Below, piece after piece: positions 1 through 64,000 of a stretch of DNA of 64,000 nt (its first letter is position 1; the number at the start of each line of letters is the position of its first letter). The notes under the pieces are model-generated. The model had not been told where the DNA came from, ran no database searches, and saw only the letters and a program-made list of their open reading frames with translations. The stretch is taken from positions 1,116,001-1,180,000 of the forward strand of contig NZ_JACCFM010000001.1 of NCBI RefSeq assembly GCF_013410665.1, in the 5' to 3' direction. This DNA comes from Leifsonia psychrotolerans. GTDB taxonomy: Bacteria; Actinomycetota; Actinomycetes; Actinomycetales; Microbacteriaceae. The position numbers and the translations under genes were made by a program.

Positions 1-30
1 GCCGCGAGCCGTAGTCCGCCGGCGCGTGAC

Positions 31-2508
31 CTAGCTGATCTGCGCGCCGATGGCGCCAATGACCGCATCGAGCATCACGCCGGAAGCATCGCGGCGCGCA
101 CCGGATTCCGGCAGTGTGCGCGGGGATCCATCAGACGCGACGGCGTGTGCCGGCGCAGCACCGACCCAGGCGACCGCGAGGGTGTCTTCGCCCTTCAGGA
201 AACGCTGGGCACGCACACCACCCGTCGCGCGGCCCTTGGCCGGGAACTCGGTGAAGTCCGACACCTTGGCGCTACCCGGGTCAACGCCGAGGAGAGTCTG
301 GCTCCCGATGGCAACCGTCGCGACGACTGCGGTTTCGGCATCTGCTGGTGACACACTGGTGAAGGCGATGACCGCAGCGTCAGCGGAAAGCTTGATGCCT
401 GCCATGCCACCTGCGGCCCGGCCCTGCGGGCGAACGCCGCCAGCCGAGAACCGAAGCAGCTGTGCATCTGAGGTCACGAAGACAAGCTCGTCATCGTCGC
501 CGCCCTGGACGGCTCCTACAACCTCGTCTTTCGCCTTCAACGCAATGATCTCGAAGTCGGGCTTGTTCGCCCAGTCGCCCGGGGCGAGGCGCTTGACGAC
601 GCCCTGCTTCGTGCCCAAGGCGATCGGCTGCTCGGAGTCGAGCGAGACGATCGCCAACACCTTCTCGCTCTTATTCGACAGAGCCAGGTAATCGCCGACC
701 TTCACGCCGGCAGCCAGCTGGATCGAACTGGACGGCATCAGCGGCAGATCAACCGGAGTAAACCGGATCAGTCGACCCAGGTTGGTCACGGCCCCGATTT
801 CGGCGCGAGTTGTCGTGTCAAGCACCGAGAGCACGGCATCATGCTTGCTGCGGCGCTTCACCGGGCTGGCCCGGTCGGGCAGGGTTTCGTTGCTTTCGGC
901 GACGTCGACCCGGGCAATGCGGCCCGTGACGCTCACGTAGACACGCGTCGGGGCGTCCTGCACCTCCAGAACCACCGGAGTACCCCGCTTGGCAGCGGCA
1001 CCCGCAATGCTCGGCTTGGCCTCGGTGAGCAGAGTGCGTCGGGGGGTACCGAATTTCTCGGCGACCGCCGCGAGCTCGTCGGAAACGAGGGTGCGGATGG
1101 CCTTCTTGCTGCTGAGAAGTTTCTCGAGGGCGGCAATCTCCGCCTCGAGCTGGTCACGCTCGGACTCAAGCTCAATGCGGGAGAAGCGGGTCAGACGGCG
1201 CAAGCGCAGTTCGAGGATGTACTCGGACTGTAGCTGGCTGAGCTCAAAGACCTCGATCAGGCGCTTGCGGGCCTGTTCGCTGTCGTCGCTCGTTCGGATG
1301 ACCTGAATGACCTCATCAATGTCGATGATGGCGATGAGAAGCCCGAGCACCAGGTGCAGGCGCTCCTTGCGGCGAGCGAGCCGGTAGGCGCTTCGACGGG
1401 TCACAACTTCAATGCGGTGACCGACGTATACGACGAGCAGCTCGCGCAGGCCGAGGGTCTGGGGGCCGCCGTCGACGAGTGCGACCGCGTTGATGTTGAA
1501 GGAATCCTCGAGGGGCGTGTAGCGGTAGAGCTGCTCGAGGACCGCTTCAGGGCTGAACCCGGTCTTGATGCCGATGACGAGCCGCAGACCCTTCATGCGG
1601 TCGGTGAGGTCGGTCACATCGGAGATACCTGAAAGCTTCTTCGAGTTGACGCCTTCTTTGATCTTTTCGATGACCTTTTCGGGGCCAACAAGGTAGGGCA
1701 ACTCGGTGACGACCAGCCCGGTCTTGCGAGCCGAGATGGCCTCGATCGAGACACGAGCGCGCGTCTTGAAACTGCCGCGGCCTGTCGCGTAGGCATCCTT
1801 GATTCCAGACAAGCCCACAATGGTGCCGCCGGTTGGAAGGTCTGGTCCGGGAACAAACTCCATCAGCTCGTCGAGGCTCGCATCAGGGTGCGCAAGCAAA
1901 TGGCGCGCGGCACCGACGACCTCAATGAGGTTGTGTGGTGCCATGTTCGTGGCCATGCCGACGGCGATGCCGCTGGCGCCGTTCACAAGCAAGTTCGGAT
2001 AGGCGGCCGGCAGTACCTCAGGTTGGGTGAGCTGGTTATCGTAGTTGGGCACGAAGTTCACGACATCTTCGTCGAGATTCTCGGTCATGGCCAGGGCGGG
2101 TGCCGCGAGGCGCGCTTCTGTGTAGCGGGACGCAGCCGGGCCGTCATCGAGCGAGCCGAAGTTGCCGTGCCCGTCAATGAGCGGCACACGCAGTGTGAAC
2201 GCTTGCGCCATGCGCACTAGCGTGTCGTAGATTGCGGTGTCACCGTGCGGGTGGAGCTTGCCCATCACCTCGCCGACGACACGAGCAGACTTCACGTGTC
2301 CTTTGTCGGGGCGCAGCCCCATTTCTGCCATCTGGTAGAGGATGCGTCGCTGCACGGGCTTGAGGCCGTCGCGGGCGTCGGGCAGGGCACGCGAGTAAAT
2401 AACCGAGTACGCGTATTCGAGGAACGAGCCTTGCATCTCATCGGAGACATCGACGTCTTCGATACGTTCGGCGATCACAGCGGGCGGAGTAGGTTCTGAG
2501 CGGCTCAT
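31..2508 (-). CDS. parC: DNA topoisomerase IV subunit A
   Basis: Type IIA topoisomerase breakage-reunion subunit (825 aa); with ParE it decatenates daughter chromosomes. The N-terminal winged-helix domain shows the [12 protein letters not shown] quinolone-pocket segment (Thr at the position of E. coli GyrA Ser83) and the catalytic tyrosine in [10 protein letters not shown]. The C-terminal half holds beta-pinwheel blades. I see no GyrA box (QRRGGKG), so ParC is preferred over GyrA. I chose the ATG giving MSRSEPT at 2508; a TTG 33 bases upstream would add 11 residues. It is transcribed away from the next gene, whose reading frame nearly abuts. ParE is not in the window. Confidence 0.88.
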
Positions 2509-2624
2509 TCGTGGATTCTGCTTGAGGCGTGCTCGGTGCAATCAGGCCTGCACAGCGCACTGTTCGGATGGACGCGGTTCGGGTATCGCGGAAAAACCGG
2601 AATAGCTGTGGAAGACTTGTTCCG

Positions 2625-3770
2625 ATGCCCATGATTCTACCGGCCCGTCAATTCGGAGCCCTGCGCCTTGCCGATGTTCTCACAAGTTCTCTTGCGGCCT
2701 TGGCGGGGAAGCAGAACGTGTTCTCGCTGCCGCCCGTCGAGAAGGCCGTCGTCGTACTCGCCGACGGGCTTGGCGTGAGTGCGATCAAGGCCCGCGCGGG
2801 ACACGCCCGTTTCCTCGCGACGCGGCTCACCAAATCGGCGGTGATCGAGGGTGTGTTCCCAGCAACGACTGTTGCCGGCATCGCCTCCCTCACAACGGGT
2901 GTGCAGCCCGGTCAGCATGGCCTTGTCGGCTATAAGGTGCGCGATGCCGACAATGACAGGGTGGTGAATCAGCTCAGCGGCTGGGACGAGGGAATGCAGC
3001 CGGCCACCTGGCAGCGAGCCACGACGGTCTTCGAACGCTCAGCGGCTGTCGGTGTTCCGAGTTTCGCAATCGGGCCCAAACGTTTTTACGGTTCCGGCTT
3101 CAGCCAAGCCGCTCTGCGCGGCGCCACCTATCTCTCGGCCGAAAGCATCGCCGATCGCTTCGCAATGGCCCGCCGGGTGCTGGATACGACACCCCGGGCA
3201 CTCATCTATCTTTATGTTGCCGAACTCGACATCGCAGCTCATGCGTTCGGCTGGGAATCACCCAAATGGCTCGCTCAACTCGAAATACTTGATGGGGAGC
3301 TCGCCCGGTTCGAGTCAGGCCTCGGCGCCACCGAGGGGCTTCTCGTGACGGCGGATCACGGCGTGATCGATGTGCCGAGCACCAAGCACATCCTGTTTGA
3401 CACGGTTCCTTCGCTCGTCGCCCACGTGCGCCACATCGGGGGAGACCCGCGCTGTCTGCACCTCTACCTTGAAGCGGGACTTGCGGACGGTGCTGCTGAT
3501 GTTCTCGCCGAGTGCTGGCGTGACACCGAAGCGGATCGGGCCTGGGTCTTCACCCGAGACGAAGCGATCGAAGCGGGTCTTTTCGGACCGGTGGCCGACG
3601 AAGTGCGTCCTCGGATTGGCGACGTCATCGTCGCAGCGCGCAAACTTGTCGCCTACTACGACTCACGTGAAACGAATCAGGCTCCGCGCTCAATGGTGGG
3701 CCAACACGGATCGTTAACCGATGAGGAAGTACGCATCCCCTTGATTCGCGCCGGTGCATTCGCCGTCTGA
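2625..3770 (+). CDS. alkaline phosphatase-superfamily phosphodiesterase (nucleotide pyrophosphatase type)
   Basis: 381-aa alkaline-phosphatase-fold hydrolase (type I phosphodiesterase/nucleotide pyrophosphatase family), which uses two metal ions and a Ser/Thr nucleophile on phosphodiester or pyrophosphate substrates. Visible motifs are FPATTVAGIASLTTG with the probable nucleophilic Thr, VTADHGVIDVP (metal-binding Asp-His) and VGQHGSLTDEE near the C-terminus (metal-binding His). ATG 2625 is preceded by GGAAGAC at a workable distance; 2568 and a GTG at 2529 are possible upstream starts, and ATG 2631 is also in frame. No clear signal peptide. It diverges from parC. The substrate is not known. 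Confidence 0.8.
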   Translation: MPMILPARQFGALRLADVLTSSLAALAGKQNVFSLPPVEKAVVVLADGLGVSAIKARAGHARFLATRLTKSAVIEGVFPATTVAGIASLTTGVQPGQHGLVGYKVRDADNDRVVNQLSGWDEGMQPATWQRATTVFERSAAVGVPSFAIGPKRFYGSGFSQAALRGATYLSAESIADRFAMARRVLDTTPRALIYLYVAELDIAAHAFGWESPKWLAQLEILDGELARFESGLGATEGLLVTADHGVIDVPSTKHILFDTVPSLVAHVRHIGGDPRCLHLYLEAGLADGAADVLAECWRDTEADRAWVFTRDEAIEAGLFGPVADEVRPRIGDVIVAARKLVAYYDSRETNQAPRSMVGQHGSLTDEEVRIPLIRAGAFAV

Positions 3771-3786
3771 ACAGAACCAGACGGCG
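3761..3786. terminator. hairpin between convergent genes
   Basis: A perfect 9-bp stem (CGCCGTCTG / CAGACGGCG) with an 8-base loop overlaps the stop codon of the phosphodiesterase and faces the convergent DUF3043 gene. There is no T-tract on either strand, so termination is only plausible. Confidence 0.4.
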
Positions 3787-3821
3787 AACGCGATCAACCG
3801 AATCAGCTCGACTGAGGCGAA

Positions 3822-4421
3822 CTAGGCGGGGTACTGGCCGCGCTTGACCTGCGGCTTCGGCAGACGCATCGGGCGCAATTGCAGGGCACGCATTGCGGCG
3901 TACCAACGCACCTTTTCTGCCTTGCCCGTGCCAAACTTCGCCCCAACCTTCTTGGTCACGATGAAACCGAGAATCAAGCAATCGACGACGGCCACGAGGA
4001 AGAACGCCCAGAGGGCGATGATCCCATAGGTCTGCACCAGCGGGTCGGGGAAAAAGGTGAGCAAAATCACCAGGAACATCACCGGGATCATGAATTCGCC
4101 CACGTTGAAGCGCGCGTCGACGTAGTCGCGCACGAAGCGCTTCTGTGGGCCGCGCTCACGCACGGGCAGGTACTTGTCCTCACCGTTCGCCATGCCGATT
4201 CGGGCACGTCCACGTGCCTCCATCGACTTCTCACGAGCCTGCTTGGCTGCAAGCTTGCGGTCACCGGGCACCAGGGGGCGCTTATTGGCGGCCTCCTGCT
4301 GCTTGCGCGTTGGGGTGGCCTGGCCTTTGCCGGCCGTAGCATCGGCAGCGAGACGGGCGGCCGTCTCTTCGGCAGACTCGATCGACGGTTGGGCGTCGGG
4401 GTTTACGGGGTTCTTAGCCAC
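3822..4421 (-). CDS. DUF3043 family membrane protein
   Basis: 199-aa protein of the actinobacterial DUF3043 family. The N-terminal ~110 residues are hydrophilic, charged and Ala/Lys-rich (probably cytoplasmic), followed by two transmembrane helices (around FMIPVMFLVILLTFF and IIALWAFFLVAVVDCLIL) and a basic tail. The ATG at 4421 is preceded by AAGGA at good spacing, which supports the start. The function of the family is unknown. It diverges from the M20 dipeptidase gene over 38 bases. Confidence 0.82.
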   Translation of the reverse strand: MAKNPVNPDAQPSIESAEETAARLAADATAGKGQATPTRKQQEAANKRPLVPGDRKLAAKQAREKSMEARGRARIGMANGEDKYLPVRERGPQKRFVRDYVDARFNVGEFMIPVMFLVILLTFFPDPLVQTYGIIALWAFFLVAVVDCLILGFIVTKKVGAKFGTGKAEKVRWYAAMRALQLRPMRLPKPQVKRGQYPA

Positions 4422-4446
4422 ATTAATTCCTTGCGATTGTTTGGTT

Positions 4447-4452
4447 TAAGAT
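4447..4452 (+). promoter_or_regulatory. -10 box TAAGAT of the M20 dipeptidase gene
   Basis: TAAGAT ends 7 bases before the ATG at 4460 and there is no Shine-Dalgarno sequence between them, so transcription would begin at or next to the start codon (leaderless mRNA). The -35 region is not canonical. Confidence 0.45.
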
Positions 4453-4459
4453 TACCTCT

Positions 4460-5902
4460 ATGACGGATACCTCGAAGACAGACTCTCACGGTGCTTCCAG
4501 CCTCGATATCGCGCTTCGACACGCCGTCGAGGGTGGGCTCGCCGCCACGATTTCGGATCTCTGCGCTCTGGTGCGCATTCCGTCGGTCTCGTGGGCCGCC
4601 TTTGACCGCGCCCACGTGCGCGAAAGTGCCGACGCCGTTGCCGCTTTGGCGCGCTCTCTCGGCGTGTTCGACTCGGTCGAGGTGAAACAAGCCGCGCTTC
4701 CCGGTAGCGACCATCTGGGTCAGCCCGCCGTTCTGGCCACCCGCGCGGCGAAAAACGGCAAGCCGACCGTGGTTCTCTACGCACATCACGATGTGCAGCC
4801 CCCCGGAAAAGATGAGGAATGGCAGTCGAACCCCTACGAGCCGACGGTGCGCGGCGATCGACTTTATGGTCGCGGGGCGGCCGACGACAAGGCCGGCGTG
4901 ATGGCCCACATCGCATCGATCCGTGCCGTGATCGAAGCCACCGGCACAGACTTTGATCTTGGACTCGTCCTCTTCATTGAGGGGGAGGAAGAGTTCGGAA
5001 GTGGCTCGTTCACCACGTTCCTGGATGAGAACCATGATGCGCTCTCGGGCGATGTGATCGTCGTGGCGGACTCCAACAACTGGGACATTGACACGCCGGC
5101 CCTCACGATTGGGCTGCGCGGAAACGTGACATTCAAACTGACCGTGCGCACGCTGTCGCATGCGTCGCACTCCGGAATGTTCGGGGGAGCGGTTCCGGAC
5201 GCGATGATCGCGACCATCCGACTGCTCGCCACCTTGCACGACGAGCAGGGCAGCGTTGCCGTCGTAGGACTGACCAGTCATGACCAGGTGACCCCCGCAT
5301 ACTCCGAGGGTCAGCTCCGACTCGAGGCCGGCCTGCTTGAGGGCGTGGCGGCGATCGGTCAGGGCAGCATCCTCAGTCGCATCTGGGCTCAGCCCTCGCT
5401 CACCGTCACTGGAATTGACGCACCCTCGGTCGACAACGCGTCAAACACGCTGTCACCGGCGATTCGAGTGCAGATCAGCCTGCGTGTGGCACCGGGCCAG
5501 AAGGCTCAGGAGGCCTATGATGCGGTCGAGGCTCATCTGATCTCCCACGCTCCCTTCGGCGCTCACCTGGAGTTCGATGACGTGGACACCGGCGAACCGT
5601 TCCTCGTCGACACCAGCGGCTGGGCCGTAGCCGAGGTTCGTTCGGCGATGGCCGATGCCTGGGGCGTGGCTCCCGTTGACATTGGGGTCGGTGGATCAAT
5701 CCCGTTCATCGCGGATCTTGTGCGCGTCTTTCCATCGGCACAGATTTTGGTTACCGGTGTTGAAGACCCCGATTCCCGGGCCCACAGCCCCAATGAGTCG
5801 TTGCACCTCGGCGTGTTCAAACGCGCCATTCTCAGTGAGGCCCTTCTGCTTGGGCGCCTCAACGAACGCACAATCGTCGCCTCGAACAACTTTCCCGACT
5901 AA
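4460..5902 (+). CDS. M20/M25/M40 family dipeptidase
   Basis: 480-aa zinc-dependent exopeptidase of the CNDP/PepV-like M20 branch, expected to cleave dipeptides in the cytosol. Zinc-site motifs are present in order: YAHHDVQPPG (His, Asp), GRGAADDKAG (bridging Asp), EGEEEFGS (catalytic Glu and metal Glu) and a C-terminal AHSPNES segment (His). The dimerisation lid lies in between (about residues 210-370). Length is normal for the family. ATG 4460 lacks an SD but follows a -10 box by 7 bases. A second M20 gene lies at 41934-43259. Confidence 0.87.
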   Translation: MTDTSKTDSHGASSLDIALRHAVEGGLAATISDLCALVRIPSVSWAAFDRAHVRESADAVAALARSLGVFDSVEVKQAALPGSDHLGQPAVLATRAAKNGKPTVVLYAHHDVQPPGKDEEWQSNPYEPTVRGDRLYGRGAADDKAGVMAHIASIRAVIEATGTDFDLGLVLFIEGEEEFGSGSFTTFLDENHDALSGDVIVVADSNNWDIDTPALTIGLRGNVTFKLTVRTLSHASHSGMFGGAVPDAMIATIRLLATLHDEQGSVAVVGLTSHDQVTPAYSEGQLRLEAGLLEGVAAIGQGSILSRIWAQPSLTVTGIDAPSVDNASNTLSPAIRVQISLRVAPGQKAQEAYDAVEAHLISHAPFGAHLEFDDVDTGEPFLVDTSGWAVAEVRSAMADAWGVAPVDIGVGGSIPFIADLVRVFPSAQILVTGVEDPDSRAHSPNESLHLGVFKRAILSEALLLGRLNERTIVASNNFPD

Positions 5903-5974
5903 AGGAATGCTTTCGGCCGGTTCGCAGTTGGGCAGAGTTAGAATCGGAGCAGCATTGACAGACCAAGGAGCACC

Positions 5975-6352
5975 ATGACCGACATCACCACTGCCGTCCC
6001 GACGAAGGCCGCCGACGAAGCGGCAGCTCACGCTGTGGGCCTGAGTGAGGCTGCTGCCGATAAGGTGCGGAGCCTGCTCGGACAGGAAGGTCGCGATGAC
6101 CTGCGTTTGCGTGTCGCAGTGCAGCCTGGCGGCTGCTCCGGGCTGATCTACCAGCTCTACTTCGACGAGCGCATGCTTGACGGCGATGCCGTCGTTGACT
6201 TCGACGGTGTCGAGGTCATCGTCGACAAGATGAGCGTGCCCTACCTTGAAGGCGCCACCATCGACTTTGAGGACACCATTCAGAAGCAGGGTTTCACCAT
6301 CGACAATCCCAACGCCGGGGGAAGTTGCGCCTGCGGAGACTCGTTCCACTAA
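5975..6352 (+). CDS. erpA: A-type iron-sulfur cluster carrier (HesB/IscA/ErpA family)
   Basis: 125-aa A-type carrier that accepts Fe-S clusters and inserts them into apo-proteins. It has the three conserved cysteines: one in QPGGCSGLIYQ and two in the C-terminal CACGDSF. Length is typical. ATG 5975 is preceded by CAAGGAGCACC, a strong RBS; TAGAAT at 5939-5944 may be its -10. The position just upstream of the cytochrome oxidase operon is common in Actinobacteria and fits delivery of clusters to respiratory proteins such as the Rieske subunit QcrA at 15577 (inference). ErpA versus IscA cannot be settled from sequence alone. Confidence 0.9.
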   Translation: MTDITTAVPTKAADEAAAHAVGLSEAAADKVRSLLGQEGRDDLRLRVAVQPGGCSGLIYQLYFDERMLDGDAVVDFDGVEVIVDKMSVPYLEGATIDFEDTIQKQGFTIDNPNAGGSCACGDSFH

Positions 6353-6374
6353 GACCCATAAGCACGCCAAACTG

Positions 6375-6412
6375 GGAGATTGTCCGTCAGGACAGTCTCC
6401 TATTTTGGTTTC
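6375..6412 (+). terminator. intrinsic terminator after erpA
   Basis: An 11-bp stem (GGAGATTGTCC / GGACAGTCTCC, one G-T pair) with loop GTCA is followed by the T-rich run TATTTTGGTTTC. It separates erpA from the ctaCDF operon. Confidence 0.75.
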
Positions 6413-6565
6413 TGTGAGATTTTCAAGGCCGAATTCAGCCGAGATTGAGGGTTTATTGCGCAACTCGGGCCTCAGAGTGCACATGGGGCGGCATCTCGGA
6501 GAGTAGGCTAGAACCGGTCAAAGCACTTCCTGTGAAGTGCCCTCGAGTCTCCCGAAAGGTCACCG

Positions 6566-7453
6566 GTGCGCACACATCGCCGTCTCCGATGGGCTGCAAT
6601 TCCAATCGCAGCGACATTAACGATTGTTCTTGCCGGGTGTACTACCGCCCAGCTGAATGGTTTTCTCCCCGGTTTTGTTGATGGCGAAGAGGCGGTGACA
6701 AACCACACTTCGCGCATTTCAGGACTCTGGACGACGTCGTGGATTGTTCTTCTCATCGTCGGCCTCATCACATGGGGCCTCACGATCTGGGCTGTGGTCG
6801 TCTACCGCCGCCGAAAGGGTCAGACCGGTCTCCCGGTTCAGATGCGCTACAACATGCCCATCGAGATCTTCTATACGATCGTTCCCCTCATCCTGGTGAT
6901 CGGCTTCTTCGCCTTCACCGCGCGTGACCAGGCCGCGATCGAGGCTCGCTTCGACAAGCCTGACGTTCAGATTGAGGTCATGGCCAAGCAATGGGCCTGG
7001 GACTTCAACTACGTGAATGAAGACGTGTACTCGGAAGGCGTCCAGGCCCAGCCGGTTCCTGATGCTCCGGCCGGCACCATCAACGAGTCCAAGCTCCCCG
7101 AGCTGGTCCTGCCGGTCGGTGCCAAGGTCGAGTTCAAGCTTGAGTCACGCGACGTCGTGCACTCGTTCTGGGTCATCGACTTCCTCTACAAGAAAGACGT
7201 CATCCCGGGCAAAACCAACTACATGTCGCTCATCCCGGAGCGCATTGGTACCTTCGCCGGAAAGTGTGCGGAGCTCTGTGGTGAGTACCACTCGCTCATG
7301 CTCTTCAACGTGAAGGTCGTCTCGCAGGCTGACTACGACGCATACATCCAGTCTCTTCGTTCTGCTGGCTACACCGGTCAGCTTGGCCAGGAATACGACC
7401 GCAACAGCAATCTTCCGGGCACGGGCGCCCCGACGACAGAGGAGGGCCACTAG
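6566..7453 (+). CDS. ctaC: cytochrome c oxidase subunit II
   Basis: 295-aa subunit II of the aa3 oxidase; it carries the CuA centre that takes electrons from cytochrome c (here the QcrC domain of the III-IV supercomplex) and passes them to subunit I. A lipoprotein signal peptide with lipobox LAGC places the lipidated Cys at about residue 25. Two transmembrane helices follow, then the cupredoxin domain with the CuA ligands in CAELCGEYHSLM (Cys234, Cys238, His242, then Met) and the earlier His in VVHSFW. GTG 6566 is preceded by AAAGG. It is the first gene of ctaC-ctaD-ctaF. Confidence 0.95.
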   Translation: MRTHRRLRWAAIPIAATLTIVLAGCTTAQLNGFLPGFVDGEEAVTNHTSRISGLWTTSWIVLLIVGLITWGLTIWAVVVYRRRKGQTGLPVQMRYNMPIEIFYTIVPLILVIGFFAFTARDQAAIEARFDKPDVQIEVMAKQWAWDFNYVNEDVYSEGVQAQPVPDAPAGTINESKLPELVLPVGAKVEFKLESRDVVHSFWVIDFLYKKDVIPGKTNYMSLIPERIGTFAGKCAELCGEYHSLMLFNVKVVSQADYDAYIQSLRSAGYTGQLGQEYDRNSNLPGTGAPTTEEGH

Positions 7454-7456
7454 TCC

Positions 7457-9187
7457 ATGAGCACCATCACAGCACCCGCCCCGAGTTCGACTGCGCCCGT
7501 TGGTTCACCTTCGGCCGAACGCAAGGGCAACATCCTGGTCAAGTGGATCACCTCCACTGACCACAAGGTCATCGGATACATGTATCTGATCACCTCGTTC
7601 ATCTACTTCTGCATCGGCGGCGTGATGGCTTTGGTCATTCGCGCTCAGTTGTTCGCTCCAGGTCTCGAGATCGTTCAGACCAAGGAGCAGTACAACCAGC
7701 TGTTCACGATGCACGGCACGATCATGCTTCTCATGTTCGCTACCCCGCTGTTCTTCGGCTTCGCGAATGCGTTGATGCCGCTTCAGATCGGCGCACCCGA
7801 TGTGGCCTTCCCTCGGCTGAACGCCTTCTCCTACTGGTTGTTCAACTTCGGTAGCCTGATTGCCGTGGCCGGCTTCCTCACCCCGCAGGGTGCGGCATCT
7901 TTCGGCTGGTTTGCCTACCAGCCATTGGCCAGCACGACGTTCTCGCCGGGCGCCGGCGGGAACCTGTGGATGGTCGGCCTTGGCCTGTCGGGCTTCGGGA
8001 CGATCCTCGGTGGCGTGAACTTCATCACGACCATCATCACGATGCGCGCTCCGGGTATGACGATGTTCCGTATGCCGATCTTCACCTGGAACACGCTGGT
8101 CACCTCGATCCTGATCCTGATGGCGTTCCCTGTTCTTGCTGCTGCACTTCTCGCTGCTGCCGGTGACCGCATCTTCAGCATGCACATCTACGATCCAGCG
8201 AACGGTGGCGCCATTCTCTGGCAGCACTTGTTCTGGTTCTTCGGTCACCCTGAGGTGTACATCATTGCGCTGCCGTTCTTCGGTATCGTCTCTGAGATCT
8301 TCCCGGTGTTCAGTCGCAAGCCGATCTTCGGCTACAAGACGTTGGTGTACGCAACGATATCGATTGCTGCTCTCTCTGTCACTGTCTGGGCTCACCACAT
8401 GTATGTGACGGGATCGGTACTGTTGCCCTTCTTCTCGCTCATGACAATGCTCATTGCGGTTCCTACGGGGGTGAAGATCTTCAACTGGATCGGCACCATG
8501 TGGCGGGGGTCGCTGACCTTTGAAACGCCGATGCTCTGGGCTATCGGCTTCTTAGTGACGTTCACCTTCGGCGGTCTGACCGGTGTCATTCTGGCGTCGC
8601 CGCCGCTGGACTTCCACGTCTCTGACACATACTTCGTTGTGGCACACTTCCACTATGTTGTGTTCGGCACCGTCGTCTTCGCGATGTTCAGTGGCTTCTA
8701 CTTCTGGTGGCCCAAGTGGACCGGAAAGATGCTCAATGAGTCGCTCGGCAAGTGGCACTTCTGGTTGCTCTTCATCGGCTTCCACACCACGTTCCTGGTG
8801 CAGCACTGGTTGGGTGTCGTGGGAATGCCGCGTCGCTACGCGACCTATTCGCCCGACGACGGCTTCACCTGGATGAACGAACTTTCTACCGTGGGTGCCA
8901 TGATCTTGGCCACGTCGCTGATCCCGTTCTTCTTGAACGTATACATCACGGCGCGCAAGGCACCGAAGGTCACAGTGAACGACCCGTGGGGTTACGGCTC
9001 GTCGCTTGAGTGGGCCACGTCGTGCCCGCCGCCGCGCCACAACTTCACCTCGATTCCGCGCATTCGCTCCGAGCGCCCGGCGTTCGACCTGAACCACCCC
9101 GAGGTGGGTATCCCGGTCGGCATCGGTCCGGCAAAGGATGCGCCGGATTCTCCCACCTATGACGCCGCCTCGGAAAAGGTCAAGTAA
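7457..9187 (+). CDS. ctaD: cytochrome c oxidase subunit I
   Basis: 576-aa catalytic subunit of the aa3 terminal oxidase with 12 predicted membrane helices; it reduces oxygen to water and pumps protons. Haem and CuB ligands are visible: TMHGTIM (low-spin haem His), GHPEVYI (CuB His with cross-linked Tyr), WAHHMYVTG (CuB His-His) and [10 protein letters not shown] (haem a3 and haem a His). Only 3 bases separate it from the ctaC stop. The C-terminal tail is hydrophilic. Confidence 0.97.
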
Positions 9188-9610
9188 ATGAAAGCCAACG
9201 TCAATCTCTTCTGGATCCTGACGGTATTCTTCGCCATCTCCAGTGCCGGCTACACGGTATGGAGCCTCCTCGATCCGGCCCATGCCAAGGTCGAGTGGGC
9301 GGGCACCATCACCCTGGCACTGTGTGCCATCTTGTTCGCGTTTGTCGGTTTCTACCTCGACCGCGTGCACAAGGCGCAGGGCGGCGAGATGCCCGAAGAT
9401 CGTCTCGACGCAAACATCGATGACGGTGATCCCGAGCTGGGCTTCTTCAGCCCCTGGAGTTGGTGGCCGATCATGCTCGCGGCCAGCGCTGCGCTGCTGT
9501 TCTTGGGCCTCGGAATCGGATTCTGGATCTGCTTCATCGCAGTCGGCGTCGGCGTGATTAGTCTCGTCGGCTGGGTCTACGAGTACTACCGCGGACTCTT
9601 CGCCCGCTAA
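9188..9610 (+). CDS. ctaF: cytochrome c oxidase subunit IV, actinobacterial type
   Basis: 140-aa small integral membrane subunit of the actinobacterial aa3 oxidase. Four hydrophobic helices are visible, two at each end, separated by an acidic loop around MPEDRLDANIDDGDPELGFF. The ATG follows the ctaD stop codon directly, so it is the last gene of ctaCDF and probably translationally coupled. A strong terminator follows. Confidence 0.92.
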   Translation: MKANVNLFWILTVFFAISSAGYTVWSLLDPAHAKVEWAGTITLALCAILFAFVGFYLDRVHKAQGGEMPEDRLDANIDDGDPELGFFSPWSWWPIMLAASAALLFLGLGIGFWICFIAVGVGVISLVGWVYEYYRGLFAR

Positions 9611-9626
9611 ACAGCACCGAACGAAA

Positions 9627-9662
9627 CGACGGCGCCCTCCACACGGAGGGCGCCGTCGTGTT
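9627..9662 (+). terminator. intrinsic terminator of the ctaCDF operon
   Basis: A perfect 14-bp GC-rich stem (arms 9627-9640 and 9645-9658) with loop ACAC is followed by TGTTT. It marks the end of native sequence before the mobile-element debris. Confidence 0.85.
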
Positions 9663-9726
9663 TAACGGAAGCCTCTCCGCGATTTGGCTGAATCAGTTTC
9701 CTGGGCAGCCGTTCACCGCCGCCAGC

Positions 9727-9798
9727 GGGCAGTTTCCGTGGCCACGAGCTGGCGGTTGCGCTGGCCGCCTATGGGCACGTTCCTCGTGGCCATTGACA
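9727..9798 (+). repeat. solitary IS21-type right end (remnant)
   Basis: Read side by side, this stretch matches the right terminus of the full IS21 element (12769-12841) position for position in pattern: GGGCAGTTT, then TGGCCAC, CTGGCCGCCT and the terminal TGGCCATTGACA, with about 72-73 bases in each. It has the same orientation, but no istA or istB precedes it. It is therefore the scar of a second, related insertion whose body was lost. The flank 9659-9726 holds nothing I can name. Confidence 0.7.
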
Positions 9799-9861
9799 GG
9801 CTGTTCCAGTCGTCTCCCGCTGTGGACTAAGGGCAAGAACGTGTGGATGAGTTCGGGCGTG

Positions 9862-10177
9862 TCATACTCGGCCGGCCCATCCTGAGCTGCTGCAGAGCCC
9901 TTCGTCCGCACTGAGGCCGGTGCCGTAGTAGCTCGTTTCAGTGGGCTCCTCGCCAGTCTCGTCGATAACCGATTTCAGGTTTCGGGCCGGTGCTGGGATG
10001 AGTTCGTGAGCGCGATCGATAGGGACCTCGTGCAGGTAGAGGAACCACTCCGCGGCGCGTTTCATATGCGCCTCACTCGTTCCGCGGTGCAGGCGCAGCA
10101 CGGTGCAGATTCCATTGTTGATACCGCCTTCCGGCGGCGAAGTGGTGCGGGCGTTGCCGGGGCGAACCGAAGTGAAA
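9862..10177 (-). pseudogene. transposase C-terminal remnant (IS1249/IS256-like), cut by IS21
   Basis: An open reading frame on the minus strand runs from the IS21 left end to a TGA at 9862. It encodes the C-terminal part of a DDE transposase: an EGGIN motif, then LRLHRGTSEAHMKRAAEWFLY (typical EGGIN...LR.HRG...RA.EW pattern) and a tail ending in SADEGLCSSSGWAG. There is no start codon of its own. The N-terminal side continues beyond the IS21 at 12842-13041. A copy of the last ~55 residues recurs at 43660-43830. Family assignment rests on remembered motifs. Confidence 0.6.
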
Positions 10178-10270
10178 TGTTAGCGGCCATGGAAAACTGC
10201 CCATAGGCGGCCACGAAACTGCCCACTGGCGGCCACAGAACTGCCCACTGGTGGCCATGAGATCTGCCCA
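10178..10270 (+). repeat. IS21 left-end multiple terminal repeats
   Basis: Four copies of GGCCA(C/T)...CTGCCCA occur in a row, spaced 22-24 bases, starting at the terminal TGTTAGCGGCCATGG. They are presumed IstA binding sites and mirror the right-end copies. Confidence 0.75.
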
Positions 10271-10370
10271 CTTCCTGTTCACCCCGACCGTGGTTAAGCG
10301 GCGGGAGCCTCTTCCTGGGGTTTGATGACGGTGTCTAAAACGCACCAAAGTCGCCCAGAAAGAGGCCCGA

Positions 10371-11928
10371 ATGAAGTTTGACGGAGAAATCATGGAAATA
10401 CTTGCTGCCTACGACCTGACCGGGTGGTTGCGCGCTGCAGCCGAGCTGACGGGCTGTTCCCATCACACGGTTGCCCGGCATGTCGCCGCCCGTGACGCGG
10501 GTAAGCCGATCGCCGAACCGGCGTATCGGGGGCGGGTCACGGACGCGTTCATGGACAAGATCGAGGAGTGGGTCGTCGCCTCGCATGGCAAGATCCGCGC
10601 CGATAAAGCCCACGAGAAGCTCGGTTCGTTGGGCTATGAGGGGTCGGAACGGTCGACGCGTCGAGCGGTCGCGCAGGTGCGGGCCGCGTTCCGGCTCGGG
10701 CACACCCGGGTGCACCGGCCGTGGGTGACGGAGCCGGGGATGTGGTTACAGTACGACTTCGGTGACGGCCCGCTGATCGAGGGCCGCAAGACGGTGTTGT
10801 TCGTGGCCTGGCTGGCGTGGAGTCGGTTCCGGATCGTGATCGCTTTGCGGGACCGCACGGCACCGAGCGTGTTCGCCGCGTTGGATCGCACCTTTCGCCT
10901 GCTTCGAGGGCGCGCCGACGTATGTGCTGACGGACAACGAGAAAACGGTCACGGTGTCGCATATCGCCGGCGTCCCGGCGCGAAACCATCAGACGATGGA
11001 CTTCGCCCGCCACTACGGCGTCACCGTGCTGACCTGCCAACCCTCCGACCCGGCCTCCAAGGGCGGGGTGGAAGCGGCGGTGAAGGTCGCCAAGGCCGAC
11101 ATTGTGCCCAAGAACACCAACCTACGGGCCGAGTACGACTCGTTCGCCGAGATCGAAGCGGCCTGTGATGCGTTCATGGATGACGTCAACAACCGGGAAC
11201 ACCGCGCCACTCGGCGGAAGCCTTCGTCGATGCTCGCCGAGGAACAGCTGCGGTTGCCCCGCATCCCGTCGGCCCCGCACACCATCGCGTTCGGCTTGAC
11301 CCGGATGGTGCCGCCGAACACTCCGATGGTCACGTTCGAGAACGGTCAGTACTCGGTGCCGTCGTTCCTGCTCGCCGCGGAGGTGTTCGTGCGCAGTCAT
11401 GGCGCTGGCGCCGACGAGCAGGTGATCGTCGTGCACGTCGGCCTCGACGGCCCCATGGAAGTCGCCCGGCACCAGCGGGCCAGGCCCGGCAGCCCGCAGC
11501 TCGACGACGCACACTTCCTCGACCACCGGGAGAAGATCCCGGGCGAGTACACGATCAAGGCGAGAAGCGCCGCAGAAGCCGACTTTCTCGGCATTGGTGC
11601 GGGCGCGCACGCCTGGCTGATCGAGGCGGCCGCGTCGGTCACGACACGGATGAATGTGAAGATGGCCGACGCGGCCGCCCTGGCGAAGATCAGCGGTATC
11701 GAACGGGTCGATGAGGCCCTGGGCACCGCGGCCGCTTACGGGCGGTTCGCGACCGGGGACCTTCCGTCGATCCTCGGCACGAACCTCGCCCGGGCTCAGA
11801 CACATCGTGCCGACGAGGCCACGTCTCTGGCGCAGGGCACGGCCGGGTGGGCCGCAATCGGGCAACCGCTCGTGCCCGTCTTCAACGTCGTTGCGACCGA
11901 CTCCGACGAGTGGGAGGAGAGCGCGTGA
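10371..11928 (+). pseudogene. istA: IS21 transposase IstA, one-base frameshift
   Basis: Two overlapping frames together make a full-length (~518 aa) IstA: an N-terminal HTH (SHHTVARHVAARDAG), the rve/DDE core with first Asp in WLQYDFGDGP, second Asp in YVLTDNEKTVT and Glu in KGGVEAAVKVAK, and a C-terminal beta domain. Frame 1 breaks near 10901-10907 (CTGCTTCGAGGG) and the continuation lies in the +1 frame. Dropping one T would restore LLEGAPTYVLTD. The shift falls just before the second catalytic Asp, so the product is dead unless frameshifting occurs or the extra base is a sequencing error. ATG 10371 follows AAAGAGGCCCGA. Confidence 0.82.
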
Positions 11929-12704
11929 GCGTCACTCAGGCGGCTCCGCCTGCGCTTCCGGCGGAGCTGGAATCGTTGATGCGGCAGCTGAAGATGCCCT
12001 ACGCCCGCGCGCTCGCACCGGAGCTGATTGCGACGGCCCGCGCGCAACGCTGGGAACCAGCGGAGATGATCAAGGCCCTGTTCGTCGAGGAAGTCACCGG
12101 CCGATCCCGCTCGATGCTCGCCGCCCGGCGGAAAGCGGCCGGGTTCCCGACCGGGAAGACGTTCGAGAGTTGGGACGAGTCCGCGTGCTCGATTCCGTTG
12201 CCGACGCGGGAGGCGTTACGCACCTTGGAATGGGTTGCCCGGAAGGAGAACGTCGTCGTCTGCGGGCCAAGCGGCACCGGGAAGACGTTCTTCCTTGAAG
12301 CCCTCGGCCAGCAGTCCGTGGAGGCGGGCCTGCGAGTCGCCTGGTTCCGCCTCGAGGACCTCGGCGCGTTGGTGCGCGCCCACCGTTCCGACGACTCCGT
12401 CAACCGAGTCGTCACCCGCATTCTTCGGGCCGACCTGATTGTGATTGACGATATTGGCCTGCTCGAAGTCGGTGCGGACGCCGCGGAAGGGCTCTACCGG
12501 CTCCTTGACGCCGCCTACGAGAAACGGTCCATAGCGGTCTCGTCGAACCTGCACCCGGCCGGTTTCGACGAGCTCATGCCCAAAACCCTCGCGACGGCGA
12601 CCGTTGACCGGCTCCTGCACCACGCGCACGTCTGCCAAACCTCGGGCGAATCGATCCGGCTCACCCAAGCCCTCGCCGGGAAAGGCGTCACCGCTATGAA
12701 CTAA
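11925..12704 (+). CDS. istB: IS21 transposition helper ATPase IstB
   Basis: 259-aa AAA+ ATPase that assembles on target DNA and activates IstA. Walker A is GPSGTGKT and Walker B is LIVIDDIG; an arginine-finger region and the SSNLHPAGFDELMP sensor segment follow. I chose GTG 11925, which overlaps the istA stop (GTGA) and is preceded by GGGAGGAG, rather than an ATG further upstream inside istA. The frame is intact and of normal family length. It could act in trans on related elements even though the istA here is shifted. Confidence 0.9.
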   Translation: MSVTQAAPPALPAELESLMRQLKMPYARALAPELIATARAQRWEPAEMIKALFVEEVTGRSRSMLAARRKAAGFPTGKTFESWDESACSIPLPTREALRTLEWVARKENVVVCGPSGTGKTFFLEALGQQSVEAGLRVAWFRLEDLGALVRAHRSDDSVNRVVTRILRADLIVIDDIGLLEVGADAAEGLYRLLDAAYEKRSIAVSSNLHPAGFDELMPKTLATATVDRLLHHAHVCQTSGESIRLTQALAGKGVTAMN

Positions 12705-12745
12705 ACCCCGCACGCTCCGCACGGCCAACGCCACCGAACCCCAGG

Positions 12746-12841
12746 TGGGCAGCTCTGATGGCCGTGTGTGGGCAGTTTTCATGGCCACCAGCGGGCATTT
12801 TCTGCTGGCCGCCTGTGGGCAGTTCCTATTGGCCATTGACA
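12746..12841 (-). repeat. IS21 right-end multiple terminal repeats
   Basis: Four copies of TGGGCA...TGGCC, in inverted orientation to those at the left end, finish with TATTGGCCATTGACA at 12841. The second to fourth copies match the solitary end at 9727-9798. Confidence 0.75.
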
Positions 12842-13041
12842 GTCGCCGGCCACCATCGGTTCGGAGACTGAACTTCAGGTGGCGGCGGATGTTCATCTGA
12901 ACGTGAAACACGCAGCGCCGCGTCTTCGTCAGGCTGCGGTGGGCTCCCGGGCGGACCACTGCCAAGCGAGGACCTGCAGGGTTTCGGCGACGGCGATGAG
13001 CAAGTGCCAGGAGCCGATCCAGATCCCGTCGACGAGGACCT
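12842..13041 (-). pseudogene. transposase N-terminal-side remnant (same gene as 9862-10177)
   Basis: Minus-strand fragments of the transposase interrupted by IS21. One frame reads HHQVLVDGIWIGSWHLLIAV, resembling the first catalytic-Asp region (VLDGT...CLLIA) of IS1249-like enzymes. A shifted frame then reads TRRCVFHVQMNIRRHL, the typical QRC.FHV...R..L motif. The two are in different frames with sequence missing between them, and more is missing between this part and the EGGIN segment beyond the IS. The gene was therefore already damaged, or was damaged at insertion. The N-terminus is absent. Confidence 0.55.
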
Positions 13042-13071
13042 GATGATGGGGTGGTTGTGAGCGCGATCCTG

Positions 13072-13923
13072 CTACTGCTGCGTGGGCACCGTCACTTTAC
13101 GAAAGCTCACGATCTCGAATGCAGCTGTCACAGACTGTCGGGCGCCAGGCGCAGGGGAGTCAGCGCCCGCCTCATGGTGGTGCGCTGACGGGCCCATACC
13201 GACGAGGGCCGCGATCTCGGACGCGGTGAGACTCATCTGAAATGAGAGTTCCTGACGCGACTCCATCCTGAAGTGGACAGCCAACCCGTCGATCAGATGT
13301 GCCGCCTTGTCGTTCTGCAGGCCCAGTGCCAGTCCGGCTGCCCGCAGCTCGCGAAGATGGGACGGCTGGGGGATGACGACGACAAGAACACCATCGGTAC
13401 GAAGAACTCGTGCGAACTCCGCGGCATTGCGAGGTGCGAACACGTTGAGAATGAGATCCGCAGCCGCGTCGGCGATCGGGAGCGGCGACCACACATCCGC
13501 GACGAGCCCGTCAACAGGGGAGCGAGTCTCACCGCCTCGACGCACAGTTCTACCGACGGCTGCGGGGGAGATGTCAAGCGCGAGCGCGCAAGCCCCGGGG
13601 ACGGCATCGAGAACGCCGGTCAGATAATAGCCGGTGCCACAACCCACATCGAGTACCTTCCGTGGCTCCACGGCGGCCACGTGGGCGCTCAACGCCTCGC
13701 GAAGTGGTCGATACCAGCCGGCGCCGAGGAATGCATCGCGAGCATCGAGCATCGCCGGACTGTCTCCGATGAGACCGTGCGCGCTCAACAGAGTGATGTA
13801 GCCCCGCTTGTTCACATCGTACGAGTGGCCGTGGCGACAGACGAGTGCGAGAGGCTCGCGTGGTGTGAGGACACCAAAACAGATCGGGCACCGAAGCCAC
13901 TCCGACAAAGTCTGGAGTGACAT
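13072..13923 (-). CDS. RlmA-like 23S rRNA (guanine-N1) methyltransferase
   Basis: 283-aa class I SAM methyltransferase of the RlmA family, which methylates a guanine in the helix 35 loop of 23S rRNA (G745 or G748 in the characterised enzymes). The N-terminal zinc site reads CPICFG...LVCRHGHSYD (Cys-x2-Cys...Cys-x2-His). The SAM motif is VLDVGCGTGYYL, and FAPRNAAEFARVL follows. Its 3' end abuts the transposase scar and its stop codon is intact. Position specificity cannot be read from sequence; the RlmAII subgroup can give tylosin/mycinamicin resistance. Confidence 0.75.
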   Translation of the reverse strand: MSLQTLSEWLRCPICFGVLTPREPLALVCRHGHSYDVNKRGYITLLSAHGLIGDSPAMLDARDAFLGAGWYRPLREALSAHVAAVEPRKVLDVGCGTGYYLTGVLDAVPGACALALDISPAAVGRTVRRGGETRSPVDGLVADVWSPLPIADAAADLILNVFAPRNAAEFARVLRTDGVLVVVIPQPSHLRELRAAGLALGLQNDKAAHLIDGLAVHFRMESRQELSFQMSLTASEIAALVGMGPSAHHHEAGADSPAPGARQSVTAAFEIVSFRKVTVPTQQ

Positions 13924-13960
13924 CGATGCCCGATCTGTTGATGTCGAATACTAGCCGTGA

Positions 13961-15580
13961 CTAGTGGTGGTCACCGTGCGACTGCTCGAGTTCGCCCTTG
14001 GTGACGGGAGCGATCCGATCTTCGAAGAACCACCGGGAGAGTGCAGCGCGGAGGCGCTGAACGCCAGTGATCTGACCCTTCGCATTCGGACGAATCATCA
14101 GAGGCTTGTAGTCGTTGTAGCTGACCAGCTTCCAGCGCTCGTATTCATCGACCGGCTGGTGAACCTCGATGTACTCTCCGCCGGGAAGGCGAACAATGCG
14201 ACCGGATTCGAAGCCGTGCAACACGATCTCACGATCCTTCTTCTGCAAGGCCAGGCACACGCGCTTGGTCAGCAGGTAGGCCAGGATCGGTCCGAGAACC
14301 GTGATCGCCTGAATCGCGTGGATCACGCCTTCCATGGTGACGTGGAAGTGCGTCGCAATGATGTCCGACGACGCAGCAGCCCAGAGGCCCGCGTAGAAGG
14401 TGACACCGGCAGCGCCGATCGCGGTGCGGGTCGGAGCGTTACGCGGGCGATCCAGGATGTGGTGCTCGCGCTTGTCTCCGGTGATCCACGCCTCGATGAA
14501 GGGGTAGAACATCACCAGGACGATGAAGATACCGATGATCACCAGCGGTGCCAGGATGTTCCACGAGTAGGTGTGGTTCAACCAAACGGTCTCCCATCCC
14601 GGTGGAATCAGACGCAGAGCCCCATCGGCAAAACCGATGTACCAGTCCGGCTGGGTACCGGCTGAAACCGGCGACGGGTCATACGGTCCGTAGTTCCAGA
14701 TCGGGTTGATGGTGAAGAACGACGCCATCAGCATCACGACGCCGAAGACGATGAAGAAGAATCCGCCTGCCTTCGCGGCATACACCGGCAGAACCGGGAA
14801 TCCGACGACGTTCTGGTTCGTCTTACCTGCACCGGGGAACTGCGTGTGCTTGTGAACAACGACGAACAGAAGGTGCATTGCGATGAACGCGACGACCAGC
14901 GCCGGCAGCAGCAGGATGTGCAGTGAGTAGAGGCGACCGACGATATCTTCACCCGGGAACTCGCCGCCGAAGAGCAGGAACGAAATCCATGTTCCGGCGA
15001 CGGGGATGCCCTTGATGATTCCATCGATGATTCGCAGGCCATTTCCGGACAGCAGGTCGTCGGGGAGCGAGTAGCCGGTAAAGCCTTCTGCCATCGCGAG
15101 GATGAAGAGCACGAAGCCGATCACCCAGTTCAGTTCACGCGGCTTGCGGAACGCACCGGTGAAGTAAATGCGCAGCATGTGCAGTCCGATGGCGGCGACG
15201 AAGAGAAGCGCCGCCCAGTGGTGAACCTGACGCATCAGGAGACCACCGCGAATGTCAAAGGAGATGTCGAGTGTCGACGCCATGGCGGCAGACATCTCGA
15301 CGCCCTTCAACGGTACGTAGGAGCCGTCGTAGAACATCTGCGTCATTGACGCCTGGAAGAAGAAAGTCAGGAAGCTTCCGGACAGCAAGATGATGACGAA
15401 GCTATACAGCGCCACCTCACCAAGAAGGAAGGACCAGTGGTCAGGGAAGATCTTTCGACCTAGCTCCTTGACCGCTGTAGAGATGCTGGTGCGCTCGTCG
15501 AGGTAGTTCGCCGCTGCAGCGGTGAAGCCGCCCGACTTTTTAGCCTCGGCGGGTGCGCTCGTGGTGGTTGACGTGCTCAA
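13961..15580 (-). CDS. qcrB: cytochrome bc1 complex cytochrome b subunit
   Basis: 539-aa cytochrome b of the menaquinol-cytochrome c reductase, with about eight or nine membrane helices and the haem-ligating histidines (LMRQVHHWAALLFV...GLHMLR and LYSLHILLLPALVVAFIAMHLLFV). The quinol-site motif has the actinobacterial form around GPYDPSPVSAGTQPDWYIG. Hydrophilic N- and C-terminal extensions are usual in Actinobacteria. Its start overlaps the qcrA stop by 4 bases; it is the last gene of ctaE-qcrC-qcrA-qcrB. QcrB is the target of imidazopyridine-type inhibitors in mycobacteria. Confidence 0.95.
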   Translation of the reverse strand: MSTSTTTSAPAEAKKSGGFTAAAANYLDERTSISTAVKELGRKIFPDHWSFLLGEVALYSFVIILLSGSFLTFFFQASMTQMFYDGSYVPLKGVEMSAAMASTLDISFDIRGGLLMRQVHHWAALLFVAAIGLHMLRIYFTGAFRKPRELNWVIGFVLFILAMAEGFTGYSLPDDLLSGNGLRIIDGIIKGIPVAGTWISFLLFGGEFPGEDIVGRLYSLHILLLPALVVAFIAMHLLFVVVHKHTQFPGAGKTNQNVVGFPVLPVYAAKAGGFFFIVFGVVMLMASFFTINPIWNYGPYDPSPVSAGTQPDWYIGFADGALRLIPPGWETVWLNHTYSWNILAPLVIIGIFIVLVMFYPFIEAWITGDKREHHILDRPRNAPTRTAIGAAGVTFYAGLWAAASSDIIATHFHVTMEGVIHAIQAITVLGPILAYLLTKRVCLALQKKDREIVLHGFESGRIVRLPGGEYIEVHQPVDEYERWKLVSYNDYKPLMIRPNAKGQITGVQRLRAALSRWFFEDRIAPVTKGELEQSHGDHH

Positions 15581-16647
15581 GAACGCTCCCAGAAGCTCGG
15601 TCCGACGGGTTCGGTGAAATCGCTCTGCGCGATGAGGTAGCCCTCAGCGTCGACGGCGATGGGCAGCTGTGGGAGTGGCCGCTTGGCCGGTCCGAAGATG
15701 ACCTCGCAGTGGTTCGACACGTCGAACTGTGACTGGTGGCAGGGGCAGAGGAGGTGGTGCGTCTGCTGCTCGTAGAGCGCAACAGGGCAACCGACGTGGG
15801 TGCAGATCTTGGAGTAGGCGACAATTCCGTCGTACGACCAGTCTTTGCGCTCCGGCAGCTCGTTAAGGTCTTGAGGCTTCAACCGCATGAGAAGAACAGC
15901 CGCTTTGGCCTTCTCTTCAAGCCGGCCGTGCTCAAGATCAACCAGGCCTTCAGGAATCACGTGGAAAGCCGAGCCCAATGTGACGTCGGATGCCTTGATC
16001 GGAGTGCCACTCGGGTCGATCGTGAGGCGCGTGCCCTTCTTCCACATGGTGTGGCTGAGCAACTCGACCGGGTTCTCGTCCTGCGGGCCGAGGCCACGGA
16101 AGAGAACGACGGCGGGAAGCGGAAAGGCCACGAGCGCGCCGATCAGGCTGTTACGAATCAGTGTGCGACGGCCGAAACCGGACTCTTCATTCGCTTCCTG
16201 AAAGATCTCGATAGCGCGGGCCCGAGTTTCGTCAGTTCCCTGAACCGGGTGACGCTCGTCGACACCTTCGTGGTCCGACATGATCGCCTTGCCCCAGTGC
16301 ACGGCACCAATCCCGATGGCGAGAAGCGCCAAAGCGAGGCCGATTCCAATGAAGAGGTTGTTCAGGCGAACCGAACCGGTGTCTTCGGGAATGATCGGAA
16401 AGATCATGTACGCCGCAATCGCCCACACGCTGCCGACGATCGACAGATAGAAGAGCGTGTACACCGTACGTTCTGCGGTGCGCTCCTTCTTCGGGTCGAG
16501 GTCTGTTACGCGCTTGCGGTGCGGAGGAAGACCCGGGTTAGCGACGGCATCCCGTGCGACGACGGCGGTACCGGCAGATGCTTCCGGGTGTGCGCCGGGC
16601 GAGTCGGCGGCGATGATGTCCTTCCCGCCGTTATCGTCCTTGGCCAT
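15577..16647 (-). CDS. qcrA: cytochrome bc1 complex Rieske iron-sulfur subunit
   Basis: 356-aa Rieske subunit. The long actinobacterial N-terminus carries three membrane helices (around residues 60-90, 100-120 and 160-190). The C-terminal Rieske domain binds the 2Fe-2S cluster with CTHVGC and CPCHQSQF. It moves electrons from menaquinol at QcrB to cytochrome c1 domain QcrC. The ATG at 16647 follows GGAGAA. It overlaps qcrB by 4 bases, which suggests translational coupling. Confidence 0.95.
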   Translation of the reverse strand: MAKDDNGGKDIIAADSPGAHPEASAGTAVVARDAVANPGLPPHRKRVTDLDPKKERTAERTVYTLFYLSIVGSVWAIAAYMIFPIIPEDTGSVRLNNLFIGIGLALALLAIGIGAVHWGKAIMSDHEGVDERHPVQGTDETRARAIEIFQEANEESGFGRRTLIRNSLIGALVAFPLPAVVLFRGLGPQDENPVELLSHTMWKKGTRLTIDPSGTPIKASDVTLGSAFHVIPEGLVDLEHGRLEEKAKAAVLLMRLKPQDLNELPERKDWSYDGIVAYSKICTHVGCPVALYEQQTHHLLCPCHQSQFDVSNHCEVIFGPAKRPLPQLPIAVDAEGYLIAQSDFTEPVGPSFWERS

Positions 16648-16695
16648 TGTTCTCCTTCAGGGGCTTTATACGCTGTGTCATAACCGTGAATCCGG

Positions 16696-17508
16696 TTAGT
16701 TTGACTTTGCCGTGATCCAGACAGTCAACGCCACGACTGCACCGAGTCCGAAGATCCAGAGGAACAAGCCCTCGGATACGGGTCCCAGCGAGCCCAGCGC
16801 AAAACCGCCCGGTGACGGGTTGTTCTCGAGGTACTTGAGGTAAGAAATGATGTCGCGCTTGCCTTCAGGCGAGATGTTCATGTCGTTGAACACCGGCATG
16901 TTCTGCGGTCCGGTAATCATCGCTTCGTAAATGTGCGTCGCGCTGACACCCATCAATGGGGGAGCGAACTTACCCTCGGTCAGTGCGCCACCGGCTCCGG
17001 CGACGTTGTGGCACATGGCGCAGTTGATTCGGAAGAGCTCGCCACCGTTTGATAGGTCACCCTTCGCATCTAGCACCTCGCCCTCGGGAATCGAGGGACC
17101 GGGGGCCAGCGAGCCGACATAAGCCGCAAGAGCTGCGATCTGCTCGTCGGTGAACTGCACGGGCTTCTGCTGAGCCTGCGGACCGTTCATCGCCATCGGC
17201 ATCCGACCGGTACCGACCTGGAAGTCGACCGCGGCTGCGCCGACGCCGATCAAGCTCGGACCATCGGCGGTTCCGTCGGCGGCGAGGCCGTGACAGGTGG
17301 CGCAGTTCGCCGCAAAAAGCTTCTTTCCTTCGTCGATGGTCTGCTGGCTCGACACGTCGGCTTGGGCGCTGGCAGTGCTCGTGCTGAACGCTGCGTAGGC
17401 CCCGCCGGTAAAGAGCAAGCCAATCGCGATAAGGGCCACGCTGGCCAGGGGGTGACGGCGGCCGGCTTTGCGAGCCTGGCGGGCCGTTGGTTTTCTGTTC
17501 TCGGGCAT
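16696..17508 (-). CDS. qcrC: cytochrome bc1 complex di-haem cytochrome c subunit
   Basis: 270-aa cytochrome cc with two c-type haem sites, CATCHGL and CAMCHNV, an N-terminal membrane anchor or uncleaved signal (ASVALIAIGLLFTGGAYAAF) and a C-terminal membrane helix (LFLWIFGLGAVVALTVWI). The two haems let Actinobacteria run a III-IV supercomplex without a soluble cytochrome c. It lies between ctaE (24 bases upstream) and qcrA. Confidence 0.95.
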   Translation of the reverse strand: MPENRKPTARQARKAGRRHPLASVALIAIGLLFTGGAYAAFSTSTASAQADVSSQQTIDEGKKLFAANCATCHGLAADGTADGPSLIGVGAAAVDFQVGTGRMPMAMNGPQAQQKPVQFTDEQIAALAAYVGSLAPGPSIPEGEVLDAKGDLSNGGELFRINCAMCHNVAGAGGALTEGKFAPPLMGVSATHIYEAMITGPQNMPVFNDMNISPEGKRDIISYLKYLENNPSPGGFALGSLGPVSEGLFLWIFGLGAVVALTVWITAKSN

Positions 17509-17532
17509 GCTGAGGTTGTCCGCTCCTGATTT

Positions 17533-18162
17533 CTATTTGAGAACGTAAATGACCAGGAAAAGCCCGATCCAGACGACGTCGACGAAGTGCCAGTAGTACG
17601 AGACCACGATGGCGCTGGTGGCTTCTTTATGACCGAAGTTCTTCACTGCGAACGCACGGCCGATGACCAGAAGGAATGCAATCAAACCGCCGGTCACGTG
17701 GATTCCGTGGAATCCCGTGGTGAGGTAGAACGCAGAGCCGTAAGCGTTGGAGCTGAGAGAGACACCCTCAGAGACGAGAGTGGCGTACTCCATCACCTGT
17801 CCAGACACGAAGATCGCTCCGAGCGCATAGGTCAGGAAGAACCACTCCACCATGCCCCACTGGCTCGGCTTCCATCCGGTCGCCCGTGACTTCAAGTTCT
17901 CGGCCGCAAAGACACCGAACTGGCAGGTGACCGACGACGACACCAGGATCAACGTATTGATCAACGCATAGGTGAAGTTATGTTTGTCAGTCTCGAACTG
18001 CCACAGTTCGGGCGAAGTCGACCGAAGAGTGAAGTAAATGGCAAATAGGCCAGCGAAGAACATAACTTCGCTGCCCAGCCAGACAATGGTGCCCACTGCC
18101 ACGCTGTTGGGCCGGTTCACAACGGGCGGAACCGCCGTATGAGTAATTGAGGTGCTCGTCAC
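17533..18162 (-). CDS. ctaE: cytochrome c oxidase subunit III
   Basis: 209-aa subunit III with five predicted membrane helices and the family pattern in [17 protein letters not shown] and [13 protein letters not shown]. It stabilises the aa3 oxidase and its proton uptake. It is the first gene of ctaE-qcrC-qcrA-qcrB, separated on the chromosome from ctaCDF, and it diverges from trpD. Confidence 0.94.
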
Positions 18163-18294
18163 CCCTCCATTATGGCCGATATTCGTTCAGGTTTTTCTCA
18201 TTCAGACATGCCTGTCGCAGAAACTTCCTTGTTAGGTCAGCCTTACTCAGGGTCATCTGCCCCCGACAATTCGGGAGAGTTGCCCAATTTCCCC

Positions 18295-18300
18295 TACGAT
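18295..18300 (+). promoter_or_regulatory. -10 box TACGAT of trpD
   Basis: TACGAT ends 7 bases before ATG 18308 with no SD sequence between, which favours a leaderless transcript and the ATG start over the GTG at 18302. Confidence 0.45.
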
Positions 18301-18307
18301 TGTGGCC

Positions 18308-19360
18308 ATGTTTGAATTGCAGTCTTGGCCCAAGATCCTGACTTCTTTGCTTGCCAAAGAGAATCTCAGCGTCGCTGACGCCGCGTGGAGCATGGAACAG
18401 ATCATGGCGGGGGAGGCCAGCCCAGCTCAGATGGGAGCCTTCCTCGTCGCGCTGCAGGCCAAAGGTGAAACCGTCGACGAGATCGTCGGATTTCGTGACG
18501 CAATCCTGGATTACGCTGTGCCGCTGCCGGTCGACCCGATGGCATTGGACATCGTCGGCACCGGAGGCGATCGTTTCGGCACCGTGAATGTGTCGACGAT
18601 GGCATCGATTGTGTGCGCGGCCGCCGGCGTTCCGGTGATCAAACACGGGAATCGGGCGGCAAGTTCCGATTCGGGCTCGTCCGATGTGCTTGCAGCGCTC
18701 GGTATCGACCTCACCCTCTCAGCCGACTCCGTCGCGGCGATTTTGTCGAGGACCGGGATCACGTTTGCCTATGCAGCCGCTTTCCATCCCGGATTCCGTC
18801 ATGCTGCACCGGTGCGCGCCGAACTTGGCATCCCCACCGTCTTCAATTACCTCGGCCCGCTTTGCAATCCGGCGAGACCCGAGGCTTCCGCTGTCGGTGT
18901 GGCGTCCCTGGCGCGAGTACCCCTCTTCGTCGGTGTTTTTCAGACCCGCGGTGCGACGGCTTTGGTCTTCCGCGGCGACGACGGCCTGGATGAGCTCACG
19001 ACCACGGGACACAGCCACGTCTGGGAGATCTCACGCGGTCTCGTCACCGAGCACGACATCGATCCGCGCGACCTGGGTATCAAGCGTTCGAAGATGAGCG
19101 ATCTCGCCGGGGGAGACGCCGCACACAACGCGGCCGTCGTCCACGCGGTGTTCAGCGGAGAGAACGGACCGGTGCGCGATATCGTGCTGCTCAACGCCGC
19201 CGCAGGACTTGTCTCCTTCGAGTTGGCACAGGATCCTTCCCAGAGTCAGATCAGCATCCTTGATCGATTCCGCGCCAAGATGCTGAGTTCAGCCGACGCT
19301 ATCGATTCGGGTGCGGCCACTGCCAAGCTCGCCAATTGGGTGGCCGCTACCCGCGCGTAA
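18308..19360 (+). CDS. trpD: anthranilate phosphoribosyltransferase
   Basis: 350-aa enzyme joining anthranilate to PRPP in tryptophan synthesis. PRPP-site motifs are GTGGDRFGTVNVST and KHGNRAASSDSGSSDVL; the Mg-binding Asp-Glu pair is in GDDGLDELT. Length is normal. No other trp genes are adjacent, and this isolated position beside ctaE is common in Actinobacteria. Its stop lies 6 bases from the convergent glpK stop, with no hairpin between. Confidence 0.95.
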   Translation: MFELQSWPKILTSLLAKENLSVADAAWSMEQIMAGEASPAQMGAFLVALQAKGETVDEIVGFRDAILDYAVPLPVDPMALDIVGTGGDRFGTVNVSTMASIVCAAAGVPVIKHGNRAASSDSGSSDVLAALGIDLTLSADSVAAILSRTGITFAYAAAFHPGFRHAAPVRAELGIPTVFNYLGPLCNPARPEASAVGVASLARVPLFVGVFQTRGATALVFRGDDGLDELTTTGHSHVWEISRGLVTEHDIDPRDLGIKRSKMSDLAGGDAAHNAAVVHAVFSGENGPVRDIVLLNAAAGLVSFELAQDPSQSQISILDRFRAKMLSSADAIDSGAATAKLANWVAATRA

Positions 19361-19366
19361 ATCGGG

Positions 19367-20881
19367 TCACTGAACGTCGTCGTCGACCCAATCGAACGTC
19401 TTGGTGACAGCCTTCTTCCAACTGCGCAGCTGCCGCTCACGTTCTTCCGTTGACATGTTCGGGGTCCACCGGCTGTCTTCCTGCCAATTCGCACGCAGGT
19501 CATCGAGGTCGTGCCAGAACCCCACCGCGAGGCCGGCCGCGTAGGCCGCACCGAGGGCCGTGGTCTCAGCGACGACGGGCCGCACGACAGGCACGCCGAG
19601 GATGTCGGCCTGGAACTGCATGAGAAGGTTGTTGGCAATCATGCCGCCATCAACCTTGATCTCGGTCAGAGGAACGCCTGAATCGGCGTTCACGGCGTCG
19701 ATGACCTCGCGGGTCTGGAACGCTGTCGCCTCCAGCACGGCGCGTGCGATATGACCCTTATTGACGAAACGGGTGAGCCCCACAAGAGCACCGCGGGCAT
19801 CCGAGCGCCAGTACGGCGCGAACAGACCCGAAAATGCCGGCACGAAGTAGGCGCCACCGTTGTCGTCGACGGTGCGTGCCAACGCTTCAATATCGCCGGC
19901 AGAGTCGATAATGCCGAGGTTGTCACGCAACCACTGGACGAGCGACCCGGTGACGGCGATGGAGCCCTCCAACGCATAGTGCGGTGCGGCGGACCCGAGC
20001 TTGTAGCCGAGAGTGGTCAGGAGTCCATTCTTCGAGTGAACGATCTCTTCGCCCGTGTTGAAAATCAGGAAGTTGCCGGTGCCGTAGGTGTTTTTGGCCT
20101 CACCCTGGTCGAACGCGGCTTGGCCGAACGTTGCGGCCTGCTGGTCACCGAGGATCCCCGCAACAGGCACTTCCCGCAGCAGGCTATTCGGCTCAGCTTC
20201 CCCATACACTTCCGACGATGAACGAATCTCGGGAAGCATTGAACGGGGAACATTGAACGCAGCAAGAATCTCGTCATCCCACTGAAGCGTCTCCAAGTCC
20301 ATGAACATGGTGCGGGAGGCGTTGGTGACATCCGTTGCATGCACCCCACCATTCACCCCGCCGGTGAGATTCCAGAGCACCCACGAGTCCGTTGTTCCGA
20401 AGAGAAGGTCGCCAGCCTCAGCCTTCGCTCGGGCGCCCTCGACGTTCTCAAGAATCCAGACGATCTTGGTGCCCGAGAAATATGTGGCCAAGGGGAGGCC
20501 CACCTGGGCTTTGAACCGCTCGATGCCTCCGTCGGCGGCGAGGCGGTCGACGATCGGTTGGGTGCGGGTGTCCTGCCACACGATGGCGTTGTAGACGGGC
20601 ACGCCCGTCGTCTTATCCCACACCACCGCCGTCTCTCGCTGGTTGGTGATTCCGATCGCCGCGATGTCATGCCGGGTGATGTTCGCTTGAGACAGCGCCT
20701 TACCAATCACTTCCCGGGTGTTATTCCATATTTCTGCGGGGTCATGTTCTACCCAGCCCGCATGGGGAAAGATTTGCTCGTGTTCGAGTTGGCCGGACGA
20801 GACGATCGATCCGGACCGGTCGAACACGATCGCGCGGGAACTTGTCGTTCCCTGGTCGATCGCGAGGATGTAGTCAGCCAT
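19367..20881 (-). CDS. glpK: glycerol kinase
   Basis: 504-aa FGGY-family kinase that makes glycerol 3-phosphate from glycerol and ATP. The N-terminal phosphate loop is [15 protein letters not shown]; the substrate segments QTGE-type [16 protein letters not shown] and YGTGNFL are present. ATG 20881 follows AAGGGAGCT. It diverges over 167 bases from dhaKLM, which suggests shared control of three-carbon polyol use. No glycerol facilitator or GlpD is in the window. Confidence 0.95.
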
Positions 20882-21048
20882 CTTGAGCTCCCTTGAAGAA
20901 TGTGCGGCAGGCTATATGGGATAAGCAACCACACACTAACCCCGCGGCTCAGACAGCGGAATAGCAGCGCCGGAATGGCGCACGGTCTTACCGCCCGGGA
21001 TGCCTAGGCGTAGTTTGGAGCCAGGAGCTCCTGATAGAACGGACAGTC

Positions 21049-22050
21049 ATGAAGAAACTCATCAATGATCCGAAGAACGTAGTTGCCGAAGCCGTAGCGG
21101 GATTCCAGGCCGCCCATCCCGACCTGGTGCGAGTGTCGCAGGAACCGACTTACATCGTTCGACGCGATGCGCCTGTTGCGGGCAAAGTGGGCATCGTCAG
21201 CGGTGGCGGCAGCGGCCACGAACCGCTGCATGCTGGATTCGTCGGCGTTGGCATGCTGGATGCTGCTGTACCGGGCCCCGTGTTCACCTCGCCGACGCCC
21301 GATCCCATTCTTGCCGCGACACAGGCCGTGAACGGGGGAGCCGGGGTGCTCCACATCGTCAAGAACTACACGGGCGACGTGCTCAACTTCGAGACGGCCG
21401 CCGACCTCGCCGCTGCAGAGGACATTGAGGTCCGCGCCGTCATCATCACCGACGACGTGGCGGTCAAGGATTCGCTGTACACCGCGGGACGCCGGGGGGT
21501 GGCGGGCACAGTGCTCGTCGAAAAGATCGCCGGGGCAGCCGCCGAACGGGGCGACGACCTCGCGTCTGTGGTGCGAATTGCCGAGAAGGTCAACGCCAAC
21601 GTGCGCACGATGGGGGTGGCCTTGACTCCCTGCGTGGTTCCGCACGCGGGGGAGCCGAGCTTCACCTTGGCTGAGGATGAGATCGAGATAGGAATCGGTA
21701 TCCACGGTGAGCCCGGACGCGAACGCATCAAACTGGAACCGGCGGATGCCATCGTCGACCGCCTCCTGGATGCCATCCTCACGGACCTGCCGTTTGCGAG
21801 TGGCGACACGGTTCTGTTGCTCGTCAACGGCATGGGCGGTACCCCGCTGATTGAGCTGTACATTATCTTTCGACGGGCGGCAGAAGTTCTCGCTGCAGCC
21901 GGCATCGACGTCACCCGGCGTTTGGTCGGCAACTTCACAACCTCTCTGGAGATGCAGGGGGCCTCAGTGACCCTGCTCAAGCTTGATGAGGAACTCACTG
22001 AGTTGTGGGACGCCCCGGTTGAGACCGCGGCACTGCGGTGGGGAAGATAG
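21049..22050 (+). CDS. dhaK: PEP-dependent dihydroxyacetone kinase, subunit DhaK
   Basis: 333-aa substrate-binding subunit. Dihydroxyacetone is bound covalently to the His in GIHGEPG (about residue 219); [15 protein letters not shown] and the KNYTGD segment shape the active site. Together with DhaL and DhaM it forms the PTS-driven kinase. The ATG follows GAACGGACAG. The three genes dhaK-dhaL-dhaM are almost contiguous (7-base gap, then a 4-base overlap). Confidence 0.95.
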
Positions 22051-22057
22051 AGGATAG

Positions 22058-22696
22058 ATGATGAGTCTCGGCGGCGACTGGGCACGGGCCTGGATTACAC
22101 TCAGCGCACAAAAGATCAGCGAACATCGGGCCGCGCTGAACACGCTCGACCGCGATATCGGCGATGGCGATCACGGAGAAAACCTCGATCGGGGCTTTCA
22201 AGCGGTGCTACCACAGCTTGACGCTTTGCCGGCGGATGCAACGCCGGCCGATGTCTTCAAGCTCGTGGCGACCACGCTGATCTCGACGGTCGGCGGGGCC
22301 GCCGGACCGCTCTACGGCACCGCGTTCCTCAAAGGTTCGGTTCGCATTGCCGGCCTTACGGTGCTTGATGGCCAAGCGATTGTCGACCTTCTTGCCGCCG
22401 CCCGCGATGGAGTTGTGCTTCGCGGAAAGGCCGAGGCCGGCGACAAGACGATGGTGGATGCCTGGACCCCTGCAGTCGATGCGGCCGCCCGCTCTCACGC
22501 CTCCGGCGCGACGCCAACGGCGATCCTGATCGCTGCCGCCGACGCGGCCTCGGCTGGAGCGCTCGACACCGAGTCGTGGATTGCCCGTAAGGGTCGGGCG
22601 AGCTATCTCGGGGAGCGTGCGATCGGCCATCGCGATCCAGGTGCTGAATCCTCCGCGCTGATCTTGCATGCCGCTGCTGAAAGCGCCAACTCATGA
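22058..22696 (+). CDS. dhaL: PEP-dependent dihydroxyacetone kinase, ADP-binding subunit DhaL
   Basis: 212-aa all-helical subunit that holds ADP as a fixed cofactor and passes phosphate to dihydroxyacetone on DhaK. The Mg-ADP motif DIGDGDHGENLDRGF, the lid GGAAGPLYG and the C-terminal HRDPGAESSALIL are present. ATG 22058 follows GAGGATAG; ATG 22061 is an alternative. The frame overlaps the dhaM start by 4 bases. Confidence 0.94.
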   Translation: MMSLGGDWARAWITLSAQKISEHRAALNTLDRDIGDGDHGENLDRGFQAVLPQLDALPADATPADVFKLVATTLISTVGGAAGPLYGTAFLKGSVRIAGLTVLDGQAIVDLLAAARDGVVLRGKAEAGDKTMVDAWTPAVDAAARSHASGATPTAILIAAADAASAGALDTESWIARKGRASYLGERAIGHRDPGAESSALILHAAAESANS

Positions 22697-23397
22697 CGAG
22701 CGCTACCGATGCCGACTCGAAATCCGGACGCGTCGGCCTGGTCTTCGTCTCGCACAGCGCTCAAATCGCTGACGGTCTCGTCGAGTTGGCACGCCAGATG
22801 GCACCTCAGACCACGCTTGTTTCAGCCGGCGGCACAGCAGACGGTGAGCTCGGCACAAGCTTCGACCGTGTTCTTGCCGCTGTATCAGCAGCGGACACCG
22901 GCGCCGGGGTCGTGATCCTGGGCGATCTCGGCTCCGCCTATTTGACGGCAGAAACCGCTCGAGATTTTCTCGACCCCCTTCTGGCCGCACGCGTCGTAAT
23001 AGTTGACGCGGCGCTGGTCGAAGGCGGTGTTGCCGCGGCAGTAGCGGCTGAAAGCGGGGGAGACCTTGAGGCAGTTGTGGCAGCCGCGAGAACGGCATCG
23101 GTGTCCACACCCAGTTCGACTGAAGCGCCACCCTCCGAGCAGAAAGTGAGCCGCACAGTCACCCTTCGCAACCGGGACGGGCTCCATGCCCGGCCTGCCG
23201 CAGAATTCGTCAAGCTCGCCACCACGTTTACCGCCCGGGTGACGGTGAACGGAACCGACGCGAAGAGCCTTCTGGGAATCATGGCGCTTGGTCTGACCCA
23301 GGGCACCCAGGTCGAGCTCGCCTCCGCTGACCCCGGTGGCACCGACGCCGTCACGGCTTTGGCTGCGCTCATCGAATCAGGATTCGGCGAAGCCTGA
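22693..23397 (+). CDS. dhaM: dihydroxyacetone kinase phosphotransfer subunit DhaM (EIIA-HPr fusion)
   Basis: 234-aa phosphoryl donor to DhaL. The N-terminal EIIA-mannose-type domain has active His21 in FVSHSAQ. A Ser/Pro-rich linker follows (about residues 135-150), then an HPr domain with phospho-His at about 165 in DGLHARPAA. There is no EI-like third domain as in E. coli DhaM, so a separate enzyme I (ptsI) must phosphorylate it; none is in this window. Confidence 0.93.
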   Translation: MTSATDADSKSGRVGLVFVSHSAQIADGLVELARQMAPQTTLVSAGGTADGELGTSFDRVLAAVSAADTGAGVVILGDLGSAYLTAETARDFLDPLLAARVVIVDAALVEGGVAAAVAAESGGDLEAVVAAARTASVSTPSSTEAPPSEQKVSRTVTLRNRDGLHARPAAEFVKLATTFTARVTVNGTDAKSLLGIMALGLTQGTQVELASADPGGTDAVTALAALIESGFGEA

Positions 23398-23460
23398 TTG
23401 CTGGCGTTGACGCAGAAAGATTTCTGCGCGGCCAGCCTGATGCGGCGTAGGGTGTGCAAC

Positions 23461-23775
23461 ATGGTAGAGGACAGAAAGTCCCGCGCAGCCGGGACATACG
23501 CGCACCTTTTTGAATGGGTCGAGGACAAATTGCGACCGGCCTTTGAGAACCCGCCGGCTGGTATCTACGAGGCGACCACGATCAGCAACCTCTCGGTGTG
23601 CCCGATCTGCGGTCACTCGATGCAGGAACACACGATCGATCACTCGAGCCAGAACACGCTTCTGATCTGTCCGGGTCCGCCAGTCACGGCCGGAGACCGC
23701 GACGTCTTCAAGCGGGTGAATGAGTTCGGTATGGTCATCAACGCCGACGCGAAGCCGGATCCCACAGCCGAATAG
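23461..23775 (+). CDS. small conserved hypothetical protein with CxxC
   Basis: 104-aa soluble protein I cannot name. It has an N-terminal basic/aromatic stretch (GTYAHLFEWVEDKLRPAFE), a CPICGHSMQEH motif and a later Cys in LLICPGPP, so it may bind a metal with Cys/His ligands. ATG 23461 is preferred over the TTG at 23398 next to the dhaM stop; TAGGGTG upstream is a weak RBS. It lies 63 bases after dhaM in the same direction, with no terminator between them. Confidence 0.65.
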   Translation: MVEDRKSRAAGTYAHLFEWVEDKLRPAFENPPAGIYEATTISNLSVCPICGHSMQEHTIDHSSQNTLLICPGPPVTAGDRDVFKRVNEFGMVINADAKPDPTAE

Positions 23776-23847
23776 TCACTGCCTGGAGTGCGACCATATC
23801 GATACGCGGGGGGAGGCGATTCCCGTACCCAACACACACAAGCTGAC

Positions 23848-23944
23848 ATAATGTGCATTATCGGACACAGTGCGGAAAGTATCAGAAAGTGGATTTCTTA
23901 CTTCCGACACAGGCGGGAACTGGGCTAGCGTTGGTGCCCAACGC
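23848..23944 (+). promoter_or_regulatory. repeat-rich control region upstream of the HdeD-like gene
   Basis: Within the non-coding 23776-24000 stretch there is a perfect palindrome (ATAATG TG CATTAT, 23848-23861), an imperfect inverted repeat from CGGAAAGTA (23873) to TACTTCCG (23906), direct repeats GACACAGTGCGG / GACACAGGCGG, and a 7-bp hairpin (23928-23944). TAGCGT at 23926-23931 is a candidate -10 with TTCCGA-like -35 inside the inverted repeat. Binding proteins are unknown. Confidence 0.35.
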
Positions 23945-24000
23945 ACAGCGGTAACGCCGTGATACGCAGCACCGATCACGATCGACCGAGGGGAACGACG

Positions 24001-24597
24001 ATGTCCAACGGAATCACGGTATTTGATCTCACAATCGACTCAGCGCGGCTGACCAAATCAGAAGTCATGTGGATTCGGATCGCAATCGCACTGAGCGGAA
24101 TTCTCGCAATCGTTCTCGCGGTCCTGATGCTGACCTGGCCGCAAAAAACTGTCGCCATCGTTGCCGTACTGTTCGGCGTGTACTTTCTCGTCACCGGAAT
24201 CTTCCGGGTGGCCCGGGGCATCTTCGCAGCCGGCACAAGCGCCGGCGTTCGGGTGCTCGCGATTCTTCTGGGGGTGCTGCTCATCGTTGCCGGCATCGTG
24301 ACAATCAGAAACCCGTTGAACTCACTGGTGGTGCTGGCGATGATCATCGGAATCTCGTGGATCATCGAAGGAATCGCGGCAATCGTTGAAACCGCCAGCG
24401 ACTCGAGCCGCTGGTTCGGAATCGTATTCGGGATTATCAGTGTGCTCGCCGGAATCGTCGTACTGATCTCGCCGCTGGAGTCAATCAATGTACTCGTCGT
24501 GATCGGCGGAATTTTTCTGCTGATTTCCGGCGTGATCCAGCTTGTGCAGGCCTTCACCTTCGGCCGTGCGCTCAAGCGGCTCGCCGGCGCCTCCTAA
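24001..24597 (+). CDS. HdeD-like membrane protein (DUF308)
   Basis: 198-aa integral membrane protein with six hydrophobic helices in three DUF308 hairpin repeats, each turning at short basic segments. The HdeD family is linked to acid resistance in E. coli; the role in Actinobacteria is not established. ATG 24001 follows AGGGGAACGACG. It has its own intricate upstream region and a bidirectional terminator behind it. Confidence 0.8.
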   Translation: MSNGITVFDLTIDSARLTKSEVMWIRIAIALSGILAIVLAVLMLTWPQKTVAIVAVLFGVYFLVTGIFRVARGIFAAGTSAGVRVLAILLGVLLIVAGIVTIRNPLNSLVVLAMIIGISWIIEGIAAIVETASDSSRWFGIVFGIISVLAGIVVLISPLESINVLVVIGGIFLLISGVIQLVQAFTFGRALKRLAGAS

Positions 24598-24610
24598 CTC
24601 TTGACATAAT

Positions 24611-24643
24611 GCGCAGGGCGCCCCTCAGCGGAGCGCCCTGCGC
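24611..24643. terminator. bidirectional terminator
   Basis: An 11-bp GC-rich stem (GCGCAGGGCGC / GCGCCCTGCGC) with an 11-base loop lies between the convergent HdeD-like and SDR genes. On the minus strand it is followed by ATTATGTCAAG. Confidence 0.7.
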
Positions 24644-24662
24644 GTGCATTCCGGAGCGACGG

Positions 24663-25424
24663 TTACGCGCCAAATCCTGAAACATCGCCGACGTAGCGCG
24701 TGTTGCCTGCCGGAACCGGCTCCACCGCGGCGAGTGCAATTTCGGCCGCGAATTCGCTGACGTTGTAGAGACGGCCGGCCGACTCTTTACGGAGGCTCAG
24801 CGCGCCGGGATTCGACCGCTCCAACAGTGTTGCGGTGATGGTGCCCTCGATCATGTCGCCGGAGACCACCACGAATTCGATCCCCTTCGCCGCCAGCTCG
24901 GGGATGAGCGCACGCAATGCGTCCTCCCCCGCCCGCTTGCTGCGCGCGACGGGCTCGTACTCCGGCATGGTCGGCGTGGTTTCAATAAAGTGAGCCTGGT
25001 GGCTGGTCACGAAGACGACGCGAGCTCCCTCACCAAGAAGTGGCAGGGCGCTGCGCAGCACGGCGACCTGAGCGTCGCGATTGAGCTGCATCGCATAGTC
25101 GGCCGCCATGCCACTCTCCATGCCACCCGACGCGTTCATCACCAGGATGTCCAGGCCGCCGAATTCGGTCTCGATGACGCTGAGCATGCTGCGCACTGAC
25201 TCGGCGTCGGTCAGGTCGGCACCGACGGTCAGTGCCGTTCCACCGGCCGCACGAATCGCATTGGCCAGCTTGACGGCACGTGCCTCCTTATTACGGAAGT
25301 TGATGACGACCTGCGCGCCCGCCTCGGCAAAGTAGCCGACCGTATCGGCGCCGATCCCCCGGGATGAACCGGTGACGAGTACACGCTTGCCCTCGAGTGT
25401 TCCTGCTGCAAGTGGATTGGTCAC
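24663..25424 (-). CDS. short-chain dehydrogenase/reductase-like protein, atypical active site
   Basis: 253-aa Rossmann-fold SDR. The cofactor motif TGSSRGIG and the NASGG segment are intact. The catalytic YxxxK is altered: the Lys is in ARSKRAGEDAL, but the residue four positions before it is Val, and the nearest Tyr is seven before it. A Ser is present in VTSHQAHF. The protein may use a shifted Tyr or may not be a classical oxidoreductase. GTG 25424 follows GAGGAGT. It stands alone between a terminator and the divergent nfeD gene. Confidence 0.75.
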   Translation of the reverse strand: MTNPLAAGTLEGKRVLVTGSSRGIGADTVGYFAEAGAQVVINFRNKEARAVKLANAIRAAGGTALTVGADLTDAESVRSMLSVIETEFGGLDILVMNASGGMESGMAADYAMQLNRDAQVAVLRSALPLLGEGARVVFVTSHQAHFIETTPTMPEYEPVARSKRAGEDALRALIPELAAKGIEFVVVSGDMIEGTITATLLERSNPGALSLRKESAGRLYNVSEFAAEIALAAVEPVPAGNTRYVGDVSGFGA

Positions 25425-25533
25425 ACGTACTCCTCAAAATAGATCGGGTTCAACAAAACGACACTACCAATGAAGCCCGTTGATCCCATCGTGCACCTGC
25501 TAGCGTCAGAAGAGAATTGAGAAGAGGGGGCCC

Positions 25534-26007
25534 ATGGAGACGTTCATTTCGGACTACGGCTGGATCATCTGGCTCGCGCTTATTTTGGTCTTTGTGACGG
25601 TCGAGATGGTGACCCTGGAACTGACGTTCTTCATGATCGCTCTCGGCAGCCTGGGCGGCCTGCTCTCGGGCTTGCTCAACGCACCCTGGTGGCTGCAGCT
25701 GATCATCGCCGTCGGCGTCTCCCTCTTGCTGCTGCTCGCCATCCGTCCGCCGTTGCTCAGGGCTCTGAAACGCGGCGGAGACCCCAGCAAGACCAACGTG
25801 GACGCCCTGCTCGGCCTCGGTGGGCGAGTTGTGCTCTCCATCACCGAGACCGGTGGTCAGGTACAGCTTGACAACGGCGAAACCTGGACCGCTCGCCTCT
25901 CCCCCGCGACCCCCTCGCGGACGGTCGAACCGGGAGAGACGATTACCGTAGCTGAAATCGATGGAGCGACGGCAATCGTCGTTCCCACTGAAAGGACGTC
26001 ATCATGA
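25534..26007 (+). CDS. NfeD-like membrane protein
   Basis: 157-aa short NfeD protein with an N-terminal pair of membrane hairpins (about residues 8-70) and a C-terminal OB-fold domain (LGLGGRVVLSITETGGQVQLDNGETW). Such proteins work as partners of SPFH/stomatin scaffolds. The stop overlaps the following SPFH start (ATGA), which is the usual nfeD-SPFH operon. ATG 25534 follows GAAGAGGGGG. Confidence 0.85.
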   Translation: METFISDYGWIIWLALILVFVTVEMVTLELTFFMIALGSLGGLLSGLLNAPWWLQLIIAVGVSLLLLLAIRPPLLRALKRGGDPSKTNVDALLGLGGRVVLSITETGGQVQLDNGETWTARLSPATPSRTVEPGETITVAEIDGATAIVVPTERTSS

Positions 26008-26963
26008 CCGACACCGGCTCAATCGTTTTGCTCGTCGTCGTCGTTCTCGTCGTTCTGGCCCTCGTGGCATTCCTGATCGTCGCGCTCTTTAAGACCGTGC
26101 GCATCATTCCCCAGGCCAGCGCCGGCGTCGTGGAGCGACTCGGTCGCTATCACAAGACGCTCATGCCGGGCCTGAACATGCTTATTCCTTTCGTCGACCG
26201 ACTTCGTCCGCTGATCGACATGCGTGAACAGGTTGTCTCGTTTCCTCCGCAACCGGTCATCACCGAAGATAACTTGGTGGTCTCGATCGACACCGTCGTC
26301 TACTTCCAGGTGACGGATGCCCGCGCAGCGACATACGAGATCGCCAACTATCTGGGTGCCGTCGAACAGCTCACTACGACCACGCTGCGCAACGTGGTCG
26401 GCGGGCTGAATCTCGAAGAGGCCCTGACCAGCCGAGACAACATCAACGGACAGTTGCGCATCGTTCTTGACGAAGCAACCGGAAAATGGGGAATTCGCGT
26501 CGGCCGTGTGGAACTCAAGGCTATCGACCCGCCTCACTCCATCCAGGATTCGATGGAAAAGCAGATGCGGGCCGAGCGTGACCGGCGTGCCCTCATCTTG
26601 ACCGCAGAGGGTACGAAGCAGTCTGCAATCCTCACGGCAGAGGGCGCCCGGCAGGCCGCGATCCTCTCGGCCGAGGGTGACGCCAAAGCCGCGGTGTTGC
26701 GTGCACAGGGCGAGGCAGAGGCCATCACCACCGTGTTCAAGGCGATCCACGACGGCGACGCCGACCCGAAGCTCCTGGCCTACCAGTACCTATTGACCCT
26801 GCCGAAACTGGCCGAGGGCAGCGCCAACAAGCTCTGGGTCATCCCCAGCGAGTTCACCGAGGCGATGAAGGGTATCGGCCAGGCTTTTGGCACGAAGGGA
26901 GCCCCGGGCGCTGGAGGCCCCGCTGCTGGACCGGCCTCCGCTCCCCCGTTCCAGCAGGGCTAA
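26004..26963 (+). CDS. SPFH/stomatin-family protein
   Basis: 319-aa prohibitin/stomatin homologue, with an N-terminal membrane helix (about residues 6-30), an SPFH domain beginning SAGVVERLGRYHKTLMPGLN, then an Ala/Glu-rich coiled coil built of ILTAEG repeats (residues ~195-235) and a Gly/Ala/Pro tail. Such proteins oligomerise at the membrane. It is translationally coupled to nfeD. A second SPFH protein without NfeD lies at 51345-52190. Confidence 0.9.
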   Translation: MTDTGSIVLLVVVVLVVLALVAFLIVALFKTVRIIPQASAGVVERLGRYHKTLMPGLNMLIPFVDRLRPLIDMREQVVSFPPQPVITEDNLVVSIDTVVYFQVTDARAATYEIANYLGAVEQLTTTTLRNVVGGLNLEEALTSRDNINGQLRIVLDEATGKWGIRVGRVELKAIDPPHSIQDSMEKQMRAERDRRALILTAEGTKQSAILTAEGARQAAILSAEGDAKAAVLRAQGEAEAITTVFKAIHDGDADPKLLAYQYLLTLPKLAEGSANKLWVIPSEFTEAMKGIGQAFGTKGAPGAGGPAAGPASAPPFQQG

Positions 26964-26970
26964 AGTCCCC

Positions 26971-27738
26971 ATGTCAGCGGGCTCACGCTCCGCCTTCTTC
27001 TCATCCCCGCGACCGCGCGTCTTCGCGCATCGAGGACTCGCGCTGGAGGCCCCCGAAAACACGCTGCTTGCGTTCGCGAACGCCCTCTCAACAGGTGTCG
27101 GTTATCTCGAAACGGATGTACACGTCAGCCAGGACGGCGTGGCCGTGCTCAGCCATGACCCTGATTTACAGCGTCTCGCGGGACGCGCCGTCCGTGTCAA
27201 CCAGATGACCATGTCAGAGCTTCGCCGCATCACCCTGGGTGCCGGACAATCATTCTGTTCGCTCGCCGACGCCCTCAGCGCTTTCCCGCACGCACGATTC
27301 AACCTCGACATCAAAGTCGCCGGCGCCGCGGTTCCTGCCGCGCGAGCCATACTCGACGCTCGCGCGACAGACCGTGTGTTGATCGGCTCGTTCTCCGAAA
27401 GCAATCGGGTTTCCGCCGTCGAGTTGCTGCCCGGCGTCGCCACCTCGGCGTCGACAGCCATCTTGCAGCGAGTTCTCGCCGCCAGCTCGCTCGGAACGGC
27501 CCGTCAACTTCGGCGCATTCTGAGCGATGTTCAGGCGGTGCAGGTTCCTGAGCAGGTCAAGTTCCTGAGAATCGTCACACCTCGCTTTGTGCGGGTGATG
27601 CACGCCGCCGGAGTGGAGGTACACGTGTGGACTGTGAACGATCCCCACGCAATGACACGACTTCTAAACCTCGGGGTCGACGGCATCATGACAGACCGCT
27701 GTGACATTGCGCGGGCCGTGATCGCAGCCCATTCCTGA
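26971..27738 (+). CDS. glycerophosphodiester phosphodiesterase
   Basis: 255-aa TIM-barrel GDPD that hydrolyses glycerophosphodiesters to glycerol 3-phosphate and an alcohol. Metal and catalytic motifs are AHRGLALEAPENT, ETDVHVSQDG, SHDPDLQR and the C-terminal WTVNDPHAM...GVDGIMTD. ATG 26971 was chosen because the frame upstream of it overlaps the SPFH gene and lacks domain sequence. No signal peptide, so it is probably cytoplasmic. It sits 7 bases after the SPFH stop. Confidence 0.88.
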   Translation: MSAGSRSAFFSSPRPRVFAHRGLALEAPENTLLAFANALSTGVGYLETDVHVSQDGVAVLSHDPDLQRLAGRAVRVNQMTMSELRRITLGAGQSFCSLADALSAFPHARFNLDIKVAGAAVPAARAILDARATDRVLIGSFSESNRVSAVELLPGVATSASTAILQRVLAASSLGTARQLRRILSDVQAVQVPEQVKFLRIVTPRFVRVMHAAGVEVHVWTVNDPHAMTRLLNLGVDGIMTDRCDIARAVIAAHS

Positions 27739-27764
27739 GAGTTGGCTCCACAAAGTCGTGTAAC

Positions 27765-27792
27765 GGAAAGATAACGCCCAGCTAGATGGGTT
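27765..27792 (+). promoter_or_regulatory. possible ECF-sigma-type promoter of rbpA
   Basis: GGAAAG at 27765-27770 and GGTT at 27789-27792 are spaced roughly like the GGAAT-N18-GTT consensus used by SigR/SigE-type sigma factors; rbpA is SigR-controlled in Streptomyces. The spacing is one or two bases long, so this is a weak call. TAGAAC at 27793-27798 could belong to a housekeeping promoter instead. Confidence 0.3.
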
Positions 27793-27828
27793 AGAACTAG
27801 AAGTTGCATCGCGAGAGGAGACCACACG

Positions 27829-28194
27829 ATGGCGGATCGCAGTTTGCGTGGAATGAGATTAGGCGCACAAAGCCTTCAGACCGAAGAGGGTGTCACCTTT
27901 TCCCCACGTGCCAGTTACACCTACCTGTGCGCGACATGCGGACAGGAAACAGTCATGATCTTTTCTGCCGACGCGGAAGCTCCCGATGAATGGGAGTGCA
28001 AGCATTGCGCGCACGTCGCGACGCGCCTGGTCGATTCGAAGCCGGTGATCGTCGATCACTCCGATGAAAAGATTGCGCGTACGCCATGGGACATGCTGTT
28101 GGAGCGTCGCACTGTGCCCGAGCTCGAGGAGCTCCTCGAAGAACGATTGGCCTTCCTGCGGGCCCGGCGCGGACAACGAAAAGTCGGCGCCTGA
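27829..28194 (+). CDS. rbpA: RNA polymerase-binding protein RbpA
   Basis: 121-aa actinobacterial transcription activator that binds the principal sigma factor and the beta subunit and stabilises the open complex. The central zinc-binding core has CATCGQE and CKHCAHVA; the C-terminal sigma-interacting helix follows RTPWDMLLERRTVPELEELLEERLA. The ATG follows GAGAGGAG. It is convergent with lnt, across a tandem repeat and a perfect palindrome. Confidence 0.95.
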   Translation: MADRSLRGMRLGAQSLQTEEGVTFSPRASYTYLCATCGQETVMIFSADAEAPDEWECKHCAHVATRLVDSKPVIVDHSDEKIARTPWDMLLERRTVPELEELLEERLAFLRARRGQRKVGA

Positions 28195-28220
28195 CGGGAG
28201 ACAGGCCCGATCTTCGTTCA

Positions 28221-28292
28221 GCACTGTATGCGCTTAGCACTGTATGCGTTTAGCACTGTATGCGTTTAGCACTGTATGCGTTTAGCACTGTA
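28221..28292. repeat. 16-bp tandem repeat, 4.5 copies
   Basis: The unit GCACTGTATGCGTTTA is repeated at 28221, 28237, 28253 and 28269 with a half copy at 28285; only the first copy differs (one base, GCGCTTA). It lies between the rbpA stop and the shared terminator. Near-identity suggests recent expansion by slippage. Confidence 0.9.
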
Positions 28293-28303
28293 CGGACCGG
28301 ATC

Positions 28304-28333
28304 AAGCCACGCGATATCGCGTGGCTTTCTCCG
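28304..28333. terminator. palindromic bidirectional terminator between rbpA and lnt
   Basis: A perfect 24-base palindrome with arms AAGCCACGCGAT / ATCGCGTGGCTT ends in TTTCT on the plus strand and has an A-rich side for the other strand. It serves the convergent rbpA and lnt genes. Confidence 0.75.
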
Positions 28334-29881
28334 TTAACCGCGTGACGCTTTCCGTTTCACCGCGCCTGCCGCCACTGCACCCCAGACGCACAACGCTGCG
28401 CCCGCGAGTCCGAGGCCTGAGAGCAACCATTCGATCCCCCGGCCGGCAGCCATGGCGGGAGTGACGGTGGTGCTGAGCGGCACCGTCTCGACCATCGACC
28501 CGGGAACCCAGGTGGGCAGACTCGCGATCGTCGAACCGTCAGGCGCAATGATCGCACTGGAACCGACAGTCGAGATGTTCACGACGGTACGGCCGGCCTC
28601 GATCGCCCGCAAGCGTGCGATCGCGAGTTGCTGCACGCTCTCGTCAGTGTGCCCGAAATCGGCATTGTTGGTCTGCGCAAGAATGATCTCGGCCTTCCGC
28701 TCGACCATCTCGTGCACCAGCTGGTCGTCGGCAATATCGAAACAGATTGCTATTCCTGCACGGATGCCGTTGATGTCAAACACGTTGCTCCGGGTGCCGA
28801 TTTGATAGTCACGTGAGATCAGGTCGATCAGCTGCGGGGCAAACGGGCGCCAGAACGCTCGATCCGGCATGTATTCGGCGAACGGCACCGGATGAACCTT
28901 GTCGTACCACTGCACCGCACCCTGCCCCGCCTTCCAGAGCAATGATGTGTTGTAGAAGAGGCCATCACGCTCGGTGATGGTGCCGGTGATCAGCGGCGCG
29001 TCCATCGCAGTACTGATGTAGTTGACGATCTTCGCGGCCTCTGCTGACCGTGTGGGGTCGATATCGCTGGCATTCTCGGGCCAGACCACGAAGTCGACCT
29101 TGTCCCCCACCAACGGCAGTGTCGCGGACGCGTGGTCGTTCAGAATTTGCCCGGGCGCGTTGTGTGCAAAGAGACCGGCATCCGAAGCGCCCTGAACGGC
29201 GGCAAGCCGAGTTGTGCCGGATTGAATCGTCGGCCAGGCCGGGAGGACCAACAGAAGCGCCACGGCTCCGATGGCAACGCCCGCGCGAGTCAAAGCTGCC
29301 AGATGCTCTTCCCGCAGCAGCTGAACGACGAGCGCACTCAGCCACACCACCACAAAGGTGAGACCCGACATCCCGACCCAGACGACAAGAGAATTGAAGG
29401 GGCTCTCTGACTGTGAGATTGCGACGCGGCCCCAGGCGAACCCACCGTAGGGCCAGACCGCCGACCACGCTTCACGCGCCGTCCAGAGCCCGGCAACGAC
29501 GACGGGCACCATGCCGAGACGACCCAGCGCCGACGGCCACACACGAGGCCCCCACTGCAGCACAACGGCGATCAGCGCCATCCCGACGCCGAAGAAGATT
29601 GCTTCGAGCCCAGCCAGCGCCAGCCAGGGTACCGGGCCAAGGTAGAGGGTGAGCCAGCTGATGTGAACCGCCCAGAAGGACAGACCCGCAACCAGGCCGA
29701 CGACGAGGCCGGTCCATGGACCACGCCCAAGCAGAGCGATCAGCATGAGGGCAACCCCGACGGGTGCCAGCATCCACCAATTGCGATCTGGGAATGCGGC
29801 GTCCAGAACTACTCCGGCTCCGGCTGCGAGAAGCACCGCGGCCCAGAGTGGCAGGCGCACGAGCTCGCGTCGACGCGTCAC
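28334..29881 (-). CDS. lnt: apolipoprotein N-acyltransferase
   Basis: 515-aa membrane enzyme that adds the third acyl chain to lipoproteins. About six N-terminal membrane helices are followed by a periplasmic-side nitrilase domain with the Glu-Lys-Cys triad: Glu in WPENASDID, Lys in WYDKVHPVPFAEYMP and Cys in GIAICFDIADD. A further membrane helix ends the protein. GTG 29881 directly follows the helY stop, so the two genes are probably co-transcribed. Substrates nearby include CtaC and the FKBP lipoprotein. Confidence 0.92.
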   Translation of the reverse strand: MTRRRELVRLPLWAAVLLAAGAGVVLDAAFPDRNWWMLAPVGVALMLIALLGRGPWTGLVVGLVAGLSFWAVHISWLTLYLGPVPWLALAGLEAIFFGVGMALIAVVLQWGPRVWPSALGRLGMVPVVVAGLWTAREAWSAVWPYGGFAWGRVAISQSESPFNSLVVWVGMSGLTFVVVWLSALVVQLLREEHLAALTRAGVAIGAVALLLVLPAWPTIQSGTTRLAAVQGASDAGLFAHNAPGQILNDHASATLPLVGDKVDFVVWPENASDIDPTRSAEAAKIVNYISTAMDAPLITGTITERDGLFYNTSLLWKAGQGAVQWYDKVHPVPFAEYMPDRAFWRPFAPQLIDLISRDYQIGTRSNVFDINGIRAGIAICFDIADDQLVHEMVERKAEIILAQTNNADFGHTDESVQQLAIARLRAIEAGRTVVNISTVGSSAIIAPDGSTIASLPTWVPGSMVETVPLSTTVTPAMAAGRGIEWLLSGLGLAGAALCVWGAVAAGAVKRKASRG

Positions 29882-32323
29882 CTACGCCACCGAGGAGTAA
29901 GCGACGATGCCACGGCGTACGGCATCCATCGCCTGGCGTGCGGTGCGGCCGACGTGCCCATCGGCCACCACGGAAAGTTGATCGAGCAGGTCGATTGTCT
30001 GTTTGGTCCAGCGCACGAAATCCCCGGCGGCCATGTCTGCCTCCTCGAGGACGTCGCCCAGTGCCGCACCACGAGCCCACTTCCACATGGCCAGGCTGAG
30101 CCCGACCGCCAGCGGGTTGCTCCCGGGCAGATGGTGGTCACGTTCGAGGTCGTCGAGACGACTCCAGAGCTCCTGAGTGTCGTCCAAGGCGGGGCGGAAC
30201 GGCCCTTTCGGCAGATACCGCGCGTCGATAAGCCCCTCGTCGCGCCGCGGCTCGAAGACGAGAGCGCACGCCATCGCGGCCAAAGCCGCCGCGTCCAGCT
30301 GGTTCCAGAGCCCGCGCCGCAGCGACTCAGCAACGAGTAGATCGCGTTCGGCGTAGATGCGACGCAGAGTACGGCCGCTCTCGCTGAGGGTGAGTTGGCC
30401 GGACGGGTCGGCGACGAGATAGTCGAAGCCGAGAAGTACGTCGGTTACGCGATCAAAGATGCGAGCGATGGCTCCGGTGCGGGAATTGATCTGTTTGGTG
30501 AGGGCATCCGTCTGCCGTTTGAGCTTCCACCAACGCTCGCCCCAGCGCGCATGCTGCTCGCGTTCGGGGCAGTGGTGACACGGATGCGCCTTCAACCGTT
30601 TGCGTAGACTCTGCAGTTCACGCTGGCGTTTCTCACGCACCGAGCGTGAATCGTGATCGCTGTGGTTGCTCTCACGTTCCGCATCGGTCAGCTGTCGGCG
30701 CAGTGACGAGTACTCGGTGAAATCGCCCAGGTGGCAGCTCATTGACTCGGCAAAGCCGGCCAAAGACTGCTCCTGTTGGCGCACGGTTCTGGCTAGATCG
30801 ACAACGGCCCGGTCGGCCTGGAATTGCGCAAACGAAGATTCGAGCACCTCGCGGGTGCGCGTCCGGCCGAACTGATCGATCAGATTCACTGCCATGTTGT
30901 ACGTGGGCTTGAAACTGGAGTTCAGCGGGTAGGTGCGGCGGGAGGCAAGCGACGCGACTGCCTGCGGGTCGAGGCCCTGCTGCCACTGGATGACCGAGTG
31001 ACCGAGCGCGTCGATGCCCCGGCGCCCGGCGCGCCCCGTGAGCTGGGTGTACTCCCCCGGCGTGATCGGAACACGAGCTTCACCGTTGAACTTCTCGAGC
31101 TTGTCGAGCACCACCGTGCGGGCCGGCATATTGATGCCGAGGGCGAGCGTCTCGGTGGCAAAGACGGCCTTGACAAGCTTCTTCTGGAACAGTTCTTCAA
31201 CGACCTCTTTGAAAGCGGGAAGCATGCCGGCATGGTGTGCCGCGACCCCGCGTTCGAGCCCGTCAAGCCATTCCCAATAGCCGAGCACGGCCAGGTCCTC
31301 GTCGAGAAGTGTGCGACACCGGTCGTCGACGATAGCGCGAATCTCGTCTCGCTCATGTTCATCGGTGAGACGCACTCCGGCACGCAGCACCTGACGCACG
31401 GCCTGGTCGCAGCCGACCCGGCTGAAAATGAAGAAAATGGCGGGAAGCAGATGCTTGCCGTCGAGCATCCGTACGATTTCAGAGCGATCCATCCGCCCCA
31501 TTTCAGGCTGCATGCGCTGGTGGTAGCGTCCCCCGCCGCCGCGCCGACCGCCTTCAAGACCGGATGCCGCGCCGCCTCCGCCGCCTCGAGTGAGTTGTAC
31601 CAATTCGGGGTTGACCCGGTGGGTGGCCGCTCGAGCGGATGAATCAAACAGGTCGAGCAGCGTGCTCTTGACCAGCGCATGCTGCTCGAGCGGAACAGGC
31701 CGCTCCTCCGACACAATCACATCAGTTTTGCCACGCACGGCCTGAAGCCAGTCACCGAACTCCTCGGCATTTGACACCGTGGCGCTGAGCGAGACCAAAC
31801 GCACGGTCTGCGGCAGGTGAATGATCACTTCTTCCCAGACGGCACCGCGAAAACGGTCGGCCAGGTAGTGCACCTCGTCCATGATGACGAACGCGAGGTT
31901 GCGAAGAAGATCCGAGTCTGCGTACAGCATGTTGCGCAGAACCTCGGTGGTCATCACGACGATCCGCGCATTGGCGTTGATATTGGTGTCGCCCGTGAGC
32001 AGCCCCACCTCGTCGGCGCCATACGTGGCGACGAATTCCTGGAACTTCTGGTTGCTGAGGGCTTTCATCGGTGCCGTATAAAACACCTTCGCCGTTGGAA
32101 GCGCCATCGACACAAACACCGCAAACTCGGCAACCATCGTCTTCCCGGCACCGGTTGGTGCAGCGACAAGAACACTGTTGCCGTCTTCGATCGAGCTACA
32201 CGCCGCGACCTGAAACGGATCCAGATCGAACGACAGGCCGGCTTGGAAACTCTGAACTCGCGGATGGCGTGCTCGCGCTTGTGCCGCGGTGAAACGCTCC
32301 GCGGGCGACAGGTTATCGGTCAC
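29882..32323 (-). CDS. helY: Ski2/Mtr4-like DEAD/DEAH-box RNA helicase HelY
   Basis: 813-aa superfamily 2 helicase of the Ski2/Mtr4 type. The order is Walker A APTGAGKT, DEVH box MDEVHYLADRFRG, motif III SLSATV, motif VI TQLTGRAGRRG, then a helical coiled-coil insert with four Cys/His residues (CHHCPEREQH, around residue 580) and the DSHCT domain. A Gly-rich insertion follows the first RecA domain. It is probably involved in RNA turnover. It lies downstream of tatC in the same order as in Mycobacterium. Confidence 0.9.
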   Translation of the reverse strand: MTDNLSPAERFTAAQARARHPRVQSFQAGLSFDLDPFQVAACSSIEDGNSVLVAAPTGAGKTMVAEFAVFVSMALPTAKVFYTAPMKALSNQKFQEFVATYGADEVGLLTGDTNINANARIVVMTTEVLRNMLYADSDLLRNLAFVIMDEVHYLADRFRGAVWEEVIIHLPQTVRLVSLSATVSNAEEFGDWLQAVRGKTDVIVSEERPVPLEQHALVKSTLLDLFDSSARAATHRVNPELVQLTRGGGGGAASGLEGGRRGGGGRYHQRMQPEMGRMDRSEIVRMLDGKHLLPAIFFIFSRVGCDQAVRQVLRAGVRLTDEHERDEIRAIVDDRCRTLLDEDLAVLGYWEWLDGLERGVAAHHAGMLPAFKEVVEELFQKKLVKAVFATETLALGINMPARTVVLDKLEKFNGEARVPITPGEYTQLTGRAGRRGIDALGHSVIQWQQGLDPQAVASLASRRTYPLNSSFKPTYNMAVNLIDQFGRTRTREVLESSFAQFQADRAVVDLARTVRQQEQSLAGFAESMSCHLGDFTEYSSLRRQLTDAERESNHSDHDSRSVREKRQRELQSLRKRLKAHPCHHCPEREQHARWGERWWKLKRQTDALTKQINSRTGAIARIFDRVTDVLLGFDYLVADPSGQLTLSESGRTLRRIYAERDLLVAESLRRGLWNQLDAAALAAMACALVFEPRRDEGLIDARYLPKGPFRPALDDTQELWSRLDDLERDHHLPGSNPLAVGLSLAMWKWARGAALGDVLEEADMAAGDFVRWTKQTIDLLDQLSVVADGHVGRTARQAMDAVRRGIVAYSSVA

Positions 32324-32333
32324 AGATTCCGGC

Positions 32334-33131
32334 CTAGACGGCCACTTCCTTGTTGAACGCCGCTACCCGCACGGCGACGCGTCGGTCTTGCAGCCAGGCA
32401 ATGCCATACGCCGTGAAATAGAGCACGACCATCGGAATCGCGAGCAAAAACATCGACACGACGTCGGCAGCGGGGGTCGCGATCGCGGTGAAGAGAATGA
32501 TCACCAACATGGCAATACGCCACGATTTGATGATCGACGCCGCGCTGAGGATGCCGGCGAAGTTAAGCAGCACAAGAAAAACGGGCAGCACGAACGCGAT
32601 ACCAATGGCCACGACGAGCTTCAGAACAAAGTCGAAATAGTTCTGCGCGTTGATCAACGCGGCATCTTCGGATGGGGCAAAACTGGTCATGAGCTCGACG
32701 ACATGGGGCAGCACAAACCAACCCGCCGCACAGCCGGCGAGGAAAAGTGGCACTGCCGTGAAGAAAAACCCGAAGGTGTACTTCTTCTCTGTGCGAGTCA
32801 AGCCCGGCGTGAGAAAAGCAAAGATCTGATACAGCCACATCGGACTCGAGACGATTAAGCCAACGTAGAGCGAGATCTTCAGCTTGAGATCGAATGCCGA
32901 GGTGATGTCGGGGTAGTTGATCTGAGCATTGCGGTGCTGAGCTTCGATGATCGCGTAAATCGGCTCACGCAATGAACCCCAGACAAGATCCGAAAGGAAC
33001 CAGCCCGCAATGGCGCCGAGCAAAAGACCAGCCGCGGCCAGGTACAACCGCTTCCGTAGCTCCACGAGGTGCTGGCCGAGCGACATCTTTCCGTCACGAC
33101 TGGTACTTCGCGGGGCGCGCGCTGCCCCCAA
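32334..33131 (-). CDS. tatC: twin-arginine translocase subunit TatC
   Basis: Six-helix membrane receptor for twin-arginine signal peptides (265 aa from a TTG at 33131). The TatC signature begins MSLGQHLVELRKRLYLA, followed by FSDLVWG-like and PMWLYQIFAFLTPGLTRTEKK segments. An internal ATG at 33086 (250 aa) starts exactly at the family's usual N-terminus but has no well-spaced SD, so the start is uncertain. It is transcribed directly after tatA. Confidence 0.93.
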   Translation of the reverse strand: MGAARAPRSTSRDGKMSLGQHLVELRKRLYLAAAGLLLGAIAGWFLSDLVWGSLREPIYAIIEAQHRNAQINYPDITSAFDLKLKISLYVGLIVSSPMWLYQIFAFLTPGLTRTEKKYTFGFFFTAVPLFLAGCAAGWFVLPHVVELMTSFAPSEDAALINAQNYFDFVLKLVVAIGIAFVLPVFLVLLNFAGILSAASIIKSWRIAMLVIILFTAIATPAADVVSMFLLAIPMVVLYFTAYGIAWLQDRRVAVRVAAFNKEVAV

Positions 33132-33133
33132 AG

Positions 33134-33334
33134 TTATGACTTTGTCGAGGGGTCGACCGGCGCGGTCGCTTCGCTGGACGGTTCGTCGACCTTGTCGCTC
33201 TTGATCTCACTCTTGAAGATCTTCATCGACTGCCCGAGGCTCCGTGCGAGGCCCGGAAGCTTGGGAGCACCGAACAACAGCAGAACGACGAAAAGGATGA
33301 TCACGAAGTGCCATCCGGTCAGGTTTTGCAACAT
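33134..33334 (-). CDS. tatA: twin-arginine translocase subunit TatA
   Basis: 66-aa pore-forming subunit: a single N-terminal membrane helix (WHFVIILFVVLLLFGAPKLP), the family FGAPKLPGLARSLGQS hinge, an amphipathic helix and an acidic/hydrophilic tail. It is followed within 2 bases by the TTG start of tatC. Confidence 0.93.
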   Translation of the reverse strand: MLQNLTGWHFVIILFVVLLLFGAPKLPGLARSLGQSMKIFKSEIKSDKVDEPSSEATAPVDPSTKS

Positions 33335-33347
33335 GAGGCTGTGTCCT

Positions 33348-33707
33348 CTAGTTCGAAGGAGTATGACTCAACAGTTTACCGCGCCGAACGCGCTCATCTC
33401 GACGTTCTTGCCGGCGGCGAGCCGTGTCGGCCCTGCTCCGGGCCCGCAGGACGGACAATTCGTGGGCATCCTGAAAGATTGCCGGGATTTTTGGCAGTGA
33501 ATTCTCGCCCTCGCGGATTCGGTCGGCGAACGGATCCGCGAATGGATCGGCCCCGGCAAACGCATCAGCGACACGATCGCCAAGCTCAGCCAATGCGTCA
33601 GAGGCCTTCATGAGCTTGCCGAATAGTCTCAGCGCACACCAGACGATCATTGCCACAAGCGCCAGAGCCAGACCACTCCAAATCAGAACCCACGACCACC
33701 AGGGCAT
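33348..33707 (-). CDS. hypothetical membrane-anchored protein between pafC and tatA
   Basis: 119-aa protein with one N-terminal membrane helix (WVLIWSGLALALVAMIVW), then an Ala/Asp-rich segment with a repeated DPFA motif (GADPFADPFADRI) and a strongly basic C-terminus rich in Arg. I do not recognise a family. It sits 3 bases from the pafC stop and 13 bases before tatA, so it is probably co-transcribed with both. Confidence 0.65.
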   Translation of the reverse strand: MPWWSWVLIWSGLALALVAMIVWCALRLFGKLMKASDALAELGDRVADAFAGADPFADPFADRIREGENSLPKIPAIFQDAHELSVLRARSRADTARRRQERRDERVRRGKLLSHTPSN

Positions 33708-33710
33708 CCG

Positions 33711-34721
33711 CTAGTGCCCCGCCCGGTCGGGCAACGGTTCGTCGTCGTACGAAGCGGCCCCGGCCGCTGCCCATTCGGCGACCGCCTGTCGCGCTGCCAC
33801 GGGTTCGATGACGGTGACGATGCCGGCCATACTCGCGACCAGACGTTTCAGGCCGTGAAAATGAGCGACGCGTACTCTCGTCCGAATGAGATCAGCGCTT
33901 CGTGCGGTGGGGCTCGGTTCGACGCCTTCGGGTCGGTAATCGGCCAGCAATGCGAGGGCTGAGGCCGGAAGTTCCAGGAGCACAGTCACGTCGTCGTCAG
34001 AACCCTCGAACAAGCGATCGGGGACCACGACGTCGGCGGCGTGCTGACCGACATTCGAGTCGGTCTCGCGCACGGCACGCATACGATCGAGCCGGAATGT
34101 GCGCACCGCCTGCCGCAGATGGTCCCATCCGCGCAGGTACCAGTCGTTGTCAACCGACTCGATGCGCAACGCGTCGACCCGACGCTGCACCTGCTCGCCC
34201 CGAGCATTCAGATAGTCGAACTCGACTTGCACGCCGTGACGCACGGCCGCCTGAATCGTCGCGAGCGCCAGGTCGGCCTCCGCCCCCGAGACGGCAAGTT
34301 CGCTCGGGGTGCCTGACGAACCACGGGTGAGCTTGGCCATCAGCGAGGCGATGGCCTCACGGTCGGCGTTCGCGGGCAAGGCCGAAAGATATTGCAGACC
34401 GGCGATGAGCGCGGCAGCCTCGCGGGAACTCAACCGGGGTGCGTCGTCGATGGCCACCAAATGGGTGAGCACAATTCGGTCGTTCTGCTCGAATTCATCC
34501 CACTGGATGTCGAAGAGGTCACCGTGCAGATATTGGCTCGTCTCCCCGGGGATGCCGGACATTGCGATGAGTCGCACGGCATCGCGCACGCGGTCTGCGC
34601 CCACCGAGAAGTGAGTGGCGACATCCGCAACGCTCACATCGTCATGTTCGGTGAGGTAGGGAACCAACGAGAGCAAGAAAGTCAGTTTGTCGGCGGCGCC
34701 GAATCCGCCTCGGGTGCTCAT
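33711..34721 (-). CDS. pafC: WYL-domain transcriptional regulator PafC
   Basis: 336-aa regulator: N-terminal winged helix-turn-helix (LTFLLSLVPYLTEHDDVSVADVATHFSV), WYL domain containing the DNDWYLRGWDHLRQAVRTFRLDRM core, and a WCX extension. With PafB it forms the heterodimer that activates the RecA/LexA-independent DNA-damage regulon in mycobacteria; ssDNA bound by the WYL domains is the signal. Its start overlaps the pafB stop by 4 bases. A matching target promoter is seen at 51230-51252. Confidence 0.9.
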   Translation of the reverse strand: MSTRGGFGAADKLTFLLSLVPYLTEHDDVSVADVATHFSVGADRVRDAVRLIAMSGIPGETSQYLHGDLFDIQWDEFEQNDRIVLTHLVAIDDAPRLSSREAAALIAGLQYLSALPANADREAIASLMAKLTRGSSGTPSELAVSGAEADLALATIQAAVRHGVQVEFDYLNARGEQVQRRVDALRIESVDNDWYLRGWDHLRQAVRTFRLDRMRAVRETDSNVGQHAADVVVPDRLFEGSDDDVTVLLELPASALALLADYRPEGVEPSPTARSADLIRTRVRVAHFHGLKRLVASMAGIVTVIEPVAARQAVAEWAAAGAASYDDEPLPDRAGH

Positions 34722-35755
34722 GCGTCAGTGCTCTTTTCGCCATGGGTCGACGGAATTCCGTGGGCATCCCGCACTCCGACAAGTCTGCTGCGCACCGCTT
34801 GGCGAAGCGCCGCGGGTGAGTGCACCGTGACCTCGGGGCCGTACCCCGCCAACTCATCGGCGAGAATATTGAGGTCGGTGTAGTGCAGAGTGAGGCTGGT
34901 TTCAGTCGGTGCCGTCCCCTGCTGCCGCCTGCCGAGTCGCACGGCTGCATCGCTGCCCGGCTCGACCTCGATTTCGGCGAGATTGGCATGCCAGAGCCGG
35001 TCAAGCTCATCGAGAGCCGCCTGCGCTTGGCCTTCGCTGTGCGGCGCGTTCGTCGCGCCGGCAACGTTCTGCACCGGGCCGACGATGCGGGAGAGCAGGA
35101 ACGTGCGGGACGCGGACGCCTGTTGATCGGTGGCGGACAGATGCCAGCGGCCGTCGTGTAGCACCAGAGCTCGCGGAGCGACCTGCCGCCGTCGAGGCTC
35201 GATCTCCCCGGGCTTGAGGTAGAGAAACGCCACAACAGTTCCGCGATCCAGCGCCTTGGCAAGCGGCTCGAACGCCGCCTCTCGAGCACGTACACTCGGC
35301 GCATAGCCGAGAATCGGATCGGTCGATTCACCACCCAATGAACTGAGTTTCGTCAGCGCCCGCCGAGACTCCGTCGAGAGGGATCCTTCGCGCCACACCG
35401 TTCCTGCCAGCTTCAGCAGCATGAGCTCATCCGGCGTGAACGCCACGTCGCTCGGCAGATCGTAGAGCCCCTTGGGAATGCGGTAACGCAGGGAGTGATT
35501 GCTGCCGGGGTCATCGGTCGGTTCGATCGTTTCCAGTGGAATGCCGAGTTCCCGGATGTCGTCCTTGTCGCGTTCAAACTGGCGTTCGAGACTCGCGTTG
35601 TCACCGCCCGTGACATAGCGCTGGCGGTAGCCCTGCACCGTCGACAGAATATCTGCCTTCGTCAACCCAATCTCAGTGGCGATGAGCGCCAGCACCAGGC
35701 TGAACAGTCGTTCCTCGATCGCGACAGCGTGTGGTTTCTCAGAAATGGGCGGCAC
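34718..35755 (-). CDS. pafB: WYL-domain transcriptional regulator PafB
   Basis: 345-aa partner of PafC with the same HTH-WYL-WCX order (HTH around residues 10-60, WYL core around LVLHDGRWHLSATDQQASASRTFLLSRI). The start is GTG 35755, which follows a TAGAAT -10 box by 7 bases without an SD, so a leaderless transcript is likely. In Mycobacterium pafB follows the Pup ligase gene pafA; here no pafA is present upstream. Confidence 0.88.
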   Translation of the reverse strand: MPPISEKPHAVAIEERLFSLVLALIATEIGLTKADILSTVQGYRQRYVTGGDNASLERQFERDKDDIRELGIPLETIEPTDDPGSNHSLRYRIPKGLYDLPSDVAFTPDELMLLKLAGTVWREGSLSTESRRALTKLSSLGGESTDPILGYAPSVRAREAAFEPLAKALDRGTVVAFLYLKPGEIEPRRRQVAPRALVLHDGRWHLSATDQQASASRTFLLSRIVGPVQNVAGATNAPHSEGQAQAALDELDRLWHANLAEIEVEPGSDAAVRLGRRQQGTAPTETSLTLHYTDLNILADELAGYGPEVTVHSPAALRQAVRSRLVGVRDAHGIPSTHGEKSTDA

Positions 35756-35762
35756 AAGGGCG

Positions 35763-35768
35763 ATTCTA
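35763..35768 (-). promoter_or_regulatory. -10 box TAGAAT of pafB
   Basis: On the minus strand TAGAAT is followed by CGCCCTT and then the GTG start, so pafB appears to head its own leaderless transcript rather than being read from an upstream pafA. Confidence 0.5.
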
Positions 35769-35870
35769 GATGATTGGGGCGGTCGACTCGGGACCCGAGC
35801 CAGTCGAATGCCCCGCGCCTACCGGTGACGGCGGGTACGGGGCATTCTGCAGTGCGGGGGCTGCGACTGG

Positions 35871-36839
35871 TTAGTTCACGCCGAGGATATCGACGACGAA
35901 GACCAAGGTGGAGTTCGCCGGAATCTTTTCGGACGCCTTTTCGCCGTAACCCTGATCGGGCGGGATGACAGCAATGACCTGAGAACCGACCTTCTGGCCG
36001 ATCAGCGCCTCGGCGAAGCCGGGGATGACGCCGCCCTGAGTCTTCGATCCGTCAGCAGCAACGAACTGTGCCGGAGTGCCGCGTTCCCAGCTGGAATCAA
36101 AGACCAGCTTGGTGTCCCAGACCACACCGGTGTACTGAACTGTCACCGTGTCGCCTTCCTTGACGGTGGCCCCCGTGCCCTTCTTGAGCAGACCAATCTT
36201 CAGCGTGTTCGGTGCTGCTCCGGCTGGAATCGTGATTCCAGGCTCACCCTTCGCGCCGAGAACGACGGCGGGTAGGCCGGAGATCTCCGGCTGGTCGGCG
36301 CCGTTGGCGCGCGGCAGGTAAGCCTTGACCACGTCGATCACGAAGATGAGCGAATCATCTTTCGCGACGCCGAGCGCTTCCTGGCCACCCTGCGGGCCGA
36401 AACCATCGTCAGGTGACACGGCGACGGCGACGCGGGACCCTTGCTGAGCGCACAGCAGGCCATCACGCAAACCGGTGATCGTGGCATCGCTCAGAACGAG
36501 GGACGGCTGGCTGGTGCCGTCGTACCCGGTCTGCTCGATGGATTTGCCTGTGCTTCCGTTGTAGACGCTGAGGTCAACCTTCACCATCTGGCCCTCGACG
36601 AGATCGGGTCCGGTGCCCGGGATGACCACACTGCGCTGGGTCTTTTGGGTCTTCAACGGCGTCGGAAAGTCGACCGTGGGCGCCTTCCCGAAGTCGCCGG
36701 TGACGTCGATCAGTGCGGAGGCGGCTCCGGCGGAGACCGGCGACTGACAATCTGACGCCGACGTGTCGGCTGCGCTGCAGCCGGTCAAAGCGACGCCGAG
36801 CAGCGCGGCAACGGCGATCAGTGCTGATGCTTTACGCAC
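35871..36839 (-). CDS. lipoprotein with two FKBP-type peptidyl-prolyl isomerase domains
   Basis: 322-aa secreted lipoprotein with lipobox LTGC (lipidated Cys near residue 21). The first FKBP-like domain is about residues 75-175 (VKVDLSVYNGSTGKSIEQT...). The second, better conserved, is about 215-322 (VTVQYTGVVWDTKLVFDSSW, VIPGFAEALIGQKVGSQV, PPDQGYGE). It should help fold exported proteins at the membrane surface. GTG 36839 follows GAGGACTT. It occupies the place between pafB and trmI where proteasome genes lie in Mycobacterium. Confidence 0.88.
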   Translation of the reverse strand: MRKASALIAVAALLGVALTGCSAADTSASDCQSPVSAGAASALIDVTGDFGKAPTVDFPTPLKTQKTQRSVVIPGTGPDLVEGQMVKVDLSVYNGSTGKSIEQTGYDGTSQPSLVLSDATITGLRDGLLCAQQGSRVAVAVSPDDGFGPQGGQEALGVAKDDSLIFVIDVVKAYLPRANGADQPEISGLPAVVLGAKGEPGITIPAGAAPNTLKIGLLKKGTGATVKEGDTVTVQYTGVVWDTKLVFDSSWERGTPAQFVAADGSKTQGGVIPGFAEALIGQKVGSQVIAVIPPDQGYGEKASEKIPANSTLVFVVDILGVN

Positions 36840-36944
36840 AAGTCCTCAATTCAATACGGGGTGTGGGTACAAAGATAGTGAAAGTCGGTGCGGCACGAAT
36901 CGCGTGTGGCGGGCCGCACGCCATCCTAACCGCGATCGAGGCAC

Positions 36945-37946
36945 TCAGTCGGCGTCGAGGTCGCGCGCTTTCGAGAGCGCAGCGCTGGCGCCGGCGGCGC
37001 GCACGCGCTTGCGCATGCTCTTTCCGCTCACGTTACGTTCTCCAAGAGCACCCGGGGTCCAGGCCTCAAAATCAGCATCGGCAAAGTCGGTTTTCGACGG
37101 GCGACGCTTCAGCTCGGGCAGGATGGTGTCCGGTGCGAGGCGTCGCGCCGTGATGAGAAAGCCGGTGTGTCCGATCATGCGGTGGTCGGGACGCACGGCA
37201 AGGCCCTCAACGTGCCAGCCGCGTACCATCGTTTCGTTTGAATCAGGGTTCGTGTACAGCCCACAACCCCGGATCGCCTCGGCGACACGCGACAGCTGTG
37301 TGACGGTCGCCACGTAGCACAGCAGCACACCGCCGGGCTTGAGCGCGTCAGAAACGGCCGGCAGGCATTCCCACGGGGCGAGCATATCGAGCACGACGCG
37401 GTCGACGCTGTGCGCTTCCATCACGTCGGGCAGCGCGTCGGACAGGTCGCCGAGCGTGATCGTCCAATTCTCAGGGTCGTGCCCGAGGAAGGTGGCGATG
37501 TTGTCGCGGGCAACATCGGAGAACTCTTCGCGGCGCTCGAACGAGGCCAGGCGCCCCGATGGCCCGATGGCCCGCAGGAGCCAGAGCGAGAGAGCGCCCG
37601 AGCCGACACCGGCCTCGACGACGGTGGCTCCGGGGAAGATGTCGGCCTGAGCCAGAATCTGCGCGGCATCCTTCGGATAAATGATCGCTGCGCCACGCGG
37701 CATCGACATGACGAAGTCGTTCAGCAGCGGGCGCAGCGCAAGGTGCTCGACGCCCACATTGTTGGTGACCACCGAGCCGTCCGGCAGCCCAATGATGTCA
37801 TCGTGGGCCAGGATGCCTCGGTGGGTGTGGAAGACCTTGCCCGGTTCGAGCGAGATGGTGTTCAGCTTGCCTTTGGGGCCGGTGAGCTGCACGCGGTCGC
37901 CCACTCGGAAGGGCCCGCTATTTTGGATGACCTGGTTGTCGCTCAT
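36945..37946 (-). CDS. trmI: tRNA (adenine(58)-N1)-methyltransferase TrmI
   Basis: 333-aa SAM-dependent enzyme that makes m1A58 in the T-loop of tRNA. The N-terminal beta domain is followed by RGAAIIYPKDAAQIL, the SAM motif VVEAGVGSGALSLWLLR and the VVLDMLAPWECL motif. ATG 37946 (MSDNQVIQ) fits the family N-terminus and overlaps the HAD stop by 4 bases; the longer frame would run into the HAD gene. A basic C-terminal extension follows position ~290. Confidence 0.92.
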   Translation of the reverse strand: MSDNQVIQNSGPFRVGDRVQLTGPKGKLNTISLEPGKVFHTHRGILAHDDIIGLPDGSVVTNNVGVEHLALRPLLNDFVMSMPRGAAIIYPKDAAQILAQADIFPGATVVEAGVGSGALSLWLLRAIGPSGRLASFERREEFSDVARDNIATFLGHDPENWTITLGDLSDALPDVMEAHSVDRVVLDMLAPWECLPAVSDALKPGGVLLCYVATVTQLSRVAEAIRGCGLYTNPDSNETMVRGWHVEGLAVRPDHRMIGHTGFLITARRLAPDTILPELKRRPSKTDFADADFEAWTPGALGERNVSGKSMRKRVRAAGASAALSKARDLDAD

Positions 37947-38713
37947 GCGCGTGATACGTCCTCGAGTTCGTGCGCCGTCGGGCGGGAGGTGATGGTTTCG
38001 GAGTGGTTCGAATCGAGGGAGCCGATCCGGTCGTGGTACAGCTCGGCAAGGTCGTCGAGCCCCCGTCCGGCCAGGCTGGCCCACAGGATGTAGTCGTCGG
38101 CTGAGGCCAAGGCGATCTGGTGGGGAACACCGATCGCGATGGTTCCAGCCGACACCGCGGCGGCCAGGCCCGGCACCGAGTCTTCAATTGCGATGCAGTG
38201 CACGGGATCGACACCGAGGATGTCTGCGGCGAGCAGATAGGCCTCAGGATGCGGTTTAGGGTCGGTGACCATGTCTCCGGCGACGATCGTCGCAAAGGGT
38301 GACTCGCCGAGTTGCTCGGTGATCTTGTCGGCAATCTGCTGGGCCATCCGTTTCAACGACATGGTGACGAGCGCCATGGGAACCCCGGCCGCAGACAAGG
38401 CCGTGAGGAGTTCCAGCGCACCAGGGCGCCAGGGCAGTCCATGGCTGTTGAGCTGTTCTTGCACCCGATTGGTCAGCAGGGTGACGATTGCATCGATCTC
38501 CATGTCGACGCCGGCGCCCTGCAAGATTTCAGCCGACTTCTCGAGCCCGTTACCGACCATTTGCATGCAATCCTCATGCGTCCAGGTGCCCCCGAATGAC
38601 GCGACGAGTTCAGTCTCGGCCAGCATCCAGTACGGCTCGGTGTCGACAATGGTCCCGTCCATGTCCCACAGGACTGCGGCAGGAAGAGAGGAATTGGTTC
38701 GGATCAGGTTCAC
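37943..38713 (-). CDS. HAD-superfamily phosphatase (beta-phosphoglucomutase-like)
   Basis: 256-aa HAD hydrolase of the PGMB/phosphatase subgroup. Motif I is WDMDGTIVDTEP, motif II VTMSLKRM, motif III Lys in the DPKPHPEAYLLA segment and motif IV IEDSVPGL. The likely start is GTG 38713, which follows TACACT (38722-38727) by 8 bases; a TTG at 38722 is the alternative. The substrate is unknown. It is co-transcribed with trmI. Confidence 0.82.
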   Translation of the reverse strand: MNLIRTNSSLPAAVLWDMDGTIVDTEPYWMLAETELVASFGGTWTHEDCMQMVGNGLEKSAEILQGAGVDMEIDAIVTLLTNRVQEQLNSHGLPWRPGALELLTALSAAGVPMALVTMSLKRMAQQIADKITEQLGESPFATIVAGDMVTDPKPHPEAYLLAADILGVDPVHCIAIEDSVPGLAAAVSAGTIAIGVPHQIALASADDYILWASLAGRGLDDLAELYHDRIGSLDSNHSETITSRPTAHELEDVSRA

Positions 38714-38721
38714 GGGGTTCA

Positions 38722-38745
38722 AGTGTAGAGGGCACGGCCTATCCT
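38722..38745. promoter_or_regulatory. back-to-back -10 boxes of the HAD and PAC2 genes
   Basis: Minus strand: TACACT (38722-38727), 8 bases before GTG 38713. Plus strand: TATCCT (38740-38745), upstream of the PAC2 start. The two divergent promoters lie only 12 bases apart, so polymerases may compete. Confidence 0.4.
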
Positions 38746-38795
38746 TGACTGTGGGTGCGCCGTCGCGGCGCTCGGAATGGGCGAGGTTTCACAGA

Positions 38796-39740
38796 GTGGC
38801 ACACGGCAATGGGTTTTTAGGCGGACGGCTCCTCGTCGTCGCCTTCGAAGGTTGGAACGATGCAGGCGAGGCGGCCACCGGTGCCGTTCGCACTCTCCAG
38901 GAGCTCCTCGCGCTGAACGAAATCGCCGCCGTCGACCCCGAGTTGTACTTCGACTACCAGTTCAATCGCCCCACGATCAGCGCCAACGACGAGGGCAAAC
39001 GAGAAATCGAGTGGCCCGGAGCCGTCATGTACGGCCCCGAAGCCCCCGGCATCGCGAGCATCCCCCTCGCCGAAGACGCCCAGTTGCAGATCAGCGGTAC
39101 GAACGCCGGCAACATCTACCTTCTTGTCGGCACCGAACCCTCCCGCAGCTGGAAGAGTTTTGCCGCCGAAATACTCGACGCTGCGTTGGCCGCCGACGTC
39201 AGTGGCATGGTCTTTCTGGGAGCGATGCTCGCCGATGTGCCGCACACCCGCCCCATCTCAATCTTTGTGTCGAGCGATAACCCCTCGGTGCGTGCGGAAC
39301 TCCAGATTGAACGCAGCAATTATGAGGGACCGGTCGGGATTCTGAGTGTGCTCTCGGATGCCGCGGAGACCGTGGGAATTCCCACCCTTTCGATATGGGC
39401 ATCCGTACCGCATTACGTTCACAACGCCCCATCCCCCAAAGCCGTTCTCGCCCTCATCGACAAACTCGAAGAGATCATCGACGTTGTCATTCCGCGCGGG
39501 GACCTCGTCAGCGAGGCCGCCGAGTGGGAAACCGGCATCAACGCTCTCGCCGCCGACGACGACGAGATGGCTGCGTACATCGCTCAACTCGAGCAGGCAC
39601 GCGACACCGTGGATTCGCCGGAAGCCAGCGGTGAGGCGATCGCTCACGAATTCGAGCAGTACCTGCGCAAGCGTGGTGACGGCAGGGACGGCCGAGACGG
39701 CTGGGCCGACGGACGGCCAGCTGGCGACGGGCCGGGTTAG
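38796..39740 (+). CDS. PAC2 family protein
   Basis: 314-aa member of the PAC2 (proteasome assembly chaperone 2-like) family, known by GRLLVVAFEGWNDAGEAATG and the YDYQFNRPTI-like segment (here YFDYQFNRPTI). I chose GTG 38796, with GAGG about 10 bases upstream; GTG 38751 is in frame, 5 bases after the TATCCT box, and is an alternative. Despite the family name the bacterial function is unknown. It is found beside proteasome-locus genes in other Actinobacteria. Confidence 0.85.
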   Translation: MAHGNGFLGGRLLVVAFEGWNDAGEAATGAVRTLQELLALNEIAAVDPELYFDYQFNRPTISANDEGKREIEWPGAVMYGPEAPGIASIPLAEDAQLQISGTNAGNIYLLVGTEPSRSWKSFAAEILDAALAADVSGMVFLGAMLADVPHTRPISIFVSSDNPSVRAELQIERSNYEGPVGILSVLSDAAETVGIPTLSIWASVPHYVHNAPSPKAVLALIDKLEEIIDVVIPRGDLVSEAAEWETGINALAADDDEMAAYIAQLEQARDTVDSPEASGEAIAHEFEQYLRKRGDGRDGRDGWADGRPAGDGPG

Positions 39741-39771
39741 CCGTAACCCGAGGTACGGACCGGCGGAACCG

Positions 39772-41046
39772 TTAGAGCTTCACGCCGAGCAGCGCGTCGA
39801 TTGCCTCGGCCAGCGCGGTCGGATTGTCGAGGTTGTGCTCGGCCGCCTCGTCGAGCACCCGCAGGGCAGTGGGCGTGTCGAGGTCGTTGCAGAGGGCCGC
39901 CCGCAGCCGACCGATCACGGCGTCGGATGACTCCAGGCCGTTCGCCGACGACGCGGCCGCGGGGGCGAATGCCGTGCTCCACCGTGCGAGGCGTTCCTCG
40001 GCGCCGGCCAGCTTGTCGCCGGTCCATTCCCAGTTGCTGCGGTAGTGCTCCGCCAACAGCGCAAGGCGAATCGCCCGAGGATCAGTGCCTGCAGCGCGCA
40101 AACCCGACACCAGCACCAGATTGCCGAGGGACTTGCTCATCTTCTCGCCCTGGTAGGCGACCATGCCAGCGTGGCTGTACACACCCGCGAGCGGATGCCC
40201 AGAGAGCGCAGCGGCGTGCCCGGCACTCATGTCGTGGTGCGGGAAGATCAGGTCGCTGCCGCCGCCCTGCACCGTAAAGTCGGTGCCCAGCTCCTTGAGA
40301 GCGATGACGGAACATTCAATGTGCCAGCCCGGGCGCCCGGCCCCGACACGGGACGGCCACGACGGTTCGCCGTCGCGGGCCGCGCGCCAGAGCAACGGGT
40401 CGAGTACATCGCGCTTGCCGGGACGGTCGGGGTCACCGCCGCGCTCGGCGAATAGCGCGAGCATCGTCGCACGATCGAGGTTGCTCTCGTCGCCGAGGCG
40501 CCAGGGAGCCGCCGTCTCCGCGGCGGCGATATCAAAGTAGAGGTCGAAGCCCGGCAGACCAGCCGCGTCGAGCGCGGCATCCGGGGTATCGACCCGATAG
40601 GCCAACCCCGCCTCCTCAAGCAGGCACACGGCCTCGGCGATCTCGTCGATCACGTCGGTCACCGCAACATAGTCGTCGGGCGGAAGGATGCGCAGGGCCT
40701 CCATGTCGGTGCGGAAGAGTTCAACCTGCGACTCGGCAAGTTCACGCCAGTCCACGCCGGTGGCCGTGGCGCGTTCAAGCAACGGATCGTCGATGTCCGT
40801 CACGTTTTGCGCATAGTGGACCTGGTAGCCGGCATCGAGCCACACGCGCTGCAGCGTGTCGAACGCGAGGTACGTGGCCGCGTGCCCGAGATGGGTCGCG
40901 TCGTAGGGGGTGATCCCACAGACGTAGAGTCGGGCGACATCCGTGGGCTGCGCGTGCACCAGCGCAGCCGAGGCCGTGTCGTGCAGGAACAGAGCGGACG
41001 AGTTCCCCGGAAGGGCCGGGACGACGGGACGATTCCAGGAGCGCAT
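39772..41046 (-). CDS. mshC: cysteine:1D-myo-inosityl 2-amino-2-deoxy-alpha-D-glucopyranoside ligase
   Basis: 424-aa MshC, which joins cysteine to GlcN-Ins in mycothiol synthesis through a cysteinyl-adenylate. It is a shortened relative of cysteinyl-tRNA synthetase: VCGITPYDATHLGHA (HIGH-type with zinc Cys), GWHIECSVIA (zinc Cys), IFPHHDMSAGHA (zinc His) and KMSKSLGN are visible, and the anticodon-binding tail is reduced. ATG 41046 follows TAGGCT by 7 bases without an SD (leaderless). It marks the organism as mycothiol-producing. Confidence 0.93.
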   Translation of the reverse strand: MRSWNRPVVPALPGNSSALFLHDTASAALVHAQPTDVARLYVCGITPYDATHLGHAATYLAFDTLQRVWLDAGYQVHYAQNVTDIDDPLLERATATGVDWRELAESQVELFRTDMEALRILPPDDYVAVTDVIDEIAEAVCLLEEAGLAYRVDTPDAALDAAGLPGFDLYFDIAAAETAAPWRLGDESNLDRATMLALFAERGGDPDRPGKRDVLDPLLWRAARDGEPSWPSRVGAGRPGWHIECSVIALKELGTDFTVQGGGSDLIFPHHDMSAGHAAALSGHPLAGVYSHAGMVAYQGEKMSKSLGNLVLVSGLRAAGTDPRAIRLALLAEHYRSNWEWTGDKLAGAEERLARWSTAFAPAAASSANGLESSDAVIGRLRAALCNDLDTPTALRVLDEAAEHNLDNPTALAEAIDALLGVKL

Positions 41047-41053
41047 GTGATCC

Positions 41054-41059
41054 AGCCTA
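41054..41059 (-). promoter_or_regulatory. -10 box TAGGCT of mshC
   Basis: TAGGCT on the minus strand ends 7 bases before ATG 41046. No SD is present, so transcription probably starts at the initiator codon. Confidence 0.45.
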
Positions 41060-41060
41060 A

Positions 41061-41915
41061 CTACGCCGTGATGACGTTCGTGCCAAGCAGAACGAGGAGT
41101 GCGCCGCCGGCCAGGATGCGGTAGATCACGAACGGCAGGAAGCTGCGCTTCGAGATGTAGCTCATGAAGAACGCGATCACGACAAAGCCGACGACGAACG
41201 CCACGATCGTGGCGATCAGTGTGGCGAGCGGGCCGAAGACCTCAGGAGTGCAGTTGGTGGCACCGACCAGGCACGGCTTGGCGATGGACTTGTAGACCTG
41301 GTAGAAGCCGCTGCCGAGCACGGCAGGAATGGCCAGCAGGAAGGCGTAGCGGGCCGCTGCCTTGCGCTCATATCCCATGAAGAGGCCAGCCGTGATGGTG
41401 CCGCCCGACCGTGAGACTCCGGGAATGAGGGCGAGGGCTTGGGCGAAGCCGTAGATCGTGCCGTCACGCACCGTGAGTTCTTTCAAGCGGCGCTTCTTGG
41501 CTCCCACATAGTCGGCGATTCCAAGCAGGATGCCGAAGACGATGAGCATGGCGGCGGTGATCCACAGGTTGCGGAGCGTCGTCTCGATCTGGTCCTGGAA
41601 GAGGAGGCCGAGAACGATGATCGGCACAGAGCCGAGGATGATCAGCCAGCCCATGCGGGCATCCGGATCGTTGCGCGGGATCTTGCCGACGAGCGAACGC
41701 GCCCAGTGGCCGATGATGCGGGTGATGTCACGCCAGAAATAGATCACCACGGCCAGCTCGGTACCGATCTGGGTGATCGCCGTGAAACGGGCACCGGGAT
41801 CTTCACCCGTGCCGATCAGCTGGCCGATAATGCTGACGTGAGCACTGGACGAGACCGGCAGAAACTCGGTGAGCCCCTGCACGAGGCCGAGGATGATGGC
41901 GTTGATGAATTCCAC
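41061..41915 (-). CDS. uppP: undecaprenyl-diphosphatase UppP (BacA)
   Basis: 284-aa polytopic membrane enzyme that dephosphorylates undecaprenyl diphosphate to recycle the cell-wall lipid carrier; overproduction gives bacitracin tolerance. Family motifs are [13 protein letters not shown] near the N-terminus and [10 protein letters not shown] in the middle, with about eight membrane helices. It lies 18 bases after the M20 peptidase stop in the same direction. Confidence 0.95.
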
Positions 41916-41933
41916 GTGCTGATGCTCCGCTTG

Positions 41934-43259
41934 CTAGTAGGTCGTGAGCAGGTCGGTCAGGACCCGCCTGCCAAACACTAATGCGTCGAGCGGCACGCGC
42001 TCGTCAACGCCATGGAACATGCCGGGAAAATCCAAATCGGCGGGGAGTTTCAGGGGTGCAAAGCCGTAGCCGGTGATGCCGAGCTTGTGCAGCGCTTTGT
42101 TGTCGGTTCCCCCCGAGAGCATGTAGGGCAACACGGGCACGTCGGGATCGTGGCGGCCCAGCGTGCCGCGAATCGCGTCGATCAACGCACCGTCGAACGC
42201 ATTCTCGAGGCCGATATCGGCGTGCATCACGACGATTTCGATGTCGGGGCCGACGAGTTCGGCGATCTCGGCCAAGACGGCCTTCTCCTCACCCGGCAGC
42301 GTGCGCACGTCGATCAGGGCTTCAGCGGTGTCGGGAATGACGTTGTGCTTGTAACCGCCCTTCAGGAGCGTGGGGTTCGACGTCGTGCGGAGGCTGCCCA
42401 AAATGAATCCGGATGCAGTGCCCGTTGCGATCGCCAACTCGTCGGGGCCGACCTTCTGCGGGTCGACGCCCAAGATTCGGGCCACCTCGTTCAGGAGGGT
42501 CGATGTGGTGTCGGTCAAATGGATGGGCCATTCCTTGCGGCCGACCGCGGCGACGGCCTCGGCCAGACGCGTGACGGCGTTGTCATGAATCAGCCGCGAC
42601 CCATGAGCGGCAGTGCCACGGGCGACGAGCTTGATCCACAGCATTGCCTTCTCGGCTGTTTGCAGAAGGTAGGCGCGCTGGTCGTTGAAGGTGATCGAGT
42701 ATCCGCCCACCTCGCTGATGGCCTCGGTGGCGCCGGCGAAGAGTTCAGGTCGGTTGTCCACGAGGTAGTGCGAGCCGTACACTCCCCCGGCTTCCTCATC
42801 GGCGAAGAAGGCGATGACCAGATCACGCTGCGGCGCCCGACCGGCCCCGAGAATGTCCTGGAGGGAGGCCAGGATCATGGCATCCATGTTCTTCATATCG
42901 ACGGCGCCACGCCCCCACAGCAGGCCGTCCTTGATGACGCCCGCGAACGGATCCACGGACCAGTTCGCGGGGTCGGCCGGCACGACGTCGAGGTGGCCGT
43001 GCACGACCAGAGCCCCCCGTGACGAGTCGTGGCCTTTCACCCGCGCGACAACACTCGTGCGGCCAGGCTCGGATTCGATGATCTCGGGGGTCAGGCCGAG
43101 GCCGCGCAGATGTGCGGCCACGTACTCTGCGGCATCCGTCTCGCCGTTCGAGCGCCCGTCACCGAAATTGCTGGTGTCGAACCGGATCAGATCGCGAGCG
43201 ATTTCTGCGGTGAGATCGAGTTCGTCGCCCGCGGGGGCCGCATTCCCTGTGTTTGCCAT
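41934..43259 (-). CDS. M20/M25/M40 family metallohydrolase
   Basis: 441-aa zinc peptidase/deacylase. The metal motifs are VHGHLDVVPADPANW, WGRGAVDMKNMDAM, ADEEAGG and, near the C-terminus, SGGTDNKAL. Start ATG 43259 (MANTGN) follows TAGCGT by 7 bases with no SD; the frame extends upstream without domain sequence. Substrate unknown; dipeptides or N-acyl amino acids are typical. It shares only the general fold with the 4460 dipeptidase. Confidence 0.87.
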   Translation of the reverse strand: MANTGNAAPAGDELDLTAEIARDLIRFDTSNFGDGRSNGETDAAEYVAAHLRGLGLTPEIIESEPGRTSVVARVKGHDSSRGALVVHGHLDVVPADPANWSVDPFAGVIKDGLLWGRGAVDMKNMDAMILASLQDILGAGRAPQRDLVIAFFADEEAGGVYGSHYLVDNRPELFAGATEAISEVGGYSITFNDQRAYLLQTAEKAMLWIKLVARGTAAHGSRLIHDNAVTRLAEAVAAVGRKEWPIHLTDTTSTLLNEVARILGVDPQKVGPDELAIATGTASGFILGSLRTTSNPTLLKGGYKHNVIPDTAEALIDVRTLPGEEKAVLAEIAELVGPDIEIVVMHADIGLENAFDGALIDAIRGTLGRHDPDVPVLPYMLSGGTDNKALHKLGITGYGFAPLKLPADLDFPGMFHGVDERVPLDALVFGRRVLTDLLTTY

Positions 43260-43266
43260 GCGGCTC

Positions 43267-43272
43267 ACGCTA
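43267..43272 (-). promoter_or_regulatory. -10 box TAGCGT of the M20 hydrolase gene
   Basis: On the minus strand TAGCGT, then GAGCCGC, then ATG. This leaderless arrangement fixes the start at 43259. Confidence 0.45.
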
Positions 43273-43348
43273 CCGGTTCGGGCATTCACCCCGCACGCCA
43301 CGCCGTCAAGCTGAGAATTGCTCGCCGCCACTGGCTCACGAGTGGTTT

Positions 43349-43378
43349 TTGACCCCCGAAAAACCGTGCTAAGTTATT
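43349..43378 (+). promoter_or_regulatory. promoter of tRNA-Leu
   Basis: TTGACC at 43349-43354 is followed by TAAGTT (43370, spacer 15) or GTTATT (43373-43378, spacer 18). The tRNA begins about 40 bases further on. Confidence 0.45.
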
Positions 43379-43416
43379 ACCTCGTCAGCAAGAAACAGAT
43401 TGCAGACAAACATCCA

Positions 43417-43501
43417 GTCCGGGTGGCGGAAATGGCAGACGCGCTAGCTTGAGGTGCTAGTGCCCGTATAGGGCGTGGGGGTTCAAGTCCCCCCTCGGAC
43501 A
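43417..43501 (+). tRNA. tRNA-Leu (anticodon GAG)
   Basis: An 85-nt class II tRNA. The acceptor arms GTCCGGG / CTCGGAC pair with one G-T. The anticodon stem CTAGC / GCTAG encloses loop TTGAGGT, giving anticodon GAG (CUU/CUC codons). The long variable arm (GTGCCCGTATAGGGCGT) and T-arm GGGGGTTCAAGTCCCCC follow. No CCA is encoded; the discriminator is A at 43501. Confidence 0.95.
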
Positions 43502-43505
43502 CGAA

Positions 43506-43526
43506 GATTGTTTCAGTGAAACAATC
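43506..43526. repeat. 9-bp hairpin directly after tRNA-Leu
   Basis: GATTGTTTC / GAAACAATC with loop AGT, 4 bases after the tRNA end. It has no T-tract, so it may be a processing or protective hairpin rather than a terminator. Confidence 0.6.
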
Positions 43527-43540
43527 GACGAGAACTGGTT

Positions 43541-43587
43541 GAGACAGTTCACGGGCCGGATCATATGATCCGGCCCTGTCTCGTTTA
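43541..43587 (+). terminator. terminator of tRNA-Leu containing a perfect 24-bp palindrome
   Basis: GGGCCGGATCAT / ATGATCCGGCCC (43553-43576) is flanked by GAGACA (43541) and TGTCTC (43577), which lengthens the stem, and is followed by GTTTAACC. It is the likely end of the tRNA transcript. Confidence 0.65.
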
Positions 43588-43659
43588 ACCAGAACTTTGT
43601 GGGCTTATAGGGGGGCTTATAGGCTTATAGGCCAAAACGTGTGGATGGCGTCGGGCGTG

Positions 43660-43830
43660 TCATGCGCTGCCGGCCCAGCCTGAGCGCATCCAGAGGCCTT
43701 CCTCGGCGGTGATACCGGCGCCGTAGTAGTCCGGTTCCGACGGTTCTTCACTGTTCTCGTCCGTGAGCGGTTCGAGCTCTGGGGGTTGGGTAGGGATGAA
43801 TTCGTGGGCGCGGTCGATCGGGATCTCCCC
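43660..43830 (-). pseudogene. second remnant of the IS1249/IS256-like transposase C-terminus
   Basis: The minus-strand reading IPIDRAHEFIPTQPPELE... ending YYGAGITAEEGLWMRSGWAG matches the last ~55 residues of the remnant at 9862 (PIDRAHELIP...YYGTGLSADEGL..SSGWAG), with the stop at the same relative place and a shared 3' flank (ACGTGTGGATG...TCGGGCGTGTCAT). Similarity stops abruptly near 43830; there is no start codon and no further transposase sequence. Confidence 0.6.
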
Positions 43831-43909
43831 CGGAGTCACGCATTCACGCGAACTTCTTCGAGTCTCGTTCGAGTCACCGCTGCACGCCCGGGATACGTCG
43901 TTCCCCCGC

Positions 43910-43970
43910 CGCGAGTGGGCAGTTGTTGTTGCTTCACCCATCCCGAGGCAACAACAACTGCTCACTCGCG
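43910..43970. repeat. long hairpin, 23-bp stem
   Basis: Arms 43910-43932 (starting CGCGAGTGGGCAGTTGTTG) and 43948-43970 are reverse complements except for one position, around a 15-base loop. No open reading frame uses it. It could be a REP-like or MITE-like element, an IS end pair, or a structured RNA. Confidence 0.8.
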
Positions 43971-44027
43971 TGGTGTCGTGAGGTACGAATCGCCCCCGGG
44001 TTCGCACATTCACGGGCCGAACGGCAC

Positions 44028-44103
44028 GCGCAGGTTAGGGCGGTTCGCGCAGGTTAGGGCGGTTCGCGCAGGTTAGGGCGGTTCGCGCAGGTTAGGGCGG
44101 TTC
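44028..44103. repeat. 19-bp tandem repeat, four identical copies
   Basis: The unit GCGCAGGTTAGGGCGGTTC starts at 44028, 44047, 44066 and 44085. All four copies are identical, so the array is young or under homogenising exchange. It is not coding in any convincing frame. Confidence 0.92.
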
Positions 44104-44157
44104 GCGCATGCTCGAACGTGCGCGAACATCCTTAGCATGCGCGAGCATCCTCAGCGC
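44104..44157. repeat. degenerate 19-bp units and 9-bp inverted repeat after the array
   Basis: The 19-base period continues in another sequence: GCGCGAACATCCTTAGC at 44120 and GCGCGAGCATCCTCAGC at 44139. GCGCATGCT (44104-44112) and AGCATGCGC (44134-44142) form an inverted repeat over it. The remaining bases to 44220 hold nothing I can name. Confidence 0.6.
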
Positions 44158-44220
44158 TCCTGACTCCGTGTGCGACGGGCCCGCCTCGCTGACGAACGGT
44201 GGCCGCGACCGGCAGTTCGG

Positions 44221-44850
44221 TCAGCCGAGGGCCGGATGCTCCGACGGAAGGCCATGGCGCTCGCCCGCCTGGTGCAGGGCGACGTTACGGGCCTCCCACT
44301 CGCCGAGCTCCTGCCGCATGCCCTCGATGATCGGTCGGTCCGGGCACTGCATCACGCTGCGGCCACAGGCGCACTGCGTGGGGTTGGTCGCGTCGTCAGC
44401 GTGCACCCGCGCCACACGCCAGAGTGCCGCGAGAGCTCGGTCGTTCCGTCGGGTCGCAAGCTCGATCTTGCGCTCGGCCCGCTTCACCAGGTCGTTCTCG
44501 AGCACGGCACGGATGCCGCCGGCATCCGTCTGATCGAATTGGCCAGCCACCAGGCCGCGCAGCTCGCCCACCTGTGAGGTCAGGGATGTAATCGACGCGT
44601 CCCGCTCGGCCAGTAGCAGGGTGGCGTCCGCGACGGCCTCACGCTGAACATCCTGCAACTCGCTGTAGAGCTCGCTCCAGAGCGCCACGTGGTCGCTGTC
44701 GCGGCGCTCGGCACGGTCGGCCCCGATATGGCGCACGCAGAAGGAACAGACCACCTGATCGGCGGCCGAGGTGAAGTGAAACGGCTGCAGGGCACGGCAG
44801 CAGAGGCACTGCGCGTCGATGTCTTCATACAGCTGATATGCGTGGGTCAC
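44221..44850 (-). CDS. hypothetical protein with Cys clusters and a coiled coil
   Basis: 209-aa soluble protein I do not recognise. The N-terminal zinc-ribbon-like pair CLCC...CSFC lies at about residues 15-38. A long charged, predicted coiled-coil region follows (about 55-150, Leu/Ala/Glu-rich), and the C-terminus has CACGRSVMQC. GTG 44850 follows AAGGGAG. It lies downstream of the gene at 44901 in the same direction (50-base gap), so the two may form an operon. Confidence 0.65.
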   Translation of the reverse strand: MTHAYQLYEDIDAQCLCCRALQPFHFTSAADQVVCSFCVRHIGADRAERRDSDHVALWSELYSELQDVQREAVADATLLLAERDASITSLTSQVGELRGLVAGQFDQTDAGGIRAVLENDLVKRAERKIELATRRNDRALAALWRVARVHADDATNPTQCACGRSVMQCPDRPIIEGMRQELGEWEARNVALHQAGERHGLPSEHPALG

Positions 44851-44900
44851 CGATACTCCCTTGGTCGAACGAAGATCGCTGCCACGCAGCGTGGGACAGG

Positions 44901-45272
44901 CTACGCGTCGCGCGGCGCCTCGTCGACGATCCCGACAAGGCGGCTACCGATGCCGTCAACCTCGCTGCGGCGCAGGCCGTCCTCGGGCGCGGGCAGCTCG
45001 TCGGCGCCGTGGTAATCGCAGCTGAGATAGGTGAAGCTGGGCCACCACTTCTTGGGCCGAACCGCTTCAGTGAACCCACAGACAGCGCAGACCAGCTCAA
45101 CCCAGACGGGCTTCTTGCCCGTGCGGTTTGCACGCGATTGGGCCAACCAGGCTGGCGGGTTGGTGTCAAGTTCGGTGACCTGCGCCGCGGACAGTCGCGA
45201 CGGAATTCCGTTACGTGTGGCCATCTCGAGTGGAATATCGAGGCGAACTGCGGCTTCTCGTCTGGTAATCAT
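44901..45272 (-). CDS. hypothetical protein with single CxxC and C/H residues
   Basis: 123-aa protein of unknown family. The N-terminus (ITRREAAVRLDIPLEMATRNGIPSR) reads like a short helix-turn-helix of the MerR/excisionase type, and a middle part with LVCAVCGF and LSCDYHG could bind zinc. ATG 45272 follows TAAGCT by 8 bases without an SD, which favours it over the GTG at 45278. It is likely co-transcribed with the Cys-rich 44221 gene. DNA binding is inference. Confidence 0.6.
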   Translation of the reverse strand: MITRREAAVRLDIPLEMATRNGIPSRLSAAQVTELDTNPPAWLAQSRANRTGKKPVWVELVCAVCGFTEAVRPKKWWPSFTYLSCDYHGADELPAPEDGLRRSEVDGIGSRLVGIVDEAPRDA

Positions 45273-45280
45273 CTCCACCC

Positions 45281-45286
45281 AGCTTA
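45281..45286 (-). promoter_or_regulatory. -10 box TAAGCT of the 44901 gene
   Basis: On the minus strand TAAGCT, then 8 bases, then ATG 45272: a leaderless layout that selects the shorter start. Confidence 0.4.
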
Positions 45287-45307
45287 GGTGAATGCAAGAA
45301 TGGGCGG

Positions 45308-46183
45308 ATGTCTGCCATCCACTCCCCCCTCGGCCTGCTCCTCGACGTTGACGGCCCCATTGCCAGCCCGGTCACCCGGACCGTTGCGACCCCGAGCATC
45401 ATCGATGACCTCATTCTGCTGGCCGGCGCCAATGTGCCGATCGCTTTCATCACAGGGCGCTCGTCCGCGTTCATTCGGGAGGAGGTCATCGCGCCGCTCG
45501 TGGCCGCCGGCCTGCCAGCAAACCTACGCATGTACGGCGTCTGCGAGAAGGGCGCCGTCTGGTTTCCGATCACGGCTGAGGGCATGGGCGACACTGTGAT
45601 TGACGACACAGTCGCTCTCCCCCAGGCCGTCGTCGACGACCTGCGCACCCTCGTCGAGACACGCTTCGGCGACACCATGTTCTTCGACGAGACCAAGCAA
45701 GCCATGGTCTCGGTCGAGCAGCGCACGGATGTCGACCACGCGTCGTTCATCGCCGCCCAGCCGGCCTTCAACCAGGCCGCTTTCGACATCGTCTCGAGGC
45801 ATGGGCTCGGGGTGCGCTACGGCGACGACGAGCGACCGGATGCCACTGGCGCCGTGCCATTCCGCCTCGACCCCACCATCATCTCGACCGACGTCGAGTC
45901 GATCACCCTCGACAAGGATCACGGCGCGAAGCGGGCGCTGGCCTTCTTCGCCGAGTCCGGGCCGCTGCCGGACGTGTGGCGTTCGGTCGGCGACTCCCGC
46001 AGCGACTATCTCATGGCAGACCACTTGCATGCGGCGGGCTATGACGTGGCCCACGTCGACGTGCGGCCGGCCGACGGCATCCTGGAACGCCCCTACCCCG
46101 TCATCGTGATGGGCGAGCAGATCCACGATGAGGCCGGCGCGGCGTTCCTCGACTACTGGGTCGAAAAGCTGCAGCTGCGCTGA
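45308..46183 (+). CDS. HAD-superfamily (Cof/sugar-phosphatase-like) hydrolase
   Basis: 291-aa HAD hydrolase. Motif I is LLLDVDGPIAS, motif II FITGRSSAF, motif III Lys in LDKDHGAKRAL and motif IV GDSRSDYLMADHL. The cap between motifs II and III resembles C2-type (Cof) members. The catalytic second Asp of DxD(G) is present. Substrate unknown. It diverges from the 44901 gene. Confidence 0.75.
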   Translation: MSAIHSPLGLLLDVDGPIASPVTRTVATPSIIDDLILLAGANVPIAFITGRSSAFIREEVIAPLVAAGLPANLRMYGVCEKGAVWFPITAEGMGDTVIDDTVALPQAVVDDLRTLVETRFGDTMFFDETKQAMVSVEQRTDVDHASFIAAQPAFNQAAFDIVSRHGLGVRYGDDERPDATGAVPFRLDPTIISTDVESITLDKDHGAKRALAFFAESGPLPDVWRSVGDSRSDYLMADHLHAAGYDVAHVDVRPADGILERPYPVIVMGEQIHDEAGAAFLDYWVEKLQLR

Positions 46184-46220
46184 GAGGTGCGGCTCGGTGT
46201 GGTGCGGCTCGGCTCGGCGC

Positions 46221-47159
46221 CTAGGTCATAATCAGGCGGATGCCGTTCTGCAGGGTACTGCGCAGCTCAAACACCTTCTCAAAACTGCCCTGCGACATAC
46301 CGGGCATTCCCGCACGCAGTACGCCGACGACTCGAGACCGCCCGACGACGACCGTGATCGGGCGACGCCCGCGCGCCGGAAGCTCGAGCGGCTCGCTCAG
46401 CGCGGCATCCGGCACCACGACGATGAGCGCGGTGAACTTCACGCGCAGGGCCTTGGAGAGCGCCTTGGCAGCAACCTCCAGGTCATGCAGGGGCTTCTGG
46501 CCCGCCACGGCGTCACCGACCAGTTCGCCGCGGCGCAACTCGATCGGGCCACCGAAGTCATTCGACTGAATGGCGAACAGACCGGCCGGGCCGAGCACGA
46601 CGTGGTCGAGCTTCACACCCGAGGACCCCGCTTCGACGTCATGCCAGGCGGTATAGCCGATGCCGAGGTTCGCCACGAGCTGGGCCGTGTTCTCCTCGGC
46701 CAGGGCCTTCGCCAACCAGTGTCGAATCTCTCGCGGCGCCGACCGAATGAGATCGGGGGCGTACGGGTCATCCAGCGTTGTGCCACGGCCGGACCATTCC
46801 CGCATCAGTTTCAGGTACTGCTGGCGGGCGACGCCGCCCGGGTGGCCGTGCATGCGGGCCCGCGGACCGGCCGAACTGGTGCGTCCAGGCCGCGAGCCCG
46901 TCGGTCGGGCGGCGGATGCGCCGGGAGGCACCGGCTCTGCCCCGGTATAGCGGTTGCGGTCGTACGCGGCACGCCGTTCGGGGCTGCTTACTCGGTCCCA
47001 GGCATCCTGAACGGCCTGGAACCGTGCTGCGGTACCCCCGACATCGGGGTGGGTCTGCCGCAGGAGGCGTCGATACGCCTTACGCAGCTCGTCTTCGCTC
47101 GCCGAAACGGCGACGCCCAACACCTCATAGGGGGTGGATGCGGCAGGACTGTCGTGCAT
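46221..47159 (-). CDS. DnaJ-domain protein with NERD-like nuclease-related domain
   Basis: 312-aa fusion. Residues ~8-70 are a J domain with the HPD motif (LRQTHPDVGGTAARFQAVQDAW), able to stimulate DnaK. A Pro/Gly/Arg linker follows. Residues ~165-290 look like a NERD domain: ANLGIGYTAWHDVEAGSSGVKLDHVVLG, GLFAIQSNDFGG, then KALSKALRVKFTALIVV. NERD domains are relatives of nuclease folds; the family Asp/Gln positions (LDHVV...AIQSND) are recognisable. The partner is unknown. It is convergent with the HAD gene. Confidence 0.75.
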   Translation of the reverse strand: MHDSPAASTPYEVLGVAVSASEDELRKAYRRLLRQTHPDVGGTAARFQAVQDAWDRVSSPERRAAYDRNRYTGAEPVPPGASAARPTGSRPGRTSSAGPRARMHGHPGGVARQQYLKLMREWSGRGTTLDDPYAPDLIRSAPREIRHWLAKALAEENTAQLVANLGIGYTAWHDVEAGSSGVKLDHVVLGPAGLFAIQSNDFGGPIELRRGELVGDAVAGQKPLHDLEVAAKALSKALRVKFTALIVVVPDAALSEPLELPARGRRPITVVVGRSRVVGVLRAGMPGMSQGSFEKVFELRSTLQNGIRLIMT

Positions 47160-47338
47160 CCGAAATGATCTCTTTCACTGGGTTGGCCAGGGCTTGTGAC
47201 CCGTAGGTCGTCACTTAAACTATCGAATAATTCTGACATCTCGCCGAACCGTGCCGGTATCGCCGCGATCAGCACGACATGCACCATGCCGGTGCGGCGT
47301 CAGCGCCGTTTTCGCGGCGTTGTATGCAACGATCAGCC

Positions 47339-47992
47339 ATGACTAGTTCGATTTTCGCACGGCCCGCGCACCGCTCAGCATTTCGCCTGGCCGTCATGCT
47401 CATTGTCGGCATTCTGGGTCTGGCGATCTGTGCCATTTTCAAATTCTGGACCTACGCCGCTGTCGTGGCGTGGGCGGGAGCCTCCATCACCTACGTACTG
47501 TGGGTCTGGGCGCTGATCGGGCGCATGGATGCCGCGACCACCGCCAGCCACGCCACGCGCGAAGATCCGTCCCGCAGCGTGTCGGGCCTTTTGCTCGTCA
47601 TCGCGAGCGTGGCGAGCCTCGGAGCGATTGTTCTGCTGCTGAGTGGCGCCAACGGAACCTCGAACGCCAGCCAGGTCACCGCCGCGGCTTTTGCCGTGTT
47701 GAGCGTCGCACTGTCGTGGTTGCTCATCCACACGCTGTTCACGCTGCGTTACGCCGAGTTGTACTACTCCGGCGAGGACGGCGGGGTTGATTTCAACCAG
47801 AAGGAGCCGCCGCGTTATAGCGACTTCGCCTACCTGGCCTTCACGCTCGGGATGACGTTTCAGGTCTCAGACACGAATCTGACTACACATGCGGTGCGCG
47901 CGACGGCGTTGCGACACGGATTGCTCTCGTATCTCTTCGGCTCGGTCATTCTGGCCACCCTGATCAACCTGGTGGCCGGGCTGCCGCGTTAG
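47339..47992 (+). CDS. DUF1345 family membrane protein
   Basis: 217-aa integral membrane protein with about five helices. The DUF1345 signature is in the C-terminal part: SDFAYLAFTLGMTFQVSDTN followed by LRHGLLSYLFGSVILATLIN. ATG 47339 was chosen as the start that puts the first helix at the N-terminus; ATG 47324 is in frame upstream and neither has a clear SD. Function unknown. Confidence 0.8.
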   Translation: MTSSIFARPAHRSAFRLAVMLIVGILGLAICAIFKFWTYAAVVAWAGASITYVLWVWALIGRMDAATTASHATREDPSRSVSGLLLVIASVASLGAIVLLLSGANGTSNASQVTAAAFAVLSVALSWLLIHTLFTLRYAELYYSGEDGGVDFNQKEPPRYSDFAYLAFTLGMTFQVSDTNLTTHAVRATALRHGLLSYLFGSVILATLINLVAGLPR

Positions 47993-48035
47993 CGTGCGCT
48001 GCACACGCTTCAGCGCTGCCCACGCCCTGAACGAT

Positions 48036-48200
48036 CTAGTCGCGCAGAACCTGCACCGGGATGAAAACGGCCAGCGAAACGGCGATGATCCCGCCGAAGA
48101 AGATTGCGGCCTGCCAGGCGTCAACCGCGAATGCAAGCCCAAAGAGCCACAGACCGAAGACAAAAATGGCGAAGGCGACGATGAAGGTGACGATTTTCAT
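48036..48200 (-). CDS. 54-residue two-helix membrane protein
   Basis: A short frame on the minus strand starts MKIVTFIVAFAIFVFGLWLF and continues through AIFFGGIIAVSLAVFIPVQV to a TAG at 48036: two hydrophobic helices joined by FAVDAWQ. A good RBS (GAAAGGTCC) lies 7-8 bases before ATG 48200. It is too short for usual gene finders. No family recognised. It is convergent with DUF1345 and divergent from dps. Confidence 0.7.
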   Translation of the reverse strand: MKIVTFIVAFAIFVFGLWLFGLAFAVDAWQAAIFFGGIIAVSLAVFIPVQVLRD

Positions 48201-48399
48201 GGGCAGGACCTTTCAAAACGATGCCTGCGAGACGGCGCAAGGCTGATACTCGAGCCTATCGGTTCAGGGGCATTCGGCTCGAACCACACGCAGCGAGCGA
48301 CACAATCCACCCTTCACCGGGTGGGCCGCCGGGGTTATGGTGAAGCGAGGTCGCCCGCAGACTGGGCAGGCCTGCCCATCGTCGTCGAGGAGGAACATC

Positions 48400-48861
48400 G
48401 TGCGTGCCACTGAAACGCTCCGCAGCAACCTGCAGTCAGTTCTGGTTGACCTGATTGAGCTCCACCTGCAAGCCAAACAGGCCCACTGGAACATCGTCGG
48501 CGCGAACTTTCGCGACCTGCACCTGCAACTCGATGAGATCGTCGACGCAGTGCGTGGCTTCTCTGACACCATCGCCGAACGGATGCGTGCTCTCGACGCG
48601 GTGCCGGACGGCCGCAGCGAAACGGTCACCGACACCACGCACCTGGCGTCGTTCCCCGATGGCGAGGTCGACACGAAGGATGCCGTGGATCTCATCACGG
48701 AACGCCTGACCACGGTGGTCGGCACGATGCGCGCCGTGCACGACGAGGTCGACGACGAGGACCCGACCTCGGCCGATATCCTGCACGGGGCCATCGCACA
48801 GCTCGAACAGTTCGCCTGGATGGTCAGCGCCGAGAACCGCACAGCGGGGAATCAGGACTGA
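48400..48861 (+). CDS. dps: Dps/ferritin-like DNA-protection protein
   Basis: 153-aa four-helix Dps protein that assembles into dodecamers, oxidises and stores iron and may coat DNA. The ferroxidase site pattern is KQAHWNIVGANFRDLHLQLDEIVD (His ... Asp/Glu). GTG 48400 follows an excellent RBS (GAGGAGGAACATC), which rules out the longer upstream frame. It lies 4 bases before the SRPBCC gene. Confidence 0.9.
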   Translation: MRATETLRSNLQSVLVDLIELHLQAKQAHWNIVGANFRDLHLQLDEIVDAVRGFSDTIAERMRALDAVPDGRSETVTDTTHLASFPDGEVDTKDAVDLITERLTTVVGTMRAVHDEVDDEDPTSADILHGAIAQLEQFAWMVSAENRTAGNQD

Positions 48862-48865
48862 GCTG

Positions 48866-49315
48866 GTGACCGGCCTGGCGCCTCCCGACCTGACGGAGCG
48901 CCCGCACAACTTCACGATTGAGCGGCTCATGCGCGCGCAACCGGCCGATCTCTACGACGCCTGGACGCAGTGGTTCGAGCTCTGGCTTGCCGCCCGCGGT
49001 TCGGTGTCGATGCTGCCAGAGGTGAACGCGCCGTTCTTTTTCGAGACTCAGCACGCCGGCATCCGCCACGCGCACTACGGCCGCTTTCTGGAACTCGAAC
49101 ACGACCGGCTGATCGAACTGACGTGGGTGACGACGCACACACTGGGCGCCGAAACCGTCGTCACCGTTTCGCTCGTTCCACACGGCGAGGGCACGCTGTT
49201 GAGGCTCCGCCACGCCGGTTTTCCCACGGCCCAGACGGCGAGCCGGCAGGCGGAGGTCTGGCCGGGCATCCTGGAGCAGTTGGATGCGCGACTGAGCGAG
49301 AACGCGCAGCCGTAA
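48866..49315 (+). CDS. SRPBCC/AHSA1-domain protein
   Basis: 149-aa START-like helix-grip protein of the AHSA1/polyketide-cyclase superfamily: FTIERLMRAQPADLYDAWTQ at the N-terminus and LIELTWVTTHTLGAETVVTVSL, then the C-terminal helix PGILEQLDARL. Such proteins bind hydrophobic ligands or Hsp90-like partners; the role here is unknown. GTG 48866 lies just after the dps stop, so the genes are probably co-transcribed. Confidence 0.78.
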   Translation: MTGLAPPDLTERPHNFTIERLMRAQPADLYDAWTQWFELWLAARGSVSMLPEVNAPFFFETQHAGIRHAHYGRFLELEHDRLIELTWVTTHTLGAETVVTVSLVPHGEGTLLRLRHAGFPTAQTASRQAEVWPGILEQLDARLSENAQP

Positions 49316-49327
49316 GGTGCAGCCCAG

Positions 49328-49333
49328 TACCTT
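49328..49333 (+). promoter_or_regulatory. -10 box TACCTT of the enoyl-CoA hydratase-like gene
   Basis: TACCTT ends 6 bases before ATG 49340 with no SD between, another leaderless arrangement. Confidence 0.35.
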
Positions 49334-49339
49334 TGACGC

Positions 49340-50410
49340 ATGACCGACACCAGCCAGATCGTCATCAGCGTGCACGAGAGCGTCGGTCGTCTCACGCTCA
49401 ATCGGCCCGACGCACTCAATGCGCTCTCGCAGGAGATGGTGACCGTACTGACCGACACGCTCACGGCATGGATCGATTCATCGGAGATCTCGCTGGTCGT
49501 GCTCGACGGCGCCGGCGACCGCGGACTCTGTGCGGGCGGCGATGTGCGGGTGATGTATGAGAACGCGGTCGCCGGCAACGCTGAGGCAACCCGGCGTTTT
49601 CTGCGCGACGAGTACCGGTTGAATGCGCTGATCAGCGAGTACCCGAAGCCATTCGTGGCGATCATGGATGGGCTCACGATGGGCGGCGGAATCGGGCTGG
49701 CTGGTCATGCCGGCATCCGGATCGTGACCGAGCGGTCACGGTTGGCCATGCCCGAGACCCGCATTGGTTTTTGCCCGGACGTCGGCGGCACCTGGCTGCT
49801 CAGCCGCTCGCCGGGCGAGCTCGGCACGTATCTCGGCCTCGGCGCGGTGAGCCTGACGGCGTCGGATGCGCTCGCCATTGGCCTGGCCGACTATTTCGTG
49901 CCGTCCGCCCTGGTGCCGCATCTGCTCCAGGCCTTCGCGGAGCGGGCCGACCCCGGCTCCCCCAGCGAGATCGTGCTGCTCTTCGATGAGACACCGGAGC
50001 CGTCGAAGCTGATGGCGCAGCGCGGCTGGATTGACGCCTGCTACGCGGCGGACACTGTGCCCGAGATCTGTGCGAACCTGCGCGCCTGGGCTGATACTCA
50101 CTCGGATCCGGCCGCCGCTGCAGCGAACGTGGCGGCAGACAACCTGGGGTCGCTGTCGCCGACAGCACTGACAGTTACGCTCGCCGCACTCCGCACCTCG
50201 CGCACGCTGCCGAACCTCCGTGCGGCGCTCGAGCTGGAGTTTCGAGCCGCCACCTGGCTGCTGAGCCAGCCTGATCTGCGGGAGGGCATCCGCGCACAGG
50301 TCATCGACAAGGACCGTTCCCCGAGCTGGACTCCGGCCCGTTTCGACGATCTGCCGGCGGGCCTCGCGGAGCGCGTTCTGGGCCACCCGTTGGCTGAAGC
50401 GCTCTGGTGA
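49340..50410 (+). CDS. enoyl-CoA hydratase/isomerase family protein (3-hydroxyisobutyryl-CoA hydrolase-like)
   Basis: 356-aa crotonase-fold enzyme. The oxyanion-hole motifs CAGGDVRVMYE and MGGGIGLAGH are present; the HIBCH-type signature MPETRIGFCPDVGGTWLLSR and a long C-terminal region (residues 240-356) set it apart from short enoyl-CoA hydratases. It probably hydrolyses 3-hydroxyisobutyryl-CoA in valine breakdown; other valine genes are not nearby. Convergent with the SRAP gene across 111 bases in which I see no terminator. Confidence 0.85.
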   Translation: MTDTSQIVISVHESVGRLTLNRPDALNALSQEMVTVLTDTLTAWIDSSEISLVVLDGAGDRGLCAGGDVRVMYENAVAGNAEATRRFLRDEYRLNALISEYPKPFVAIMDGLTMGGGIGLAGHAGIRIVTERSRLAMPETRIGFCPDVGGTWLLSRSPGELGTYLGLGAVSLTASDALAIGLADYFVPSALVPHLLQAFAERADPGSPSEIVLLFDETPEPSKLMAQRGWIDACYAADTVPEICANLRAWADTHSDPAAAAANVAADNLGSLSPTALTVTLAALRTSRTLPNLRAALELEFRAATWLLSQPDLREGIRAQVIDKDRSPSWTPARFDDLPAGLAERVLGHPLAEALW

Positions 50411-50521
50411 GGCCACCGCCGCATTTCTGAACGCTTTCACGTCGCCGAACCTTCTGCGAGATCAGAGCCGATTGGGCTATCCCTCAGGGTGCGCTGGCTG
50501 AGGAGCTGCGGGGTTCTGTGA

Positions 50522-51223
50522 TTACCGATTCACCGGCTCGAGCAACTCGGGGCCATTGCCCGTAATCGGTCCGACCTCATAGAAGCTCAGCAGGTCGGCG
50601 GTCTCGCGCGAGGCCGCCACTGCGGCGTCGACGAGCGACTGGTCGCCGACCGTCGTCGGGTCGAGCCAGTGATCCCACCATTCCTCGGGCAGCACCACCG
50701 GAATACGATCGTGAATCTCGGCGAGGGGACCCTGGGCATCCGTCGTGAGGATCGTGGCGGAAAGCACCCAGCGAGCCGAGTCGGCCTCGGCCAGCGCCGG
50801 GTTGCGCCACCAGGAGTAGAGACCGGCGAAGGCCAACGGCAAACCATCGTCGGAATGCACGAAATAGGGCGTCTTTGTCGTGCCGACCGTATGCCATTCG
50901 TAGTACCCGGTCGCCGGGATCAACGCCCGTTTCGATGCGACCGAGTTCTTGAAGGTGGCCTTTTCGGCCGCCGTCTCGGCGCGGGCATTGAATGTGGGGT
51001 ACGGCGAGACAAGCTCTTTCGCGAACGACGGCACAAGCGACCAGCGCGCGGCCTCAAGCCGGCGCACCGCCGGCTCTTGCTTGGCGGACTCGAGCACGAT
51101 CGGAATCTGCTCGGTCGGCTTGACGTTCCACGACGGTTCGGGAATGTTCTCGCCCTCGTGCTCGACGTCGAACATCGCGACAAGGTCGGGCGCTGTATCA
51201 GTGATGATGAATCGACCACACAT
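50522..51223 (-). CDS. yedK: SOS response-associated peptidase / HMCES-type abasic-site crosslinking protein (SRAP family)
   Basis: 233-aa SRAP protein. After Met removal the N-terminal Cys of MCGRF forms a thiazolidine crosslink with abasic sites in ssDNA, shielding them from nucleases. Other family parts are YPTFNARAETAAEK, the catalytic TGYYEWHT Glu, and VLSATILTTDAQGPLAEIHDRIPVVL with the His. The start must be ATG 51223: the ATG at 51229 would place Met-Ser before MCGRF and hide the Cys, and the -10 box touches it. It has a PafBC-type promoter. Confidence 0.93.
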   Translation of the reverse strand: MCGRFIITDTAPDLVAMFDVEHEGENIPEPSWNVKPTEQIPIVLESAKQEPAVRRLEAARWSLVPSFAKELVSPYPTFNARAETAAEKATFKNSVASKRALIPATGYYEWHTVGTTKTPYFVHSDDGLPLAFAGLYSWWRNPALAEADSARWVLSATILTTDAQGPLAEIHDRIPVVLPEEWWDHWLDPTTVGDQSLVDAAVAASRETADLLSFYEVGPITGNGPELLEPVNR

Positions 51224-51229
51224 GCTCAT

Positions 51230-51252
51230 AGGCTAGCGCCCCGCACCGACAA
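51230..51252 (-). promoter_or_regulatory. RecA-independent (PafBC-type) DNA-damage promoter of the SRAP gene
   Basis: Minus strand, 5' to 3': TTGTCGGTG (51252-51244), 8 bases (51243-51236), TAGCCT (51235-51230), 6 bases, ATG 51223. This matches every fixed position of the RecA-NDp consensus TTGTCRGTG-N8-TANNNT described in mycobacteria and activated by PafBC. The spacing to the start predicts a leaderless mRNA. Confidence 0.8.
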
Positions 51253-51344
51253 TTCAGCGACAGCTCACGGCCAAGATCCAGCGTGTGCGAGGACGATCAA
51301 GAGTGCCGGTGACGTGTTATCACCGCAGTGGAGATGAATCTCTC

Positions 51345-52190
51345 ATGGTTGCTCAAATCGTCGTGTGGATCATTGTCGTCATCGTTCTTCTCATCCTGGT
51401 GGCGATGGCAATTCGGGTCGTCAAGCAGTATGAGCAGGGCGTGGTTCTGCGGTTCGGACGCCTGACCGGCACGCGGATGCCGGGGCTGCGGTTCATCATC
51501 CCCCTGGTTGACGTGATGCACCGGGTGTCGCTGCGGATCGTCACCCTGCCCATTCAGTCACAGGGCATCATCACCCGCGACAACGTCAGTGTGGGTGTCT
51601 CGGCTGTCGCCTACTACCGCGTCGTCGACCCGGTGAAGTCGGTCATCGCGATTGAGAACGTGGGATCAGCGATCGATCAGATCGCCCAGACCACCCTGCG
51701 GAAGGTCGTCGGCCAACACACGCTCGATGAAACCCTGGCCGAAACGGACACTCTCAACGTGAACATCCGGAGCATTCTGGATGTGCAGACCCTCGATTGG
51801 GGAGTCGAAGTCACACTGGTCGAGCTGAAGGACATTCTGCTGCCCGAGACGATGAAGCGTGCCATGGCCAAGCAGGCCGAAGCCGAGCGGGATAAGCGAG
51901 CCAAGATCATTGCCGCTGAGGGCGAGTCATTGGCCGCGGCGGCGCTGGGCGCAGCATCGGACACCATGATGGCGCACCCGTTGGCCCTGCAACTGCGCAA
52001 CCTGCAGACTCTGGTTGAAATCGGCGTCGACAAGAACACGCTCGTCGTCTTTCCGTCACCGCTGATGAGCACGATCGGGGAGCTGGGGAGCTTCCTCGCC
52101 CGCGAGACAGCGGCCAGCGGCACGTTGGCGCCGGATGCCGTCACCCAGGCTCGTTCTGCGAAGCCGCACACGGTGCCGAAAGCCGTCTGA
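51345..52190 (+). CDS. SPFH/stomatin-like (slipin) protein
   Basis: 281-aa stomatin homologue with an N-terminal membrane helix (VVWIIVVIVLLILVAMAI), the stomatin start VKQYEQGVVLRFGRLTG, the SPFH domain (VSVGVSAVAYYRVVDPVKS...) and an Ala-rich coiled coil (AKQAEAERDKRAKIIAAEGE). It is of the slipin type and has no nfeD beside it. ATG 51345 follows GGAG. Role unknown; slipins scaffold membrane proteases or channels. Confidence 0.87.
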   Translation: MVAQIVVWIIVVIVLLILVAMAIRVVKQYEQGVVLRFGRLTGTRMPGLRFIIPLVDVMHRVSLRIVTLPIQSQGIITRDNVSVGVSAVAYYRVVDPVKSVIAIENVGSAIDQIAQTTLRKVVGQHTLDETLAETDTLNVNIRSILDVQTLDWGVEVTLVELKDILLPETMKRAMAKQAEAERDKRAKIIAAEGESLAAAALGAASDTMMAHPLALQLRNLQTLVEIGVDKNTLVVFPSPLMSTIGELGSFLARETAASGTLAPDAVTQARSAKPHTVPKAV

Positions 52191-52252
52191 ACGTCGACTC
52201 GAGGCCGGTGCCACTGCTCGCTTCGCGCGACACGCCGCATGCGAATGAGCTC

Positions 52253-52281
52253 TTGACATATTCGAATGCGTGTTCGAGCAT
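52253..52281 (+). promoter_or_regulatory. LexA box and promoter of imuA-imuB-dnaE2
   Basis: TCGAATGCGTGTTCGA (52262-52277) matches the actinobacterial LexA operator TCGAAC-N4-GTTCGA except at one position. It lies between a -35 TTGACA (52253-52258) and a weak -10 (GAGCAT, 52276-52281, spacer 17), so LexA would block the promoter. The predicted start site coincides with ATG 52288. Confidence 0.82.
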
Positions 52282-52287
52282 TGAGGT

Positions 52288-53142
52288 ATGTCTATTCCCG
52301 CCGCCTCCCCCGCTTCCGCGGGGCGTGAGTATGCGATTCGCGGCACTGCCGTGCGCGAATCGGTGCGCGGTATTGAGCAGGAATCGGGGCAGGAATTCGT
52401 AGAAGAATCCGAATCCGAATCGCGACACAGCCGTGTCGCAGCGCTGCAGCAGCGCATCACGGGAATGCAGGCCACGACGCTGCCCACGAAGACGCTGCCC
52501 ACGCTACCCGCGCTCTCTGACATTCTTCCGGGCGGAGCACTCAAGCAGGGTGCCGCCTACTCGGTACTCGGCTCCACCACGCTCGTGATGGCCCTTCTGG
52601 CCGGCCCCTCACAGAGCGGGTCGTGGTGCGGGGTCGTCGGCCTGCCCGACTTCGGTGCCGAAGCCGCAGCCCGGTTCGGCATAGACCTCGAGCGCCTCGT
52701 GCTCGTCCCGGATCCCGGTGCCCACTGGCTCACGGTCACGGCCGCCCTCGTCGATGTTCTCCCGGTGGTCGTCACCCGCCCGCCCCTGCAGGCCAGCGAC
52801 TCCGATGTGGCCCGCCTCGGAGCCCGGCTCCGTCAGCGCGGCTGCGCGTTGATCGTGGTCGGCGAGTGGCCGCAGAGCGAGGCACAGTTGCGCATCGTCG
52901 ACAGCCGGTGGAGCGGTCTCGGGCACGGCCACGGGCTGCTCTCGGCCCGCGAAGTCACCGTCGCCTCCGTCACCGGACGCACCGGCTTTGCTCGCCCCCG
53001 CAGCAGCCGCCTTCTCCTGCCGGATGCCGCCCAGCAGTTCCAGCAGGCCGCTCGGCCGGTCACCCAGCCGGCAGGCGTACCGCCGGCAGCCGGCACTCGA
53101 AACTGGCCGCGAGCCGTTCCCGTACTGAACCGGGCCGGGTAG
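52288..53142 (+). CDS. imuA: mutasome accessory protein ImuA (RecA-like fold)
   Basis: 284-aa protein at the head of the imuA-imuB-dnaE2 cassette. The middle (ALSDILPGGALKQGAAYSVLGS...) is RecA/SulA-like, but the Walker A is degenerate, as in actinobacterial ImuA'. The Glu/Ser-rich N-terminus (QESGQEFVEESESES) is low complexity. It helps load ImuB and DnaE2 during damage-induced mutagenesis. It probably has a leaderless start at ATG 52288; the nearby GAGG is too close to serve as an RBS. Confidence 0.85.
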   Translation: MSIPAASPASAGREYAIRGTAVRESVRGIEQESGQEFVEESESESRHSRVAALQQRITGMQATTLPTKTLPTLPALSDILPGGALKQGAAYSVLGSTTLVMALLAGPSQSGSWCGVVGLPDFGAEAAARFGIDLERLVLVPDPGAHWLTVTAALVDVLPVVVTRPPLQASDSDVARLGARLRQRGCALIVVGEWPQSEAQLRIVDSRWSGLGHGHGLLSAREVTVASVTGRTGFARPRSSRLLLPDAAQQFQQAARPVTQPAGVPPAAGTRNWPRAVPVLNRAG

Positions 53143-53144
53143 CC

Positions 53145-54758
53145 ATGGCCGCCAGACTCACCCGCGCCATTGTGCTCTGGTGCCCCGATTGGCCGATCAT
53201 CGCGGCTACCCGGGCCGAGGAGTGCCCGGTATCGACAGACGTTCCCCTCGCCCTGGTCGACCATGGCCTCATTTTTGCCTGCTCCCGCGCCGCTCGGGCG
53301 GAGGGCGTGCAGCGTGGTCTCACAGTGCGTGAGGCACAGTACCGTTGCACGACGTTGACGCTGCTGCCCTACGACCCGGTCCAGGACGCCCGCGCCTTCG
53401 AGCCGGTGATCAGCACCGTCGAAGAGATCACACCGGGCGTGCAATTGCTGCGCCCGGGCACCTGCGCTATTCGGGCCCGCGGCCCCAGTCGCTACTACGG
53501 CGGCGAGGCGGAGGCAGCGGCCGCACTGATCAATCGGCTCGCTGCGTTGGGAATTCCCGACGTCCGCGTGGGAGTCGCCGACGGACCGTTCGCCGCCGAA
53601 CAGGCCGCACGCGCCACGCGGCCGGCGCGGGCCGCACGGGCCACACAAGACATGACGCTCAGCGACGCCGTGCGAATCGTCCCGCCCGGCGCCTCCCCCG
53701 GTTTTCTCGCGCCGCTGCCGATCACCCTCGTCGTCGACGCCCGCTTGTCGACCCTGCTGCACCGACTCGGCGTGCACAGCCTCGGCGACTTCGCCGCTCT
53801 GCCGGCGCTCGACGTGCGCCGTCGGTTCGGCCCGGAGGGTGCGCAAGCCCACGAGAAGGCCAGCGGCCTCGACAGTCGCAGCGTCGTCGCTCGGGTGCCG
53901 CCGAAACTGCGCGACCTGCTGATCGAGTTCGAGCCGGCGCTCGACCGCGTCGATCAGGTGACCTTCGCCATCCGCGCCTCGGCCGAGCAATTCATTGACG
54001 GGCTCACCCAGGCCCGACTCGTCTGTACCGCCGTACAGATCGAGGTACGTACCGAGTCGGGTGAGATCTCGCTGCGCAGCTGGCTGCACCCACGCTGGTT
54101 CAGCGCGGCCGATGTCGTCGACCGTGTGCGCTGGCAGCTGCAGGGCGGCGGCACGATCGATGCCGGCCTGCGCTCGGGCATCGTCAAGGTGCACATCATG
54201 CCTGAACGTGTCGACTCGACCAGTCACCACGAACAGGGCCTCTGGGGCTCCGGCCCCGACGAGCGCATCCACCACGGGCTCACCCGCGTGCAGAGCATGC
54301 TTGGCCATCAGGGTGTACTCACCGCGGTGATCGGCGGCGGGCGTATGCTCGCCGACCGCCAAATCCTCGTGCCCTGGGGCGATGAAGTCCCGGGCAGTGC
54401 TTCCGCCCTCCCCCGAGCGCAAGCGCAGCCGTGGCCCGGCAGCATGCCGGGCTTGCCCCCCACAACCGTGTTCCAGGACCGCCCCCCTATCGCCCTGATC
54501 ACCGCGGCCGGCGAGCCGGTCGATGTCGACGAGCGTGGCCTACTCACCGAGTTGCCCGACCGGTTCTCACCCACGAACCGCCCCGGCGACCTGCGGCCGG
54601 TCGAAGCCTGGGCGGGCCCGTGGCCCGTCGTCGAACGTTGGTGGGATGCCGCGTGCGGGCGCACCGTGCACCGGTTCCAGGTGGTCGATGCCGACGGCGA
54701 TGCCTGGCTGCTCGCCCTCGAAGACCATGAGTGGAAGGCGGAGGCCCGTTATGACTGA
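53145..54758 (+). CDS. imuB: Y-family polymerase homologue ImuB (catalytically inactive adaptor)
   Basis: 537-aa Y-family fold that links DnaE2 to the beta clamp. The usual catalytic acids are replaced: the first-motif region reads VLWCPDWP and the SxDE motif reads STVEEI, as expected for ImuB. A clamp-binding motif QGLWG lies at about residues 364-368 in HEQGLWGSG, equivalent to QLPLWG of M. tuberculosis. The frame is open far upstream inside imuA; ATG 53145, 3 bases after the imuA stop, begins the homology (ARLTRAIVLWCPDW). Confidence 0.9.
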   Translation: MAARLTRAIVLWCPDWPIIAATRAEECPVSTDVPLALVDHGLIFACSRAARAEGVQRGLTVREAQYRCTTLTLLPYDPVQDARAFEPVISTVEEITPGVQLLRPGTCAIRARGPSRYYGGEAEAAAALINRLAALGIPDVRVGVADGPFAAEQAARATRPARAARATQDMTLSDAVRIVPPGASPGFLAPLPITLVVDARLSTLLHRLGVHSLGDFAALPALDVRRRFGPEGAQAHEKASGLDSRSVVARVPPKLRDLLIEFEPALDRVDQVTFAIRASAEQFIDGLTQARLVCTAVQIEVRTESGEISLRSWLHPRWFSAADVVDRVRWQLQGGGTIDAGLRSGIVKVHIMPERVDSTSHHEQGLWGSGPDERIHHGLTRVQSMLGHQGVLTAVIGGGRMLADRQILVPWGDEVPGSASALPRAQAQPWPGSMPGLPPTTVFQDRPPIALITAAGEPVDVDERGLLTELPDRFSPTNRPGDLRPVEAWAGPWPVVERWWDAACGRTVHRFQVVDADGDAWLLALEDHEWKAEARYD

Positions 54759-54772
54759 CGAAAGGAATCCCC

Positions 54773-57700
54773 ATGGGTTGGAGTAATCCGCCGATCCCCT
54801 GGTCCGAGCTGGAACGCACACTCTCCGACCGGCGTCGCCCCGGCGGGCCACCACCCGCAGCCGACGGCGGCGACAGCCCGGCCTGGTCGAAAAAACGGCA
54901 GCCGTACACCCCGCACGAGGAATCCGCGACGCCCGACGGCCCGATCGTGCCGTATGCCGAGTTGCATGTGCACTCAAACTTCAGCTTTCTCGATGGCGCC
55001 AGCTCCCCGGAACAGCTGCTCGAAGAGGCGAGCCGGCTCGGCCTGACCTCGCTCGCCCTCACCGATCATGACGGCTTCTACGGCGCCGTGCGACTGGCCG
55101 AGACCGCCGAGAGCTTTCCGAACATCACGACGGTCTTCGGCGCGGAACTCTCGCTCGGGCTCGGTGCGCCGCAGAACGGCATCGCCGATCCCGAGGGCAG
55201 CCACCTGCTGGTTCTCGCCCGCGGGCAGGAGGGCTATCACCGGCTCGCCTCCGCCCTCACCCACGCTCAACTCGCCGGAAACGAGAAAGGCCGCCCCCTC
55301 TACGACCTGTCGGAGTTGGCCGCGCAGGCCGACGGGCACTGGGTGGTTCTGAGCGGATGCCGTAAGGGCGCCGTGCGTCAGGCCTTGGCCGTGGCCGGGC
55401 CGGCGGCCGCTGCGGGCGAACTGGCCCGTCTGGTCGACCTGTTTGGCGCGGGCAACGTCTACGTGGAACTGTTCGACCACGGGCATCCGCAGGACAGCAG
55501 CACCAACGACACCCTGGCCCTCCTGGCCACGGAAGCCAACCTGCCCGTGATCGCCACGAACAACGTGCACTACGCCACGCCGGCCGAACACCGTCTGGCC
55601 GGCGCCCTGGCCGCGGTGCGTGCCCACCGCAGCCTGGACGAGATGGACGGCTGGCTGCCATCCGCCGCCGGCGCACACCTGCGCAGCGGCGCCGAAATGG
55701 CCGCCCGGTTCATTCGGTTCCCCGGCGCGGTCGCCCGCACTGTTCCTCTGGCCAATGAACTCGCTTTCTCCCTGCGCCGAGCGCGCCCCCGGCTGCCGAA
55801 GCAGCAGGTGCCCGAGGGGCATACCCCGATGAGTTGGTTGCGTGCGCTCACCTGGAAGGGCGCGGCGGAGAAATATCCCGACTACAACAACAACGTCAAA
55901 GTGCGCCTCGAAAAGGAGCTCGCCGTGATCGAGGCGAAGGACTTTTCCGGCTACTTCCTGATCGTGCACGACATCGTGCACTTTGCGAAGGGGCGCGGCA
56001 TTCTCTGCCAGGGACGCGGCTCGGCCGCCAATTCGGCGGTCTGTTACGTGCTCGGTATCACCGCCGTCGACTCGATCTTCTATCGACTGCCGTTCGAACG
56101 TTTTCTCTCGAGCCTGCGCGACGAAGAACCCGACATCGACGTGGACTTCGACTCGGATCGGCGCGAAGAGGTCATTCAGTACGTCTACGAGAAGTACGGA
56201 CGCATGAATGCCGCGCAGGTGGCCAACGTGATCACGTATCGGCCTCGGTTCGCCGTGCGCGACATGGCGAAGGCGCTTGGCTACAGCACCGGGCAGCAAG
56301 ACGCCTGGTCGAAGCAGATCGAACGCTGGGGCGGGCAGGTCGCGAGCGGCGAGCACGACATTCCGCCTGAAGTCGTCGAACTGGCCGAACAGGTGCTCAC
56401 CTTTCCTCGACACCTCGGCATCCACTCAGGCGGGATGGTCCTCACCGATCGCCCGGTGGGCGAGGTGTGCCCGATCGAGCACGCACGTAAAGAGAAACGC
56501 ACGGTGTTGCAGTGGGATAAAGACGACTGCGCCTGGATGGGGTTGGTCAAGTTCGACCTGCTGGGGCTCGGCATGCTCGCCGCACTGCAGTACACCTTCG
56601 ACCTCGTCGACGAACATCTCGGCGAAACGTGGGGGCTCGACACCATTCCGCGCGAAGAGGCCGGTGTCTACGACATGCTCTGCCGGGCCGACTCAATCGG
56701 CGTCTTCCAAGTGGAAAGCCGCGCGCAGATGGGCACACTCCCCCGGTTGCAGCCGCGCCGGTTCTACGACCTGGTGGTTGAGATCGCTCTCATCCGCCCC
56801 GGCCCGATTCAGGGCGGTGCCGTTCACCCCTACATCCGGCGGAAGACCGGCTTAGAGGAGGTGACCTACCTGCATCCGAAGCTTGAGCCGGTGCTCGAAC
56901 GCACCCTGGGGGTACCGCTCTTTCAGGAGCAGCTCATGCAAATGGCCATGGCCGTCGGCGGGTGCACCGGCGAAGATGCCGACCTGCTGCGCCGGGCGAT
57001 GGGATCCAAGCGGGGAGTCGAGAAAATCTCCTCGCTCAAGGCCAAGCTCTACCTGGGCATGGCCGAGAACGGCATCACCGGTGACATCGCCGACAACATC
57101 TACGAGAAGATCGAGGCCTTTGCGAACTTCGGTTTCGCTGAAAGCCACTCGATCAGCTTTGCCCTGCTCGTCTACGCGAGCGCCTGGCTCAAACTGCACT
57201 ATCCCGGAGCATTCCTCGCCGCCCTCCTCCGCGCCCAGCCGATGGGGTTCTACTCGCCGCAGTCACTGGTGGCGGATGCCCGTCGGCACGGCGTCGTCGT
57301 CTTGCGCCCCGACATCCTGCGCTCGGGCAGTGATGCGGGACTCGAAACGGTGGCTGGCCCCGCAGCACAGGGCCGTGCGAGCTGCCTGGCTCAGGAGCAG
57401 CCTCCTGTGCCGCTCTTCGACCGCTCGGTGCCGCCCGATGGGGCGCAGCATCGCCGCGACGCCTCCCTCGCCGTGCGGCTCGGCCTGGCCGAAGTCAAGA
57501 CGATCGGGCACGAGCTCGCCGAACGTTTGGTCGCCGAGCGAGACGCCTACGGGCCCTATTCGTCGATGGCGGATGTCGCCCGTCGCGTCGGGGCCAACAC
57601 CGAACAGCTCGAGGCGCTCGCCGCGGCCGGCGCCTTCGACTCGCTCGGACTGGAACGCCGGGAGGCACTCTGGAACGCCGGCGATGCCAGCCAAGACAAA

Positions 57701-58171
57701 GACACCTACCTGCGCGGGTCGATGGTCAGCGTGCAACCTCCGCTGCTGCCCCTGTTGAGCTCGGCCGAACAGGTGGTGTACGACCTGTGGGCGACCGGAA
57801 TCTCGACCGACGACCACCCGATCCGACACGCCCGGGCACAGCTAGACGCCCGCGGGGCCCTCCGCGTCGAGCAGCTGGCCACGCACGAGTCTGGCCGACG
57901 CATCGAGGTTGGCGGCGTGGTCACCCACCGACAGCGCCCCTCAACGGCCGGCGGCATCACCTTCATCAACCTCGAAGATGAAACGGGAACCCTCAACGTG
58001 ATCGCCGGCATCGGAGTCTGGAATCACTACCGACGCATCGCCCGCGAGTCGCCCGCCCTCGTGGTGCGCGGCATCCTGGAGCGTTCGCCCGAGGGCGTCA
58101 CAAATCTGATTGCCGACCGGTTCGAGTCGCTGACGGTGGGGGCGCGGATGAATTCCCGTGACTTCCGGTAG
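54773..58171 (+). CDS. dnaE2: error-prone DNA polymerase III alpha subunit DnaE2
   Basis: 1132-aa C-family polymerase that carries out translesion, mutagenic synthesis in the SOS response. It starts MGWSNPPIPWSELE (family-typical). The PHP domain begins ELHVHSNFSFLDG; catalytic Asp residues are in PDIDVDFDSDRREE, with GRGSAANSAVCY before them. The C-terminal OB domain is near residues 1040-1110 (GGVVTHRQRPSTAGG). A strong RBS GAAAGGA precedes ATG 54773, 14 bases after imuB. It lacks the long C-terminal tau-binding part of replicative DnaE. Confidence 0.95.
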   Translation: MGWSNPPIPWSELERTLSDRRRPGGPPPAADGGDSPAWSKKRQPYTPHEESATPDGPIVPYAELHVHSNFSFLDGASSPEQLLEEASRLGLTSLALTDHDGFYGAVRLAETAESFPNITTVFGAELSLGLGAPQNGIADPEGSHLLVLARGQEGYHRLASALTHAQLAGNEKGRPLYDLSELAAQADGHWVVLSGCRKGAVRQALAVAGPAAAAGELARLVDLFGAGNVYVELFDHGHPQDSSTNDTLALLATEANLPVIATNNVHYATPAEHRLAGALAAVRAHRSLDEMDGWLPSAAGAHLRSGAEMAARFIRFPGAVARTVPLANELAFSLRRARPRLPKQQVPEGHTPMSWLRALTWKGAAEKYPDYNNNVKVRLEKELAVIEAKDFSGYFLIVHDIVHFAKGRGILCQGRGSAANSAVCYVLGITAVDSIFYRLPFERFLSSLRDEEPDIDVDFDSDRREEVIQYVYEKYGRMNAAQVANVITYRPRFAVRDMAKALGYSTGQQDAWSKQIERWGGQVASGEHDIPPEVVELAEQVLTFPRHLGIHSGGMVLTDRPVGEVCPIEHARKEKRTVLQWDKDDCAWMGLVKFDLLGLGMLAALQYTFDLVDEHLGETWGLDTIPREEAGVYDMLCRADSIGVFQVESRAQMGTLPRLQPRRFYDLVVEIALIRPGPIQGGAVHPYIRRKTGLEEVTYLHPKLEPVLERTLGVPLFQEQLMQMAMAVGGCTGEDADLLRRAMGSKRGVEKISSLKAKLYLGMAENGITGDIADNIYEKIEAFANFGFAESHSISFALLVYASAWLKLHYPGAFLAALLRAQPMGFYSPQSLVADARRHGVVVLRPDILRSGSDAGLETVAGPAAQGRASCLAQEQPPVPLFDRSVPPDGAQHRRDASLAVRLGLAEVKTIGHELAERLVAERDAYGPYSSMADVARRVGANTEQLEALAAAGAFDSLGLERREALWNAGDASQDKDTYLRGSMVSVQPPLLPLLSSAEQVVYDLWATGISTDDHPIRHARAQLDARGALRVEQLATHESGRRIEVGGVVTHRQRPSTAGGITFINLEDETGTLNVIAGIGVWNHYRRIARESPALVVRGILERSPEGVTNLIADRFESLTVGARMNSRDFR

Positions 58172-58236
58172 CTCGTCGCGTTTTGCTCTCGAGAACCGGT
58201 CACCCGATCTCGCCAAGCGCGCGCAACGGTTTCGGC

Positions 58237-58242
58237 TAACGT
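58237..58242 (+). promoter_or_regulatory. -10 box TAACGT of the DUF3097 gene
   Basis: TAACGT is followed 7 bases later by GTG 58250 and 10 bases later by ATG 58253. The layout is leaderless for GTG 58250, with ATG as second choice. Confidence 0.4.
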
Positions 58243-58252
58243 CGTGTGGGTG

Positions 58253-59098
58253 ATGGATGATCGATACGGACACGACGTGCTGGCACAGGGCTGGCGAGAC
58301 GTCGGCAAGAAGGTAATTCCAACCCAGGAGGCCACCCGCGACTTAGTCGTCGAAGAAGCCACCACGGGCTTTTGCGGCGCGGTCATTCGGGTCGAGAAGA
58401 AGATCGTCACGCTCGAAGATCGACACGGCAAACTGAGGCTGTTCCCGCTCGGCCCCGGTTTTCTGATCGACGGCGCGCCGGTCGTGCTCGTGGCACCGAA
58501 AGCCACAGCCCCCACTCAGCGCGGACGAACGGCGTCCGGTTCGCTCGCCGTTGCGGATGCCCCGGCCCGGGTCGCGCTGCCCAGCCGAATCTTCGTCGAG
58601 GGACGCCACGACGCCGAGCTCGTCGAAAAAGTATGGGGTGCCGATCTGCGCATCGAGGGCGTCGTCGTCGAGTACATCGAGGGTGTCGACAATCTCGCGG
58701 AGCTCCTCGCCGCGTTCAGCCCCAGTGCCACGCGCAAGGTCGGCGTGCTGGTCGACCACCTGGTACCGAACTCCAAGGAGAGCCGCATCGCCGAGGCCGT
58801 GGCCCGCGGGCCGTACGGCGCGCATGTGCTTGTCGTCGGGCATCCGTATGTCGATGTCTGGCAATCGGTGAAACCCGCTCGGCTCGGTCTGACGGCCTGG
58901 CCGACCATTCCGCGCAGCATCGAATGGAAGAAGGGAATCTGCCAGGCGTTGGGGTGGCCGCACGCCGAACAAGCTGACATCGCGCGGGCGTGGCAGCGCA
59001 TCCTGGGCCAGGTTCGCACCTTCGCCGACCTCGAACCAGAGCTGCTCGGACGTGTCGAACAGCTCATCGACTTTGTAACGGTAGATAACGCTTCATAA
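58253..59098 (+). CDS. DUF3097 family protein
   Basis: 281-aa actinobacterial protein of unknown function. After a ~100-residue N-terminal domain there is a TOPRIM-like part: RIFVEGRHDAELVEKVWG (Glu motif), then YIEGVDNL and GVLVDHLVPNSKESRIAEAV (Asp motif), resembling the small TOPRIM domains of RecR/M5-type nucleases. A helical C-terminus (ADLEPELLGRVEQLIDFV) follows. It has its own promoter just after dnaE2. The nucleic-acid role is inference from the fold-like motifs. Confidence 0.8.
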   Translation: MDDRYGHDVLAQGWRDVGKKVIPTQEATRDLVVEEATTGFCGAVIRVEKKIVTLEDRHGKLRLFPLGPGFLIDGAPVVLVAPKATAPTQRGRTASGSLAVADAPARVALPSRIFVEGRHDAELVEKVWGADLRIEGVVVEYIEGVDNLAELLAAFSPSATRKVGVLVDHLVPNSKESRIAEAVARGPYGAHVLVVGHPYVDVWQSVKPARLGLTAWPTIPRSIEWKKGICQALGWPHAEQADIARAWQRILGQVRTFADLEPELLGRVEQLIDFVTVDNAS

Positions 59099-59124
59099 CG
59101 AAGTTCTGAAAGATTCGGGTGAGT

Positions 59125-59153
59125 TTGCATCTTCATGGTCTAGGGTTTGTAAA
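59125..59153 (+). promoter_or_regulatory. probable cspA promoter
   Basis: TTGCAT (59125-59130), a 17-base spacer and TGTAAA (59148-59153) would start transcription near 59160, leaving a ~130-nt 5' leader with short hairpins (for example CCCGA-CAG-TCGGG). Long structured leaders are usual for cold-shock mRNAs. Confidence 0.4.
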
Positions 59154-59292
59154 GAAGTTGTAGTGCTTGCACGTCTTAAAACGCATTGACCCCGGTCTGT
59201 GCGCCACATTCCTTTCGGAAGCGGACGACGAATACCGCGACGAACGGTCCCGACAGTCGGGGCCGGTCTTACACTCCTGGAGGAGTTTCAAA

Positions 59293-59496
59293 ATGGCAAC
59301 AGGTACCGTGAAATGGTTCAACGCTGAAAAGGGCTTCGGCTTCATTGCGCCCGACGACGGAAGCGCCGACGTGTTCGCGCACTACTCCGCAATCGCTTCG
59401 AGCGGCTACAAGTCGCTCGATGAGAACCAGAAGGTTGAGTTCGAGGTGACGCAGGGCCCCAAGGGTCCGCAGGCCGAGAACATCCGCGCTCTCTAA
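59293..59496 (+). CDS. cspA: cold shock protein (CspA family)
   Basis: 67-aa single-stranded nucleic-acid-binding OB fold. RNP1 is KGFGFIAPD and RNP2 is VFAHYSAI, after the family start [15 protein letters not shown]. It acts as an RNA chaperone. ATG 59293 has a very strong RBS (GGAGGAG). The GC-rich terminator just downstream and the long leader indicate a high-expression monocistronic gene. Confidence 0.96.
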
Positions 59497-59544
59497 ATCA
59501 CTTTAGATGCGTGATCTGCACGCTCTCTGAGCGCGTAGTTACGA

Positions 59545-59576
59545 GAAGGCCCCCGCTTCGGCGGGGGCCTTCTTTT
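59545..59576 (+). terminator. intrinsic terminator of cspA
   Basis: A perfect 12-bp stem (GAAGGCCCCCGC / GCGGGGGCCTTC) with tetraloop TTCG and a TTTT tail. On the other strand it may also serve the convergent Lrp gene. Confidence 0.92.
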
Positions 59577-59587
59577 CGTGCGCCGAC

Positions 59588-60067
59588 CTACCTGACGAGG
59601 TCCTGCCAGCCGTCGCCGTCGACGTACTCAAAGATGAGATTGGTCTCGGTGTGAGCGACGGCAGGATGCTCAGCGAGATGTTCCAGTACAAAGTCGCGCA
59701 GGTGCGTGGCGTCGGCCGCAGCCACGTGCAGCAGGTAATCGTCGGCACCGGCCGTGTGAAAGAGGCCGATCACGCCGGGCCAGTGGGGTGCCGCGTTGCG
59801 GAATGCGTCGATCTGCCCGCGCGCGTGCTTGGCGAGACGTACCGAGATCAGCGCCTGCAGCGACGCGCCGAGGGCGGCGAGGTCGATGTTTGCCCGGTAG
59901 CCTCGAATGTGGCCGAGTTGCTGCAACCGGCGCAGTCGCAGTGACACCGTCGATTCGGCAACACCGATCTCGGTGGCCAGAGCCGCACCCGAGGCACGCG
60001 CATTCACCGACAAAGCCCGCAGAAGCGCCCGGTCGACTCTGTCGAGTTCTGATTTCTTCGATTCCAT
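59588..60067 (-). CDS. Lrp/AsnC-family transcriptional regulator
   Basis: 159-aa regulator: N-terminal helix-turn-helix (LDRVDRALLRALSVNARASG...ATEIGVAESTVSLRLRRLQQLGHI) and a C-terminal RAM ligand/oligomer domain. ATG 60067 fits the family start. It diverges from the PLP-lyase gene over 105 bases, the classic layout for an Lrp regulator controlling its neighbour in response to an amino acid. I see no clear single operator. Confidence 0.9.
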   Translation of the reverse strand: MESKKSELDRVDRALLRALSVNARASGAALATEIGVAESTVSLRLRRLQQLGHIRGYRANIDLAALGASLQALISVRLAKHARGQIDAFRNAAPHWPGVIGLFHTAGADDYLLHVAAADATHLRDFVLEHLAEHPAVAHTETNLIFEYVDGDGWQDLVR

Positions 60068-60172
60068 GCGTGCCCACTTTCGTTTCCCACAGTTTATTCG
60101 ATTCGATTTAGCCCACTGGCAGATTCTGCGCGGATACTTGCGCATTGGCTCGGAATCTGTTTTGGTCAACTA

Positions 60173-61348
60173 ATGCACCCTGCCTCACAACACATTGAAA
60201 CCCTTGCAGTCCACGCCGGCATGGAGGGGGTCAGCGAGTCAGGCTCGCACGTTCCGGTGATCGACCTTTCGACGACGAACCCGCTGCCGGGTGTCGAAGC
60301 CGGCGGCGACTCTTATGAAAACCTTGCCACCGGCGGCGTGCTCGGCAGTGGTGACTCCGCGGTCTACCAGCGGCTCTGGCAGCCCGGTGTGGCGCGCTTC
60401 GAGAACGCCCTGAGCGCATTGGAAGGGGCGGAGGGCACGGTCGCATACTCGACCGGTATGGCGGCGCTGTCGGCCACCCTGATGGCAACCGTGGCCGCGG
60501 GCAAGCCTCACATCATCGCACTGCGCCCGCTCTACGGCGGAACCGACCATGTGCTCGACACCGGTCTGCTCGGCACTCAGGTGACCTGGGCGACGGTCGA
60601 CGGAGTCGCCGACGCGATCCAGGCCAACACCGGACTGGTCATTCTGGAATCCCCCGCGAACCCAACCCTCGAACTGGTCGACATCCGCGCCGTCGTCGCA
60701 GCCGCCGGGTCGGTTCCCGTTCTCGTCGACAACACCTTTGCCACTCCCGTGCTGCAGCGTCCGATCGAGCTCGGGGCCACGCTGGTGCTGCACAGCGCCA
60801 CGAAGTACCTCGGCGGACACGGCGACGTCATGGGCGGAACCGTTTCGGGGCCAGACGAGTGGATGGTGCGACTGCGCCAGGTGCGCGCACTGACCGGCGG
60901 ACTGCTGAACCCCTTTGCCGCCTATCTCCTGCACCGGGGCCTGCGCACCCTGCCCGTGCGCGTACGCGCACAACAGGAGATCGCCGGCGAGGTCGCGCGC
61001 CGACTCGTCGGGCACCCGGCGCTTGCGCGCGTGCTCTACCCGGGGCTGCCCGGTCAGGACCCACAGGGGCTGATTGGCACGCAGGCCTCCGGTGCCGGAT
61101 CGCTGATCGCCCTCGACTTGGTCGGCGGCTACGAGTCGGCACGCCGGTTCACCGAAGCCTGCAAACTCATCACCCACGCCGTGTCGCTCGGCGGGATCGA
61201 CTCCTTGGTGCAGCATCCGGCCTCGCTGACGCATCGCCCGGTCGAAGCGAGTGCCCGCCCGGCTGCGGGGGTCGTGCGTCTCTCTATCGGCCTGGAGCAT
61301 GCCGATGATCTAACCGCCGATATCCTGCAGGCGCTCGACGCGGTTTAG
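60173..61348 (+). CDS. Cys/Met-metabolism PLP-dependent enzyme (gamma-lyase type)
   Basis: 391-aa fold-type I PLP enzyme of the trans-sulfuration family. The PLP lysine is in LHSATKYLGGHGD; PLP contacts are STGMAALSATLMA and VDNTFATP. The C-terminus has SLGGIDSLVQHPASLTH and GVVRLSIGLEH. It could be cystathionine or methionine gamma-lyase; the reaction cannot be fixed from sequence. An ATG at 60173 without strong RBS is used. Divergence from an Lrp regulator suggests a catabolic, amino-acid-induced enzyme. Confidence 0.87.
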   Translation: MHPASQHIETLAVHAGMEGVSESGSHVPVIDLSTTNPLPGVEAGGDSYENLATGGVLGSGDSAVYQRLWQPGVARFENALSALEGAEGTVAYSTGMAALSATLMATVAAGKPHIIALRPLYGGTDHVLDTGLLGTQVTWATVDGVADAIQANTGLVILESPANPTLELVDIRAVVAAAGSVPVLVDNTFATPVLQRPIELGATLVLHSATKYLGGHGDVMGGTVSGPDEWMVRLRQVRALTGGLLNPFAAYLLHRGLRTLPVRVRAQQEIAGEVARRLVGHPALARVLYPGLPGQDPQGLIGTQASGAGSLIALDLVGGYESARRFTEACKLITHAVSLGGIDSLVQHPASLTHRPVEASARPAAGVVRLSIGLEHADDLTADILQALDAV

Positions 61349-61450
61349 ACCTCGGCCGCGCTATTCTGGGTGGTACCTCCCGGCCCACTCGCGGCTGCAC
61401 CAGCGTGGGAGGAATGTGTCTATCTGCGCCCGCGAAGGGTCTTGATCACC

Positions 61451-62401
61451 ATGGCATTCTTAACCCGTCCGCAACCCGGCACCCTGCCGACCACGCTCAA
61501 ACTGCTCGTCGCCATCCTGGTGCCATCGGCCATCGTCAGCGTGGTCGGTGGCACGTCGGCGAGCATGGGATTCGGCCTGGCCATGGGGTTGGGGATGGCG
61601 GTCACCCCGGTCAGCCGTCCGCGCCAGACGGCGGTCCTGGTGCTGATCGGTGCCGCCCTGGGAGCGTTGGCGTCCTGGGCCGGCTCCACTCCGTGGGCGA
61701 TCGCAGCCCTCATTTTCTTGTCGGCAATCCTGTTCGCGGTCGCCAATCAACGCTCGGCTGGGCTCTTGTCGTTGGCACCCATCATTATCATCCTTTTCGG
61801 AGCCGGTCCTATTAACCTCAGTTGGTGGTCGGCGGGTTTGTGGATTATCGCCGGCGGTGCCGTGGGGGCACTGATTGTGCGTCTTTTGAAATTCCAGGCC
61901 CCTATTCAACCCGTTGAGACCCGCACGGCCTGGGAACACGGCATCGTGGTGGGACTACTGTGCGCCGGAGTCATGTACTGGAGCTTGGCCAACAATGTTC
62001 CCCACGGCTACTGGGTTGCCGTGACCATCCTGATGGCGTTGCGCCCCTTGCCCAATCAGCGGCGAGAGACACTCAACGGGAGGCTAATCGGCACCTTTCT
62101 GGGCGCAGTGATTGCGCTACTTGCCGTCACGCTGCTCCCCGTTTGGGGTGCCGTAATTGTGGCAGTGCTCTGCTTGTTCCTGCTGATGTGGTACTCCATG
62201 GGAGGGGCGTATTTGATGCAGGCCCTTGCGCTGACGCCGATGCTGCTCATCTTCGCCTCTCTCGGCGACGTGAGCCGCGGCTTCGAGTTAACTATCGAGC
62301 GCGTGATTTTCACCCTCATTGGGTTTGTCGTTGCGGTGCTCATCGCGTTGGTGCTTCGGCGCTGGGAAAGCCGGCGCGAGGTCAGCCCAAGCACCACGTA
62401 G
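61451..62401 (+). CDS. FUSC-like multi-helix membrane protein
   Basis: 316-aa membrane protein with about 10 helices in two similar halves (LPTTLKLLVAILVPSAIVSV... and WEHGIVVGLLCAGVMYWSL...), each followed by a PxxRQ/RRET-type basic loop (SRPRQTAVLVLIGAALG and NQRRETLNGRLIGTFLG), typical of FUSC/aromatic-acid-exporter-like proteins but without the large cytoplasmic domain. ATG 61451 is chosen; the earlier frame is not hydrophobic. The transport substrate is unknown. It ends 14 bases from the convergent helicase stop. Confidence 0.72.
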   Translation: MAFLTRPQPGTLPTTLKLLVAILVPSAIVSVVGGTSASMGFGLAMGLGMAVTPVSRPRQTAVLVLIGAALGALASWAGSTPWAIAALIFLSAILFAVANQRSAGLLSLAPIIIILFGAGPINLSWWSAGLWIIAGGAVGALIVRLLKFQAPIQPVETRTAWEHGIVVGLLCAGVMYWSLANNVPHGYWVAVTILMALRPLPNQRRETLNGRLIGTFLGAVIALLAVTLLPVWGAVIVAVLCLFLLMWYSMGGAYLMQALALTPMLLIFASLGDVSRGFELTIERVIFTLIGFVVAVLIALVLRRWESRREVSPSTT

Positions 62402-62415
62402 GGTCGAATCTCGCT

Positions 62416-64000
62416 CTAGCTGCGGCCGAGTCGGCGGCGCAGTACGTCAATGCGCTTCTGCAGTTGGGTCACACTAGCCTGGGCGACGGCCGGGCCGCCA
62501 CAGAGCTGCCGCAGCTCGGCGTGCACCATTCCGTGTGGTTCGCTGGACTGCTTCGCCCAAATTCCCACGAGGCTGTTCAAGACCGAGCGCTGCTCCTTGA
62601 GCGTGCGGAAGAGCGCCGGCTCCCCCGGTTGCTCTTCACCCGTCACCGAGTCTTTGCGTTTGTCGGTGGAACGCTTCGACTGCCTGGCCTGGCGCTGCTG
62701 CAACAGTTCAGACACCTGCTCGGGTTCAAGCAGGCCGGGGATTCCAATGAAGTCAAACTCTTCGTCGGTGCCGGGCTCGGCCAACTGGCCGAATTCGGCA
62801 CCGTCGAACACAACACGATCAAACGTGGCTTGTGAGTCGATGGCCTGCCAGAGGAACTCCTCGCCGAGAGAGTCGGAGCCCTTCTCCTGTCGATTCGCCT
62901 CGGCGACCATGGCATCTTCGGGGTTGTACATCCCGTCGCCTTCGTCGTCACGGTTGCGCCGGTCGAGGGCATGGTCACGTTCCAGTTCCATCGCCCCGGC
63001 GAGGCCGGTAAGCGCCGGCACATCGGGGAGGAAAATCGACGCGGTCTCACCCCGGCGTCGGGCGCGCACGAAGCGGCCGATGGCCTGCGCGAAGAAGAGC
63101 GGCGTGGAGGCGCTGGTCGCGTACACGCCCACCGCGAGACGCGGCACGTCGACACCCTCAGACACCATGCGCACGGCCACCATCCAACGTTTGGTGTTGT
63201 GCGAGAACTCGTCAATACGGTCGCTGGATTCCTTCTCGTCAGAGAGAACGACCGTCACGCTCTCGCCCGAGATCTCTTCGAGCATGGAGGCGTAGGCGCG
63301 CGCCTGCGTCTGGTCTGTCGCGATGACCAGGCCGCCAGCATCCGGAATCCCATGACGCACCTCGGTGAGCCGCTGGTCGGCCGCGCGCAGCACTGCCGGG
63401 ATCCACGAGCCGCCTGGGTCGAGCGCCGTGCGCCAGGCCTGGGAGGTGATGTCTTTGGTGTTGCCTTCGCCGAGCTTGGCTTCCATCTCTTCGCCGGCCT
63501 TGGTGCGCCAGGTCATGTGCCCTGCGTACACCATGAACATGACGGGCCGAACGACACCGTCTTCGAGCGCCCGGCCATAGCCATAGTTGTAGTCGCTCTG
63601 CGACAGGCGAATGCCGTGCTTATCGGGCAGGTAGCTCACGAACGGAATCGGTGAGGTGTCGGAGCGAAAGGGAGTGCCGGTGAGGGAGAGTCGCCGGGTG
63701 GCCGGATCAAACGCCTCACGAATCGCATCACCCCAGCTCAGCGCGTCTCCGCCGTGGTGAACCTCGTCGAGAATCACGAGCGTGCGGTTCGACAGCGTGA
63801 TGTCGCGGTGCAATGCCGCTCGGGCCGCAACCTGCGCGTAGGTGACGGCGATACCGTGATAGTGGTTGCCGTAACGGCCGTCGGCATTGCGGAATGTGGG
63901 GTCGAGACGGATCCCGACGCGGGCCGCCGCGGTCGCCCACTGATTCTTGAGGTGCTCAGTCGGTGCAACCACGGTAATCCGGTCGATCACTCGCCGAGAA
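62416..64000 (-). CDS. DEAD/DEAH-box helicase, partial (5' end outside window)
   Basis: C-terminal ~528 residues of a superfamily 2 helicase; the frame is open to the window edge, so the start and Walker A lie beyond 64000. Visible motifs are VVAPTEHLKNQW (Ia), LVILDEVHHGGD (DEVH), SLTGTPFRSD (III), AGGLVIATDQTQ (IV region) and FAQAIGRFVRARRRGE (VI). A C-terminal coiled coil ends the protein. It resembles the type-III-restriction/ERCC3-like helicases found singly in Actinobacteria; no nuclease or methylase is adjacent. Confidence 0.85.
   Translation of the reverse strand, partial: SRRVIDRITVVAPTEHLKNQWATAAARVGIRLDPTFRNADGRYGNHYHGIAVTYAQVAARAALHRDITLSNRTLVILDEVHHGGDALSWGDAIREAFDPATRRLSLTGTPFRSDTSPIPFVSYLPDKHGIRLSQSDYNYGYGRALEDGVVRPVMFMVYAGHMTWRTKAGEEMEAKLGEGNTKDITSQAWRTALDPGGSWIPAVLRAADQRLTEVRHGIPDAGGLVIATDQTQARAYASMLEEISGESVTVVLSDEKESSDRIDEFSHNTKRWMVAVRMVSEGVDVPRLAVGVYATSASTPLFFAQAIGRFVRARRRGETASIFLPDVPALTGLAGAMELERDHALDRRNRDDEGDGMYNPEDAMVAEANRQEKGSDSLGEEFLWQAIDSQATFDRVVFDGAEFGQLAEPGTDEEFDFIGIPGLLEPEQVSELLQQRQARQSKRSTDKRKDSVTGEEQPGEPALFRTLKEQRSVLNSLVGIWAKQSSEPHGMVHAELRQLCGGPAVAQASVTQLQKRIDVLRRRLGRS

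Follow-up and report, generated by a model that had tools for sequence, protein, structure and literature searches.

The window, a stretch of 64,000 nucleotides from Leifsonia psychrotolerans (contig NZ_JACCFM010000001.1, positions 1,116,001 to 1,180,000), carries an SRAP gene of the HMCES/YedK type with a promoter motif of the PafBC (RecA-NDp) type directly before it, the genes pafB and pafC, and a gene of a neighbouring mutasome. The relevant features are the following.

50522..51223, minus strand: SRAP (HMCES/YedK-type) gene, PF02586, starting at the ATG that places Cys at position 2, stop included
51252-51244, minus strand: PafBC/RecA-NDp -26 element TTGTCGGTG, read from the sequence and re-cut by coordinate, with register-locked enrichment before SRAP genes
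51246-51251, minus strand: core TGTCGG, corresponding to -28 to -23 from the predicted start
51235-51230, minus strand: -10 element TAGCCT, read from the sequence
51224..51229, minus strand: ATGAGC between the -10 element and the start codon, containing an in-frame upstream ATG
51223, minus strand: predicted start of transcription at the A of the SRAP start codon, as suggested by the -10 position
34718..35755, minus strand: pafB, WYL and WCX domains, matching the PafB half of PDB 6SJ9 (E 1.7e-35)
33711..34721, minus strand: pafC, HTH_PafC (113 bits) and WYL domains, matching the PafC half of PDB 6SJ9 (E 1.2e-42), overlapping the end of pafB
52262-52277, plus strand: SOS-like box TCGAATGCGTGTTCGA, 10 nt before the imuA' ATG, weak by sequence alone
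52288..53142, plus strand: imuA' of the neighbouring mutasome (NCBIfam NF058630, 185 bits)

The product of the SRAP gene matches PF02586 with 204 bits in a profile search and is the sole match to this family in the 3.82-Mb genome. Its nearest solved structures in a structure-database sequence comparison are those of YedK, and Cys2, the Asn of NAR, the Glu of GYYEW and the His of IHDR are invariant across 11 aligned SRAPs. By its family match, Cys2 and the conserved Asn, Glu and His, the protein belongs to SRAP, and capping of abasic sites is its predicted activity. The catalytic Cys was found at position 2 as proposed, encoded by the ATG TGT read from 51223 on the minus strand; in YedK and HMCES, this residue becomes the N-terminus once Met is removed (PMC9436759). 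The protein shares with YedK and HMCES the PF02586 fold family, Cys2 and the active-site residues, and the difference at issue lies in regulation only.

Read on the minus strand, the upstream region consists of TTGTCGGTG, 8 nt, TAGCCT and 6 nt (ATGAGC), followed by ATG TGT from 51223. The original prediction had described an exact PafBC motif with N8 spacing, TAGCCT and 6 bases to the ATG, and all of these elements were confirmed by direct reading and by re-cutting the sequence by coordinate. As in PafBC promoters, the TGTCRG core is present and is separated by 10 nt from TANNNT in the direction of the gene, and no TTGACA-like -35 box was seen in our own reading of the sequence upstream of SRAP. 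The window holds a single match to TTGTCRGTG-N8-TANNNT and 100 dinucleotide shuffles yielded none; the genome (3.82 Mb) has three exact matches, and none to the reversed pattern used as control. A chance origin of the motif is ruled out by these empty shuffles and reversed control and by the register-locked enrichment before SRAP genes described below; the observation of the promoter motif is correct and beyond chance. The two other exact 9-mer sites of the genome are less convincing, one falling within the terminal part of a putative coaBC ORF and 100 nt upstream of metK, and the other having no ORF of at least 90 codons opening within about 380 nt. It was reported for M. smegmatis that the helix-turn-helix (HTH) of PafB, as placed by cryo-EM, contacts the -26 motif (PMC11804915), and TGTCGG at -28 to -23 agrees with that position.

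With 6 nt separating the end of the -10 hexamer from the ATG, transcription is expected to start at the A of this codon, and from this register the SRAP mRNA is predicted to be leaderless. These 6 nt contain an in-frame ATG at 51229 (M-S-M-C...), which was absent from the original prediction and because of which the mechanically called ORF begins two codons earlier. A transcript beginning at 51223 would exclude the ATG at 51229 and secure Met-Cys. Translation from the ATG at 51229 was judged unlikely, as this codon sits in the promoter and its use would bury Cys2.

The core of the motif is used well beyond SRAP in this genome, where TGTCRG-N10-TANNNT occurs 39 times, compared with 8 for the reversed pattern. 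In 16 of the 39 cases, an ATG or GTG opening at least 150 codons lies 6 or 7 nt downstream, one of these sites (L048) sitting inside a larger ORF; as background, 1.2% of positions elsewhere in these loci show this leaderless register, and 2.7% where TANNNT is present. Judged by sequence or by the best family match, 19 core motifs precede genes of DNA metabolism; several of these genes are truncated in the retrieved loci and for that reason score below the curated cut-off. These comprise recA, uvrB, polA, ligA, dnaX, holB, sbcD, radA, ftsK, hsdM, SRAP, a pcrA-like helicase, a UvrD-type helicase, a RarA-like ATPase, an epsilon-type exonuclease, a dGTPase, a TM0106-type nuclease, a CoiA-nuclease-like protein and a J-domain/NERD protein. 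Not all of them are in the leaderless register; the motif of the hsdM-type restriction-modification gene (C1:69002-69023) lies 123 nt upstream, and damage control of this type I system is possible. The remaining 20 sites include those at clpX, metK, proteins of unknown function and a phage-tail-like ORF, as well as sites with no convincing gene.

Conservation of the TGTCRG block before SRAP orthologues, on which the original prediction depended, was examined in the family of the window by taking 110 SRAP upstreams, 105 of them readable, from 150 genomes. TGTCRG stands at -28 in 24 of these 105 upstreams and at -29 in 4, with a mean of 0.047 per other offset, and the full arrangement is found in 28, spread over 27 genomes and 20 genera. 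For the comparison of sets, distinct upstreams were counted with TGTCRG starting at -30 to -27, the expectation being 0.02 to 0.21 per set. TGTCRG was in register in 27/101 upstreams of the family minus the own genus (0.19 expected), 10/65 of the own genus, 6/58 of the order minus the own family, 32/77 of a named set (Mycobacterium, Mycolicibacterium, Nocardia and others) and 6/13 of a hand-picked subset of the class, and in none of the 27 readable upstreams among the best 30 class matches. The block is thus strongly enriched in register before SRAP orthologues of the family, the genus, the order and the set rich in Mycobacteriales, and the prediction is not refuted by this comparison; only a minority of SRAP genes in each of these sets has it, however, and its distribution is patchy (10/65 in the genus, 0/27 among the best class matches).

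The -10 element is far more widespread. The leaderless register NANNNT-N6/7-ATG was found in 79/101 upstreams of the family, 65/65 of the genus, 54/58 of the order, 64/77 of the named set, 12/13 of the hand-picked class subset and 26/27 of the best class matches, and the -26 element is absent from most SRAP genes (55/65 in the genus, 74/101 in the family, 52/58 in the order and 27/27 among the best class matches). The first two congeners drawn, G078 and G141, have the -10 element and lack TGTCGG; the SRAP of G078 is 81% identical to that of the window, and in both genomes SRAP lies 15-16 kb from pafC, as in the window. A constitutive leaderless sigma-A promoter, with TGTCGG fortuitous or a relic in this species, would account for a -10 register so much commoner than the -26 element (65/65, 54/58 and 26/27 against 10, 6 and 0 in the genus, order and best class matches) and for the two congeners without it, but it leaves unexplained why TGTCRG occurs in exactly the SRAP register 30 to 150 times above expectation in four sets (family, genus, order and named, with 0.13 to 0.21 expected) and why the motif is used before many repair genes of the own genome; we regard this reading as improbable. 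The pattern is most simply read as an old, leaderless promoter of SRAP that acquired or lost the PafBC element many times. In two genomes of one genus, G119 (C1:1326350-1326401) and G049 (C1:962925-962976), two core motifs stand in tandem, 30 bp apart.

The assignment of PafB and PafC to 33711-35755 held up, both by the domain matches and by the matches to the two halves of PDB 6SJ9, and PafC also matches the PafC chain of PDB 7P5X. No protein of the Pup-ligase/Dop family (PF03136) was found in this genome; pafBC (region 33711-38084) is present all the same.

The relation between motif and regulator was assessed in the 150 family genomes, grouped as having a clear PafC (E<=1e-50; 124 genomes), a weaker one (20) or none at 1e-20 (6). 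The genome-wide ratio of motif to control is 5.20, 4.09 and 0.83 in these groups, respectively. The six genomes with no detected PafC are all small (0.9-1.5 Mb). In 17 further genomes no larger than 1.8 Mb, in which PafC is present, the ratio is only 2.21, which makes genome size a partial confounder of this comparison. Absence of PafC means here that it was not detected as an orthologue, since three of the six (G065, G088 and G144) gave sub-threshold matches; G100 has no PafC match at 1e-20 and was counted as weak because of a divergent HTH_PafC match narrowly exceeding the cut-off. Before SRAP, the strict motif was found in 28/91 upstreams of clear-PafC genomes and 0/14 of the rest (P 0.019) and the relaxed motif in 44/91 and 0/14, shared ancestry being ignored in both comparisons. 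Genomes with a weak PafC have a 4.09-fold motif excess, yet the motif is found in 0/13 of their SRAP upstreams. As a control, uvrB in the best 30 of the 150 genomes yielded 18 strict motifs, all of them 6 or 7 nt from a start codon; they are present in 17/19 clear-PafC genomes and in 1/11 of the rest, the one being G100 (P 2e-5, shared ancestry ignored). The genome-wide motif excess thus follows PafC.

These data also bear on which regulator reads the motif. A regulator of the ClgR type could read it instead of or beside PafBC: PMC5656591 recounts a report in which this promoter was recognised in mycobacteria by a Clp-gene-like regulator, and in the own genome a small HTH_3 gene, read as ClgR-like, has a core motif (L038, C1:216277-216298) 54 nt upstream, some 0.8 kb away from the one preceding recA. 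However, the cryo-EM placement of the PafB HTH on the -26 motif (PMC11804915), together with the motif excess and the uvrB motif that follow PafC when genomes are compared by its presence, makes this highly improbable.

For LexA, the SOS-box consensus is TCGAAC-N4-GTTCGA. The original prediction had placed the neighbouring mutasome under LexA; what speaks for this is a single box, TCGAATGCGTGTTCGA, which is one mismatch from the consensus and stands 10 nt before the imuA' ATG, but it is not special by sequence. CGAAC-N4-GTTCG occurs in the window at 7 places with one mismatch and at 71 with up to two (51 expected), and because matches of that quality are common in the window, only the position speaks for the box at imuA'. 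LexA/SOS control of SRAP itself, like that of the adjacent mutasome, would fit the reported co-occurrence of SRAP genes with SOS mutagenesis genes across bacteria (PMC3765255), the imuA' start 1.07 kb from SRAP, and an imuA' match within the 1.5-kb flank in 2/29 other SRAP loci of the family. Nevertheless, it is extremely improbable, as the SOS-like box lies at imuA', on the opposite strand and past a Band-7 gene, and no GAACNNNNGTTC was found near SRAP: the window contains just two, at 25618 and 35702 (1.05 expected). The second of these, GAACAGTCGTTC at 35702-35713 on the plus strand, lies just inside the start of pafB and is probably due to chance, since 1.05 matches were expected and two found. 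Transcription of SRAP and the mutasome as one operon is ruled out by their opposite strands and the Band-7 gene between them. The locus resembles the SRAP genes in SOS mutagenesis neighbourhoods (PMC3765255) in that SRAP is near an imuA'-type gene, and differs from them in that the SRAP promoter has a PafBC-type motif and no SOS box, GAAC-N4-GTTC not being present in it.

With these alternatives weighed, transcription of SRAP from a PafBC-dependent promoter, which makes it a predicted PafBC target, is very likely real. The original placement of SRAP in the PafBC regulon is supported by the comparison of genomes, namely the register enrichment before SRAP and the motif excess that follows PafC; since the enrichment is patchy and the excess is absent where PafC is not detected, SRAP is best described as a predicted PafBC target whose element was probably gained or lost repeatedly. 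In the proposed mechanism, SRAP would have a sigma-A promoter composed of the -26 element (TGTCGG) and the -10 element, with no evident -35. DNA damage would generate single-stranded DNA (ssDNA), which was reported to activate PafBC (PMC11804915), and ssDNA-bound PafBC would let the housekeeping polymerase use the promoter. Transcription would begin on the A of the start codon and give a leaderless mRNA, from which the leaderless start would yield only Met-Cys, and removal of Met would then expose Cys2, the catalytic residue for capping abasic sites. In the own genome, SRAP is one of roughly two dozen genes of DNA repair and replication that share the promoter core. PafBC binding, damage induction, the leaderless start and RecA independence at SRAP are thus expected from this model. 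More tentatively, in actinobacteria that have PafBC, ssDNA may induce SRAP and also be where SRAP works: PafBC would sense the very ssDNA in which abasic sites pose the greatest danger, with shielding placed on the PafBC alarm and the error-prone mutasome on LexA, the PafBC element having been repeatedly gained or lost on an older leaderless promoter; we hold this broader reading to be possible, though somewhat less likely than not.

The PafBC promoter and regulon are already known (PMC5656591; PMC6789036; PMC8151990; PMC8223512), and so is a link between SRAP and operons of SOS mutagenesis (PMC3765255). The promoter described here agrees with that stated for M. tuberculosis (PMC8151990) in its -26 core, its gap of 10 nt and a -10 of the form TANNNT, and PafB, PafC and the targets recA, uvrB and ruv-type repair genes are shared with the mycobacterial system, whereas the leaderless register before SRAP and many other targets and the lack of a detected Pup-ligase family protein in this genome set it apart. 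In S. venezuelae, a Streptomyces study saw no apparent conservation of the M. smegmatis motif (PMC9380542), which counts against the PafBC reading. A comparable case is the macrodomain gene SCO6735 of Streptomyces coelicolor, assigned to the RecA-independent response by its RecA-NDp promoter, with UV induction stated in a section heading (PMC5087735); it encodes a different protein, the likeness being the assignment of a gene by this promoter, and for SRAP damage induction is a prediction. No paper joining PafBC with SRAP was found in the literature searched; regulon supplementary tables were outside the reach of this search, so the mycobacterial part may already stand in such a table. The available main text of PMC8223512, PMC8151990, PMC5656591, PMC10693628 and PMC9380542 contains no mention of SRAP-related terms, and the sampled portions of the literature on Rv3226c deal with a subject other than DNA damage. 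SRAP is predicted to be a new addition to the known PafBC regulon with a leaderless twist, and not a new kind of system. By this addition, an abasic-site shield would join the genes predicted to answer a RecA-independent damage alarm, from the family of the window to Mycobacteriales. The comparison shows the PafBC motif in use outside mycobacteria, in a genome with no detected Pup-ligase family protein, and the motif excess is not seen where PafC is undetected.

Further core matches were noted in the window on the minus strand. The one at 52522-52501 is antisense within imuA' and probably due to chance. At 47238-47217, TGTCAG-N10-TAGTTT lies 57 nt upstream of a gene with a J-domain and a NERD (nuclease-related) domain (47159-46221).
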